Virus record (IMG/VR): IMGVR_UViG_3300025889_000432
Location: 1-35,097 of that record
DNA: 35,097 nt
DNA from: a virus
Strand: one strand, 5' to 3'
Position numbers and translations under genes: made by a program. A model generated the notes under the pieces. The model was not told the origin of the DNA. It ran no database searches and was given only the letters and a program-made list of their open reading frames with translations. This document shows positions 1-35,097 of the stretch, in pieces; positions within the stretch are counted from its first letter, which is position 1; each line of letters starts with the position of its first letter.

Positions 1-156
1 AGAATACAACCATCAATGTCAGAATGTCTTAAAGGTAAAAGAGTAGCCACTAGGGCGGATAAACCAAATATACAATATAAATGTATTAAATCTAAAGCAG
101 AACTTGAGACAAATATAGATGGATCTTTCTCTATTAAATCATTAATACTAGAATAA
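1..156 (+). CDS. 3' end of an unrecognised phage gene (partial)
   Basis: An open frame enters at base 1 and ends at the TAA at 154-156, giving 51 residues of C-terminus. It is mixed charged and polar (SECLKGKRVA, then KSKAELETN) with no motif I recognise and no membrane segment. Its stop overlaps the ATG of the next small gene by one base (TAATG), the junction style used throughout this operon, so I take the frame as real. The beginning lies outside the window and no function can be given. Confidence 0.6.
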   Translation, partial: RIQPSMSECLKGKRVATRADKPNIQYKCIKSKAELETNIDGSFSIKSLILE

Positions 157-236
157 TGGAATTTTTTTTACCTATCAACACTATAGTAGCCATGGTTGTA
201 GTAATATTTTTAATAATGTATACACTTAGACCATGA
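156..236 (+). CDS. 26-residue single-span membrane peptide
   Basis: ATG at 156 shares its A with the previous TAA, and the TGA at 234-236 overlaps the next ATG (ATGA). The product is 26 residues: a short polar N-terminus, about 17 hydrophobic residues (IVAMVVVIFLIMY, roughly 9-22) and a TLRP tail with one Arg. This fits one transmembrane helix with a short cytoplasmic tail. It lies one gene upstream of the endolysin, so a lysis role (small holin, pinholin or holin modulator) is possible but not shown. The coupling on both sides argues for a real gene despite its size. Confidence 0.55.
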   Translation: MEFFLPINTIVAMVVVIFLIMYTLRP

Positions 237-877
237 GCTATTTAAACGCAAACATACCAGTGCAATACGCACAGATTAGAAGGGAGTACTTATATGATCT
301 TAAAAAACATCATGGAGAAGTTGAAGACTGCGCTATATTTGGTTTATCGGCTATTACTGGGCGTTCCGTACTTTTTCATTGTATTATGGAAAATGGAGCT
401 GTCTACTATCGTCTACCGATATCTGCATTCATTCAAAGAGGCTTTAAACCGAATGATGTTCCTAAACGTAGGCTTGATGAGTTGGTTTTATGGAACTGTT
501 TTAGTTACTATCCTGCTGTTACTTCTTGGGACATTTTAGATGGTCAAGCAGGTAAATACATCGGTAAAGATAAAAAGTGGCATCCAGGTGCTTATCTTTT
601 TACTGTGGATTTTGCTCATCCTGAATCTAATATACTAGATACTGATCATTCAGAAATACCACAAGAGCATAAATGTGCACATGTATTAGCTTTAGATGAT
701 GGTAACTATGCAGCACAACCTAACAACAGGTTGATTTGGGACATTCCATCATTTACAGTTAAAGATGAAATACCAGACTGGAAGGTACAAACTAATGAGT
801 GGAATGTAGAAGATTCTAGAAAATGGAAAACAGAAGATACAGATAATTTTTTTTATGAAATAGAGGAGAAAAAATGA
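233..877 (+). CDS. Conserved phage protein of unknown function (214 aa)
   Basis: The product is 214 residues, starting at an ATG that overlaps the preceding TGA and ending four bases into the endolysin gene. It begins MSYLNANIPVQYAQIRREYL, a start I associate with a conserved marine phage protein without an assigned role. The sequence is soluble and aromatic-rich, with a His/Trp-containing middle (SYYPAVTSWDIL, then WHPGAYLFTVDF) and an acidic, Trp-rich C-terminus (DWKVQTNEWNVED) that looks flexible. There is no signal peptide or membrane helix and I see no catalytic motif. Its position between a membrane peptide and the endolysin does not settle whether it is structural or lysis-related. Confidence 0.85.
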   Translation: MSYLNANIPVQYAQIRREYLYDLKKHHGEVEDCAIFGLSAITGRSVLFHCIMENGAVYYRLPISAFIQRGFKPNDVPKRRLDELVLWNCFSYYPAVTSWDILDGQAGKYIGKDKKWHPGAYLFTVDFAHPESNILDTDHSEIPQEHKCAHVLALDDGNYAAQPNNRLIWDIPSFTVKDEIPDWKVQTNEWNVEDSRKWKTEDTDNFFYEIEEKK

Positions 878-1344
878 AATTAACAGCTAACATAACTTTA
901 GACGAGCTTACCAAATCTCAGATTAGTGAGAGGAAGGGAATACCGAACAATCCTAATCCAACACAGATAGAAAATTTAAAATCACTGGCAGTAAATATAT
1001 TACAACCAGTACGTTCTCATTTTGACAAACCATTAATTATATCTAGCGGGTTCCGATCTGCTCAGCTTTGTGTAGAAATTGGAAGTTCAGTTAACAGCCA
1101 ACACGTGGCAGACGACAAAGCTGCTGCGGCAGATTTTGAAATACCTGGTGTAGACAATAAAGAATTAGCTCACTGGATCAAATCAGAGTTAGAATATGAC
1201 CAGCTCATATTAGAATTTTACAAGGATAACGAACCGACATCGGGATGGATTCATTGTAGTTATTCAACTGATCAAAACAGAAATCAATCATTAAGAGCAC
1301 AAAGAATAGAGGGCAAGGTGACATACACACCTTGGTTAGAATAA
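874..1344 (+). CDS. Endolysin-like peptidase, M15 family
   Basis: This 156-residue protein looks like a Peptidase_M15_3-type zinc peptidase, which cleaves peptidoglycan cross-links or stem peptides at lysis. Visible features are ISSGFRS (56-62), a zinc motif SQH with His77 followed by Asp87 in AAAADFE, and the third ligand region GWIHCSY with His127. That matches the His, Asp and His of the family. The spacing from His77 to Asp87 is three residues longer than the usual SxHxxGxAxD, because of an inserted DDK-like segment. There is no signal peptide, so a holin would be needed; small membrane proteins at 156 and 27364 are candidates. SD-like AGAGGAGAAAA precedes the ATG. Function is confident at family level; the exact bond cleaved is unknown. 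Confidence 0.88.
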   Translation: MKLTANITLDELTKSQISERKGIPNNPNPTQIENLKSLAVNILQPVRSHFDKPLIISSGFRSAQLCVEIGSSVNSQHVADDKAAAADFEIPGVDNKELAHWIKSELEYDQLILEFYKDNEPTSGWIHCSYSTDQNRNQSLRAQRIEGKVTYTPWLE

Positions 1345-1345
1345 T

Positions 1346-1480
1346 ATGGCAATAACTAGAGGTTCAATACCTGCACAAATAGATGGCAAACTCAGAGGAG
1401 CTAGAGATGAAAAAAAGAAAAAACGAAGAGTTATCGCAGCCATCAAACGTAAATCCAATAGCAAAAAGTCTAAGGTCTAG
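1346..1480 (+). CDS. Small basic protein (44 aa), unknown
   Basis: A frame opens two bases after the endolysin stop and encodes 44 residues beginning MAITRGSIPAQIDG, then a run of Lys and Arg (DEKKKKRRV, KRKSNSKKSK). MAITR-type starts on short Lys-rich proteins are familiar from marine phages. It overlaps the next small gene in another frame for about 74 nt, which is unusual even here, so one of the two could be spurious. I favour both because each has a plausible N-terminus and compositional logic. Nucleic-acid binding or virion association would suit the charge but is a guess. Confidence 0.45.
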   Translation: MAITRGSIPAQIDGKLRGARDEKKKKRRVIAAIKRKSNSKKSKV

Positions 1481-1589
1481 CGCATTCAAACCGAAAGTGG
1501 TACAATCAAAGAAGTTGTACAACCGTAAAAAGGAGAGAAATAACACTCTTAATGCGGCCGCTAAGTTATGGATGATAGAGAAAAAGTAA
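1407..1589 (+). CDS. Small conserved phage protein with NPIAKSLRSSAF motif (60 aa)
   Basis: I start this gene at ATG 1407 rather than the in-frame ATG 1383, because AGAGGAG at 1394-1400 lies six bases before it. The product is 60 residues, very basic, with a central NPIAKSLRSSAFKPKVVQSK block followed by LYNRKK. Similar NPIAKALRS/KLYNRK short proteins occur in marine phages and in alphaproteobacteria, where no function is known to me. It overlaps the preceding 44-aa frame by 74 nt and the following gene by 22 nt. The recognisable motif makes this the more credible of the two overlapping frames. Confidence 0.65.
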   Translation: MKKRKNEELSQPSNVNPIAKSLRSSAFKPKVVQSKKLYNRKKERNNTLNAAAKLWMIEKK

Positions 1590-1744
1590 ATAAAAATAGA
1601 GTCATCAAGTATGTTCAAGAAAAATTTGAAGATGCTAAACAGATGACTATGTTTAAATTTCTTAGACAAGAGGTCGATATCAACGGCACAGGTACAAATA
1701 AATATAGAATTAAATTTGGACCAAACAAAGGAAAAGTATTATGA
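1568..1744 (+). CDS. Small hypothetical protein (58 aa)
   Basis: ATG at 1568 leads to 58 residues ending in a TGA that overlaps the next ATG (ATGA at 1741). The sequence is charged and probably folded: MDDREKVNKN, then an amphipathic segment KYVQEKFEDAKQMTMFKFLRQ cut by VDINGTGTNKYRIKFGP. No domain is recognised. Its start overlaps the end of the upstream basic gene by 22 nt. The tight junctions support it as expressed, and role is unknown. Confidence 0.6.
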   Translation: MDDREKVNKNRVIKYVQEKFEDAKQMTMFKFLRQEVDINGTGTNKYRIKFGPNKGKVL

Positions 1745-1947
1745 CAAAATTATGTCCTAGAGGTAAAGCAGCTGCTAAAAGAAAATTTTCAGTTTATCCT
1801 TCAGCTTATGCAAATGCTTATGCTTCTAAAATATGTGCAGGTAAAATTAAAGATCCTTCTGGTAAAAAGAAAAAAGATTGGGGTCCTAAAAAAATGCGAG
1901 GTGGAGGAATAGCATTAAGAGGCACAAATTTCAAAGGTGTTTTTTAA
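1741..1947 (+). CDS. Lys-rich protein with KRKFxVYPSAYAN motif (68 aa)
   Basis: This 68-residue protein has LCPRGKAAAKRKF followed by VYPSAYANAYASKIC (about 4-31). I recognise this motif from small proteins of marine phages and giant viruses, often found next to or fused with DUF5872 proteins. It is followed by a GKKKKDWGPKKMRGGG tail. The two Cys residues (about 5 and 32) flank the conserved block. The neighbouring gene carries a DUF5872-like segment, consistent with a paired role. No biochemical function is established for the family as far as I know. Start and stop overlap both neighbours by four and one bases. Confidence 0.75.
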   Translation: MTKLCPRGKAAAKRKFSVYPSAYANAYASKICAGKIKDPSGKKKKDWGPKKMRGGGIALRGTNFKGVF

Positions 1948-2522
1948 TGTCTAAACGAGGAACATGCTGGGTTGGTTATGAACAAAAAGGCATGAAGAAA
2001 AAAGGAAATAAGATGGTTCCAAATTGTGTACCTGCAGGAATGAAAAGTGGTGGACTTAAAGAATGGTTTAGACAAGATTGGGTAGATATTGGATCTAAGA
2101 AAAAAGGTGGAGGATTTAAAAAATGTGGAAGAAAATCTGCAAGTGGATCAAAACGAAAGTATCCAAAGTGCGTGCCTGCTGCAAAAGCAGCAAGTATGAC
2201 AGACTCCCAGAGACGGAGTGCCGTTGCAAGAAAAAGAAGTAAAGCACAAGGTGTCGGTGGTAAACCAACAAACGTTAAAACAATATTAAAAAGAGACGTT
2301 GGTGGAGATGTTAATATGTATCCAAAAGGTAAATTTTCCTTAAATTTTTTTCAAACAAAAGGAACTAAAGCCGATAAAGACGATAATTTAATTACGGTAT
2401 TTAGAGATTCCAAAGCTAAGTTTAATCCTGAATTAAGTTATGATAAGATATATAAAAAATCAGAAGTAGGTATTGGTATAAACAAAGATAGAATTAGAGT
2501 AGGGTTTAAAAAGAGATTTTAA
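1947..2522 (+). CDS. DUF5872-like Lys/Cys-rich protein (191 aa)
   Basis: The product is 191 residues in three parts. The N-terminus (1-35) has two Cys in a CWVGYEQKGMKKKG...NCVPAG pattern. The middle (about 38-110) has LKEWFRQDWVDIGSKKKGGG, then KKCGRK, YPKCVPAAKA and MTDSQRRSAV, which fits the DUF5872 pattern of a Trp-rich start and Cys-containing KCGRK/YPKC elements. The C-terminus (about 125-191) has MYPKGKFSLNFF and ends GFKKRF, and may form beta strands. The protein is strongly basic. A DNA- or capsid-binding role fits the charge but is inference. It shares one base with the upstream gene. Confidence 0.75.
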   Translation: MSKRGTCWVGYEQKGMKKKGNKMVPNCVPAGMKSGGLKEWFRQDWVDIGSKKKGGGFKKCGRKSASGSKRKYPKCVPAAKAASMTDSQRRSAVARKRSKAQGVGGKPTNVKTILKRDVGGDVNMYPKGKFSLNFFQTKGTKADKDDNLITVFRDSKAKFNPELSYDKIYKKSEVGIGINKDRIRVGFKKRF

Positions 2523-2524
2523 TT

Positions 2525-3223
2525 ATGGCAACATCAGGATCAACATCATTTAATTTAAACATCGATGAAATCATTGATGAAGGCTACGAAAGATGTGGCC
2601 TAAGACCTATGGCTGGTTATGATTTAAAAACAGCTAGAAGATCTTTAAATTTATTATTTGCCGACTGGGGAAATAGAGGTGTTCACCTTTGGAAAGTTGA
2701 ATTGAATGAGCAAGCTCTAACAGCAGGAACGGCAACTTACACAGTTGCCTCAAATGTAAACGATGTTTTAGAAGCTTATATTTCTACTACAGCTGCTGCT
2801 GGTGATGGTCCAAACACTCAGGATGTTGCATTAACTAAAATAGATAGATCTGCTTATTCAGCTTTACCAAATAAATTAGCTACAGGTCAACCATCGCAAT
2901 ATTATGTGGACAGACAAACAACACCTAAAATAAGTTTATACGTTGCACCTGATGCTTCAACTTACACAACTTTAAAATTTTATACTATAAACAGAATAGA
3001 AGATGCTACAGCTTATAATGATCAACAAGCAGATGTAGCTTACAGATTTTTACCATGTATGTGCGCAGGTCTTGCTTATTATTTATCAATGAAAAAAGCA
3101 CCTGAAAGAATTGAAGCTATGAAATTAATTTACGAAGACGAACTTAAAAGGGCTTTGGATGAAGATGGACAGAGAACATCATTATATGTTTCTCCACAAT
3201 CGTACTATCCAAATTTATCATAA
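2525..3223 (+). CDS. Head-tail adaptor-like structural protein (232 aa)
   Basis: The 232-residue product starts MATSGSTSFNLNIDEIIDEG and continues with ERCGLRPMAGYDLKTARRSL and LLFADWGNRGVHLWKVE. This helix-rich beginning is typical of a podovirus adaptor or tail-tubular family seen in marine phages. A beta-rich middle (about 60-160, TYTVASNVNDVLEAYIST, then ISLYVAPDAST) and a helical end (YRFLPCMCAGLAYYLSMKKA) complete it. Such proteins form the ring below the portal that connects head and tail. A second adaptor-like gene with similar architecture follows at 3839. Assignment rests on my reading of the pattern, not on an alignment. Confidence 0.7.
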   Translation: MATSGSTSFNLNIDEIIDEGYERCGLRPMAGYDLKTARRSLNLLFADWGNRGVHLWKVELNEQALTAGTATYTVASNVNDVLEAYISTTAAAGDGPNTQDVALTKIDRSAYSALPNKLATGQPSQYYVDRQTTPKISLYVAPDASTYTTLKFYTINRIEDATAYNDQQADVAYRFLPCMCAGLAYYLSMKKAPERIEAMKLIYEDELKRALDEDGQRTSLYVSPQSYYPNLS

Positions 3224-3432
3224 TGGCAGGACTATTTGCGAATCCATTAGCTCAAAAAGCTTTTTCTTATCTAATGAACAAAGCTGGTTTCGATGCAAGG
3301 AAAGCAATTAATTTAGTAACTGAAAAAATGAGTGATAACCAGGGACTTTTAAAGTTAATGAAACAGTATGGTTTTAAACCTACAAAGATGACGACAGTTG
3401 AAAAAAAAATAGGATCAGGAGGTAAAAAATAA
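3223..3432 (+). CDS. Small hypothetical protein (69 aa)
   Basis: This 69-residue, helix-prone protein starts MAGLFANPLAQKAFSYL and ends in a flexible GSGGKK tail. It shares single bases with both neighbours (TAATG at both ends), showing translational coupling inside the head-tail gene block. There is no membrane segment beyond a mildly hydrophobic N-terminal helix. Function unknown; a minor structural or assembly protein would suit its place. Confidence 0.7.
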   Translation: MAGLFANPLAQKAFSYLMNKAGFDARKAINLVTEKMSDNQGLLKLMKQYGFKPTKMTTVEKKIGSGGKK

Positions 3433-3839
3433 TGGCTAAATACGCAAACGGTAATAGATCACAAGCAATATCAGATAGAAGTGGACAAGCATTTCCATAT
3501 CAAGAAATGGTTACAGAATGGAATGGTTCTTTTGTACACATATCTGAATTTGAAGAAAAGCATCCACAAATTAGAAGAAAAAGAGTAACAGCTGATGCTA
3601 TTGCTTTGCAAAAAGTAAGACCACAAAGATTTCAACAACCTATTCAACCTTTTACTAGTGATATTACAATCGCTAGTTCTGGAGGTACGATGGTAGGAGT
3701 AGCTAACCTAACATTACCAGGTCAATTTGGTTTTATAACTCAAGGTTCTAGTGAAATGAAACCAGCAGATCCATCTTTACAAAATAGAAGAAGACAAGCA
3801 ATTACAGAAGTTGGAAAAGTAATTATAGGAATATCATAA
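3432..3839 (+). CDS. Hypothetical structural-region protein (135 aa)
   Basis: The product has 135 residues. An N-terminal polar part (SDRSGQAFPYQEMVTEWNGS) contains HISEFEEKHPQ, and a middle VRPQRFQQPIQPFTSD leads into a Gly/Thr-rich beta-like stretch (TIASSGGTMVGVANLTLPG). AGGAGGT lies a few bases before the ATG, giving a strong ribosome-binding site. It sits between two adaptor-like genes, so a virion or connector role is likely, but I recognise no named family. Confidence 0.7.
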   Translation: MAKYANGNRSQAISDRSGQAFPYQEMVTEWNGSFVHISEFEEKHPQIRRKRVTADAIALQKVRPQRFQQPIQPFTSDITIASSGGTMVGVANLTLPGQFGFITQGSSEMKPADPSLQNRRRQAITEVGKVIIGIS

Positions 3840-4492
3840 TGGCAATTACGTATACAAATTTTTTAACACAAGTAAGAAACTATACCGAAGTTGATAGTAA
3901 TGTGTTAACTGATTCTCTGCTTGATCAGTTTATAAGAAATACAGAGTTAGATATAGCTGGCCAAGTTGATTATGATGACTTAAGAAAATATGCAACTTCA
4001 CAGACAACAATCGGAAACAGGTACGTTTCTATGCCTGCTGATGCATTAGTATTAAGATCTGTTCAAATTATTAATTCTAATGTGAGAGACTTTTTAGAAA
4101 AAAGAGATACTAGTTTTATATCTGAATTTTCTCCAAATGATACAGTCACAGGAACACCGAAATATTATGCTAGTTGGGATGAAAATAATATATTATTAGC
4201 ACCAACTCCAAATGCAGCTTTTGACATACAAATTAATTATATCAAAGATGCACCACATTTTGATAGTTCAACAAATACATATATATCCCAGCATCATGAG
4301 GCTATGCTTTTATATGGAGTTTTGAAAGAGGCTTTTTCATTTTTAAAAGGACCTGAAGACCTATACAAACTCTATTCTGATAGGTATAATCAAAGTATAC
4401 AAGCTTTTGGTCTACAACAAATGGGTAGACGAAGAAGAGGAGAATATGACAGTGGAGTTCCTCGAGTAAAAATACCTTCGCCGTCACCATAA
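3839..4492 (+). CDS. Phage adaptor / tail-tubular-like protein (217 aa)
   Basis: The 217-residue product reads MAITYTNFLTQVRNYTEVDS, then LLDQFIRNTELDIAGQVDYD, a beta region with RYVSMPADALVLRSVQI, TGTPKYYASWDENNILLAPT and FDIQINYIKDAPHFD, and a helical end. This is a common podovirus pattern for head-to-tail adaptor proteins that dock under the portal: two N-terminal helices, beta sandwich, C-terminal helices. Length is typical for that class. It ends with a basic, Pro-rich tail (RRRRGEYDSGVPRVK). The next gene begins 18 bases later after a clear SD (AAGGAG). Exact equivalence to T7 gp11 is not shown. Confidence 0.75.
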   Translation: MAITYTNFLTQVRNYTEVDSNVLTDSLLDQFIRNTELDIAGQVDYDDLRKYATSQTTIGNRYVSMPADALVLRSVQIINSNVRDFLEKRDTSFISEFSPNDTVTGTPKYYASWDENNILLAPTPNAAFDIQINYIKDAPHFDSSTNTYISQHHEAMLLYGVLKEAFSFLKGPEDLYKLYSDRYNQSIQAFGLQQMGRRRRGEYDSGVPRVKIPSPSP

Positions 4493-4510
4493 ATTAATTA
4501 AGGAGATAAC

Positions 4511-4951
4511 ATGGCAATAACAACTAACGCAATCGCAAACTCTTTCAAAAAACAACTTTTGGAAGCTACGCACAATTTTAGCACTAGTGGTTCTGGTGGT
4601 AATACATTCAAATTAGCAATGTATACTAACTCAGCTACTTTAGGAAAATCGACAACATCGTACACAACTGGAAATGAAGTATCTTCATCTGGCTATACAG
4701 CTGGTGGAAGTGCACTTGTGAATACAGGAACATCTTTAGCTACAAACACAGCTATAACAGATTTTTCTGATTTATCATTTACTGGAGTTACTTTAACAGC
4801 TAGAGGTGCATTGATTTATAATGACACTGCATCTGGAGATCCAGCTGTAGCGGTATTAGATTTTGGCGGTGACAAAACTGCATCTGCAGGAACTTTCACT
4901 ATTCAGTTCCCAGCATTTACAACGAGCGCAGCTATATTGAGAATCGCATAA
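4511..4951 (+). CDS. Beta-rich virion/tail protein (146 aa)
   Basis: A 146-residue Thr/Ser/Gly/Ala-rich protein, MAITTNAIANSFKKQLLEAT then FKLAMYTNSATLGKSTTSYT. It resembles small marine-phage virion proteins encoded beside tail fibre genes. It has an N-terminal helix followed by alternating beta strands (ITDFSDLSFTGVTLTARGAL) and no Cys. A strong SD (AAGGAGATAAC) precedes the ATG after a short TTAATTAA palindrome, suggesting high expression. Likely a structural subunit or tail decoration; the precise role is unknown. Confidence 0.7.
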   Translation: MAITTNAIANSFKKQLLEATHNFSTSGSGGNTFKLAMYTNSATLGKSTTSYTTGNEVSSSGYTAGGSALVNTGTSLATNTAITDFSDLSFTGVTLTARGALIYNDTASGDPAVAVLDFGGDKTASAGTFTIQFPAFTTSAAILRIA

Positions 4952-4959
4952 TAAAAGGA

Positions 4960-5008
4960 ACCCGATGCTATGGCAGAACAAACTTACACTGTTACCGTAG
5001 CATCGGGT
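4960..5008 (+). promoter_or_regulatory. Inverted repeat around the start of the cupredoxin-like tail gene
   Basis: The left arm ACCCGATGCTA (4960-4970) and right arm TAGCATCGGGT (4998-5008) are perfect reverse complements, 11 bp, separated by 27 nt. The A of the ATG is the last base of the left arm, and the SD AAAAGGA lies immediately upstream. In mRNA the stem would occupy the SD-to-start spacer and could control initiation. The GC content of the arms is higher than the surroundings, so chance is less likely. A DNA-level role is possible but unsupported. Confidence 0.5.
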
Positions 5009-6379
5009 GATCTTTATCTTGGAGGAACTGGTAACGTATTTTATTTAGACGGTGCCAGAAATTCAACAGGCCCAGGAACCATTAATTGGGTTAGTGGAGC
5101 TTCACTAAGATTTGAACAAAGCGATGCGTCAAACAATAATCATCCTTTAATATTTTCTACAACAACGACCACAGGCGGAATTATTTCTGCTGGTGTCACT
5201 TATTATTTAGATGGTGCAAGCAACGAAGCAAACTATACTAATACAACAACTTTTAACGCAGCCACAACAAGATACATAGAAATTACACCATCTTCTCAAA
5301 CTGATTTTTATTATCTTTGTTATGTTCATGGAATTGGTATGGGCGGTATTTTTGATATTACTCAATCAACGTGGGGAGCATTAAGTTGGAGTCAAGGTAA
5401 TTGGAGTGCACAAAATGATGCAAAAGTTATTTTGACAGGTTTATCCTCTTCTTCATCAGTAGGTTCTACTACAGTTTTAGCTGACGTTAACGAAGGTTGG
5501 GGCGGAGAATTATGGGGTGAAAATAATTGGGGTGAAGTTACAGAACAAGTAGCAACAATTACAGGAATCTCTATGCAATCTACAGTTGGTGATGTTGAAT
5601 TTGCAGGAGCATCAGAAGGTTGGGGTAGACCATCTTGGAATACAAGTTCTTGGGGTATATTTGGAGATGTATTAGCAGAAGGACAACAATTAACTTTAGA
5701 AAATAACCAAGTAAGTGTAACAACAACTATAGAAGAAGGATGGGGTAGATTTACATGGGGTAACCAAGCTTGGGGTGAACCTTTTGCAACAGCTGCTACA
5801 GGTCAATCATTAACAACTTCTCAAGGTACTGCAGTAGGATTTACAGATTTTAATGCTGTACAAACAGGACAAGCATTAGGACTAACATTAGCAGCTAATT
5901 TTTCTATTCAAATTGATAATAATGTATTTGTAAATGCATCAGAAGCAACAATAAATACAACGGCTGGAACTGTAGCAGGAGGAATTGAAACAAATGCAAA
6001 TGTACCAGTAACGGGATCAAGTGCTTCGACTAGTGTAGGTCAAGTTGTAGCAGAACCTAAAATACCAGTTGATGTAACAGGCATTCAAGCTTCCTTATCT
6101 TTAGGCACAGCATCACTTGTACAAACAACTGTTGAAAGTGTTACTGGACAAGCAGCAACTTTAAGTCAAGGATCTGTACAACAAGCTTCTGTATATCCAG
6201 TAACTACTGCTGGATTATTAAATTCGTCTGCTGGCTCAACAACTCAAACAACTACAGCAAATGTACCAGTTACTGGTATAGGGTTGACAGCCTCACTTGG
6301 CACAGTTAACATTACTGCATGGAGCGAGATTAATCCTGGTGTAAATAATACATGGAGCGAGGTTGATTTAGCAGCTTAA
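4970..6379 (+). CDS. Tail/appendage protein with cupredoxin-like N-terminal motif and Trp-rich repeats
   Basis: This 469-residue protein has three regions. Residues about 1-130 look like a cupredoxin-type beta domain: NNNHPLIFST (His58), then YYLCYVHGIGMGG with Cys117, His120 and Met124, a Cys-x2-His-x3-Met arrangement like type 1 copper proteins. Residues 133-270 hold four Trp-rich units of about 41-residue period (TWGALSWSQGNWS, EGWGGELWGENNWGE, EGWGRPSWNTSSWGI, EGWGRFTWGNQAWGE). Through to the C-terminus runs a VTGxxxxxSxGxxx beta repeat, ending with two WSE units. Its place among tail genes and its repetitive Thr/Ser/Ala composition suggest a virion fibre or appendage. Copper binding is inference. 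An 11-bp inverted repeat surrounds the start codon, with SD AAAAGGA just before it. Confidence 0.75.
   Translation: MAEQTYTVTVASGDLYLGGTGNVFYLDGARNSTGPGTINWVSGASLRFEQSDASNNNHPLIFSTTTTTGGIISAGVTYYLDGASNEANYTNTTTFNAATTRYIEITPSSQTDFYYLCYVHGIGMGGIFDITQSTWGALSWSQGNWSAQNDAKVILTGLSSSSSVGSTTVLADVNEGWGGELWGENNWGEVTEQVATITGISMQSTVGDVEFAGASEGWGRPSWNTSSWGIFGDVLAEGQQLTLENNQVSVTTTIEEGWGRFTWGNQAWGEPFATAATGQSLTTSQGTAVGFTDFNAVQTGQALGLTLAANFSIQIDNNVFVNASEATINTTAGTVAGGIETNANVPVTGSSASTSVGQVVAEPKIPVDVTGIQASLSLGTASLVQTTVESVTGQAATLSQGSVQQASVYPVTTAGLLNSSAGSTTQTTTANVPVTGIGLTASLGTVNITAWSEINPGVNNTWSEVDLAA
5369..5779 (+). repeat. Trp-rich repeat units within the tail protein
   Basis: Four units, each with a WG-x4-W-x4-W spacing pattern, are encoded at about 5369-5407, 5492-5536, 5615-5659 and 5735-5779, spaced about 120-126 nt apart. 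The last three start EGWG. Between them lies one copy of the TG/SxG beta repeat. The protein sequence is conserved more than the DNA, indicating an old duplication kept by selection. Confidence 0.75.
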
Positions 6380-6401
6380 ACAATATAAAATAAAGGTAAT
6401 T

Positions 6402-7493
6402 ATGGCATCAACATTTTCAGATCTCGGTATAGAACTTATGGCAACTGGCGAAAACGCTGGTACATGGGGAGATAAAACAAATTCTAATTTAAACTTAATT
6501 CAACAAGCCGTAGCAGGTTATGAAGCTATTTCAATTGCAGGGGGTGTACAAACTACTCCTCTTGCAATGACAGATGCAACAATCTCACAGGCAAGAAACC
6601 AAGTAATAAAATTTACTGGGACAATTACAGGAAATCAAACAGTAACAATTCCAAATTCAATTGAAAAATCTTACATTATTATAAATGGCACATCGGGTTC
6701 ATTTACTGTAGAATTTAAAACAGTTAGTGGAACAGGTTACACTTTTGGTGCTACAGAAAAAGAAACTAGAATTTTAATTTCTGATGGTACTAATATTGTA
6801 GATTCAGGATTCTCATCAGTAGGTATTGATGCTGTAGTAGATGACACTTCACCTCAATTAGGTGGTAATTTAGATGCTAACGGAAATAATATTTTAATTG
6901 ATAATGGTAATTTCATCGGTGATGAAAATGGTTTAGAACAAATTAAATTTACTACAACTGCTTCCGCAGTAAACGAATTAACTGTAGTAAACGCAGCAAC
7001 AGGAAATGCTCCTAATATTCAAGCTACAGGTGGAGACAGTAATGTTGATTTAAATTTAACACCAAAAGGTATTGGTAGAACAACTTTTAACGGTCAAGGT
7101 AAAATTCAAAGTGTTGCAGAAAAAGTTACAACTGAAGCTACTGCTGCTACGGGAACTGTTAACTATGATGTTTTAACACAAGCAGTGTGGAATTTCACAA
7201 CTAATGCATCTGCTAACTGGACTTTAAACATTAGAGGTGATGGTTCAAACTCACTAAACTCTATAATGGATACAGGTGAATCAATTACAATAGCTCATAT
7301 CGTTGCTCAAGGTGGAACAGCTTATTACAATAACGCTGTTCAAATTGATGGATCATCTGTTACTCCAGAATATCAAGGTGGAGCAGCACCAACATCGGGT
7401 AACATAAATTCATTAGACACATATTCATATACAATTATTAAAACTGCAGATGCTACATTTACAGTGTTAGCATCACAAACACAGTTTGCGTAA
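6402..7493 (+). CDS. Tail fibre-like appendage protein (363 aa)
   Basis: The 363-residue product begins MASTFSDLGIELMATGENAG then TWGDKTNSNLNLIQQAVAGY. I recognise this N-terminal module from tail appendage proteins of marine phages, where it often precedes variable beta-structured regions. Repeating beta segments follow (TGTITGNQTVTIPNSIEKSY, IIINGTSGSFTVEF), then a DTSPQLGGNLDANGNNIL element common in phage fibre proteins, and a Ser/Thr/Asn-rich C-terminal part. No enzymatic motif (lyase, sialidase) is visible. It lies between other tail genes and is preceded by AAAGGT. Likely a trimeric fibre; its receptor is unknown. Confidence 0.75.
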   Translation: MASTFSDLGIELMATGENAGTWGDKTNSNLNLIQQAVAGYEAISIAGGVQTTPLAMTDATISQARNQVIKFTGTITGNQTVTIPNSIEKSYIIINGTSGSFTVEFKTVSGTGYTFGATEKETRILISDGTNIVDSGFSSVGIDAVVDDTSPQLGGNLDANGNNILIDNGNFIGDENGLEQIKFTTTASAVNELTVVNAATGNAPNIQATGGDSNVDLNLTPKGIGRTTFNGQGKIQSVAEKVTTEATAATGTVNYDVLTQAVWNFTTNASANWTLNIRGDGSNSLNSIMDTGESITIAHIVAQGGTAYYNNAVQIDGSSVTPEYQGGAAPTSGNINSLDTYSYTIIKTADATFTVLASQTQFA

Positions 7494-7511
7494 TAAAATA
7501 GAAGGAGAAAG

Positions 7512-8387
7512 ATGCCACTAATTACAACAAGAGGATCTGCATCAGCAAGAGGATTTGGATTTGCAGGCGCAGGTAAGCCTTATGATATTCAATACTTAGT
7601 CGTAGCTGGTGGTGGATCAGGCGGGACTTTCTCATATGGAGGAGGCGGCGGAGCTGGCGGCGGTTTTAGAAACGTAACTACAAAATCTTTTGAAGTAGTT
7701 AGCGGACGAAACTATACAGTTACAGTCGGTAATGGTGGTGCAGGAAACACTACTTCTGACGACAAAGGAAATAAAGGTGTAGATTCTGTTTTTGATACAA
7801 TTACTTCAGCTGGAGGTGGCGGTGGTATAAATTTAGGAAACCCAGCACAATCAACAAACCCTAACCATCCTACGGGTTCAGGCTCAGGAGGATCAGGAGC
7901 AGGTTCAGCAACTTACTTTCAAGGCCCTTTCAGAGGTAGAGGTGGCGCAGGAAACATTCCACCAGTTTCTCCTCCACAAGGAAATGACGGCGGAGATGGT
8001 AGTGTTGGCGGAGGCCCTACAGCTCAAAGAGCGGGAGGTGGCGGCGGCGGAGCTGGCGGAGCTGGAACTGACGGTGCATCAAGTAATGGCGGAGACGGAG
8101 GAGCTGGATCAGCCTTTACAATTACAGGATCGAGCGTAACTTATTCTGCTGGAGGCTATGGAGTAATACAAGGCCAAAGCGCTGGCGGAGCAGGAACAGC
8201 AAATAGAGGAGACGCTACCCCAGCAGGAGGAGCAGGAGCTCCAACCCCAACAAGCAATGGCGGATCAGGAATAGTAGTAATTAGAAGATTAACTTCTGAT
8301 TCTAACTCAACATCAGGCAACTCAGTAACTACAGATGGATCTGATACGATCCACACATTTACTGGTGACGGGACATACACAGCATAA
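7512..8387 (+). CDS. Glycine-rich tail tip / putative receptor-binding protein (291 aa)
   Basis: The 291-residue product has a short N-terminus (MPLITTRGSASARGFGFAG), then YDIQYLVVAGGGSGG. A long stretch with many runs of three to six Gly follows (about 37-230), ending with GGSGIVVIRR and a HTFTGDGTYT strand. The YLVVAGGG start and GIVVIRR end mark a glycine-rich domain seen repeatedly in marine phage tail proteins. Such polyglycine helices resemble the packed sandwich of T-even gp38 adhesins, which recognise outer-membrane proteins. The family resemblance is by composition and flanking motifs only. GAAGGAG lies just before the ATG, indicating strong translation. As a host-range determinant it is expected to vary between strains. 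Confidence 0.72.
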   Translation: MPLITTRGSASARGFGFAGAGKPYDIQYLVVAGGGSGGTFSYGGGGGAGGGFRNVTTKSFEVVSGRNYTVTVGNGGAGNTTSDDKGNKGVDSVFDTITSAGGGGGINLGNPAQSTNPNHPTGSGSGGSGAGSATYFQGPFRGRGGAGNIPPVSPPQGNDGGDGSVGGGPTAQRAGGGGGGAGGAGTDGASSNGGDGGAGSAFTITGSSVTYSAGGYGVIQGQSAGGAGTANRGDATPAGGAGAPTPTSNGGSGIVVIRRLTSDSNSTSGNSVTTDGSDTIHTFTGDGTYTA

Positions 8388-8389
8388 CC

Positions 8390-8872
8390 ATGGCAAGCTT
8401 TGCAAAAATATCAGAAGAGAACGAAGTAGTTTCAGTACATTGTGTTGCTGATAATGATACGTCTCAAGATGGTGTAGAAAACGAATCAGTAGGACAAGCT
8501 TTTTTAGAAAAAATTCATAAATGGCCTGCACACTTATGGATAAAATGTTCTTATAACACTACTAAAGGTAACCACCTTTTAGGAGGCACACCTTACAGAG
8601 GTAACTATCCAGCCATAGGAGATGTATGGGATTCAGAAAATAATATATTTATAAAACCAAAACCTTACGCAAGTTGGACATTAGACACAACAACAGGTGT
8701 ATGGAATCCTCCAGTTGCAAAACCAGCAGCTCAAGAAGATGCTGCAAATAAAAGTCCTATAAGACATTATTCATGGAATGAAGAAAATCAACAATGGGAC
8801 GTAATTTCTCAAGATATATGGGTTGAATCTCTTAATGAATATGTGGATTCTAACGACCCCGCAGCACAATAA
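8390..8872 (+). CDS. Conserved tail-associated protein (160 aa)
   Basis: The 160-residue product starts MASFAKISEENEVVSVHCVA and has a middle with LWIKCSYNTT...YRGNYPAIGD...PKPYASWTL, then HYSWNEENQQWDVIS. This order (MAxFAxxxE start, a GNYxxIGDxWD segment, and paired SW-type repeats near the end) is common in cyanophage and pelagiphage proteins found beside tail fibre genes. Their role is unproven; assembly factor or small fibre component have been suggested. The SWxLDxxTxxW and SWNEENQQW elements look like two copies of a short Trp beta-hairpin. It is the last gene before the oxygenase array. Confidence 0.75.
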   Translation: MASFAKISEENEVVSVHCVADNDTSQDGVENESVGQAFLEKIHKWPAHLWIKCSYNTTKGNHLLGGTPYRGNYPAIGDVWDSENNIFIKPKPYASWTLDTTTGVWNPPVAKPAAQEDAANKSPIRHYSWNEENQQWDVISQDIWVESLNEYVDSNDPAAQ

Positions 8873-8918
8873 TAATTTTATATTTGAAAACATCAAGGTC
8901 CCATGATAAACGTTAGCT

Positions 8919-9485
8919 GTGATTGAAGATAATATAGAAATATTAAAATTACCTATTCCCAAACATTTAAATAATAATATTATGAATTATTTACAAAGAG
9001 AAGGTAAATGGAATTTTGTTTTTGATAAAGATAGAAATATATCTCCTAGTATGAAAGAAGTCGCTGATCCTGGACCATTAACAGATGCAGGTTTAGCTAG
9101 AATAACATTCTCACGAGGTTTAGAAGGAACTGATGTAGATAATTATTTGAACAATTTTGCAGATCTAGTTTATTTTCATTGTGTAGAAAGTTCAAAAAAA
9201 TTTAGAATTAAGAATATTTGTAGATATTATTGGAATCTTTATAGTAGAAGTTCCAAATGTTTGTGGCACACAGACCAACATAAAATCGATGAATATGTTT
9301 CTATAATATATAATTTACATGACAATGATGGTGGCACCGAATTTAAAAGTGGTAAAGTAAATGCTAATGAAGGAGAAGCTATAATATTTCCTAGTCATTA
9401 TTTACACAAAGGTATTGGACCAAAAAAATATAAATGGAGAATGAGCTTAAATATTGTTGCTCATCAAAGTTTTATTTATGCATAG
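8919..9485 (+). CDS. 2OG-Fe(II) oxygenase-like protein, array member 1
   Basis: I start at GTG 8919, the only possible start below an in-frame stop that preserves the N-terminal helix. The product is 188 residues. It shows a double-stranded beta-helix oxygenase pattern: WHTDQ with iron ligands His117 and Asp119, GGTEF, then IIFPSHYLHKG with the distal ligand His163 and 2-oxoglutarate-binding Arg174 in WRMSLNI. Such enzymes hydroxylate or demethylate substrates using O2 and 2-oxoglutarate. The substrate is unknown. No SD is evident before the GTG, so initiation may be weak. It opens a run of ten related genes and overlaps the next by 8 nt. Confidence 0.82.
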   Translation: MIEDNIEILKLPIPKHLNNNIMNYLQREGKWNFVFDKDRNISPSMKEVADPGPLTDAGLARITFSRGLEGTDVDNYLNNFADLVYFHCVESSKKFRIKNICRYYWNLYSRSSKCLWHTDQHKIDEYVSIIYNLHDNDGGTEFKSGKVNANEGEAIIFPSHYLHKGIGPKKYKWRMSLNIVAHQSFIYA

Positions 9486-10032
9486 AAAAATTTTATCTCA
9501 AGTAGATTTATATTACGGCGATGTAAAAATGCCTAAAAATTTTGAAATAGATAGAACAAAAATAAAAGAACAAATTATATATAGCTCTTTTATATCAGAT
9601 AACAGAAAAAATAATGATAAAAATGATAAACGTTACAATGATTTTATCATTGATGACACAACGATCTTATACCCATTGCATGTATACTTTTCAGACTTTA
9701 TAAATTTAAAATTTGATCTTAAATTAATTTTACAGGACAGCTGGGGAAACATTGTTTATCCAGGTCAACAAACTAATAATAGAAATACTTTAAATCCATT
9801 AAGTCTTGATTTATCTTCGGATTATACTTTGATTTACGGAGTTGATGTTTATGACAAAGAAAGTAAATTAATTATTGAGTATGATTCGAATCGTAGAGCT
9901 GGTAGATCTTGGACAATACCTATTTTTGATAATTCTTTTGTAATGTTTCCATCTACGTGTAGATATCATATAAGTCAAAATATGTCTAAAAACTTAAATA
10001 CGTTTTTAGGTTTTACTTTTAATTACGTATAA
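9478..10032 (+). CDS. Degenerate 2OG-Fe(II) oxygenase-fold protein, array member 2 (likely pseudoenzyme)
   Basis: The ATG at 9478 overlaps the end of member 1 by 8 nt, giving 184 residues. The frame is intact. The C-terminal half follows the PF13759-like oxygenase pattern: ILQDSWGNIVYPGQQ, then YTLIYGVDVYDKESK, SFVMFPSTCRYHIS (distal His164) and FLGFTFNY. But where the HxD/HxH iron motif should be, the sequence is TNNRNTLNPLS (about 99-109), and the Arg expected after the distal His is absent. The enzyme is probably unable to bind iron and could act as a binding or partner subunit. An unrelated beta protein cannot be excluded, but position and matching strands favour a decayed paralogue. Confidence 0.6.
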   Translation: MHRKILSQVDLYYGDVKMPKNFEIDRTKIKEQIIYSSFISDNRKNNDKNDKRYNDFIIDDTTILYPLHVYFSDFINLKFDLKLILQDSWGNIVYPGQQTNNRNTLNPLSLDLSSDYTLIYGVDVYDKESKLIIEYDSNRRAGRSWTIPIFDNSFVMFPSTCRYHISQNMSKNLNTFLGFTFNYV

Positions 10033-10631
10033 TGATTCTTAAAAACTATTATTACTATTACACTAGTGCAATACCAATTAGTATTTGCGATAGAATAATA
10101 AAAGAGGGTAAAAAGATGAAAAAAGAAAGAGCTTTAATAGGTGACCCTAAGAAAAAATTATCTAATGTTGAAATCTCCAATATCAAAAAAGTTAGAGAAT
10201 CTCATGTGGTTTGGTTTGATAAGCCTTGGATTTATAAATTAGTTCAACCTTACGTTTACGATGCTAATGCTAGAGCTGGCTGGAATTTTGAGTGGGCATG
10301 GACAGATCCTCCGCAGTTTACTATTTATAAAAAAAATCAACATTACACATGGCATGCTGATCAATTTCAAGATTTAGATTCAAAAAATCGTATGAGAAAA
10401 ATTTCTATGACAATAAATTTATCAGATCCCTCTGAATATGAGGGAGGTAATTTAGAATTTGATTATAGAAATAGAACAGATCGATCAGATTGTATTGTGC
10501 CATGTAAAGAAATAATGCCTAAAGGATCTATAGCTTTATTCCCAAGTTTTGTTTTTCATAGAGTAACACCAGTAACAAAAGGAACAAGATACAGTTTAGT
10601 TGTTTGGAATTCAGGTAGTCCTTATAAATGA
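10032..10631 (+). CDS. PKHD-type 2OG-Fe(II) prolyl-4-hydroxylase-like enzyme, array member 3
   Basis: This 199-residue protein is the most typical oxygenase of the array. It has QFTIYKKNQHYTWHADQ with His108 and Asp110, RKISMTINLSDPSEYEGGNL, GSIALFPSFVFHRVTPV with His176, and GTRYSLVVW with Arg186. That is the PKHD-type/prolyl 4-hydroxylase alpha-subunit pattern (PF13640), known from many cyanophages and bacteria. The family hydroxylates proline or other side chains; the target here is unknown. It shares one base with member 2 and four with member 4, so expression is translationally coupled. No signal peptide; cytoplasmic. Confidence 0.9.
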   Translation: MILKNYYYYYTSAIPISICDRIIKEGKKMKKERALIGDPKKKLSNVEISNIKKVRESHVVWFDKPWIYKLVQPYVYDANARAGWNFEWAWTDPPQFTIYKKNQHYTWHADQFQDLDSKNRMRKISMTINLSDPSEYEGGNLEFDYRNRTDRSDCIVPCKEIMPKGSIALFPSFVFHRVTPVTKGTRYSLVVWNSGSPYK

Positions 10632-11269
10632 TAAATATAATTAACATTAAGAGCGATGTGAGAAGAACTCCTTTTGCACCAGAATGGAATTATTTTATAG
10701 TTGAAGATTATCTAAGTGAAATAGATCTTAAAAAGTTATGCTCATTTTTGCTAAAAAAAGAAAAAAGTATTCTTAAATTAAAACAAACAAATGATGGATT
10801 TACTGGTTTAACAAATCATACAACCACAAGACATGGTAACTACAATATTTTCTCTTTTAAAAATAAAGAAATAGATAAACTAAAAAATAAAATAATTGAT
10901 ACACATAATACATTTATTACAGCTTTGAATATTAACCCAATAAAAAATTTATATATAAATGGTTGGTTAAATGTTATGAGAAAAAATGAGTATGTAAAAC
11001 CTCATGCACATTCTTTTAATGCTGATACATATTTAGGTGGCCATTTTTGTGTAAGTTGTAAAAATACATCTACTTATTATATAAATCCTGTAAATCAAAT
11101 AAATGATCCTGAATTTTTTGAAAGTAAAAACGTACCAGGTAAATTAACTTTATTTAATAATTATGTTCCACATTATACAAATAAACACAAAGCAGAAACG
11201 GTAAGAATTACTATTGCTTTTGATTTAAATTATGCAAGAAAAAAAGAGTGTGATATTAAAATTATATGA
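10628..11269 (+). CDS. 2OG-Fe(II) oxygenase-like protein with HxH motif, array member 4
   Basis: The 213-residue product has an N-terminal helical part (EWNYFIVEDYLSEIDLKKLC) and a C-terminal beta core. Visible are NGWLNVMRKNEYVKPHAHSF (His126, His128), a GGHFCV strand, LTLFNNYVPHYT with distal His182, and VRITIAFDL with Arg193. The pattern fits the putative 2OG-Fe(II) oxygenase family PF13759, in which HxH stands where most relatives have HxD. Whether the second His binds iron is not known to me. Overlaps of four bases on both sides (ATGA) tie it to the array. The substrate is unknown. Confidence 0.8.
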   Translation: MINIINIKSDVRRTPFAPEWNYFIVEDYLSEIDLKKLCSFLLKKEKSILKLKQTNDGFTGLTNHTTTRHGNYNIFSFKNKEIDKLKNKIIDTHNTFITALNINPIKNLYINGWLNVMRKNEYVKPHAHSFNADTYLGGHFCVSCKNTSTYYINPVNQINDPEFFESKNVPGKLTLFNNYVPHYTNKHKAETVRITIAFDLNYARKKECDIKII

Positions 11270-11886
11270 GCTTTAAAAAAAATAAATATTATGTTTGTAG
11301 AAAAGTAGTTTCAAAAGATATTATTAAATTTTTATATGATTATTTATTAATGAAAAGAGAGTTATGTAAATCTTTACATAAATATAATTTAGTTAGTATG
11401 TTCGACACAAGTTTTGGAATTATTGGTAGTGATGGTCAAATAGATCAAAATAATGTTTATTCTTGTTATGGTGATTTGGCTATTGATGTTTTATTAAAAA
11501 AAACAATGTCTCATGTAGAAAATATAATTAAATTAAAATTGCAACCTAACTATTCCTATTTAAGAATTTACGAAGAAGGTAATGAACTTAAACCACATAT
11601 TGATCGTATGGCTTGTGAGTTTTCTACGACCTTAAACATAGGTGGGGATCCATGGTCAATATATTTAAAAGATAAAAAAAATAAGAATATTGAAGTAAAA
11701 TTAAAACCTGGTGACATGCTTATTTACAAAGGGCAAGAATTAACACACTGGAGAAAGAAGTTTGAAGGAGATATGTGTATTCAAGTATTTTTACATTATA
11801 ACCAAGTAGGAGTTGGTCGTTTGTACGATGGAAGACCTTGTTTAGGATCCGCTGCTGACACCAGGCTAGATGATAAAAAAATTTAA
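11266..11886 (+). CDS. 2OG-Fe(II) oxygenase-like protein, array member 5
   Basis: The 206-residue product has YSYLRIYEEGNELKPHIDRM (His111, Asp113), CEFSTTLNIGGDPWSIYL, then LKPGDMLIYKGQELTHWR with distal His161, and CIQVFLHYNQ at the end of the fold. This matches a cyanophage-type oxygenase subgroup I recognise by the PHxDRxxCExSxTxN and GDMxIYxGxxLxHWR motifs. In that subgroup Gln (here 173) stands near where the 2OG-binding Arg is in others. The extra C-terminal tail (GRPCLGSAADTRLDD) overlaps the next gene by 17 nt. Substrate unknown; likely a cytoplasmic hydroxylase. Confidence 0.84.
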   Translation: MSFKKNKYYVCRKVVSKDIIKFLYDYLLMKRELCKSLHKYNLVSMFDTSFGIIGSDGQIDQNNVYSCYGDLAIDVLLKKTMSHVENIIKLKLQPNYSYLRIYEEGNELKPHIDRMACEFSTTLNIGGDPWSIYLKDKKNKNIEVKLKPGDMLIYKGQELTHWRKKFEGDMCIQVFLHYNQVGVGRLYDGRPCLGSAADTRLDDKKI

Positions 11887-12403
11887 AAATTACTTAACAA
11901 AGGATGATAAAGCATTTATTAAAGAAACTTTATTAGGTCCTAATTTTTCTTATTATTTAAATGATCACACAGTAAAAACCGATTCAATTTTAGATGCTAA
12001 AAATTACTTTTTTAGTCACTCAATAATACTTAGACCTGAAGACCGACAACCTAATATGCCTTTTAACTCAGAATATTATAAATTTTTTATGGATTTAGTG
12101 ACAAGAGTAATTAAAAAATTAAAAGTTCAACCTAAAGAATTTTATAGAATGGCGTTAAATTTAACCTTTGCAAACGGTATGGTAGATTGTCCTGAACATA
12201 GAGATCATGACTATGAACATAAAAACCTTATTTTATATCTTAATGATTGTGATAAAAAAGCAAAAACAATTATTAAAGAAGACAGCAAAAAAATTCAGAT
12301 TACACCTACATTCAATACAGGTGTATATTTTGAAGATAATTTACATTCTATGATAAATCCTATATATGGTGTAAGATTAATTTTGGTAACAACTTTTATA
12401 TAA
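11870..12403 (+). CDS. 2OG-Fe(II) oxygenase-like protein, array member 6
   Basis: The ATG at 11870 lies inside the end of member 5. The 177-residue product shows MALNLTFANGMVDCPEHRDH with likely ligands His110 and Asp112, HKNLILYLND (117-126), TFNTGVYFEDNLHSM with distal His159, and YGVRLILVTTF with Arg169. The spacing of metal motif, the ILYLND strand and the distal His matches a short oxygenase type found in cyanophages. A neighbouring second HD pair (113-114) makes the exact ligand pair uncertain. The N-terminal half is helical and unrelated in sequence to its neighbours, so this is a divergent paralogue rather than a recent copy. Confidence 0.76.
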   Translation: MIKKFKNYLTKDDKAFIKETLLGPNFSYYLNDHTVKTDSILDAKNYFFSHSIILRPEDRQPNMPFNSEYYKFFMDLVTRVIKKLKVQPKEFYRMALNLTFANGMVDCPEHRDHDYEHKNLILYLNDCDKKAKTIIKEDSKKIQITPTFNTGVYFEDNLHSMINPIYGVRLILVTTFI

Positions 12404-12894
12404 TGAAAAGTAATCATAAAATAGTAGATAATTTTTTACCTGAAAAACAATTTAAACCAATAGAAGATTGGTTAATGGGTAACTCATTTGAATGGTATGC
12501 AGGTGCTGATGGTGTGTCTCAACAAGGACTAGATGATGGAATTTACCATACTCACACTTTTTTTGATCAAATGATGAGAACGTCAAAAAAATGGGATTTA
12601 ATAGCACCTATAATTCATAAATTAAAAATCAAAGCAATGATTAGGTGTAAAGCTAATTCTTATCCACAAACGCATAAATTAATTGAACATGGTAAACATA
12701 TTGATTTTAATTTCAAACATAAATCTTTTCTGTTAACAATTAATACTTGTAATGGATTTACAAGATTACCTGATGGAACAAAAGTAGCTAGTGTAAGAAA
12801 TAGAGGTATTTTTTTTGAAGGTTATAAACCACATAATAGTACAACCTGTACAGATGTGTATAGAAGAATAAATATAAACTTTAGTTATTTTTAA
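12403..12894 (+). CDS. Short 2OG-Fe(II) oxygenase-like protein, array member 7
   Basis: At 163 residues this is the shortest member. It has LIEHGKHIDFNFKHKSF (His99, Asp101), LLTINTCNGFTRLPDGTKV, NRGIFFEGYKPHNSTTCT (distal His144) and DVYRRININFSYF with Arg154/155. It resembles members 1 and 6 in order of motifs and closely resembles short oxygenases of marine myoviruses. The N-terminus (NHKIVDNFLPEKQFKPIEDW) has the usual oxygenase opening in which a protein leaves its surface through a conserved FLPE. It shares one base with member 6 and is followed by a 10-nt gap with a strong SD. Confidence 0.78.
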   Translation: MKSNHKIVDNFLPEKQFKPIEDWLMGNSFEWYAGADGVSQQGLDDGIYHTHTFFDQMMRTSKKWDLIAPIIHKLKIKAMIRCKANSYPQTHKLIEHGKHIDFNFKHKSFLLTINTCNGFTRLPDGTKVASVRNRGIFFEGYKPHNSTTCTDVYRRININFSYF

Positions 12895-12900
12895 AGGAGG
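12893..12900 (+). promoter_or_regulatory. Strong ribosome-binding site before array member 8
   Basis: AAAGGAGG lies four bases before ATG 12905. It is the only strong SD within the array; the other members depend on overlapping stop/start junctions. It may set a second, independent translation level for members 8-10 and the following gene. Confidence 0.65.
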
Positions 12901-12904
12901 AAAT

Positions 12905-13561
12905 ATGAAAAAAACAAATGGTAAAGGATTAATTTTATTTTCAGAGGGAGTATTTAAAGTTGAGAATGTAGCTTTAAATCATAAGAAGATTTTGAAAGAA
13001 TTACAAAAATTAAAATTTAGAGATATAAAAGCTGTTGATGGTTTAGAAACTAACAAAGTAAAAAATAGTCCACAGATAACAGAGTCAGTGAGAATTTTAG
13101 ACCACATGGAATCAGGCGACATTATAGATAAAGAAATAACAAAACATGTTCAAGTCTCAATAAATAATTTTTTTGGTTATGATGTAGGATGCAAAATAAT
13201 AAATACTTGGGGAACAAAATCACCACCTGGATCTGTAAATAATTTTCATACTCATAGTAATTATTGGTTAAGTGCTGTTTACTATCCACATGGTTTAATA
13301 AAAGACAAATTTAGAATCATGTTTGAATCAGGTAAACACAATGCATTTGCACCAAAGGTTTCTCAATATAATAATATAAATATGAATTCAGTTTTATTTG
13401 AAACATTAGAAGGTGACTTATTAATATTCCCCGCTCATTTACGACACATGATTGCACCAAATTTAACATCTAAAAACAGGTACTCTATAGCTTTTAATAT
13501 ATTACCTGAAGGTAATATTGGTGAAGGAGATAGTCATCTTGTATATCAATTTACAAAATGA
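12905..13561 (+). CDS. 2OG-Fe(II) oxygenase-like protein with HxH motif, array member 8
   Basis: This 218-residue protein, the longest of the array, has TWGTKSPPGSVNNFHTHSNY with His115 and His117, WLSAVYYPHG, LEGDLLIFPAHLRHMIAP with distal His181, and RYSIAFNILPEG with Arg192. HTHSNYWLSAVYY and IFPAHLRHMIAPN are typical of PF13759-type putative 2OG-Fe(II) oxygenases. The N-terminus (KGLILFSEGVFKVENV) is beta-like and distinct from members 4 and 9. It has the best RBS in the array and overlaps member 9 by four bases. Reaction unknown, presumably hydroxylation of a protein or small molecule. Confidence 0.85.
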   Translation: MKKTNGKGLILFSEGVFKVENVALNHKKILKELQKLKFRDIKAVDGLETNKVKNSPQITESVRILDHMESGDIIDKEITKHVQVSINNFFGYDVGCKIINTWGTKSPPGSVNNFHTHSNYWLSAVYYPHGLIKDKFRIMFESGKHNAFAPKVSQYNNINMNSVLFETLEGDLLIFPAHLRHMIAPNLTSKNRYSIAFNILPEGNIGEGDSHLVYQFTK

Positions 13562-14127
13562 TTAAGTATTACTTTCCATATTTTGGGCCTTTAATTATAC
13601 AAACAAATTTAATTAAAGATCAAATTAAACAAGTAAAAAAACTGTGTAATAAAAATGTTAGTAACAGAAGAGATTTAGCAGGACAAATAAAAGATGAATT
13701 TTTAATAGACTATAATAAATTTGATGCGATAGTTAGGCCACAAATAGAAACTTACAAAATAGCATACAATAGATTTTACGGATCAAAATTAGATGGTATG
13801 AGAACTACAACAGCTTGGGTAAATTATATGAAAGCGGGTGAATACAATCCTCCACACATTCATGATAATTGTAGATTTTCATGTGTATTGTATCTACAAG
13901 TTCCAAAAGAAATTGCAAAAGAAAATAAAGAATATGAAGGAACAAGTGGAGGACCTGGTACAATAGAATTTACTTATGGAGAGACACAACCTATGGATTG
14001 TAACACTGGTTGTACTTATGTGCCTAAAGTTGGTGAGATGTTTATATTTCCTCGTTTTGTAAGACATAGTGTTGCTCCCTTCCAATCAAAAGTAACTAGA
14101 GTATCTGTTGCAGCTAACTTTGAATGA
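13558..14127 (+). CDS. 2OG-Fe(II) oxygenase-like protein with HxH motif, array member 9
   Basis: The 189-residue product has TTTAWVNYMKAGEYNPPHIH with His100 and His102, a SCVLYLQVPKEI strand, an inserted Gly-rich loop (about 127-137), VGEMFIFPRFVRHSVAPF with distal His170, and RVSVAANFE with Arg181. GEYNPPHxH and IFPxxxRHxVAPF motifs are those of the phage-encoded PF13759-type proteins common in cyanophages and pelagiphages. Start and stop both overlap neighbours by four bases. It is the clearest HxH member. The metal-binding status of the second His is untested. Confidence 0.86.
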   Translation: MIKYYFPYFGPLIIQTNLIKDQIKQVKKLCNKNVSNRRDLAGQIKDEFLIDYNKFDAIVRPQIETYKIAYNRFYGSKLDGMRTTTAWVNYMKAGEYNPPHIHDNCRFSCVLYLQVPKEIAKENKEYEGTSGGPGTIEFTYGETQPMDCNTGCTYVPKVGEMFIFPRFVRHSVAPFQSKVTRVSVAANFE

Positions 14128-14630
14128 TAACTAAAATATCTGTAAACAAAGAAATCAAATCTTTTAAAAAAGATTTAATTAATGAATGTATAAAAAAAAG
14201 ACTTGTAAATCCTTCGGTGCATGGAGTTAATAATTATTTTGTAGATAGTAAACACACAGAAAAGTTATATACAATATTAATAAGATCCTGTGCTAAACAC
14301 CTAAACACTTTTACAATTAGTGATCACAATTTTAAATTATGGTGTTATTATTCAGATAAAAAATTTAATGAAGGTAACTGGCATAATCATATTGATACAG
14401 CTACTATCAATGCAGTTTTGTATTTAAAAGTTCCGAAAAATAATAAAGGGATAGATTTTAGGATGAATAAAACTATATATAACCTTAAGCCAAAATCAGG
14501 TGACTTAATTATATTCCCAGATTTTTTAGATCACTATCCATACCCCTCTTTTGATCAGCCTAGGATTAGTTTAAACTTGGAAATAAAATGTAATGAACAT
14601 AGTAGACAAATTTTCAAAGTATTTAACTGA
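14124..14630 (+). CDS. 2OG-Fe(II) oxygenase-like protein, array member 10
   Basis: The last member has 168 residues: FNEGNWHNHIDTATINAVLY with His87, His89 and Asp91, SGDLIIFPDFLDHYPYPS with distal His137, and QPRISLNLEI with Arg147. The HNHID sequence can be read as HxH (87-89) or HxD (89-91), so it bridges the two classes of the array. The N-terminal helix (ISVNKEIKSFKKDLINECIK) is Lys-rich. Its last 38 nt overlap the start of the next gene, which does not look like an oxygenase. Substrate unknown. Confidence 0.82.
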   Translation: MITKISVNKEIKSFKKDLINECIKKRLVNPSVHGVNNYFVDSKHTEKLYTILIRSCAKHLNTFTISDHNFKLWCYYSDKKFNEGNWHNHIDTATINAVLYLKVPKNNKGIDFRMNKTIYNLKPKSGDLIIFPDFLDHYPYPSFDQPRISLNLEIKCNEHSRQIFKVFN

Positions 14631-14922
14631 GATTAAATACCCTAAAGAAAAAACCTCTTGGAATATCGCAGGTATGATAAAAGGTAGTAATGCTTTTTAT
14701 AGATTTGATGTTAGACAAATGTTTGAAATGCCCAATGGAACACCAGCGCAGAGTGGTCGTCTTGATACGAAAGCTGAAAAGATGGTTCTTGAAGGTGAAA
14801 AAGAATGGATGATTATAGACTTAGAAGAACTTCATCAGTATATACGTAGGGAAAAGAAGAAAAACGTATACGTAAATGATTTGATCTCTGATCTAGAATG
14901 GACAACTTTCTTACCCAAATAG
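14593..14922 (+). CDS. Conserved phage protein of unknown function (109 aa)
   Basis: This 109-residue protein has NIAGMIKGSNAFYRFDVRQM then FEMPNGTPAQSGRLDTKAEK and WMIIDLEELHQYIRREKK. The pattern GRLxTKAEKxVLExExxWxIID with a following helical HQYI segment is familiar from marine phage proteins located near tail genes. It shows no catalytic residues I can name. It starts 38 nt inside the last oxygenase gene, so it belongs to the same transcription unit. A promoter-like sequence for the following gene lies just after its stop. Probably an assembly or regulatory factor, but this is a guess. Confidence 0.7.
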   Translation: MNIVDKFSKYLTEIKYPKEKTSWNIAGMIKGSNAFYRFDVRQMFEMPNGTPAQSGRLDTKAEKMVLEGEKEWMIIDLEELHQYIRREKKKNVYVNDLISDLEWTTFLPK

Positions 14923-14926
14923 CTTG

Positions 14927-14935
14927 TGGTATAAT
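14927..14935 (+). promoter_or_regulatory. Candidate extended -10 promoter before the gp10-like gene
   Basis: TGGTATAAT is a perfect extended -10 element (TGnTATAAT). No good -35 lies upstream, which extended -10 promoters do not require. Transcription would begin about 14941-14942, at or beside ATG 14941, and no SD precedes that start codon. A leaderless mRNA is possible. AT-rich DNA makes chance matches frequent, so this is moderate evidence. Confidence 0.4.
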
Positions 14936-14940
14936 TCAGC

Positions 14941-17121
14941 ATGCCTTTAGCAAAAGTTAATATAGCACCAGGATTTGATAAACAGTCTACACCAGCAGAC
15001 GCAGAAGGTCGTTGGGTGGATGGTGACAATGTGCGTTTTAGATATGGTGAACCAGAAAAGATAGGTGGCTGGTCTGCTCTATGTGGTGATAAAATAGTTG
15101 GTGCTGCAAGACAACAACATGTTTGGGCTGATACTTCAGGAAAAAGATATGCAGCGATAGGTACAAATAAAGTTTTAACAATTTATTACGAAGGTGTTCT
15201 TTACGATATAACACCTTTAGAAACAGATAATTTCTCTACAGGTGCAAACATAACAACGACTAATGCATCAGCTATAGTTACAATTACTACAAGCTCTGCA
15301 CACAATCTTGAAGTAGGAGAATTGACTACCTTCGCTAATGCAGGATCTTTTAATGCGGGACAAACAGGTTACACAGCGTCAGATTTTGATGATAAAGTTT
15401 TCGAAGTACAAACAACACCATCATTTACAACATTTACAATTTTAATGCCTTCAGTAGAATCAGGTTCAGGAACAACGAACAACGGAACATTAGATGTTAA
15501 TCCTTATCAACCTGTCGGTCCTTTAAATCAAACTTATGGGTATGGTTGGGGTACGTATTTATTTGGCGGAAGAACTATCGCTCAAACCACAACAACAATG
15601 AATAACAGCGGTAACATGTTAGTAGGCGATACCAGTGTAATTCTTACAGCTACATCTTCATTCCCAGCAACGGGTTCAATAAGAATTGGATCTGAAGATA
15701 TGTCTTACACTGCAAATAACACAGGTACAAATACACTTAGTGGAATTACTAGAGGTATTAATGGAACGACTGCAGTTGAACATACAGATGGAGCAACAGT
15801 AACTGATATATCTAGCTACATAGGATGGGGTGACGCTTCATCTTCAAGCACAGTAACTATTGATCCTGCAATGTGGTCTTTAGAAAACTTTGGTGATATT
15901 TTAATAGCAACAATTCATAATGGAAAAACATTTACCTGGAACCCCTCAGCAGGTAACGCATTAAATACGAGAGCAATCATTGGCACAGGTATGCCAACAG
16001 CATCAGTAATGACTATAGTATCAGACAGAGACAGGCATTTATTCCATTTAGGTACAGAAACTACAATTGGAACTTCAACAACACAAGATAAAATGTTTAT
16101 AAGATTTTCTGATCAAGAAAGTTTGAGTGATTATCAACCAACTTCAACAAATACTGCTGGTACTTTTAGACTTGATGATGGCACAAGAATAATAGGAGCC
16201 ATAAAAGGTAAAGATTATATTTTAGTTCTTACCGACACAGCTGCATATGAAATGCAATTTGTTGGACCACCATTTACTTTTTCAATTAGGAAAGTCGGTT
16301 CTAACAACGGACTATTAGGGCAAAACGCAGGTGTGTTTGCAAACGGTGCGGTATATTGGATGGGTAAAACAGGAGGGTTCTATGTTTATGATGGTACTGT
16401 AAAATCACTACCTTGTTTAGTAGAAGACTTTGTTTTTACAACTGACGGTAATAATCCAGGTATAAATTATAACTCAGGTCAATTAGTTTATGCAGGTATA
16501 AATGAATTATACTCTGAAATAAATTGGTTTTATTGTTCTGCTGGTTCTTTAGTTGTTGATAGAGTTGTAACTTATAATTTTGACGAACAAGTTTGGACGA
16601 CAGGAACTCTTGATAGAACAACTTGGGTGGGTTCAACAGTTTATGAACAACCTTATGCTACAGATTACAATGCTTCAGACACACCAACTTTTCCAGTAGT
16701 AAATGGTGTTTCTAATGGGGCATCTATTTATTATGAACATGAAGTAGGTGTAAATCAATTAAATGGTGATGGATCTTCAACAGCAATTACATCTTTTATA
16801 AAATCAGGAGAGTTTGATTTAAATGGTAATGCAGGTGTTCCAGGAGATGGAGAATTTTTAATGAGTATTAAAAGGTTTCTACCAGACTTTAAACGTATAA
16901 GTGGTAACGCAAAAGTAACTATATTTTTAAATGAGTTTCCTCAAGGAACAACTTCAACATCAAGTCCTTTAGGACCTTTTACAATAAGCTCAAGCACATC
17001 TAAAGTTGATACAAGAGCAAGAGCAAGGTTAGCTGCTGTTCAAATTGAAAATGAAAATTTAGATGAGAGCTGGAGATACGGTACGTTTAGATTTGATGTT
17101 AGAGTGGATGGTAGAAGATAA
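14941..17121 (+). CDS. P22 gp10-like DNA stabilisation / tail hub protein (726 aa)
   Basis: The 726-residue product starts MPLAKVNIAPGFDKQSTPAD, then GRWVDGDNVRFRYGEPEKIG, a conserved opening of a large podovirus protein in marine phages. Residues about 100-190 and 205-285 look like inserted beta modules; the second carries SIRIGSEDMSYTAN and GITRGINGTTAVEHTDGATV, a small repeat domain found in virion proteins. The rest (about 290-560) has repeated beta blades (DILIATIHNGKTFTWNP, YILVLTDTAAYEMQF, AVYWMGKTGGFYVYDG), consistent with the beta-propeller of P22 gp10-type proteins that close the connector. A C-terminal beta part follows. Equivalence to gp10 is by pattern only. No SD precedes the ATG; see the promoter at 14927. 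Confidence 0.72.
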   Translation: MPLAKVNIAPGFDKQSTPADAEGRWVDGDNVRFRYGEPEKIGGWSALCGDKIVGAARQQHVWADTSGKRYAAIGTNKVLTIYYEGVLYDITPLETDNFSTGANITTTNASAIVTITTSSAHNLEVGELTTFANAGSFNAGQTGYTASDFDDKVFEVQTTPSFTTFTILMPSVESGSGTTNNGTLDVNPYQPVGPLNQTYGYGWGTYLFGGRTIAQTTTTMNNSGNMLVGDTSVILTATSSFPATGSIRIGSEDMSYTANNTGTNTLSGITRGINGTTAVEHTDGATVTDISSYIGWGDASSSSTVTIDPAMWSLENFGDILIATIHNGKTFTWNPSAGNALNTRAIIGTGMPTASVMTIVSDRDRHLFHLGTETTIGTSTTQDKMFIRFSDQESLSDYQPTSTNTAGTFRLDDGTRIIGAIKGKDYILVLTDTAAYEMQFVGPPFTFSIRKVGSNNGLLGQNAGVFANGAVYWMGKTGGFYVYDGTVKSLPCLVEDFVFTTDGNNPGINYNSGQLVYAGINELYSEINWFYCSAGSLVVDRVVTYNFDEQVWTTGTLDRTTWVGSTVYEQPYATDYNASDTPTFPVVNGVSNGASIYYEHEVGVNQLNGDGSSTAITSFIKSGEFDLNGNAGVPGDGEFLMSIKRFLPDFKRISGNAKVTIFLNEFPQGTTSTSSPLGPFTISSSTSKVDTRARARLAAVQIENENLDESWRYGTFRFDVRVDGRR

Positions 17122-17285
17122 TGGCAAAAATAACAATACAAATACCTGAACCTAAAACTGAATATTCTCAAGAAGATCAAAGACAAATACTTCAAGCCTT
17201 AAGAACTCTTCAGTCTCAGTTGAATTTTTCATATGAGAATGATATAAAAAACAAACAAGATGCATTTACTTATTTTTTATCATGA
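17121..17285 (+). CDS. Small coiled-coil-like protein (54 aa)
   Basis: This 54-residue gene shares one base with the preceding stop (TAATG) and four with the next gene (ATGA). The product is MAKITIQIPEPKTEYSQEDQ, then a long helix rich in Gln/Leu (QILQALRTLQSQL) and a polar tail. The heptad-like spacing suggests a short coiled coil. Probably a virion or assembly factor; no family recognised. Confidence 0.6.
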   Translation: MAKITIQIPEPKTEYSQEDQRQILQALRTLQSQLNFSYENDIKNKQDAFTYFLS

Positions 17286-17617
17286 CAATACAATATAAAA
17301 GTACAACCTATAGTCTTACAACAACCAACTTAACAACTGTGTTGACTATATCAACTTCATCTTCAGCAATATGTAAAATGGTTCAAGGATCTCATGCAAC
17401 TGCAAGTAATGTTGATGTTGATCTTTATTTAAAAAAATCAGGAGGATCAGATGTTGAGATAGGTCATGCGGTTTTAAACAAGTCATCTGAAAACCTTATA
17501 AAAGATACTTTAAATTTAGAAGGTGGTGACATATTAAAAATTCAAGCAGATACAGCTAATGAAATTACAGGTGTTGTAAGCTACGCACAAATAGATAGAT
17601 CTCAAGAAAATGGCTAA
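17282..17617 (+). CDS. Small beta-rich virion protein (111 aa)
   Basis: The 111-residue product is Thr/Ser-rich: YKSTTYSLTTTNLTTVLTIS, KMVQGSHATASNVDVDLYLK, SGGSDVEIGHAVLNKSSENL and DTLNLEGGDILKIQADTANE. This alternating beta pattern with a late LEGGDxLKxQA motif matches small virion or decoration proteins of marine phages. No catalytic residue is visible. It is coupled to both neighbours. Function beyond virion association is unknown. Confidence 0.65.
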   Translation: MTIQYKSTTYSLTTTNLTTVLTISTSSSAICKMVQGSHATASNVDVDLYLKKSGGSDVEIGHAVLNKSSENLIKDTLNLEGGDILKIQADTANEITGVVSYAQIDRSQENG

Positions 17618-17744
17618 AAAGAAAGCACTCTTTGGAGTTAGCAATTACCATAAAAGAACACCTAAAAAACGTCCTGGTGTCCATACAAAAAATCAAAATA
17701 AAAGAAAACCACATCGTAAGAAATATATTGGACAAGGGCGTTAA
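17610..17744 (+). CDS. Highly basic small protein (44 aa)
   Basis: The ATG at 17610 overlaps the end of the previous gene by 8 nt. The 44-residue product (MAKKKALFGVSNYHKRTPKK, then RPGVHTKNQNKRKPHRKK and YIGQGR) is rich in Lys, Arg and His. I recognise the TPKKRPGxHxKxxNKxxKR pattern and YxGQGR end from small marine phage proteins. A nucleic-acid-binding role is likely from charge alone. Length is typical for this type. Confidence 0.6.
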   Translation: MAKKKALFGVSNYHKRTPKKRPGVHTKNQNKRKPHRKKYIGQGR

Positions 17745-17763
17745 TATATTGTAATTAAATACA

Positions 17764-17937
17764 ATGACCGTATATCAAAAAGTTAAATGTAAAACTAAAA
17801 CTATCTATAGAAGTATTAAGACAGGTGAAAGATACGAGACAGAAGAAGCTTTTTTAGCTGAGCATCCTAAAGAAGATTTAGCTACTGACGTTGAAGTTCA
17901 AGTTCCTGATCTTCCTATATTTGGTAGCACACAATGA
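17764..17937 (+). CDS. Small acidic-tailed protein (57 aa)
   Basis: The 57-residue product has a basic start (MTVYQKVKCKTKTIYRSIKT) and an acidic end (AEHPKEDLATDVEVQVPDLP). No domain is recognised. It follows a 19-nt spacer and its stop overlaps the glycosyltransferase start by four bases. No SD is obvious. Function unknown; its coupling suggests it is translated together with the glycosyltransferase. Confidence 0.55.
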   Translation: MTVYQKVKCKTKTIYRSIKTGERYETEEAFLAEHPKEDLATDVEVQVPDLPIFGSTQ

Positions 17938-18869
17938 ATCCATTAGGTGGAACAGAACTACAGCTTGGTTTTCTGCAAAAGTATGTTTCTAAAGAATTAT
18001 TAGATAAGTTTCAAATATGCACTTCAGTTCCACACAAAGTTCCTTTATCAAAAGATAAAATAAATATTCTTTGGCAAAAAATGGCTCCTGATCAACCTCA
18101 CTTTCAAGAGTTCTTTAAAGATCCCGAGCAAATAAAACAATATGATTATTATGTTTTTAATAGCCATTGGAACTATGAACAGTTTAGAAAAACTTTTTCA
18201 TTACCTGAGCATTTATGTACGGTAATAAAAAACGGAATTCCTGATATTAAAAAAAGAGATCCTAAACTTAAAAAAGAAAAAATAAAATTAATATATCAAC
18301 CAACACCTTGGAGAGGCCTATCTGTCTTATTAGGTGCTATGCAGTTAGTAAATAATAAAAACATAACTTTAGATGTGTATAGTAGTACACAGGTTTATGG
18401 AGATGAATTTAAGGAAAAAAATGATCATTCATATCAAGACTTATATGATCAATGTGAAAAGTTACCTAATGTAAATTACATAGGATATAAACCTAATGAC
18501 TATATTTTAGAAAACTTACATACCTATGATGCATTTGTTTATCCTAATATTTGGGAAGAGACTTCTTGTATATCAGCAATTGAAGCTTTAGCTTGTGGAC
18601 TGTATGTAGCAACAACGGACAACGGAGCACTTTATGAAACTTGTTCTGAGTTTCCAATTTATATACCTATGGACAAAGACTGGAAAAATTTAGCTATGCA
18701 ATTTGCAGCTGTAATAGATCAAATACCTGGACAATTGAATGAGGTTGGGTGTCATAATCATTTAGAGTTTCAACAAAAATTCTTTAATCATTTTTATAAT
18801 TGGAAAGTTATTGCAGGACACTGGAATGGATTTCTACAAGGAGTTTTAACAAATGCAAGATCCAAGTAA
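17934..18869 (+). CDS. GT-B glycosyltransferase (GT4-like, 311 aa)
   Basis: The 311-residue product has the GGTE loop at 5-8, a Rossmann-like C-terminal half with IKLIYQPTPWRGLSVLLGAM (117-136), NVNYIGYKPNDYILENL, and WEETSCISAIEALACG, which holds an E-x7-E motif (Glu209, Glu217) typical of GT4 retaining enzymes. Such proteins move a sugar from a nucleotide donor to an acceptor. The protein starts with the GGTE motif almost immediately, so the first beta strand present in most relatives is missing; an in-frame TAG at 17925 prevents extension. It overlaps a GT-A enzyme by 17 nt, so the two likely act in sequence. Acceptor unknown: tail fibre, host surface or DNA are options. Confidence 0.82.
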   Translation: MNPLGGTELQLGFLQKYVSKELLDKFQICTSVPHKVPLSKDKINILWQKMAPDQPHFQEFFKDPEQIKQYDYYVFNSHWNYEQFRKTFSLPEHLCTVIKNGIPDIKKRDPKLKKEKIKLIYQPTPWRGLSVLLGAMQLVNNKNITLDVYSSTQVYGDEFKEKNDHSYQDLYDQCEKLPNVNYIGYKPNDYILENLHTYDAFVYPNIWEETSCISAIEALACGLYVATTDNGALYETCSEFPIYIPMDKDWKNLAMQFAAVIDQIPGQLNEVGCHNHLEFQQKFFNHFYNWKVIAGHWNGFLQGVLTNARSK

Positions 18870-19674
18870 ACCAATTTGGTTTGGTAAAAACGCAAAAACA
18901 GAACCTAAAACAAAAAGTAAGTATAGATTTTTTGTAGGTACTCCTGTTCATAGCGATGTATCCATACATTATTTTCAAGCTTGTCTAGAGTTTCAAAAAC
19001 AATGTATGAAGAAAGATGTATTAACTTGTTTTCAAGTAATGAAATCTTCTTTAGTTACTCAAGGTAGAAATTTATGTGTGTCTAGTTTTATGGAGACAGA
19101 TAGTACACATTTGTTATTTATTGATTCAGACATAGATTTTGATAGTGAATCTATATTTAAAATGGCAGACACAAACAAAGATGTAATATCAGTGCCTTAC
19201 CCACTTAAGACTTTCAACTGGGAAAAAGGTTTTAATAAGGTAAAAGCAGGCATAATTAAAAATGCTGAAGATCTTAAATATAAAGGCTTCTATCAATATC
19301 CTATGAAAGTAAAAGACGAACAGAATATAAAGATGGATAAAAATGGAGTTATTGAAGTTACTCATTCACCTACTGGATGTATGCTTATAAAAAGAGAAGT
19401 CATTGAAAAGATGATTAAAGCTTATCCTGAAAAAGAGATAATACAAAAAACTATTATTAACGGTAAAATGGAAACAAAACCATATTTATATAATCTTTTT
19501 GACACTGATTTTGATCCTGAGACTAAAACTTATTTGGGAGAAGACTTTGCTTTTTGTAAGAGATGGAAAAAAATAGGTGGTAAATGTCATGCTCTTATAA
19601 CAGAGAAAATAAGTCATATAGGAGAACACCAATATAGAGGGTCTTTTTCCGATGAGTTGTCAAAGACCTCATAA
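18853..19674 (+). CDS. GT-A glycosyltransferase-like protein with DxD motif (273 aa)
   Basis: The 273-residue product has YRFFVGTPVHSDVSIHYFQA, then VTQGRNLCVSSFMETDS and HLLFIDSDIDFD, in which Asp91/Asp93 form the DxD that binds a metal-nucleotide sugar. Later elements are THSPTGCMLIKREVI and YLGEDFAFCKRWKKIGGKC, whose ED is a plausible catalytic region, and KISHIGEHQ. This is a GT-A fold of the kind seen in phages and Golgi-type mannosyltransferases; I cannot name the donor. It overlaps the GT-B enzyme by 17 nt, which suggests coordinated sugar transfer. A hairpin (19640-19668) covers its last codons. Confidence 0.8.
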   Translation: MQDPSKPIWFGKNAKTEPKTKSKYRFFVGTPVHSDVSIHYFQACLEFQKQCMKKDVLTCFQVMKSSLVTQGRNLCVSSFMETDSTHLLFIDSDIDFDSESIFKMADTNKDVISVPYPLKTFNWEKGFNKVKAGIIKNAEDLKYKGFYQYPMKVKDEQNIKMDKNGVIEVTHSPTGCMLIKREVIEKMIKAYPEKEIIQKTIINGKMETKPYLYNLFDTDFDPETKTYLGEDFAFCKRWKKIGGKCHALITEKISHIGEHQYRGSFSDELSKTS

Positions 19675-19676
19675 AA

Positions 19677-19702
19677 TGGTAATATTTACCAATTAGCTAA
19701 TT
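19677..19702. promoter_or_regulatory. Two adjacent palindromes before the ejection-protein operon
   Basis: TGGTAATATTTACCA (19677-19691; 6-bp arms, 3-nt loop) is followed directly by AATTAGCTAATT (19691-19702), a perfect 12-nt palindrome, then TTTTAAGGATT. They fill the 46-nt gap between the glycosyltransferase and internal virion genes, one of the few non-coding gaps. Operator, processing or weak termination roles are possible. AT-rich palindromes arise readily by chance. Confidence 0.35.
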
Positions 19703-19720
19703 TTAAGGATTACATAATAT

Positions 19721-20821
19721 ATGTTACAATTTTTACCCTATGCACTGGCCGCCTACGGAGGATACAAAGGTTATAAAGGATCCAAAGACGCTGGTGGATC
19801 AGGACTTCAAAGAATATTAGGCGGACTTACAGGAGCAGCAGCTGGATACTACGGTGGTAAAGGTGTCTTGGCTGGAGGTTCAGCAATGGGCGTACCTGGT
19901 TTTTCTGCAGCGCAAACTGGATTTACACCCTTCACTTCATTAGGACCAATACAAGCTTTAGGTCGAACACAAGCTGGCGCAATGTTAGGATTACCACAAC
20001 AAGCATCAGTATTAAATCCTGCGGGTCAAATGGCAGTTGGTCAAGCTACTATGCCAGCGGTAAGTGCAGCAACAGCTGCAGGTACAGCGGCAACGGCAGG
20101 CGGACCTGGAGGCACACCAGCTGAACAAAACTTTTTACAAAAATTATTTACACAACAAAGATTAAACGAGAGAGGTGACTTCACAGGTGAATTACAAATT
20201 GATCCTATGAAAGCTGCATTAGCAGTAGGAGCAGGAACATATTTTGGAGGTGCATTTGATCCTAAACCACAAGACGTTTTTACTCCAACTTATAATTTAG
20301 CAGTAGCAGATTTACAAAAAGCAAGAGGTGGTTTTAGATACATAGATCCTGAAACAGGTGTAGAGAAAACATTTGAACAACCTTACATACCTGAAGCTGA
20401 TCCTAAAAATCAAGGAGACTTTAGACAAGGTCCATATGCAATAGAGGCAGATAGATATAATAAAGGTGGTTTAGCAGAAATAAAAAAATTTAATGAAGGT
20501 GGTATTAATTACCTTCCAAGTAAAAGAACTCATGACGAAGATGATTCTGTAAATTATGTGAGAGCATCAGGATATGTCGAAGATGGGTCAGGCACAGGAG
20601 ACAAAGACGAAGATACAATGTTAGCTCAATTAGCAGACGGAGAGTTTGTAACAAGAGCAGATGGAGTGTTAGGCGCTGGAATCATTGCTGGAGGAAACCC
20701 TAATAGCATGAAAGATATGAGAGAAAAAGGTGCAAAATACTTCTATGACCAACAAGCTCGATACAAACGAGTTTTTGATTTATTACAGAAGGGCAAAGAT
20801 GCACAAACAAAAGTTAGCTAA
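19721..20821 (+). CDS. Internal virion-like Gly/Ala-rich protein (366 aa)
   Basis: The 366-residue product starts with MLQFLPYALAAYGGYKGYKG, then Gly/Ala-rich hydrophobic segments (about 20-60). A middle with proline- and Gln-rich loops follows, and a C-terminus with NKGGLAEIKKFNEGGI, then EDTMLAQLADGEFVTRADGV and GAGIIAGGNPNSMKDMREKG. The LADGEFVxRADGVxGAG motif is found at the end of phage internal virion or scaffold-like proteins of marine podoviruses. It is the first of four or five genes that probably make the ejectosome. AAGGAT is a modest SD. A lysis or DNA-ejection role is possible. Confidence 0.7.
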   Translation: MLQFLPYALAAYGGYKGYKGSKDAGGSGLQRILGGLTGAAAGYYGGKGVLAGGSAMGVPGFSAAQTGFTPFTSLGPIQALGRTQAGAMLGLPQQASVLNPAGQMAVGQATMPAVSAATAAGTAATAGGPGGTPAEQNFLQKLFTQQRLNERGDFTGELQIDPMKAALAVGAGTYFGGAFDPKPQDVFTPTYNLAVADLQKARGGFRYIDPETGVEKTFEQPYIPEADPKNQGDFRQGPYAIEADRYNKGGLAEIKKFNEGGINYLPSKRTHDEDDSVNYVRASGYVEDGSGTGDKDEDTMLAQLADGEFVTRADGVLGAGIIAGGNPNSMKDMREKGAKYFYDQQARYKRVFDLLQKGKDAQTKVS

Positions 20822-21254
20822 ACCAGATCTATCAGTTTTATCTGTAGAACCTAAATTCATTGATAAGTTTTGGCCGTTGTGTGATTTTATGGTAGCTGAA
20901 GCTTTAAATTACTCAGGTGGTTTTGCTACAGCTAAAGATATCAAAGATCTACTTAAAAAAGATGAAGCTCAATTATTTTTGGTTTTTGGAAGTGATGAAG
21001 AAGAATTAAATCAAGTTTTCGGTTTATTTGTAACTCGAATAGCAGCGTTACCTGCTTACTCTCAACTTGAAGCAATTATTTGTACAGGAAGAAAAAGACA
21101 TTTATGGGAGGACAAGATAGTGAAAACAGTTACAAAATTTGCTAAACTTAATGGATGTAAAAAACTAAGCTTTTGGGTAAGACCAGGTTGGTCAAGAGTA
21201 TCTAAAAAATGGGGTTGGAAAGCTAAACATATTCAAATGGAGAGAGAAGTCTAA
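20799..21254 (+). CDS. GNAT-fold protein in the internal virion block (151 aa)
   Basis: I start at ATG 20799, 5-6 bases after AGAAGGG, rather than the longer in-frame start at 20730. The 151-residue product shows AQLFLVFGSDEEELNQVFGL then FVTRIAALPAYSQLEAIIC, GRKRHLWEDKIVKTVTKFAK and KLSFWVRPGWSRVSKKWGW. The last segment matches the end of GNAT N-acetyltransferases (R-x-G-W-x-R-x-x-x-x-x-G-W-K). T7-like phages place a comparable protein (gp13-like) beside their internal virion genes, so a structural or assembly role is as likely as acetylation. The acetyl-CoA loop is not clearly seen. It overlaps the previous gene by 23 nt. Confidence 0.65.
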   Translation: MHKQKLAKPDLSVLSVEPKFIDKFWPLCDFMVAEALNYSGGFATAKDIKDLLKKDEAQLFLVFGSDEEELNQVFGLFVTRIAALPAYSQLEAIICTGRKRHLWEDKIVKTVTKFAKLNGCKKLSFWVRPGWSRVSKKWGWKAKHIQMEREV

Positions 21255-22120
21255 TGGGATCAATAGTAAGTAGTATATTTGGCGGCGGCGGTGGATCTGC
21301 ACCTGCACAACCTTCATCAAGTGGAACATCTTTTAATACATCAGTTATAAGAGAAGCACCAGGAGTAGAAGAACGTAAAATAGAACTTATGGATCTAGCT
21401 AGAGGAATAGCTGGTCAACCTATTAATATTCCTGCAATGCAAGTTGCTGGTCTTGGAGCTTTAGAGCAACAAGGTATAACAGCGGCAGGCCAAACAGGAG
21501 TTGGTGCTCCTACAGTAACATCGGGCATCGGACAATTACTTGCTGCTCAGACACCAAATATTTCACAATTTTTTAATCCATATCAATCATATGTTACAGA
21601 TGAAATTAATAGACAAGCTGGAATTGCACAAAATCAATTAAGTGCTCAAGCAGTTATGCAAGGTGCTTTCGGTGGAGGTAGAGAAGGAGTTCAAAGAGGA
21701 GAATTAGAAAACGCAAGATTAAGACAAATAGGTCAAGCACAACAACAAGGTTTTGGAACAGCGTTACAAGCTGCACAAAACCAACAACAAATGCAAGGCA
21801 ATATAGGAAGCCAATTAGCTAATATAGGACAAGGCCAACAACAGATGGCACAAGCAGATATAAATCAATTAATGCAAGCTGGTGGGTTACAAAGACAACT
21901 TGCACAAGCAACTACAGATGCTGCTAGACAATCACAATTACAACAGGCTTACGAACCTTATCAAAGAGCAGAGTTCTTATCTAATATTTATGCAGCTGGA
22001 CCTAAATCACAATCATCGATTGGTACAACTACAGCTCCTACAACAAGTCCTTTAGCTCAATCAGTAGGTACAGGCATAGGCGCATTCCAAGCATTTCAAG
22101 GTATGCAGGGAGGGAGATAA
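21254..22120 (+). CDS. Internal virion protein, T7 gp14-like (288 aa)
   Basis: The 288-residue product begins MGSIVSSIFGGGGGSAPAQP, then ERKIELMDLARGIAGQPINI, and has a long Ala/Gln-rich helical region (YVTDEINRQAGIAQNQLSAQ, QAQQQGFGTALQAAQNQQQM, repeated Q tracts, about 115-230). The order (Gly-rich start, helical Gln-rich body, near 290 residues) fits T7 gp14-type ejection proteins that form the outer-membrane part of the genome-delivery channel. Low complexity means relatives are hard to confirm by sequence. It shares one base with each neighbour. Confidence 0.72.
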   Translation: MGSIVSSIFGGGGGSAPAQPSSSGTSFNTSVIREAPGVEERKIELMDLARGIAGQPINIPAMQVAGLGALEQQGITAAGQTGVGAPTVTSGIGQLLAAQTPNISQFFNPYQSYVTDEINRQAGIAQNQLSAQAVMQGAFGGGREGVQRGELENARLRQIGQAQQQGFGTALQAAQNQQQMQGNIGSQLANIGQGQQQMAQADINQLMQAGGLQRQLAQATTDAARQSQLQQAYEPYQRAEFLSNIYAAGPKSQSSIGTTTAPTTSPLAQSVGTGIGAFQAFQGMQGGR

Positions 22121-24315
22121 TGTCCCTAGATAAAGTTTTAAACAGACCACTGTTTCGGCAACAAGCTTTAAAGAAAGGTGCATTAAAACCTGTTAGAGCT
22201 AGAGTAGGAACAATGGTTGGCCTTCCAACAGGCGGTTCAACAGCTTTCAATCCAATGAGAGTACCTACAATTAATCAACAAGGTTTTTTTGGTAGAAACG
22301 TTAGACCAGCCATGCAAAGAACTGGTCGATTTTTAAAAAATTCATTTGGTATACGGCCGTTAATATCATCTACTGGAACTTACATGTTGTCTGATGATAT
22401 TTTAACAAAACTTGGAGTGACTGGTCCTCTAAAAACAGGAATAAATTTTGCTGCTGGTGTTGTAGGAGCTACGCCTTATGGCAGAGCAATAGGTTATGGT
22501 TATTCAGGACTAAAAGGTTTGAGTGCTTTAGCTGATAAAGTAAGAAGAGATAATCCAAATTCTATGATTGGCCTTGATAAAAAGGATCCTACTCAAAATA
22601 CATTTGATCAAATTACTGGAGGAGTTTTAGCTGGTGAACCATTAGCAACTGGTGATAGAGCAATAAATCCATTTAGAAAGTTAGATCCATCTAGACCTAG
22701 AGGTAGAGGTGCAATTAAAAAAGCACAAGAGGAAAAAATTAAGGTTGCACAAGCAGAAGGATCTGAATTAGGTATAGTGCCTGATCAATTAACCGCTCCT
22801 CAAAACGAAATTAAAGTTGGCAGTGAAAACATTGCTGATCTAAATAAATTAGTAAAAAATAAACGTGGTGAGATTTTAAAAGAAACAATACAGCCACAAA
22901 CCGTAGCAATGCAAACGGACAGCGGATCAAGTATAGATGGAGGATTAACAGGTCCAGTAGGTATTGAAGGACAAGATATTTCATCTAAACCACCTGCTCC
23001 AGTAAAAGAAACACCAGAACAAGTGGCTCAAAAAACTTTTAAAGCTTCACAAGACGGTAAAGGCACTGAAAAACCTATTGGTGGAAAAAGATATACAACA
23101 AATTTAATTCAAAGAGCAAAAGAAATAAGAGCTGAAATGGGTATGGAGCCTCAAGGTGATGTAGCTAAGTCTATGTTTTTAAGTCAATTAGCAGCTGGAT
23201 TGATGGCTGGAACTTCTAAACAAAGAGGTTTAGCAGGCGCTGTGCAAATTTTTGGTCAAGCTTTAGGTCCAGCAGTAAGTAATTATGGAGTTATGAAATT
23301 AAAACAAGATGAATTAGAAAATAAATCTATGGAAACTTATTTAGGTTTTGCTTTTGATGAGATGAAATTATTTAATGATGCTGCTGCGGGAGAACCTTTT
23401 GGTGGTGAATTAGGAATTATACAATTTATTGATGATAACGGTAATACAATTAATGTAAAAGGTAGACAAACTAAAGGCGGAACTATGGAATTTGCTACTG
23501 GACAAGTTGATCAAAGAGGGAATGAAATATATGCAGCTGTAAGTAGCCAAGCAAATGTTCCAGGTTTTGGTCAAGTAAATCAATTTTTAGATAAGAAGAC
23601 TGTGAATACAGAAACAATTAAAATTGGTGATACATTATCTAATAGATATAAAACATTTAAAATAACAAATGATGTATTAGACACGATCGCTGCCCAACCA
23701 GAATCAGTTGGACCAGCTGGTGCCATTAATTTGTTTAAAACAAGATTTGGATCAGCATTATCTGATTTAGGTTTTTCTTTTGGAGCTGGCAAAAGTGAAG
23801 CTAGAGCTGCAGCAGAAGCATACAGAGCTCAAATAGAGGCTTCAGATTTAGACGAAAAAAGTAAAAAACAATTATTAAAAGACACTGACTTTAATAAACT
23901 TTACAGAGAAGCTGAAAAAAGAATTAAAGATAGAACACCAGGTAAAGTAGATGCAGAAACTTTAGAGTCGTTGGCTGTAGCAGAAACTACTTTAGTATAT
24001 GCATTAGCTAACTCATTTAAAGATAAAGATAGATTGACAGCTAGAGATGTCGCTGCCGCTGAAAAACTTGTTAACTTATTTACATTAACAAGAGGTTCTA
24101 GTTCTGTAGCAGCATCAATTAAAGCAATCGGACAACAATTACAAGATGACATTACAAGATATGAGAATGATTATAGAAGAGTAGGTGGCCTTGAAAGAAC
24201 TCTACAAAATATGAGAGTACAAAATCAATTTAGATTACAATCAGGTAATACTGTGACAGATGTATTTATTAAGAAATTAGATGATGCAGGATTAATAGAG
24301 GAGTTTAATAAATAA
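22120..24315 (+). CDS. Large internal virion protein, T7 gp15-like (731 aa)
   Basis: The 731-residue product starts MSLDKVLNRPLFRQQALKKG. It has a Gly-rich N-terminal part (about 75-150), a disordered Pro/Gln section (about 210-325; KPPAPVKETPEQVAQ), and then helical regions (FLSQLAAGLMAGTSKQRGLA, EARAAAEAYRAQIEASDLDE, and DITRYENDYRRVGGLERTLQ). The second in size of the three consecutive ejection-like proteins, it corresponds by position to T7 gp15, which forms the periplasmic tube during infection. No enzymatic domain seen. Coupled by one base to the next gene. Function by context. Confidence 0.65.
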   Translation: MSLDKVLNRPLFRQQALKKGALKPVRARVGTMVGLPTGGSTAFNPMRVPTINQQGFFGRNVRPAMQRTGRFLKNSFGIRPLISSTGTYMLSDDILTKLGVTGPLKTGINFAAGVVGATPYGRAIGYGYSGLKGLSALADKVRRDNPNSMIGLDKKDPTQNTFDQITGGVLAGEPLATGDRAINPFRKLDPSRPRGRGAIKKAQEEKIKVAQAEGSELGIVPDQLTAPQNEIKVGSENIADLNKLVKNKRGEILKETIQPQTVAMQTDSGSSIDGGLTGPVGIEGQDISSKPPAPVKETPEQVAQKTFKASQDGKGTEKPIGGKRYTTNLIQRAKEIRAEMGMEPQGDVAKSMFLSQLAAGLMAGTSKQRGLAGAVQIFGQALGPAVSNYGVMKLKQDELENKSMETYLGFAFDEMKLFNDAAAGEPFGGELGIIQFIDDNGNTINVKGRQTKGGTMEFATGQVDQRGNEIYAAVSSQANVPGFGQVNQFLDKKTVNTETIKIGDTLSNRYKTFKITNDVLDTIAAQPESVGPAGAINLFKTRFGSALSDLGFSFGAGKSEARAAAEAYRAQIEASDLDEKSKKQLLKDTDFNKLYREAEKRIKDRTPGKVDAETLESLAVAETTLVYALANSFKDKDRLTARDVAAAEKLVNLFTLTRGSSSVAASIKAIGQQLQDDITRYENDYRRVGGLERTLQNMRVQNQFRLQSGNTVTDVFIKKLDDAGLIEEFNK

Positions 24316-27300
24316 TGGCTACAATAGAACAATTACAAGAGTCACTAGATAATAAATCTTTAGATCCTAACACGCTTAGTCCTAAGCAAAAAAAAATTAT
24401 AGATGAATTAATAAGAAGAAAAAAACTTACAGGCCCGACTATGTCTGAGTTATCATCTCAACGTGATACAGCAGCTAAAAAAATAGCAACCGAGCAAGAA
24501 TATTATCAAGACCCTATAGCTACTGCTCTTGCAGCAGAGGATTCTTTTTTTAAAGGTAGACCGACAGCTGTGTTTGCTGGTGATATAACGGGATCAATTG
24601 CTCCTTATATAACTATGAGAGAACAAATTTATGGAGCGGCTAAATCAGGTAACCTTTGGAAAAAAGGTCCAGGTAAAATGGCAAAAGTTGCTGATGCAGT
24701 TACTCAAAGACTTCCAGGCAGATTAAAACTTTTAGGTGGAGCTTTTAAATTATTGGGTAGAGTAGCAGACTTACCTGCTAAAGTTATTCAAAGTCCCCTA
24801 GGTAGAGCAGAAGTTTACTCAATACTTGGCGGTACGGCAGGTGCTGGTGCAGGATCTATAACCTACGATATGTTAAATGAACAAGCAGGAACTTTTATAG
24901 CCTCACAAATATCAGATCAATTTGCAGATTTACCAGACAAAGAAATTAATTCTGATATGACTTTAAATGCATTAAACGAAATGAAAACTGCAGCTTATTG
25001 GAATACGGGTGCAGCATTACTTACTCCTTTTATTGCAGGACCTTTAGGTAAATTAGGAAGTAAATTATTCGGTACGAAAGGTGCTAAACAAAAAGAATTA
25101 GCAGAGTTTGCAAGAGATAAAGGTTTACCTATTCCGTTAATTCAAGCAATGGACAACGGACCTTTTACAAGTATTGGTAAAGGATTTTTTAAAACAGTAG
25201 GTGTATTTCCATTTATTGGCCCAATAGCTAATCAAGCTTTTCAAGGTGCAGAGCAAAAAGCAGGAAGAATGTATTTAGATCAATTAACTACTTACGCTCC
25301 ATTAATGAAAACAGGAGCTTTATCACATTCTATTTATAACCAAGCTGCAAGAGTTTTTAATGACAACATGGATTTGATTGGTTCTAAGTATGATGCTTTT
25401 GAAAGATTAGCGGACACCGTAGGGAACCCAGCTATCATTAAATTAGATAAAACAGTAGCTAAAGCACAAGAACTTAAACAATCATTAACAGGAATGTTTC
25501 CTGATACACAAAGATCAATGATGGCAAAGAATATTGATGAAACTTTAAAACAAACTGGAGATCCAATTAATTTATTTTATGAAGCAATGGATGCTATTGG
25601 AACAAACATGATTACTCCAAAACAATACAAAGGTGTAATTCAAATGTTAAATAATGCTATTCAAGGAACAGACTATAGAACACTTGGTAGACAAATGTTT
25701 ATGATAAGAGAAGCTTTAGAAAATGATTTTAATGCATTTGGAGCAAACTTAACAAAAGGTGCCTTCTTGCAAGATGCAGGTATCAAAGCAACGTTTGATG
25801 GTTTGGCTAAACAAAGTCCTGAAAGAGCAGAAGCTTTTATACAAAGTAATATAAAAAATGCAGAAAAACTAAGAGATAAATTATACGATGCTAATGCAAC
25901 ATTTAATAAAGTATTGAATATGTATACAACACCAGCTGCAGCTAGATCATTACAAAAATTTGACAAACAATTATTTACAAATAAAGGCACATTTGGAATT
26001 GTAGGTAGAGAAGCAATGCCAAGAGATTTATTATTCTCTACTATGGAAAGAGACGTATTTCAATCTAACTCAGCGGAAGCTTTGAAAAGTTTTAAAACAT
26101 TAATTGGTGCTGAAGGTAAATACGCAACTAAAAATGGAAAATTATTATTTGAAGCATCTAAAGCAAGGTACATGTTTAATGCTTTCTTAGATTCATTTGA
26201 TTCAGCTACTGCTCCACAAGCTAGATCAGTATTTAGAGATACAGTTGATTTGGCTCCAGGTGTTAAAGCAGGTACAGAATATGCACAAGATGTAATGGAA
26301 AGATTGGGAACTGATTCTATAGAAGCAGCTAGAGGTTTTAAAATTACCGATGTACAAAAAGGTAATGGTATTTTCGATGTGACTGATATTAGATTCTCAC
26401 CTGAAGACTTTGCTCAATTTAATATCAATAAGTTTATGAACAAATTAGGAATAGGTAAAGCAACAGAGGATCTTGGTAGAGAGAAGATGATTCAAATGTT
26501 GGGTAAAGAGGGTGCCAAAGACTTTTATGGATTTACAAATTACATGAAATCTATATCTGATATTCCTGTATCTGACACATCTACATTCTTACAAAGAAGA
26601 TTTACTTTAGGATCATTAGGATCCGTAGCAGGTGGTTTGTTTATTGGCGGCGCTGCATTTAGTGTTAACCCGTTTGCACCTGCAATATTTTTACTTATGG
26701 CAAGAAGAGCAGGTCTTATGCTTACAGATCCAACAGCATTAAGATATATGAACGATGCATTGTTACCTGAAGAACAATTAAAATTATTAAAAGGACAATC
26801 AATTGGTGAAGTGCAAAAAGGTTTGTTTGGAACTTCAAGAAAATTTACTGGAAGAAGTATTAATCCAAAATTAACTGCTGTAGGTTTAACAAGAAAGAGA
26901 GATGCTTTTGCTAGATTATATAATTACTTTGCAGATCAAGAACAAGATTTACCAAGAGTAGACCCTAGAACTGTTGATCCGAAAGAAATACAAGAAAGAC
27001 TATTAAATTTATCTTATCAAATACCTCAACCTATTTATGATGATAAGAATTTACCACCTCAAGTTATTGAAACTATGTACGCAGGTGACCTACAAAAATC
27101 ATCTGGTGATGTGAATACTGATAATGACATGGTAGCTTATTTAAATAGAACCGTTGAAGCAGATACAGAAACAGTTTTAGAACAAGCTAGAAGAGACGAA
27201 GAAGCAGACGATCCAAGAATCACTGATGACTTACAATTACAACCTGTCGTTCCACAAACAGCAGAAGTTCCACAAACACCACAAGGTCAAGTATCTTCTC

Positions 27301-27377
27301 AACAAGTACAGCAATTGTACCCTTTTGATTCTACAGCAAATGCAATAGCACAAAGGAGAGAAAGTGGTCAAACGTAA
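24315..27377 (+). CDS. Giant internal virion protein, T7 gp16-like (1020 aa)
   Basis: At 1020 residues it is the largest gene. It is helical and Ala/Lys-rich: MATIEQLQESLDNKSLDPNT, FKGRPTAVFAGDITGSIAPY, then several hydrophobic stretches (VYSILGGTAGAGAGSITYDM about 167-186; AYWNTGAALLTPFIAGPLGK; LGSLGSVAGGLFIGGAAFSV about 768-787; NPFAPAIFLLMARRAG). A disordered Gln/Pro tail follows. Size, order after two smaller ejection proteins and membrane-active segments match T7 gp16, which crosses the inner membrane. The lytic transglycosylase domain of gp16 is not seen at the N-terminus. It overlaps the next gene by 14 nt. Confidence 0.7.
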   Translation: MATIEQLQESLDNKSLDPNTLSPKQKKIIDELIRRKKLTGPTMSELSSQRDTAAKKIATEQEYYQDPIATALAAEDSFFKGRPTAVFAGDITGSIAPYITMREQIYGAAKSGNLWKKGPGKMAKVADAVTQRLPGRLKLLGGAFKLLGRVADLPAKVIQSPLGRAEVYSILGGTAGAGAGSITYDMLNEQAGTFIASQISDQFADLPDKEINSDMTLNALNEMKTAAYWNTGAALLTPFIAGPLGKLGSKLFGTKGAKQKELAEFARDKGLPIPLIQAMDNGPFTSIGKGFFKTVGVFPFIGPIANQAFQGAEQKAGRMYLDQLTTYAPLMKTGALSHSIYNQAARVFNDNMDLIGSKYDAFERLADTVGNPAIIKLDKTVAKAQELKQSLTGMFPDTQRSMMAKNIDETLKQTGDPINLFYEAMDAIGTNMITPKQYKGVIQMLNNAIQGTDYRTLGRQMFMIREALENDFNAFGANLTKGAFLQDAGIKATFDGLAKQSPERAEAFIQSNIKNAEKLRDKLYDANATFNKVLNMYTTPAAARSLQKFDKQLFTNKGTFGIVGREAMPRDLLFSTMERDVFQSNSAEALKSFKTLIGAEGKYATKNGKLLFEASKARYMFNAFLDSFDSATAPQARSVFRDTVDLAPGVKAGTEYAQDVMERLGTDSIEAARGFKITDVQKGNGIFDVTDIRFSPEDFAQFNINKFMNKLGIGKATEDLGREKMIQMLGKEGAKDFYGFTNYMKSISDIPVSDTSTFLQRRFTLGSLGSVAGGLFIGGAAFSVNPFAPAIFLLMARRAGLMLTDPTALRYMNDALLPEEQLKLLKGQSIGEVQKGLFGTSRKFTGRSINPKLTAVGLTRKRDAFARLYNYFADQEQDLPRVDPRTVDPKEIQERLLNLSYQIPQPIYDDKNLPPQVIETMYAGDLQKSSGDVNTDNDMVAYLNRTVEADTETVLEQARRDEEADDPRITDDLQLQPVVPQTAEVPQTPQGQVSSQQVQQLYPFDSTANAIAQRRESGQT

Positions 27378-27585
27378 GAAGTTTAATAATGAAGATGTGC
27401 TTGCACATCAACGGATAACGGATCACGAAAAGCTCTGTCATATTATGCAGAAAGAAACCAACAAAAGAATTGAAGATTTACACAAAGATGTACATAGACT
27501 AGAGAAAATTATGATTAGTAGTACAGGGTTTTTAATGACTACAATGATTGGTTTAATTGTTGCACTTGTAGTTAAAATATTCTAA
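27364..27585 (+). CDS. Small C-terminally anchored membrane protein, holin/XhlA-like (73 aa)
   Basis: Starts at GTG 27364 with GGAGAG seven bases upstream, giving 73 residues. A charged, possible coiled-coil segment (about 12-48; HEKLCHIMQKETNKRIEDLH) precedes a hydrophobic span (STGFLMTTMIGLIVALVVKI, about 53-72) that ends with a short Lys/Phe tail. Helix plus C-terminal membrane anchor resembles XhlA/haemolysin-like holins or spanins. It is the last gene of the ejection block. A lysis role is proposed from topology and not demonstrated. Confidence 0.6.
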   Translation: MVKRKKFNNEDVLAHQRITDHEKLCHIMQKETNKRIEDLHKDVHRLEKIMISSTGFLMTTMIGLIVALVVKIF

Positions 27586-27594
27586 AACGATAGT

Positions 27595-28260
27595 GTGAAC
27601 ATTCTCAAGAAATATCCTTACAAAAAACATAATCGATTTCAATCCACAACAGGTAGAAAATACTTAGTAAATGAAAATCCTGTACCTAGTGTTACAACCA
27701 TACTCTCGGCTACTAAAGATAGTAAGTTTTTAGATGACTGGAGAAGAAGAGTAGGTAATGAAGAAGCAGATAGGATAATGAAAAGTGCATCAACAATAGG
27801 AACTGAAATGCACAGAGTCCTTGAGTATTATTATAATGGTGAAAAATATTATAACGAAACAGAACAGGGTATAAAGCCAAGGAAGATGGCAGAAGTTATT
27901 AAAGATAATTTAGGGGTAGAAGAAGTCTGGGGTAACGAAGTTTCTTTAGCCTATAACCAAGAGTATGCAGGAACAACAGATCTTGTGGCTATGGCTTATG
28001 GAAAACCATCGATTATTGATTTCAAGCAAAGCAATCGTCCAAAACGAGAAGAGTGGATTGATGATTATAAATGTCAGCTTGGAGCCTATTATTTAGCCCA
28101 TAAAACGCATTACGGGCCCATAGAGCAAGGTATCGTATCAATATGTACCCGAGACCTCCTATATCAAGAATTCAAGCTCTCAGAGCCTGTATTGGACGAA
28201 TATGCTAATAAATTTCTTGAAAGATTAGAAACTTACAAAAAAGCTATGAAAAAAGGCTAG
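27595..28260 (+). CDS. PD-(D/E)XK nuclease (RecB/lambda exonuclease-like, 221 aa)
   Basis: Uses GTG at 27595. The 221-residue product shows NPVPSVTTILSATKDSKFLD near the start, GTEMHRVLE (His73), VWGNEVSLAY (Glu115), YAGTTDLVA (Asp129), SIIDFKQS with the D-x-K pair Asp142/Lys144, and CQLGAYYLA (Gln161). That is the RecB-type PD-(D/E)XK exonuclease order, used by phages in recombination or host DNA digestion. It ends tail to tail with the minus-strand helicase, four bases overlapping. No SD is clear. Confident at the family level; exo- or endonuclease activity is not decided. Confidence 0.85.
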   Translation: MNILKKYPYKKHNRFQSTTGRKYLVNENPVPSVTTILSATKDSKFLDDWRRRVGNEEADRIMKSASTIGTEMHRVLEYYYNGEKYYNETEQGIKPRKMAEVIKDNLGVEEVWGNEVSLAYNQEYAGTTDLVAMAYGKPSIIDFKQSNRPKREEWIDDYKCQLGAYYLAHKTHYGPIEQGIVSICTRDLLYQEFKLSEPVLDEYANKFLERLETYKKAMKKG

Positions 28261-29690
28261 AGTAGCCATTGTTTGGCTTTGTCTCCTAAAGTCTTAGCAG
28301 ATAGGTATTGTTTTTCTTTTAATGCCTTAACAATTCTTTCATCAATTGTATCCTTAGCTATTATATCAATATAGACCACATTCTTTGTTTGACCTATTCT
28401 GTGTGCCCTATCTTCAGATTGTAGACGAACTTCAAGATTATAATTATTAGAATAGTAAACAACATATTTGGCTTGTGTCAAAGTAAGGCCATAACCTCCT
28501 GTCGTAGGATTACCTACAAAGAATCTACACTCAGGATCATTTTGATAACGGTCAACGGCCACCATTCTATCTTGTTGTGATACTTCACCATATATAGATA
28601 CGACAGATTTGCTTCCATATTTTTCACTTAATGCGCCAATAACTTCATGAATATTATGTACATAGGTTGCCCATATAATTACCTTTTGATCTGTTTCTTC
28701 TAGTATCTCTAGTAAAGCTTTTAGTTTTTCATTTTTAAATTGTAATATCTCACCATCATCACTTTTAACATAGCCATTAGCCACTTGATGTAATCTTAAT
28801 ATTTCAGTTAATTGATTGTGGACTGATATCGTTTCATTCTCAAACTTAGCTAGAGCTTCTATTTTTAGTCTTTGATAAACTCTTCTTTGCTCCCCCTCTA
28901 ATTCTATCTCTCTTTTTTGATATATTTTTTCAGGTATATCCAAACATTGATCTTTAGTCAGTCTTAGTGAAAATGTTTTAAGTTTTTGTTCTAATTCATC
29001 TAAATTAGTAAACCCATCAGGAACTCTAATGCTTTCTCCCCTAGCCACATATACATCATCAAAAGTACAATACCTATTTCTAAAGGCATAAAAGCTTTTG
29101 AAGCCTAATAATGCTGGATCAAGAAAGGCACATTGTGTATAAAGATCTAATGGAGATTTTGTTACTGGTGATCCTGTTAATATACGCCGCATACGGGCTC
29201 GCCATCTTAGCGCTAAAATGTTTTTTGTTCGTTTTGCTTTTGGGTTTTTTATGGTCGTGGATTCATCAATTACCATTATATTTTGTGGCTGGTTAATCAA
29301 AAACTTATTACACTCATCTAATCCTTTTTTAGTTGATAAGGCCTCTACATTAATAAGAAAAAACTTAAGTTTATCTTTTTCAGTTATAAATTTTTTATAT
29401 TCTTTAGGCTTGTTTACTTTCCAAGCAAAAACAGATCTTGGTATTTCATCAGGTAAGTGAGTTTCTATTTCATTTTTCCATACAGTGTACACAGATTTAG
29501 GTGCAACTATTAAGGCAGCATCTACGCGTTTCTTTAAATATAAATAACCAATATTATCTATAGTAGTTTTTGTTTTACCCGTACCCATTTCCATAAAAAG
29601 AGCATAGGTTGTTTTATCAGCTGATTCGGCTAATGCTTTTCTTTGATGTTCATAAGGTTTCGTCTTATAGGGGTACTTAAAATCTGCCAT
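28257..29690 (-). CDS. SNF2-family (SF2) helicase, the only minus-strand gene (477 aa)
   Basis: The 477-residue product has YEHQRKAL (Q-motif-like, 13-20), Walker A MGTGKTKT (35-42), APKSVYTVW (motif Ia), IDESTTIKNP with DEST in place of DEAH (142-145), LTGSPVTKSP (motif III), IWATYVHNIH (motif IV), NPTTGGYGLTLTQA and QSEDRAHRIGQ (motifs V-VI). This is a Snf2/Rad54-like ATPase, which translocates on duplex DNA to displace proteins or branch-migrate. Phages with comparable enzymes use them in replication or recombination. The start is at 29690. It runs against all other genes and shares four bases with the + strand nuclease end, leaving no terminator space. Confidence 0.88.
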   Translation of the reverse strand: MADFKYPYKTKPYEHQRKALAESADKTTYALFMEMGTGKTKTTIDNIGYLYLKKRVDAALIVAPKSVYTVWKNEIETHLPDEIPRSVFAWKVNKPKEYKKFITEKDKLKFFLINVEALSTKKGLDECNKFLINQPQNIMVIDESTTIKNPKAKRTKNILALRWRARMRRILTGSPVTKSPLDLYTQCAFLDPALLGFKSFYAFRNRYCTFDDVYVARGESIRVPDGFTNLDELEQKLKTFSLRLTKDQCLDIPEKIYQKREIELEGEQRRVYQRLKIEALAKFENETISVHNQLTEILRLHQVANGYVKSDDGEILQFKNEKLKALLEILEETDQKVIIWATYVHNIHEVIGALSEKYGSKSVVSIYGEVSQQDRMVAVDRYQNDPECRFFVGNPTTGGYGLTLTQAKYVVYYSNNYNLEVRLQSEDRAHRIGQTKNVVYIDIIAKDTIDERIVKALKEKQYLSAKTLGDKAKQWLL

Positions 29691-29717
29691 ATCCAGCTAA
29701 TTTTTATATTTTTTTAT

Positions 29718-29745
29718 TTGACAACGCAAGGGAATAATTTATAAG
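29718..29745 (+). promoter_or_regulatory. Candidate sigma70-type promoter for the replication operon
   Basis: TTGACA (29718-29723) and TATAAG (29740-29745) are separated by 16 bp in the 65-bp gap between the divergent SNF2 helicase and 29756 gene. The -35 is a consensus match. Transcription would begin around 29752, about four bases before ATG 29756, so the mRNA may be leaderless; no SD is present. A minus-strand promoter for the helicase may overlap. Confidence 0.5.
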
Positions 29746-29755
29746 CGAGTTAGAT

Positions 29756-30298
29756 ATGGATATCGAAAAGTTTTCTAATTTAGAAGTTGATACTGCAAGC
29801 ACGAAGTCAATCTCGGATGCTTGTAATGAAATGAAAAGATTGGAAAATGAAATTGAACAAGCTGAGGAAATTCTTTCCGCAAAGAAAGCTAAATACAAAG
29901 ATTATCAGGAACGTAAAATACCAGAATTAATGCAAGAAGCTGGTGTTAACGCAATTAAACTTGCTGACGGCACGCAAGTTGAAGTAAAGCCCTTTTATGG
30001 TGCAAGAATACCTGAGAGTCGTGTCGAGGAAGCTTTCAGTTGGCTACGTGAAAAAGGTTTTGGTGATCTTATAAAAAATACGGTTACAACTACTTTTAAC
30101 AGAGGACAAGACAATCAAGTTGCAGAACTAGTAAAGGTTTGTGAGAACTTTGGATTTAAATATTTGCAAAAGCAAAAGGTTGAACCAATGACTCTAAAGG
30201 CATTTGCTAAAGAGCAAGTTGAAAAAGGAAAGGAACTCCCGTTTGATTTATTTGGTATCTATATTGCAAATAAAGCTAAACTAAAAACGAAGGAGTAA
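29756..30298 (+). CDS. Conserved phage protein with N-terminal coiled coil (180 aa)
   Basis: The 180-residue product opens with MDIEKFSNLEVDTASTKSIS, followed by a coiled coil (KRLENEIEQAEEILSAKKAK, 27-48) and a conserved core: IPELMQEAGVNAIKLADGTQ, VEVKPFYGARIPESRVEEAF, WLREKGFGDLIKNTVTTTFN. The EGP-like end (EPMTLKAFAKEQVEKG) is conserved too. I know this combination from many podovirus replication regions, without a proven function. It leads the replication operon after a candidate promoter. The product could be a recombination or replication accessory factor. Confidence 0.75.
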   Translation: MDIEKFSNLEVDTASTKSISDACNEMKRLENEIEQAEEILSAKKAKYKDYQERKIPELMQEAGVNAIKLADGTQVEVKPFYGARIPESRVEEAFSWLREKGFGDLIKNTVTTTFNRGQDNQVAELVKVCENFGFKYLQKQKVEPMTLKAFAKEQVEKGKELPFDLFGIYIANKAKLKTKE

Positions 30299-30300
30299 AC

Positions 30301-31080
30301 ATGTCTAACGACAACCAAGTAGCTACAAAGAAGAAAAACGAAGTAGCAACAATCGACATCGAAAAGTTTGCTGATCAAGGTTTTGAAAACATTGATAGCA
30401 AATCACTGCAGTTACCATTTCTTAAAATTTTAGGACAGTTATCACCACAAGTGACGGCTGGGGATTCTAAGTATATTGAAGCTGCAAAACCAGGAATGAT
30501 CTATAATACTGTTACAGATAAACTCTATGACGGTAATAAAGGTATGTTGGTAATACCTGCTTATTACAAATTTGAATATATTGAATGGGCAGATAGAGGA
30601 CAAGAAGGTAGTAGTGCACCTAGAAATATTTATCCAGCCGATAGTGATGTCATGTCTAAAACAAATAGAGGTGATGATGGTAAGGATAGATTAGAATCAG
30701 GTAACTACATCGAAGAGACAGCATCACACTTTGTTGTAGTTGTTGAAGATCATATGGCAAGCGAAGCCTTGATCACAATGAAATCTACTCAAAGAAAGAA
30801 ATCTAAAAAGTGGAATTCAATGATGAACATGATGCAAGTCCCTAAAAAAGATGGCAAAGGTTTTTTTAGACCTGCACCATTCACTCAACAGTACAGATTA
30901 AAAACCGTTTTGGAGAAAAACCAATTAGGTTCTTGGTATGGTTGGGAAATTACATCTGAAGGTTTGGTAAATGATGAAAGCTTAGTTAATAGAGCTTACA
31001 AATTTAGACAATCTTTAGCAACAGGTAGTGTTAAAGTAAAACACGGCCAAGAAGAAGAATCAGCTAAAACTCCATTTTAA
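30301..31080 (+). CDS. Putative ssDNA-binding-like replication protein (259 aa)
   Basis: The 259-residue product is charged at the N-terminus (NQVATKKKNEVATIDIEKFA), has a beta-rich body (LQLPFLKILGQLSPQVT, MLVIPAYYKFEYIEWADRG, ASHFVVVVEDHMASEALITM, YRLKTVLEKNQLGSWYGWEI) and ends in EEESAKTPF. An acidic tail ending in Phe resembles single-strand-binding proteins such as T7 gp2.5 or bacterial SSB. Similar proteins are encoded next to primases in podoviruses. The binding role is inference; no OB-fold motif can be read by eye. SD AAGGAG precedes the ATG. Located directly before the primase. Confidence 0.6.
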   Translation: MSNDNQVATKKKNEVATIDIEKFADQGFENIDSKSLQLPFLKILGQLSPQVTAGDSKYIEAAKPGMIYNTVTDKLYDGNKGMLVIPAYYKFEYIEWADRGQEGSSAPRNIYPADSDVMSKTNRGDDGKDRLESGNYIEETASHFVVVVEDHMASEALITMKSTQRKKSKKWNSMMNMMQVPKKDGKGFFRPAPFTQQYRLKTVLEKNQLGSWYGWEITSEGLVNDESLVNRAYKFRQSLATGSVKVKHGQEEESAKTPF

Positions 31081-31082
31081 TT

Positions 31083-32654
31083 ATGGATTTTAATAAATCT
31101 CTGGAGCAGTTTAAAAAACTGTTCCAGGGGTCTGATACTTATCACGGGCAATCTAAAAAGTTAGGTAAGCAAAGATCTGACGGAAAAGATGAATGGCGTA
31201 GTTGGATAAACCCTATCCCTATGACAGATCAGAATTGGCTCGACCATTTAGAAGGAAAAGATAGTTTTGGATCTGTTCCTATTCAAGATGACTCCACTGC
31301 AAGTTGGGGAGTTATAGATGTAGATCGATATAACATTGATCATAAAAAATTTATCAAATTAATTAGAGAACGAAAATATCCTTTTGTCCCTTATAGATCT
31401 AAGTCAAATGGATTACATTTAATATTACATGTAGAAGAACCTGTAGCTGCATCAGCTATGCGTAAAAAAATGATTTCAATTGCTTCTGATATAGGAGTCA
31501 ATGATGCTAAAACAGATATTTTTCCAGCACAAGATAATGTAGATCTTACTCCTGAGAAATGGGATGACAAACAAAAAGGTCAATTTGTTAATCTACCTTA
31601 CCAAAATGCAAAGTTTCCGACACGATGTGCTATGGATGATGAGGCTAAAAGTTTGTCGTTTGAACAATACTTAGAATATGTAAAGAAGTTTGTAATTACA
31701 AAAAAACAATTTGAAGAACTTAAAACTGCTAAAGATAGTGAAGATAAGCAATGGCCTAATTGTGTTAACAAGTTTATTAGAAATAAAATAAAAGAGGGCG
31801 AAGGCCGTAATGATGCCATGTTTAATGTTGGTGTTTTATGTAAAAAGATTAATGAAGACAAGAACTATTGGGAAGAACATATTAGAGAACTTAACAAAGA
31901 GATATGCGTTCCACCGTTAAATCCAAGAGAAATTGCAAAAGTAATAGAACAAGTAGATAAAAAAGATTATTCTTTTAAATGTGGTACATCGGTTGCAAGA
32001 ATGTATTGTAATGGATCTACGCAATGTGCCAAACGAAAATACGGTATTGGATTAAATGAAGCTATTCCTGAAGTAGGTAAGTTAGTAAAAGTAAATTCAT
32101 ATCCTGATCCTTATTGGCTTTTACCTATACAAGGTAAAGTCGTGAAATTAGATACAAAGCAATTGTATCAACAACAATTATTAGGCGAGAGATTACTAAA
32201 TTATGATATTGTTTGGAGACCTTTGAAACCAAGCAAGAGAGATCCTGATCCTTACAGAGATTGGTTAGAAGAACTTATAAGTAACAAACAAGATATGGAA
32301 GGATTTGATGGAGACGAAGAACGAGCAGAAGTATTTAATACTAGAATTGTAAAATTCTTTGAGGATACTGATACGATTACTGAGTTTGATCAAATTGAAC
32401 ACGATAATATTTGGCAAGACAATACAGAAATAAGGTTTAAACTTGAGACCTTTAGACAATTTATGAAGAAACAAGGATATAATTGGTCTGAAAAAGATTG
32501 TACAATGTTCTTACAAGGAGCAGGCTGTAAGAAAAGTGCAAAGTTTCAAGGAGTACAAGCTAGACATTGGGTTGCCACATTACCAAAACAAACAGAACAC
32601 AAAAACAAAAATGTCAAATTCACTAAAGCAAAAACTCCATGGGAAGACCGTTAA
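31083..32654 (+). CDS. AEP-superfamily DNA primase, TOTE-like (523 aa)
   Basis: This 523-residue protein has an archaeo-eukaryotic primase core: WGVIDVDRYNIDH with Asp79 and Asp81 (catalytic D-x-D), PYRSKSNGLHLILHV with His112 (nucleotide-binding sxH), and DIFPAQDN (Asp145) followed by GQFVNLPYQN. The order resembles the TOTE-conflict-system/phage primase family. Then PriCT-like GEGRNDAMFNVGVL and NPREIAKVIEQVDKK appear, a CNGSTQCAKRKY Cys-containing part (about 308-325), and a C-terminal domain. Probable role: priming of phage DNA replication. Its last 44 nt overlap the helicase gene. A strong hairpin covers codons 6-16. Confidence 0.85.
   Translation: MDFNKSLEQFKKLFQGSDTYHGQSKKLGKQRSDGKDEWRSWINPIPMTDQNWLDHLEGKDSFGSVPIQDDSTASWGVIDVDRYNIDHKKFIKLIRERKYPFVPYRSKSNGLHLILHVEEPVAASAMRKKMISIASDIGVNDAKTDIFPAQDNVDLTPEKWDDKQKGQFVNLPYQNAKFPTRCAMDDEAKSLSFEQYLEYVKKFVITKKQFEELKTAKDSEDKQWPNCVNKFIRNKIKEGEGRNDAMFNVGVLCKKINEDKNYWEEHIRELNKEICVPPLNPREIAKVIEQVDKKDYSFKCGTSVARMYCNGSTQCAKRKYGIGLNEAIPEVGKLVKVNSYPDPYWLLPIQGKVVKLDTKQLYQQQLLGERLLNYDIVWRPLKPSKRDPDPYRDWLEELISNKQDMEGFDGDEERAEVFNTRIVKFFEDTDTITEFDQIEHDNIWQDNTEIRFKLETFRQFMKKQGYNWSEKDCTMFLQGAGCKKSAKFQGVQARHWVATLPKQTEHKNKNVKFTKAKTPWEDR
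31098..31130 (+). promoter_or_regulatory. Long hairpin at the start of the primase gene
   Basis: CTGGAGCAGTTT (31101-31112), loop AAA, AAACTGTTCCAG (31116-31127) form a 12-bp stem with one G-U wobble. Three further pairs, two of them wobbles, extend it to about 15 bp at 31098-31130. It lies 15 nt after the primase ATG. Such a stem may slow translation, mark mRNA processing or act at DNA level; no U-tract follows, so a terminator is unlikely. Confidence 0.5.
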
Positions 32655-34221
32655 ATTCTTTGGCCCACCAGGCACAGGTAAAACCCACAGACTTTTAGAA
32701 AGAGTTAAACGATTTCTAAAACGAGGTATATCTCCTGATGAGATCTGTTATATCTCATTTACTAACAAAGCTATTGAAGAATGTTTAGATAGAGTAAGAA
32801 AAGATTTCAAAGGTTATGATCAAGATGACTTTAAATATTTTAGAACTTTACATTCATTAGCTAGACAACAATTTGCTGACATTCCTGTATTAGATCCTAA
32901 AGTAGATATGCTTCAGTTTCATACGCAGTATGGAACGGTAAAAATTAATTACAAACCCACTTGGGATGATCAAAAAGTTTATAACAATTGGTCTTTACAA
33001 ATATACGACAGAGCAAGAAATATGAAAGCCGATCCAATAGATCTATACAAAAAAGAACCTCGAAAGAAAGTAAGGCTACAGCAGTTTAAATCTATTATAG
33101 CAGGATATGAACAATACAAAACTTACGAATCTAAACCTGGAGAGTTTAAAAATGATCGTTTAGATTTTACAGATATGGTACAGAAGTATATAGACTCAGG
33201 TTTACCTATTCCTTTTAAAGTATTAATGGTTGATGAAGCTCAAGATCTAACACCTTTACAATGGGATATGGTTGTTAAGTTAGCTAAACATTCTGACAAA
33301 GTTTATTTAGCAGGTGATGATGATCAGGCTATCTATGAATGGAACGGTGCAGAAGTTACATTCTTTCAAACGTTTCCAGGTAAGGTAAAGATATTACAAA
33401 AATCTAGAAGACTTAATAAGAAAGTACATTTTTTTTCTAAGTGTTTATTAAATGGTATGGAAGGCCACCGAATCGAAAAAGATTTTACATCTAACGGTAA
33501 AGATGGTGAGATCTATAAATGGAGTACACTGAAAAAAGTACCTTGGGATATAGAAGGGACCTGGATGGTGCTTGCTAGAATAAACGATGTGAAGCGAGAG
33601 CTGCAAGACGAAGCAAAGAAGATGGGTCTTTATTATCAGGATATGCGAGGCAATAAATCATTTGATGTAAATCAATGGAAAGCCATACAAGATTGGGACA
33701 AGATTGTTGAAGGTGGATCTATAACTAGAGAAGATGCCTGTAATATGTACAACTATTTATTAAACATAGATCACGGCTACCGATCAACGGACAGTAAGAA
33801 GTGGAGCTTTGCTCATCCTAATCAAGTATTTAACTTTGAACAACTTCATTTACAAGGTGGTATGGTAGAAGACAAAAAACCTTGGGCAGATGCTTTTAAA
33901 AGAAAGTTTAAAGATAGTGAGAAAAGATACTTTAGAACGATTATAAACAAAGAAGTAGATCTAGATGCAAAAGCCCGAATCATTATTGATACCATACATC
34001 AAGTAAAAGGCGGTGAAGCAGATAACGTAGTAGTATCAGCTAAATGTAATTTTCCTTCTCATTTTGATCGTAAAAGTTTAGATGAAAGAATAAAAGAATT
34101 AAGGGTTTGGTACACAGGAGTTACTAGAACTATAAATACTTTACACTTATTAGGCACATATCATAGGTATCATTTTCCCTTGTCTAAATATTATAAATTG
34201 TATAAAAGTAACTATGCCTAA
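32611..34221 (+). CDS. UvrD/PcrA-like SF1 helicase (536 aa)
   Basis: I start at ATG 32611, overlapping the primase end, because the Walker A follows at 18-25; the longer in-frame start at 32536 adds only a non-conserved tail. The 536-residue product has GPPGTGKTHR, YISFTNKAIEECLDR (Ia), MVDEAQDLTPLQW (II), LAGDDDQAIYEWNGA (III), KSRRLNKKVHFF (IV), IIDTIHQVKGGEADNVVV (V) and WYTGVTRTINTLHLL (VI). All SF1A motifs are present. It likely unwinds DNA during replication or recombination. Ends 8 nt inside the next gene. Confidence 0.9.
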   Translation: MSNSLKQKLHGKTVKFFGPPGTGKTHRLLERVKRFLKRGISPDEICYISFTNKAIEECLDRVRKDFKGYDQDDFKYFRTLHSLARQQFADIPVLDPKVDMLQFHTQYGTVKINYKPTWDDQKVYNNWSLQIYDRARNMKADPIDLYKKEPRKKVRLQQFKSIIAGYEQYKTYESKPGEFKNDRLDFTDMVQKYIDSGLPIPFKVLMVDEAQDLTPLQWDMVVKLAKHSDKVYLAGDDDQAIYEWNGAEVTFFQTFPGKVKILQKSRRLNKKVHFFSKCLLNGMEGHRIEKDFTSNGKDGEIYKWSTLKKVPWDIEGTWMVLARINDVKRELQDEAKKMGLYYQDMRGNKSFDVNQWKAIQDWDKIVEGGSITREDACNMYNYLLNIDHGYRSTDSKKWSFAHPNQVFNFEQLHLQGGMVEDKKPWADAFKRKFKDSEKRYFRTIINKEVDLDAKARIIIDTIHQVKGGEADNVVVSAKCNFPSHFDRKSLDERIKELRVWYTGVTRTINTLHLLGTYHRYHFPLSKYYKLYKSNYA

Positions 34222-34483
34222 GAAACAAATTGGTGGATCTCACTATAAATCTTTTGCCATCGAGCCTTGGACATTTGTTCAAGAAAATAACTTAAATCCT
34301 TTTCAAGCCAATGTAATAAGATATACGTGCAGATACAAAAACAAAGGCGGAATTCAAGACTTAGAAAAAATAATTCATTATTGTGAAATGGAAATAGATT
34401 TTATGAAAAAGAAAATTCCAGATGATTCTATTGAAAAAGAAGAGGAATGGGCAGCCATGATAGCTCAGATGCAAGATTCATGA
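34214..34483 (+). CDS. DUF3310 protein (89 aa)
   Basis: This 89-residue protein has IGGSHYKSFAIEPWTFVQEN, then NPFQANVIRYTCRYKNKGGI and QDLEKIIHYCEME. The IGGxHY, NVIxYxxRYKxKxGxxDLxKxxxY motifs define DUF3310, a phage-wide small protein often annotated as nucleotide kinase without evidence. It has an acidic helical C-terminus. Its ends overlap the helicase by eight and the polymerase by four bases, so it is part of the replication operon. Function unknown, possibly nucleotide or replication related. Confidence 0.85.
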   Translation: MPKKQIGGSHYKSFAIEPWTFVQENNLNPFQANVIRYTCRYKNKGGIQDLEKIIHYCEMEIDFMKKKIPDDSIEKEEEWAAMIAQMQDS

Positions 34484-35097
34484 GTCATCAATTAAATTTT
34501 ATTTATAATGATTCTGATTGGGTAGCTCCTTCAGAATATCCTGACTTGAGAGATGCTACAGAAGTAGCAATAGATTTAGAAACAAAAGACCCTGAACTAA
34601 AAAGATTAGGATCAGGTTGGGCTACAGGCAAAGGCCATGTTGTTGGGTTTGCTGTTGCAGCTTTAGGTAAGCAATGGTATTTCCCGATTGCTCATGATGC
34701 TGGTGGTAATATGGATCTAGCTGTAACTACAGCTTGGATGGTAGATTTATTAAAAAGACCTAGCACAAAAATATTTCATAATGCTTCATACGATGTTGGT
34801 TGGTTGATAGCTAATGGTTTTGAGATTAATGGTAAAATTGTAGACACTATGATAGCAGCAGCGTTAATTGATGAGAATAGATGGAGTTTCTCGCTAAATG
34901 CTTGTGCTAAAGATTATTTAGGTGAAATTAAAAACGAAACCTTTTTAAATGAAAAAGCAAAAGAGTGGGGCATAGATCCGAAAGCAGACTTATGGAAAAT
35001 GCCTGCGGGTTATGTTGGTTTTTATGCAGAACAAGATGCAGCTCTTACATTAAAACTTTGGCAAAGATTTAAAACAGAGATACAACAACAATCTATT
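34480..35097 (+). CDS. DNA polymerase I (family A), N-terminal exonuclease part, partial
   Basis: The window contains 206 residues from ATG 34480 and ends inside the gene. They form a DnaQ-like 3'-5' proofreading exonuclease: AIDLETKDP with Asp32 and Glu34 (Exo I), KIFHNASYDVGWL with Asp105 (Exo II), and GFYAEQDAALTLKL with Tyr182 and Asp186 (Exo III). Between Exo I and Exo II is GKGHVVGFAVA with YFPIAHD, typical of phage PolA. The polymerase domain is beyond the end. It would copy phage DNA with the primase and helicases encoded just before it. Confidence 0.9.
   Translation, partial: MSHQLNFIYNDSDWVAPSEYPDLRDATEVAIDLETKDPELKRLGSGWATGKGHVVGFAVAALGKQWYFPIAHDAGGNMDLAVTTAWMVDLLKRPSTKIFHNASYDVGWLIANGFEINGKIVDTMIAAALIDENRWSFSLNACAKDYLGEIKNETFLNEKAKEWGIDPKADLWKMPAGYVGFYAEQDAALTLKLWQRFKTEIQQQSI

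Follow-up and report, generated by a model that had tools for sequence, protein, structure and literature searches.

The window analysed here is a 35,097-nt stretch of viral DNA (IMG/VR record IMGVR_UViG_3300025889_000432), whose source is an HTVC023P-type pelagiphage with core genes and gene order in common with HTVC023P. Its stabilisation protein is 58% identical to that of HTVC023P and 52% to that of 023Pt_psg01, and synteny was also seen. Pelagiphage hosts are the most abundant bacteria of the ocean. As the original prediction claimed, ten consecutive plus-strand ORFs of 163–218 aa (ox1–ox10) occupy positions 8919–14630. On the same strand, the array is preceded by the gene for a Gly-rich tail-fibre tip or adhesin-like protein (7512–8387; PF21722, Gly_rich_2, 7e-18) and by g8390 (8390–8872), a small phrog_7759 protein gene followed within 100 nt by a 2-oxoglutarate (2OG) oxygenase-family gene in 108 of 124 loci. 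It is followed, again on the plus strand, by a small conserved gene overlapping its 3' end (14593–14922; homologues 52–55% identical in loci L014, L017 and L191) and by the virion stabilisation gene (14941–17121; phrog_3287). Two glycosyltransferase-like genes lie further downstream (17934–19674).

Near-universal overlaps of 1–17 nt had also been predicted and were found at eight of the nine internal junctions, given an ox2 start at ATG 9478, the remaining junction being a 10-nt gap; an alternative ox2 start at TTG 9454, where the annotated ORF may begin, gives a 32-nt overlap with ox1. The region thus reads, as proposed, as a single, translationally coupled-looking block of divergent 2OG-oxygenase-fold genes, with tail-fibre genes on one side and the stabilisation gene on the other. 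An assembly chimera was ruled out, since the block recurs at 99.9–99.99% identity in three other contigs (3300025769_001720, holding the whole block, 3300022183_001818 and 3300006029_000613). Recent tandem duplication, already doubted from the divergence of the genes, was likewise ruled out by weak within-block similarity (best match E ~2e-9, ox8–ox9) and by the fact that most members are far closer to genes of other phages. The array has a GC content of 27%, against 34–37% in its flanks. Because its third-position GC resembles that of neighbouring genes, the low value mostly reflects amino-acid usage, and was rejected as a sign of foreign origin. Scanning for promoters and terminators was uninformative, as sites were no more numerous than in shuffled sequence.

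All ten ORFs matched a PHROG family. A profile search against Pfam 2OG families bore out the family assignment for half of them, namely ox3 (10032–10631; PF13640, 6e-17) and, all with PF13759, ox4 (10628–11269; 2e-7), ox8 (12905–13561; 4e-14), ox9 (13558–14127; 9e-18) and ox10 (14124–14630; 2e-6); the other five did not pass the cut-off. ox3 is of the PKHD or prolyl-hydroxylase-like type (phrog_61), and ox8 and ox9 are also TIGR02466-like. Every member had been described as ending in HxD or HxH and a distal His, usually with an Arg. Nine do carry the triad (ox1 and ox3–ox10), for example as H-T-D...H...R in ox1, H-A-H...H...R in ox4, H-T-H...H...R in ox8, H-I-H...H...R in ox9 and H-N-H...H...R in ox10, but ox2 does not. 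The Arg that binds the 2OG carboxylate is in its usual place in eight members; none was identified in ox5, and ox2 has Asn. The predicted structures of ox2 and ox7 (AF2 and Foldseek) both showed the expected 2OG-oxygenase fold, a double-stranded beta-helix, which Pfam supports for ox3, ox4, ox8, ox9 and ox10 and which was assigned to ox1 and ox6 through phrog_274 homology to ox7. Profile–profile links of 94–99.9% placed ox2, ox3, ox7, ox8 and ox9 in a single connected set (ox2 via ox8/ox9), with negative controls at ~0; the link of ox5 was weak (27.7%, with ox7). In structural comparisons, ox3 and ox7 came closest to protein hydroxylases (PiuC for ox3, 9e-8). Judged by their motifs, nine members look like working hydroxylating enzymes, and the active site of the tenth is lost.

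Two family labels conflict with these assignments. ox1 (8919–9485; with a 68% identical homologue at the same place in L191), ox6 (11870–12403) and ox7 (12403–12894) match phrog_274, at 1e-15 for ox1, a family annotated as 'DNA endonuclease V'. However, the ox7 model (pLDDT 91.9) is a structural match to the prolyl hydroxylases PHD2/P4H, an alignment of 25 sequences shows little or no variation in H99-x-D101...H144...R155, and no endonuclease Pfam match was obtained for ox1, ox6 or ox7. We therefore rejected this label for all three; from the predicted fold, phrog_274 is a mislabelled prolyl-hydroxylase-like family. ox5 (11266–11886), a probable 2OG oxygenase with an invariant H111-x-D113...H161 in the alignment and an uncertain 2OG-binding residue, matches phrog_2954, called 'ferrochelatase' in PHROGs and GenBank. 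This label is probably wrong, as ten ox5-family members gave no ferrochelatase Pfam match at E ≤ 1. Such errors matter, because phrog_2954 serves as a seasonal ferrochelatase AMG marker (PMC11561400).

ox2 (9478–10032) lacks the HxD/H motif, and in the alignment its distal His is replaced by Tyr. The triad and the 2OG arginine are also absent from all ~50 nonredundant relatives examined, with relatives classified by profile assignment, and we therefore filed ox2 as an oxygenase-fold pseudo-enzyme rather than an oxygenase. Its dN/dS of ~0.2 indicates purifying selection. Of 110 relatives, 103 have ox2 as their first gene of the oxygenase family, and ox3 comes next in 94 of the 101 in which a following oxygenase gene is visible. 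Structural neighbours of the ox2 model include TlxI and the N-terminal domain of vaccinia C16. Taken with the model, these results make ox2 a conserved pseudo-oxygenase that has kept the fold and lost the active site.

We then compared the array with those of other phages. In 178 nonredundant loci, the longest 2OG-family run per locus was mostly 2–5 genes; runs of 8, 9 and 10 occurred in two loci each (the window being one of the last) and a run of 11 in one. The view that a ten-gene block is unusual thus holds in degree, but the block is not unique, given runs of 8–11 in other marine contigs and nine and eight genes in one operon of the published cyanophages S-RSM4 and S-SM1, respectively. 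The sister array L191 has the gene order of the window without ox4, ox9 and ox10. Gain or loss of single members of this kind fits the earlier suggestion of a multi-substrate set or a reservoir of specificities.

In a cassette search seeded with the non-oxygenase gene g8390, 74 of 77 loci had a member of the 2OG family no more than 150 nt downstream, which was ox2 in 68 of these 74, and 74 of 75 had a Gly-rich gene directly upstream. We further tested co-divergence by pairwise similarity over 35 loci, using Spearman correlation and partial Mantel tests. Against g8390, the coefficients were 0.80 for ox2, 0.45 for ox3 and 0.65 for ox5; against the tip, the three genes gave 0.27–0.33, and partial Mantel P values of oxygenases with g8390 and tip were 0.0005–0.02. 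In contrast, they gave 0.02–0.12 against the adjacent stabilisation gene and −0.02 to 0.12 against fibre gene 6402, although these two genes correlated with each other at 0.61. The oxygenases are inherited jointly with g8390 and, more weakly, with the tip. In L009 and L010, most flanking genes are 72–95% identical, and sharing could be detected for neither the tip nor g8390, nor for most of the array; between L191 and the window, fibre and backbone genes are 31–48% identical and the genes from the tip through ox8 51–68%. The glycosyltransferase-like genes behave as backbone, outside the cassette. These sequence comparisons indicate that the Gly-rich tip, g8390 and the array make up one cassette, whose genes co-diverge without following the neighbouring fibre and stabilisation genes. 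Oxygenases are not a necessary part of it, since Bellamy, Melnitz and CRP-143 carry g8390–tip pairs without adjacent oxygenases. Oxygenases also occur outside the cassette in HTVC023P-type phages (HTVC023P gp71; L009). The Pro-rich motif PPVSPPQGN, conserved in the tip, was considered as a hydroxylation substrate and set aside, as its association with ox2 (P 0.11) or ox3 (P 0.13) was not significant.

The co-inheritance with the tip suggests chemical decoration of the host-recognising part by these enzymes, and points to a role more specific than that of a general metabolic set. We give a probability of roughly 45% to a model in which the block supplies the enzymes of an exchangeable cassette for receptor recognition, ordered as Gly-rich tip, g8390 and the operon of 2OG-oxygenase-fold proteins. 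After translation, the targets of the nine predicted catalytic members would be side chains in the tip, in g8390 or in both, or in another virion protein of the module, and each enzyme would hydroxylate the sites that it prefers. The role of ox2, as a subunit or scaffold, would be non-catalytic, and its most likely partner would be the neighbouring ox3. Gain or loss of single members would then alter the chemistry of the host-recognising surface. A partner role for ox2 has a precedent in TlxI, which raises the kcat/Km of TlxJ from 0.02 to 1.63 per min per uM (PMC12141560), and ox3 and ox7 resemble protein hydroxylases. The recurrence of the tip–g8390–array order in S-RSM4 and S-SM1 also speaks for the model. 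However, physical linkage in one recombination unit alone could give joint inheritance. Both the oxygenase-free g8390–tip pairs and the oxygenases outside the cassette count against tip decoration, as does the measured virion proteome of S-SCSM1, a cyanophage with 24 oxygenases, for which the accessible part of the report mentions no hydroxylation (PMC9602691). More tentatively, and somewhat doubtfully, unrelated marine phage families may share such exchangeable cassettes, in which a hydroxylase set, led in podoviruses by a dead paralogue partner, diversifies the fibre tip as a combinatorial extension of receptor specificity.

Other explanations would account for part of these data. The oxygenases might alter host envelope molecules or the receptor late in infection, in superinfection exclusion or release from debris, and their covariation with the tip would then reflect the need of both to fit the same host receptor. 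The co-inheritance, the position beside receptor-recognition genes and the downstream glycosyltransferase-like genes agree with this, but the latter belong to the backbone, no envelope-targeting feature was seen in the array products and ox3 and ox7 have protein hydroxylases as their nearest structural relatives; we consider it unlikely. Auxiliary metabolism, in which 2-oxoglutarate and iron turnover tunes host nitrogen or carbon metabolism, has been proposed in print for cyanophages and pelagiphages (PMC3037559, PMC9602691, PMC12753301). It leaves unexplained ten divergent members, a conserved dead first member and co-divergence with g8390 and the tip but not the backbone, and the 'ferrochelatase' partner behind a haem or iron role is the family without a ferrochelatase Pfam match, making this reading quite improbable.

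Alternatively, the fibre module could contain a recombination hot spot that has gathered oxygenases with unrelated roles on DNA, RNA, protein or metabolites and without a shared target. Single-gene gain and loss, as in L191, and the variable content of the slot are in its favour, yet the tip–g8390–ox2–ox3 order is kept in many phages and one superfamily is near-exclusive in the slot of these podoviruses, so that mere hitchhiking also seems unlikely. Modification or repair of nucleic acids by AlkB/TET-like enzymes, shielding phage DNA or RNA, is very improbable: ox5 resembles the AlkB-type PF13532 (E 0.016) and NgTet1 (E 0.27), but neither similarity is significant, the other members resemble protein hydroxylases and the 'DNA endonuclease V' label is wrong.

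2OG oxygenases are among the commonest marine-phage genes of unproven role, and are usually explained as metabolic helpers. Should they prove part of a receptor-recognition cassette instead, their function could be tested directly through hydroxylated fibre-tip residues. In the literature searched, we found no description of contiguous phage 2OG-oxygenase arrays and no paper linking phage 2OG oxygenases to fibres. Large phage sets were already known, with 24 members in S-SCSM1 (PMC9602691); what appears new here is the linkage of an array with the fibre tip and g8390.

S-SCSM1 resembles the window in its very large, divergent set, but its members are scattered over several places of a 229-kb genome, with no cassette analysis (PMC9602691). 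S-RSM4 (SRSM4_132-143) and S-SM1 (SSM1_049-061) share the order of Gly-rich tip, g8390 homologue and nine or eight 2OG-oxygenase genes, respectively. Unlike the window, these are myoviruses whose operons are broken by small ORFs and a protein with weak 4Fe-4S matches, in which no ox2 was detected and the genes are annotated as separate functions. The fungal TlxI/TlxJ pair (PMC12141560) and the vaccinia C16 N-terminal domain (PMC9674614) resemble ox2 as 2OG-oxygenase folds without cofactor residues; TlxI serves an active enzyme as its protein partner, and C16 binds to PHD2. The loss reported for TlxI is that of the 2OG Arg; in ox2 the entire triad is gone as well. The biology is also unrelated, making this an analogy and not membership. 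The 'partner AMGs' of HTVC023P-type phages come from the same phage group and families, and there eight non-orthologous 2OG oxygenases are often close to one or two 'ferrochelatases' (Wittmers et al. 2022, PMC9599517). In that description, the oxygenases are nearby 'although not adjacent' and the ferrochelatase is treated as a separate enzyme; in the present arrays, contiguous runs reach 11 genes, the ferrochelatase label is in doubt, ox2 has been identified as a pseudo-oxygenase and the block is tied to the fibre tip.

The ten ORFs ox1–ox10 lie head to tail on the plus strand at 8919–14630 and encode proteins of 163–218 aa, and with the start of ox2 (9478–10032) placed at ATG 9478, eight of the nine junctions overlap by 1–17 nt while one is a 10-nt gap, bearing out the compact layout and near-universal overlaps of the original prediction. 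We also checked whether the block was an assembly chimera, and found it again, in whole or in part, in three further IMG/VR contigs at 99.9–99.99% identity. Based on synteny and on its stabilisation protein (14941–17121; 58% identical to that of HTVC023P and 52% to that of 023Pt_psg01), the window is assigned to the HTVC023P-type podoviruses of SAR11. A small conserved ORF (14593–14922) overlaps the array end by 38 nt and is kept in L014, L017 and L191. The gene at 233–877 matches phrog_3704 ‘ferredoxin’ (2e-71) and no Pfam family at E ≤ 0.01; this label may be wrong.

The claim that all ten genes encode 2OG-Fe(II) oxygenases held in part. ox3 passed the Pfam cut-off for PF13640 (PKHD type), and ox4, ox8, ox9 and ox10 those for PF13759. 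The sole match of ox1, ox6 and ox7 was phrog_274, labelled DNA endonuclease V. However, alignment of 25 phrog_274-type sequences revealed an invariant H99 and nearly invariant D101, H144 and R155, and the best PDB neighbours of the ox7 AF2 model (pLDDT 91.9, pTM 0.88) were PHD2 and a bacterial P4H (E ~1e-7, probability 1.00), ruling out the endonuclease V label for this family. ox5 belongs to phrog_2954, labelled ferrochelatase, yet ferrochelatase Pfam models matched none of 10 members at E ≤ 1. H-x-D...H is present in all of them, weak matches were obtained to AlkB-like PF13532 (0.016), NgTet1 (0.27) and trimethyllysine dioxygenase (0.032), and profile comparison linked ox5 weakly to ox7 (27.7%), making ox5 a probable, not a proven, 2OG oxygenase. 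Elsewhere, the S-RIM44 array holds a JmjC_2 protein (L113:16035–16757; PF08007, 5e-19) together with a DUF6445-like one (L113:14102–14866) that carries the label ‘minor coat protein’, and further array members may be mislabelled. A protein weakly matching 4Fe-4S (Fer4) models sits within the S-RSM4 and S-SM1 arrays (L110:11941–12642, L333:10412–11113); it may donate electrons or work as a radical enzyme.

The exception is ox2, a conserved pseudo-oxygenase. The AF2 prediction for ox2 (pLDDT 85.6, pTM 0.84; the ox2 and ox7 models rest on alignments of 10 and 25 sequences) matched the 2OG oxygenases 3bvc (2e-8), vCPH and PHD2, as well as TlxI and vaccinia C16, relatives known to lack cofactor residues, and profile comparison linked ox2 to ox8 and ox9 at 94–97%. 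The iron triad and arginine are missing from 52 of the 53 rows of an alignment, namely ox2 of the window and the 51 relatives that group with it; the one other row, from L017, is an active outgroup. A different motif (DPVDLRNSPD-Y/F-T...YGV, DNRRKGRSW, FPST) is widely conserved, and dN/dS over 60 pairs had a median of 0.20 and a maximum of 0.33, so ox2 is not decaying. Relatives are encoded in at least 567 IMG/VR stretches and in one of 84,980 prokaryote genomes, the Pelagibacteraceae single-cell genome AG-422-I02, whose 59.5-kb contig holds ox2, ox3 and ox5, matches HTVC023P-type phage genomes in length and supports a SAR11 host for these phages. A set of 178 nonredundant 2OG-bearing loci contained 110 ox2 genes, 103 of them first in the run; for 101 the next oxygenase gene was visible, and in 94 of these cases it was of ox3 type, survey assignment to the ox3 and ox8 families being broad.

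The array is preceded by g8390 (8390–8872; phrog_7759) and, before it, by a Gly-rich protein gene (7512–8387) whose Pfam family (PF21722) and position suggest a fibre tip. The loci compared are mostly short metagenomic contigs, and each seed drew its 80 best hits rather than a random selection. With g8390 as seed, a 2OG-family gene lay within 150 nt downstream in 74 of 77 loci and a Gly-rich gene directly upstream in 74 of 75. In 35 loci carrying all markers, between-phage similarity of ox2, ox3 and ox5 tracked g8390 (0.80, 0.45 and 0.65) and tip (0.27–0.33), with partial Mantel P = 0.0005–0.02 for g8390 and tip, but not the adjacent stabilisation gene or the fibre gene, which track each other (0.61). 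In L009 and L010, most nearby genes are 64–95% identical to those of the window (stabilisation gene 84% and 81%), while tip, g8390 and most array members were not detectable. Conversely, L191 is 51–68% identical from tip to ox8 and 31–48% in neighbouring fibre and backbone genes. The cassette genes are thus inherited jointly. Single members come and go, since L191 keeps the window's order minus ox4, ox9 and ox10. The cassette also moved relative to the nearby fibre gene 6402, with 61 loci placing that gene upstream of ox5 and 35 placing it downstream, and the array can be inverted, as a seven-oxygenase array (L017:3066–7628) lies on the strand opposite the stabilisation gene. Because g8390–tip pairs occur without oxygenases in Bellamy, Melnitz and CRP-143, the most fitting view of the enzymes is as an extra added to a fibre module that can exist on its own. 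Two such pairs lie close together in the Methylophilales phage Melnitz, suggesting that g8390 is a general partner of tip.

As for the cause of joint inheritance, we infer, as the simplest functional reading, that the enzymes would act on tip or g8390, with ox2 perhaps working as a partner protein, as TlxI does. TlxI has no 2OG arginine and lifts the kcat/Km of its partner enzyme from 0.02 to 1.63 per min per µM (PMC12141560). Linkage alone is a possible explanation of the same pattern, and host-surface modification or metabolic roles are possible for the array. One candidate substrate motif in tip gave a negative result. The window tip carries the Pro-rich sequence PPVSPPQGN, which many phages share, and its loose form occurs in 149 of 258 Gly-rich ORFs in the fetched loci. 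Two genes at 17934–19674, one for a glycosyltransferase and the other glycosyltransferase-like, are conserved with the backbone; hydroxylation followed by glycosylation is conceivable.

The supposed rarity of a block of ten stood in part. Runs in the 178 loci, fetched by similarity to oxygenases or neighbour genes and hence no census, were mostly of 2–5 genes, but the longest reached 8, 8, 9, 9, 10, 10 and 11, with zero decoy matches at threshold. A run of ten is at the upper end of a trend already recognised: nine 2OG genes lie within SRSM4_132–142 of S-RSM4, eight within SSM1_051–060 of S-SM1 and five in a row in HTVC008M, and S-SCSM1 has 24 in total (PMC9602691). S-RSM4 and S-SM1 share the window's tip–g8390–array order, whereas in HTVC008M tip and g8390 face the array. 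Wittmers et al. described eight non-orthologous 2OG types in HTVC023P-type phages, near one another but not adjacent (PMC9599517), unlike the ten contiguous genes of the window.
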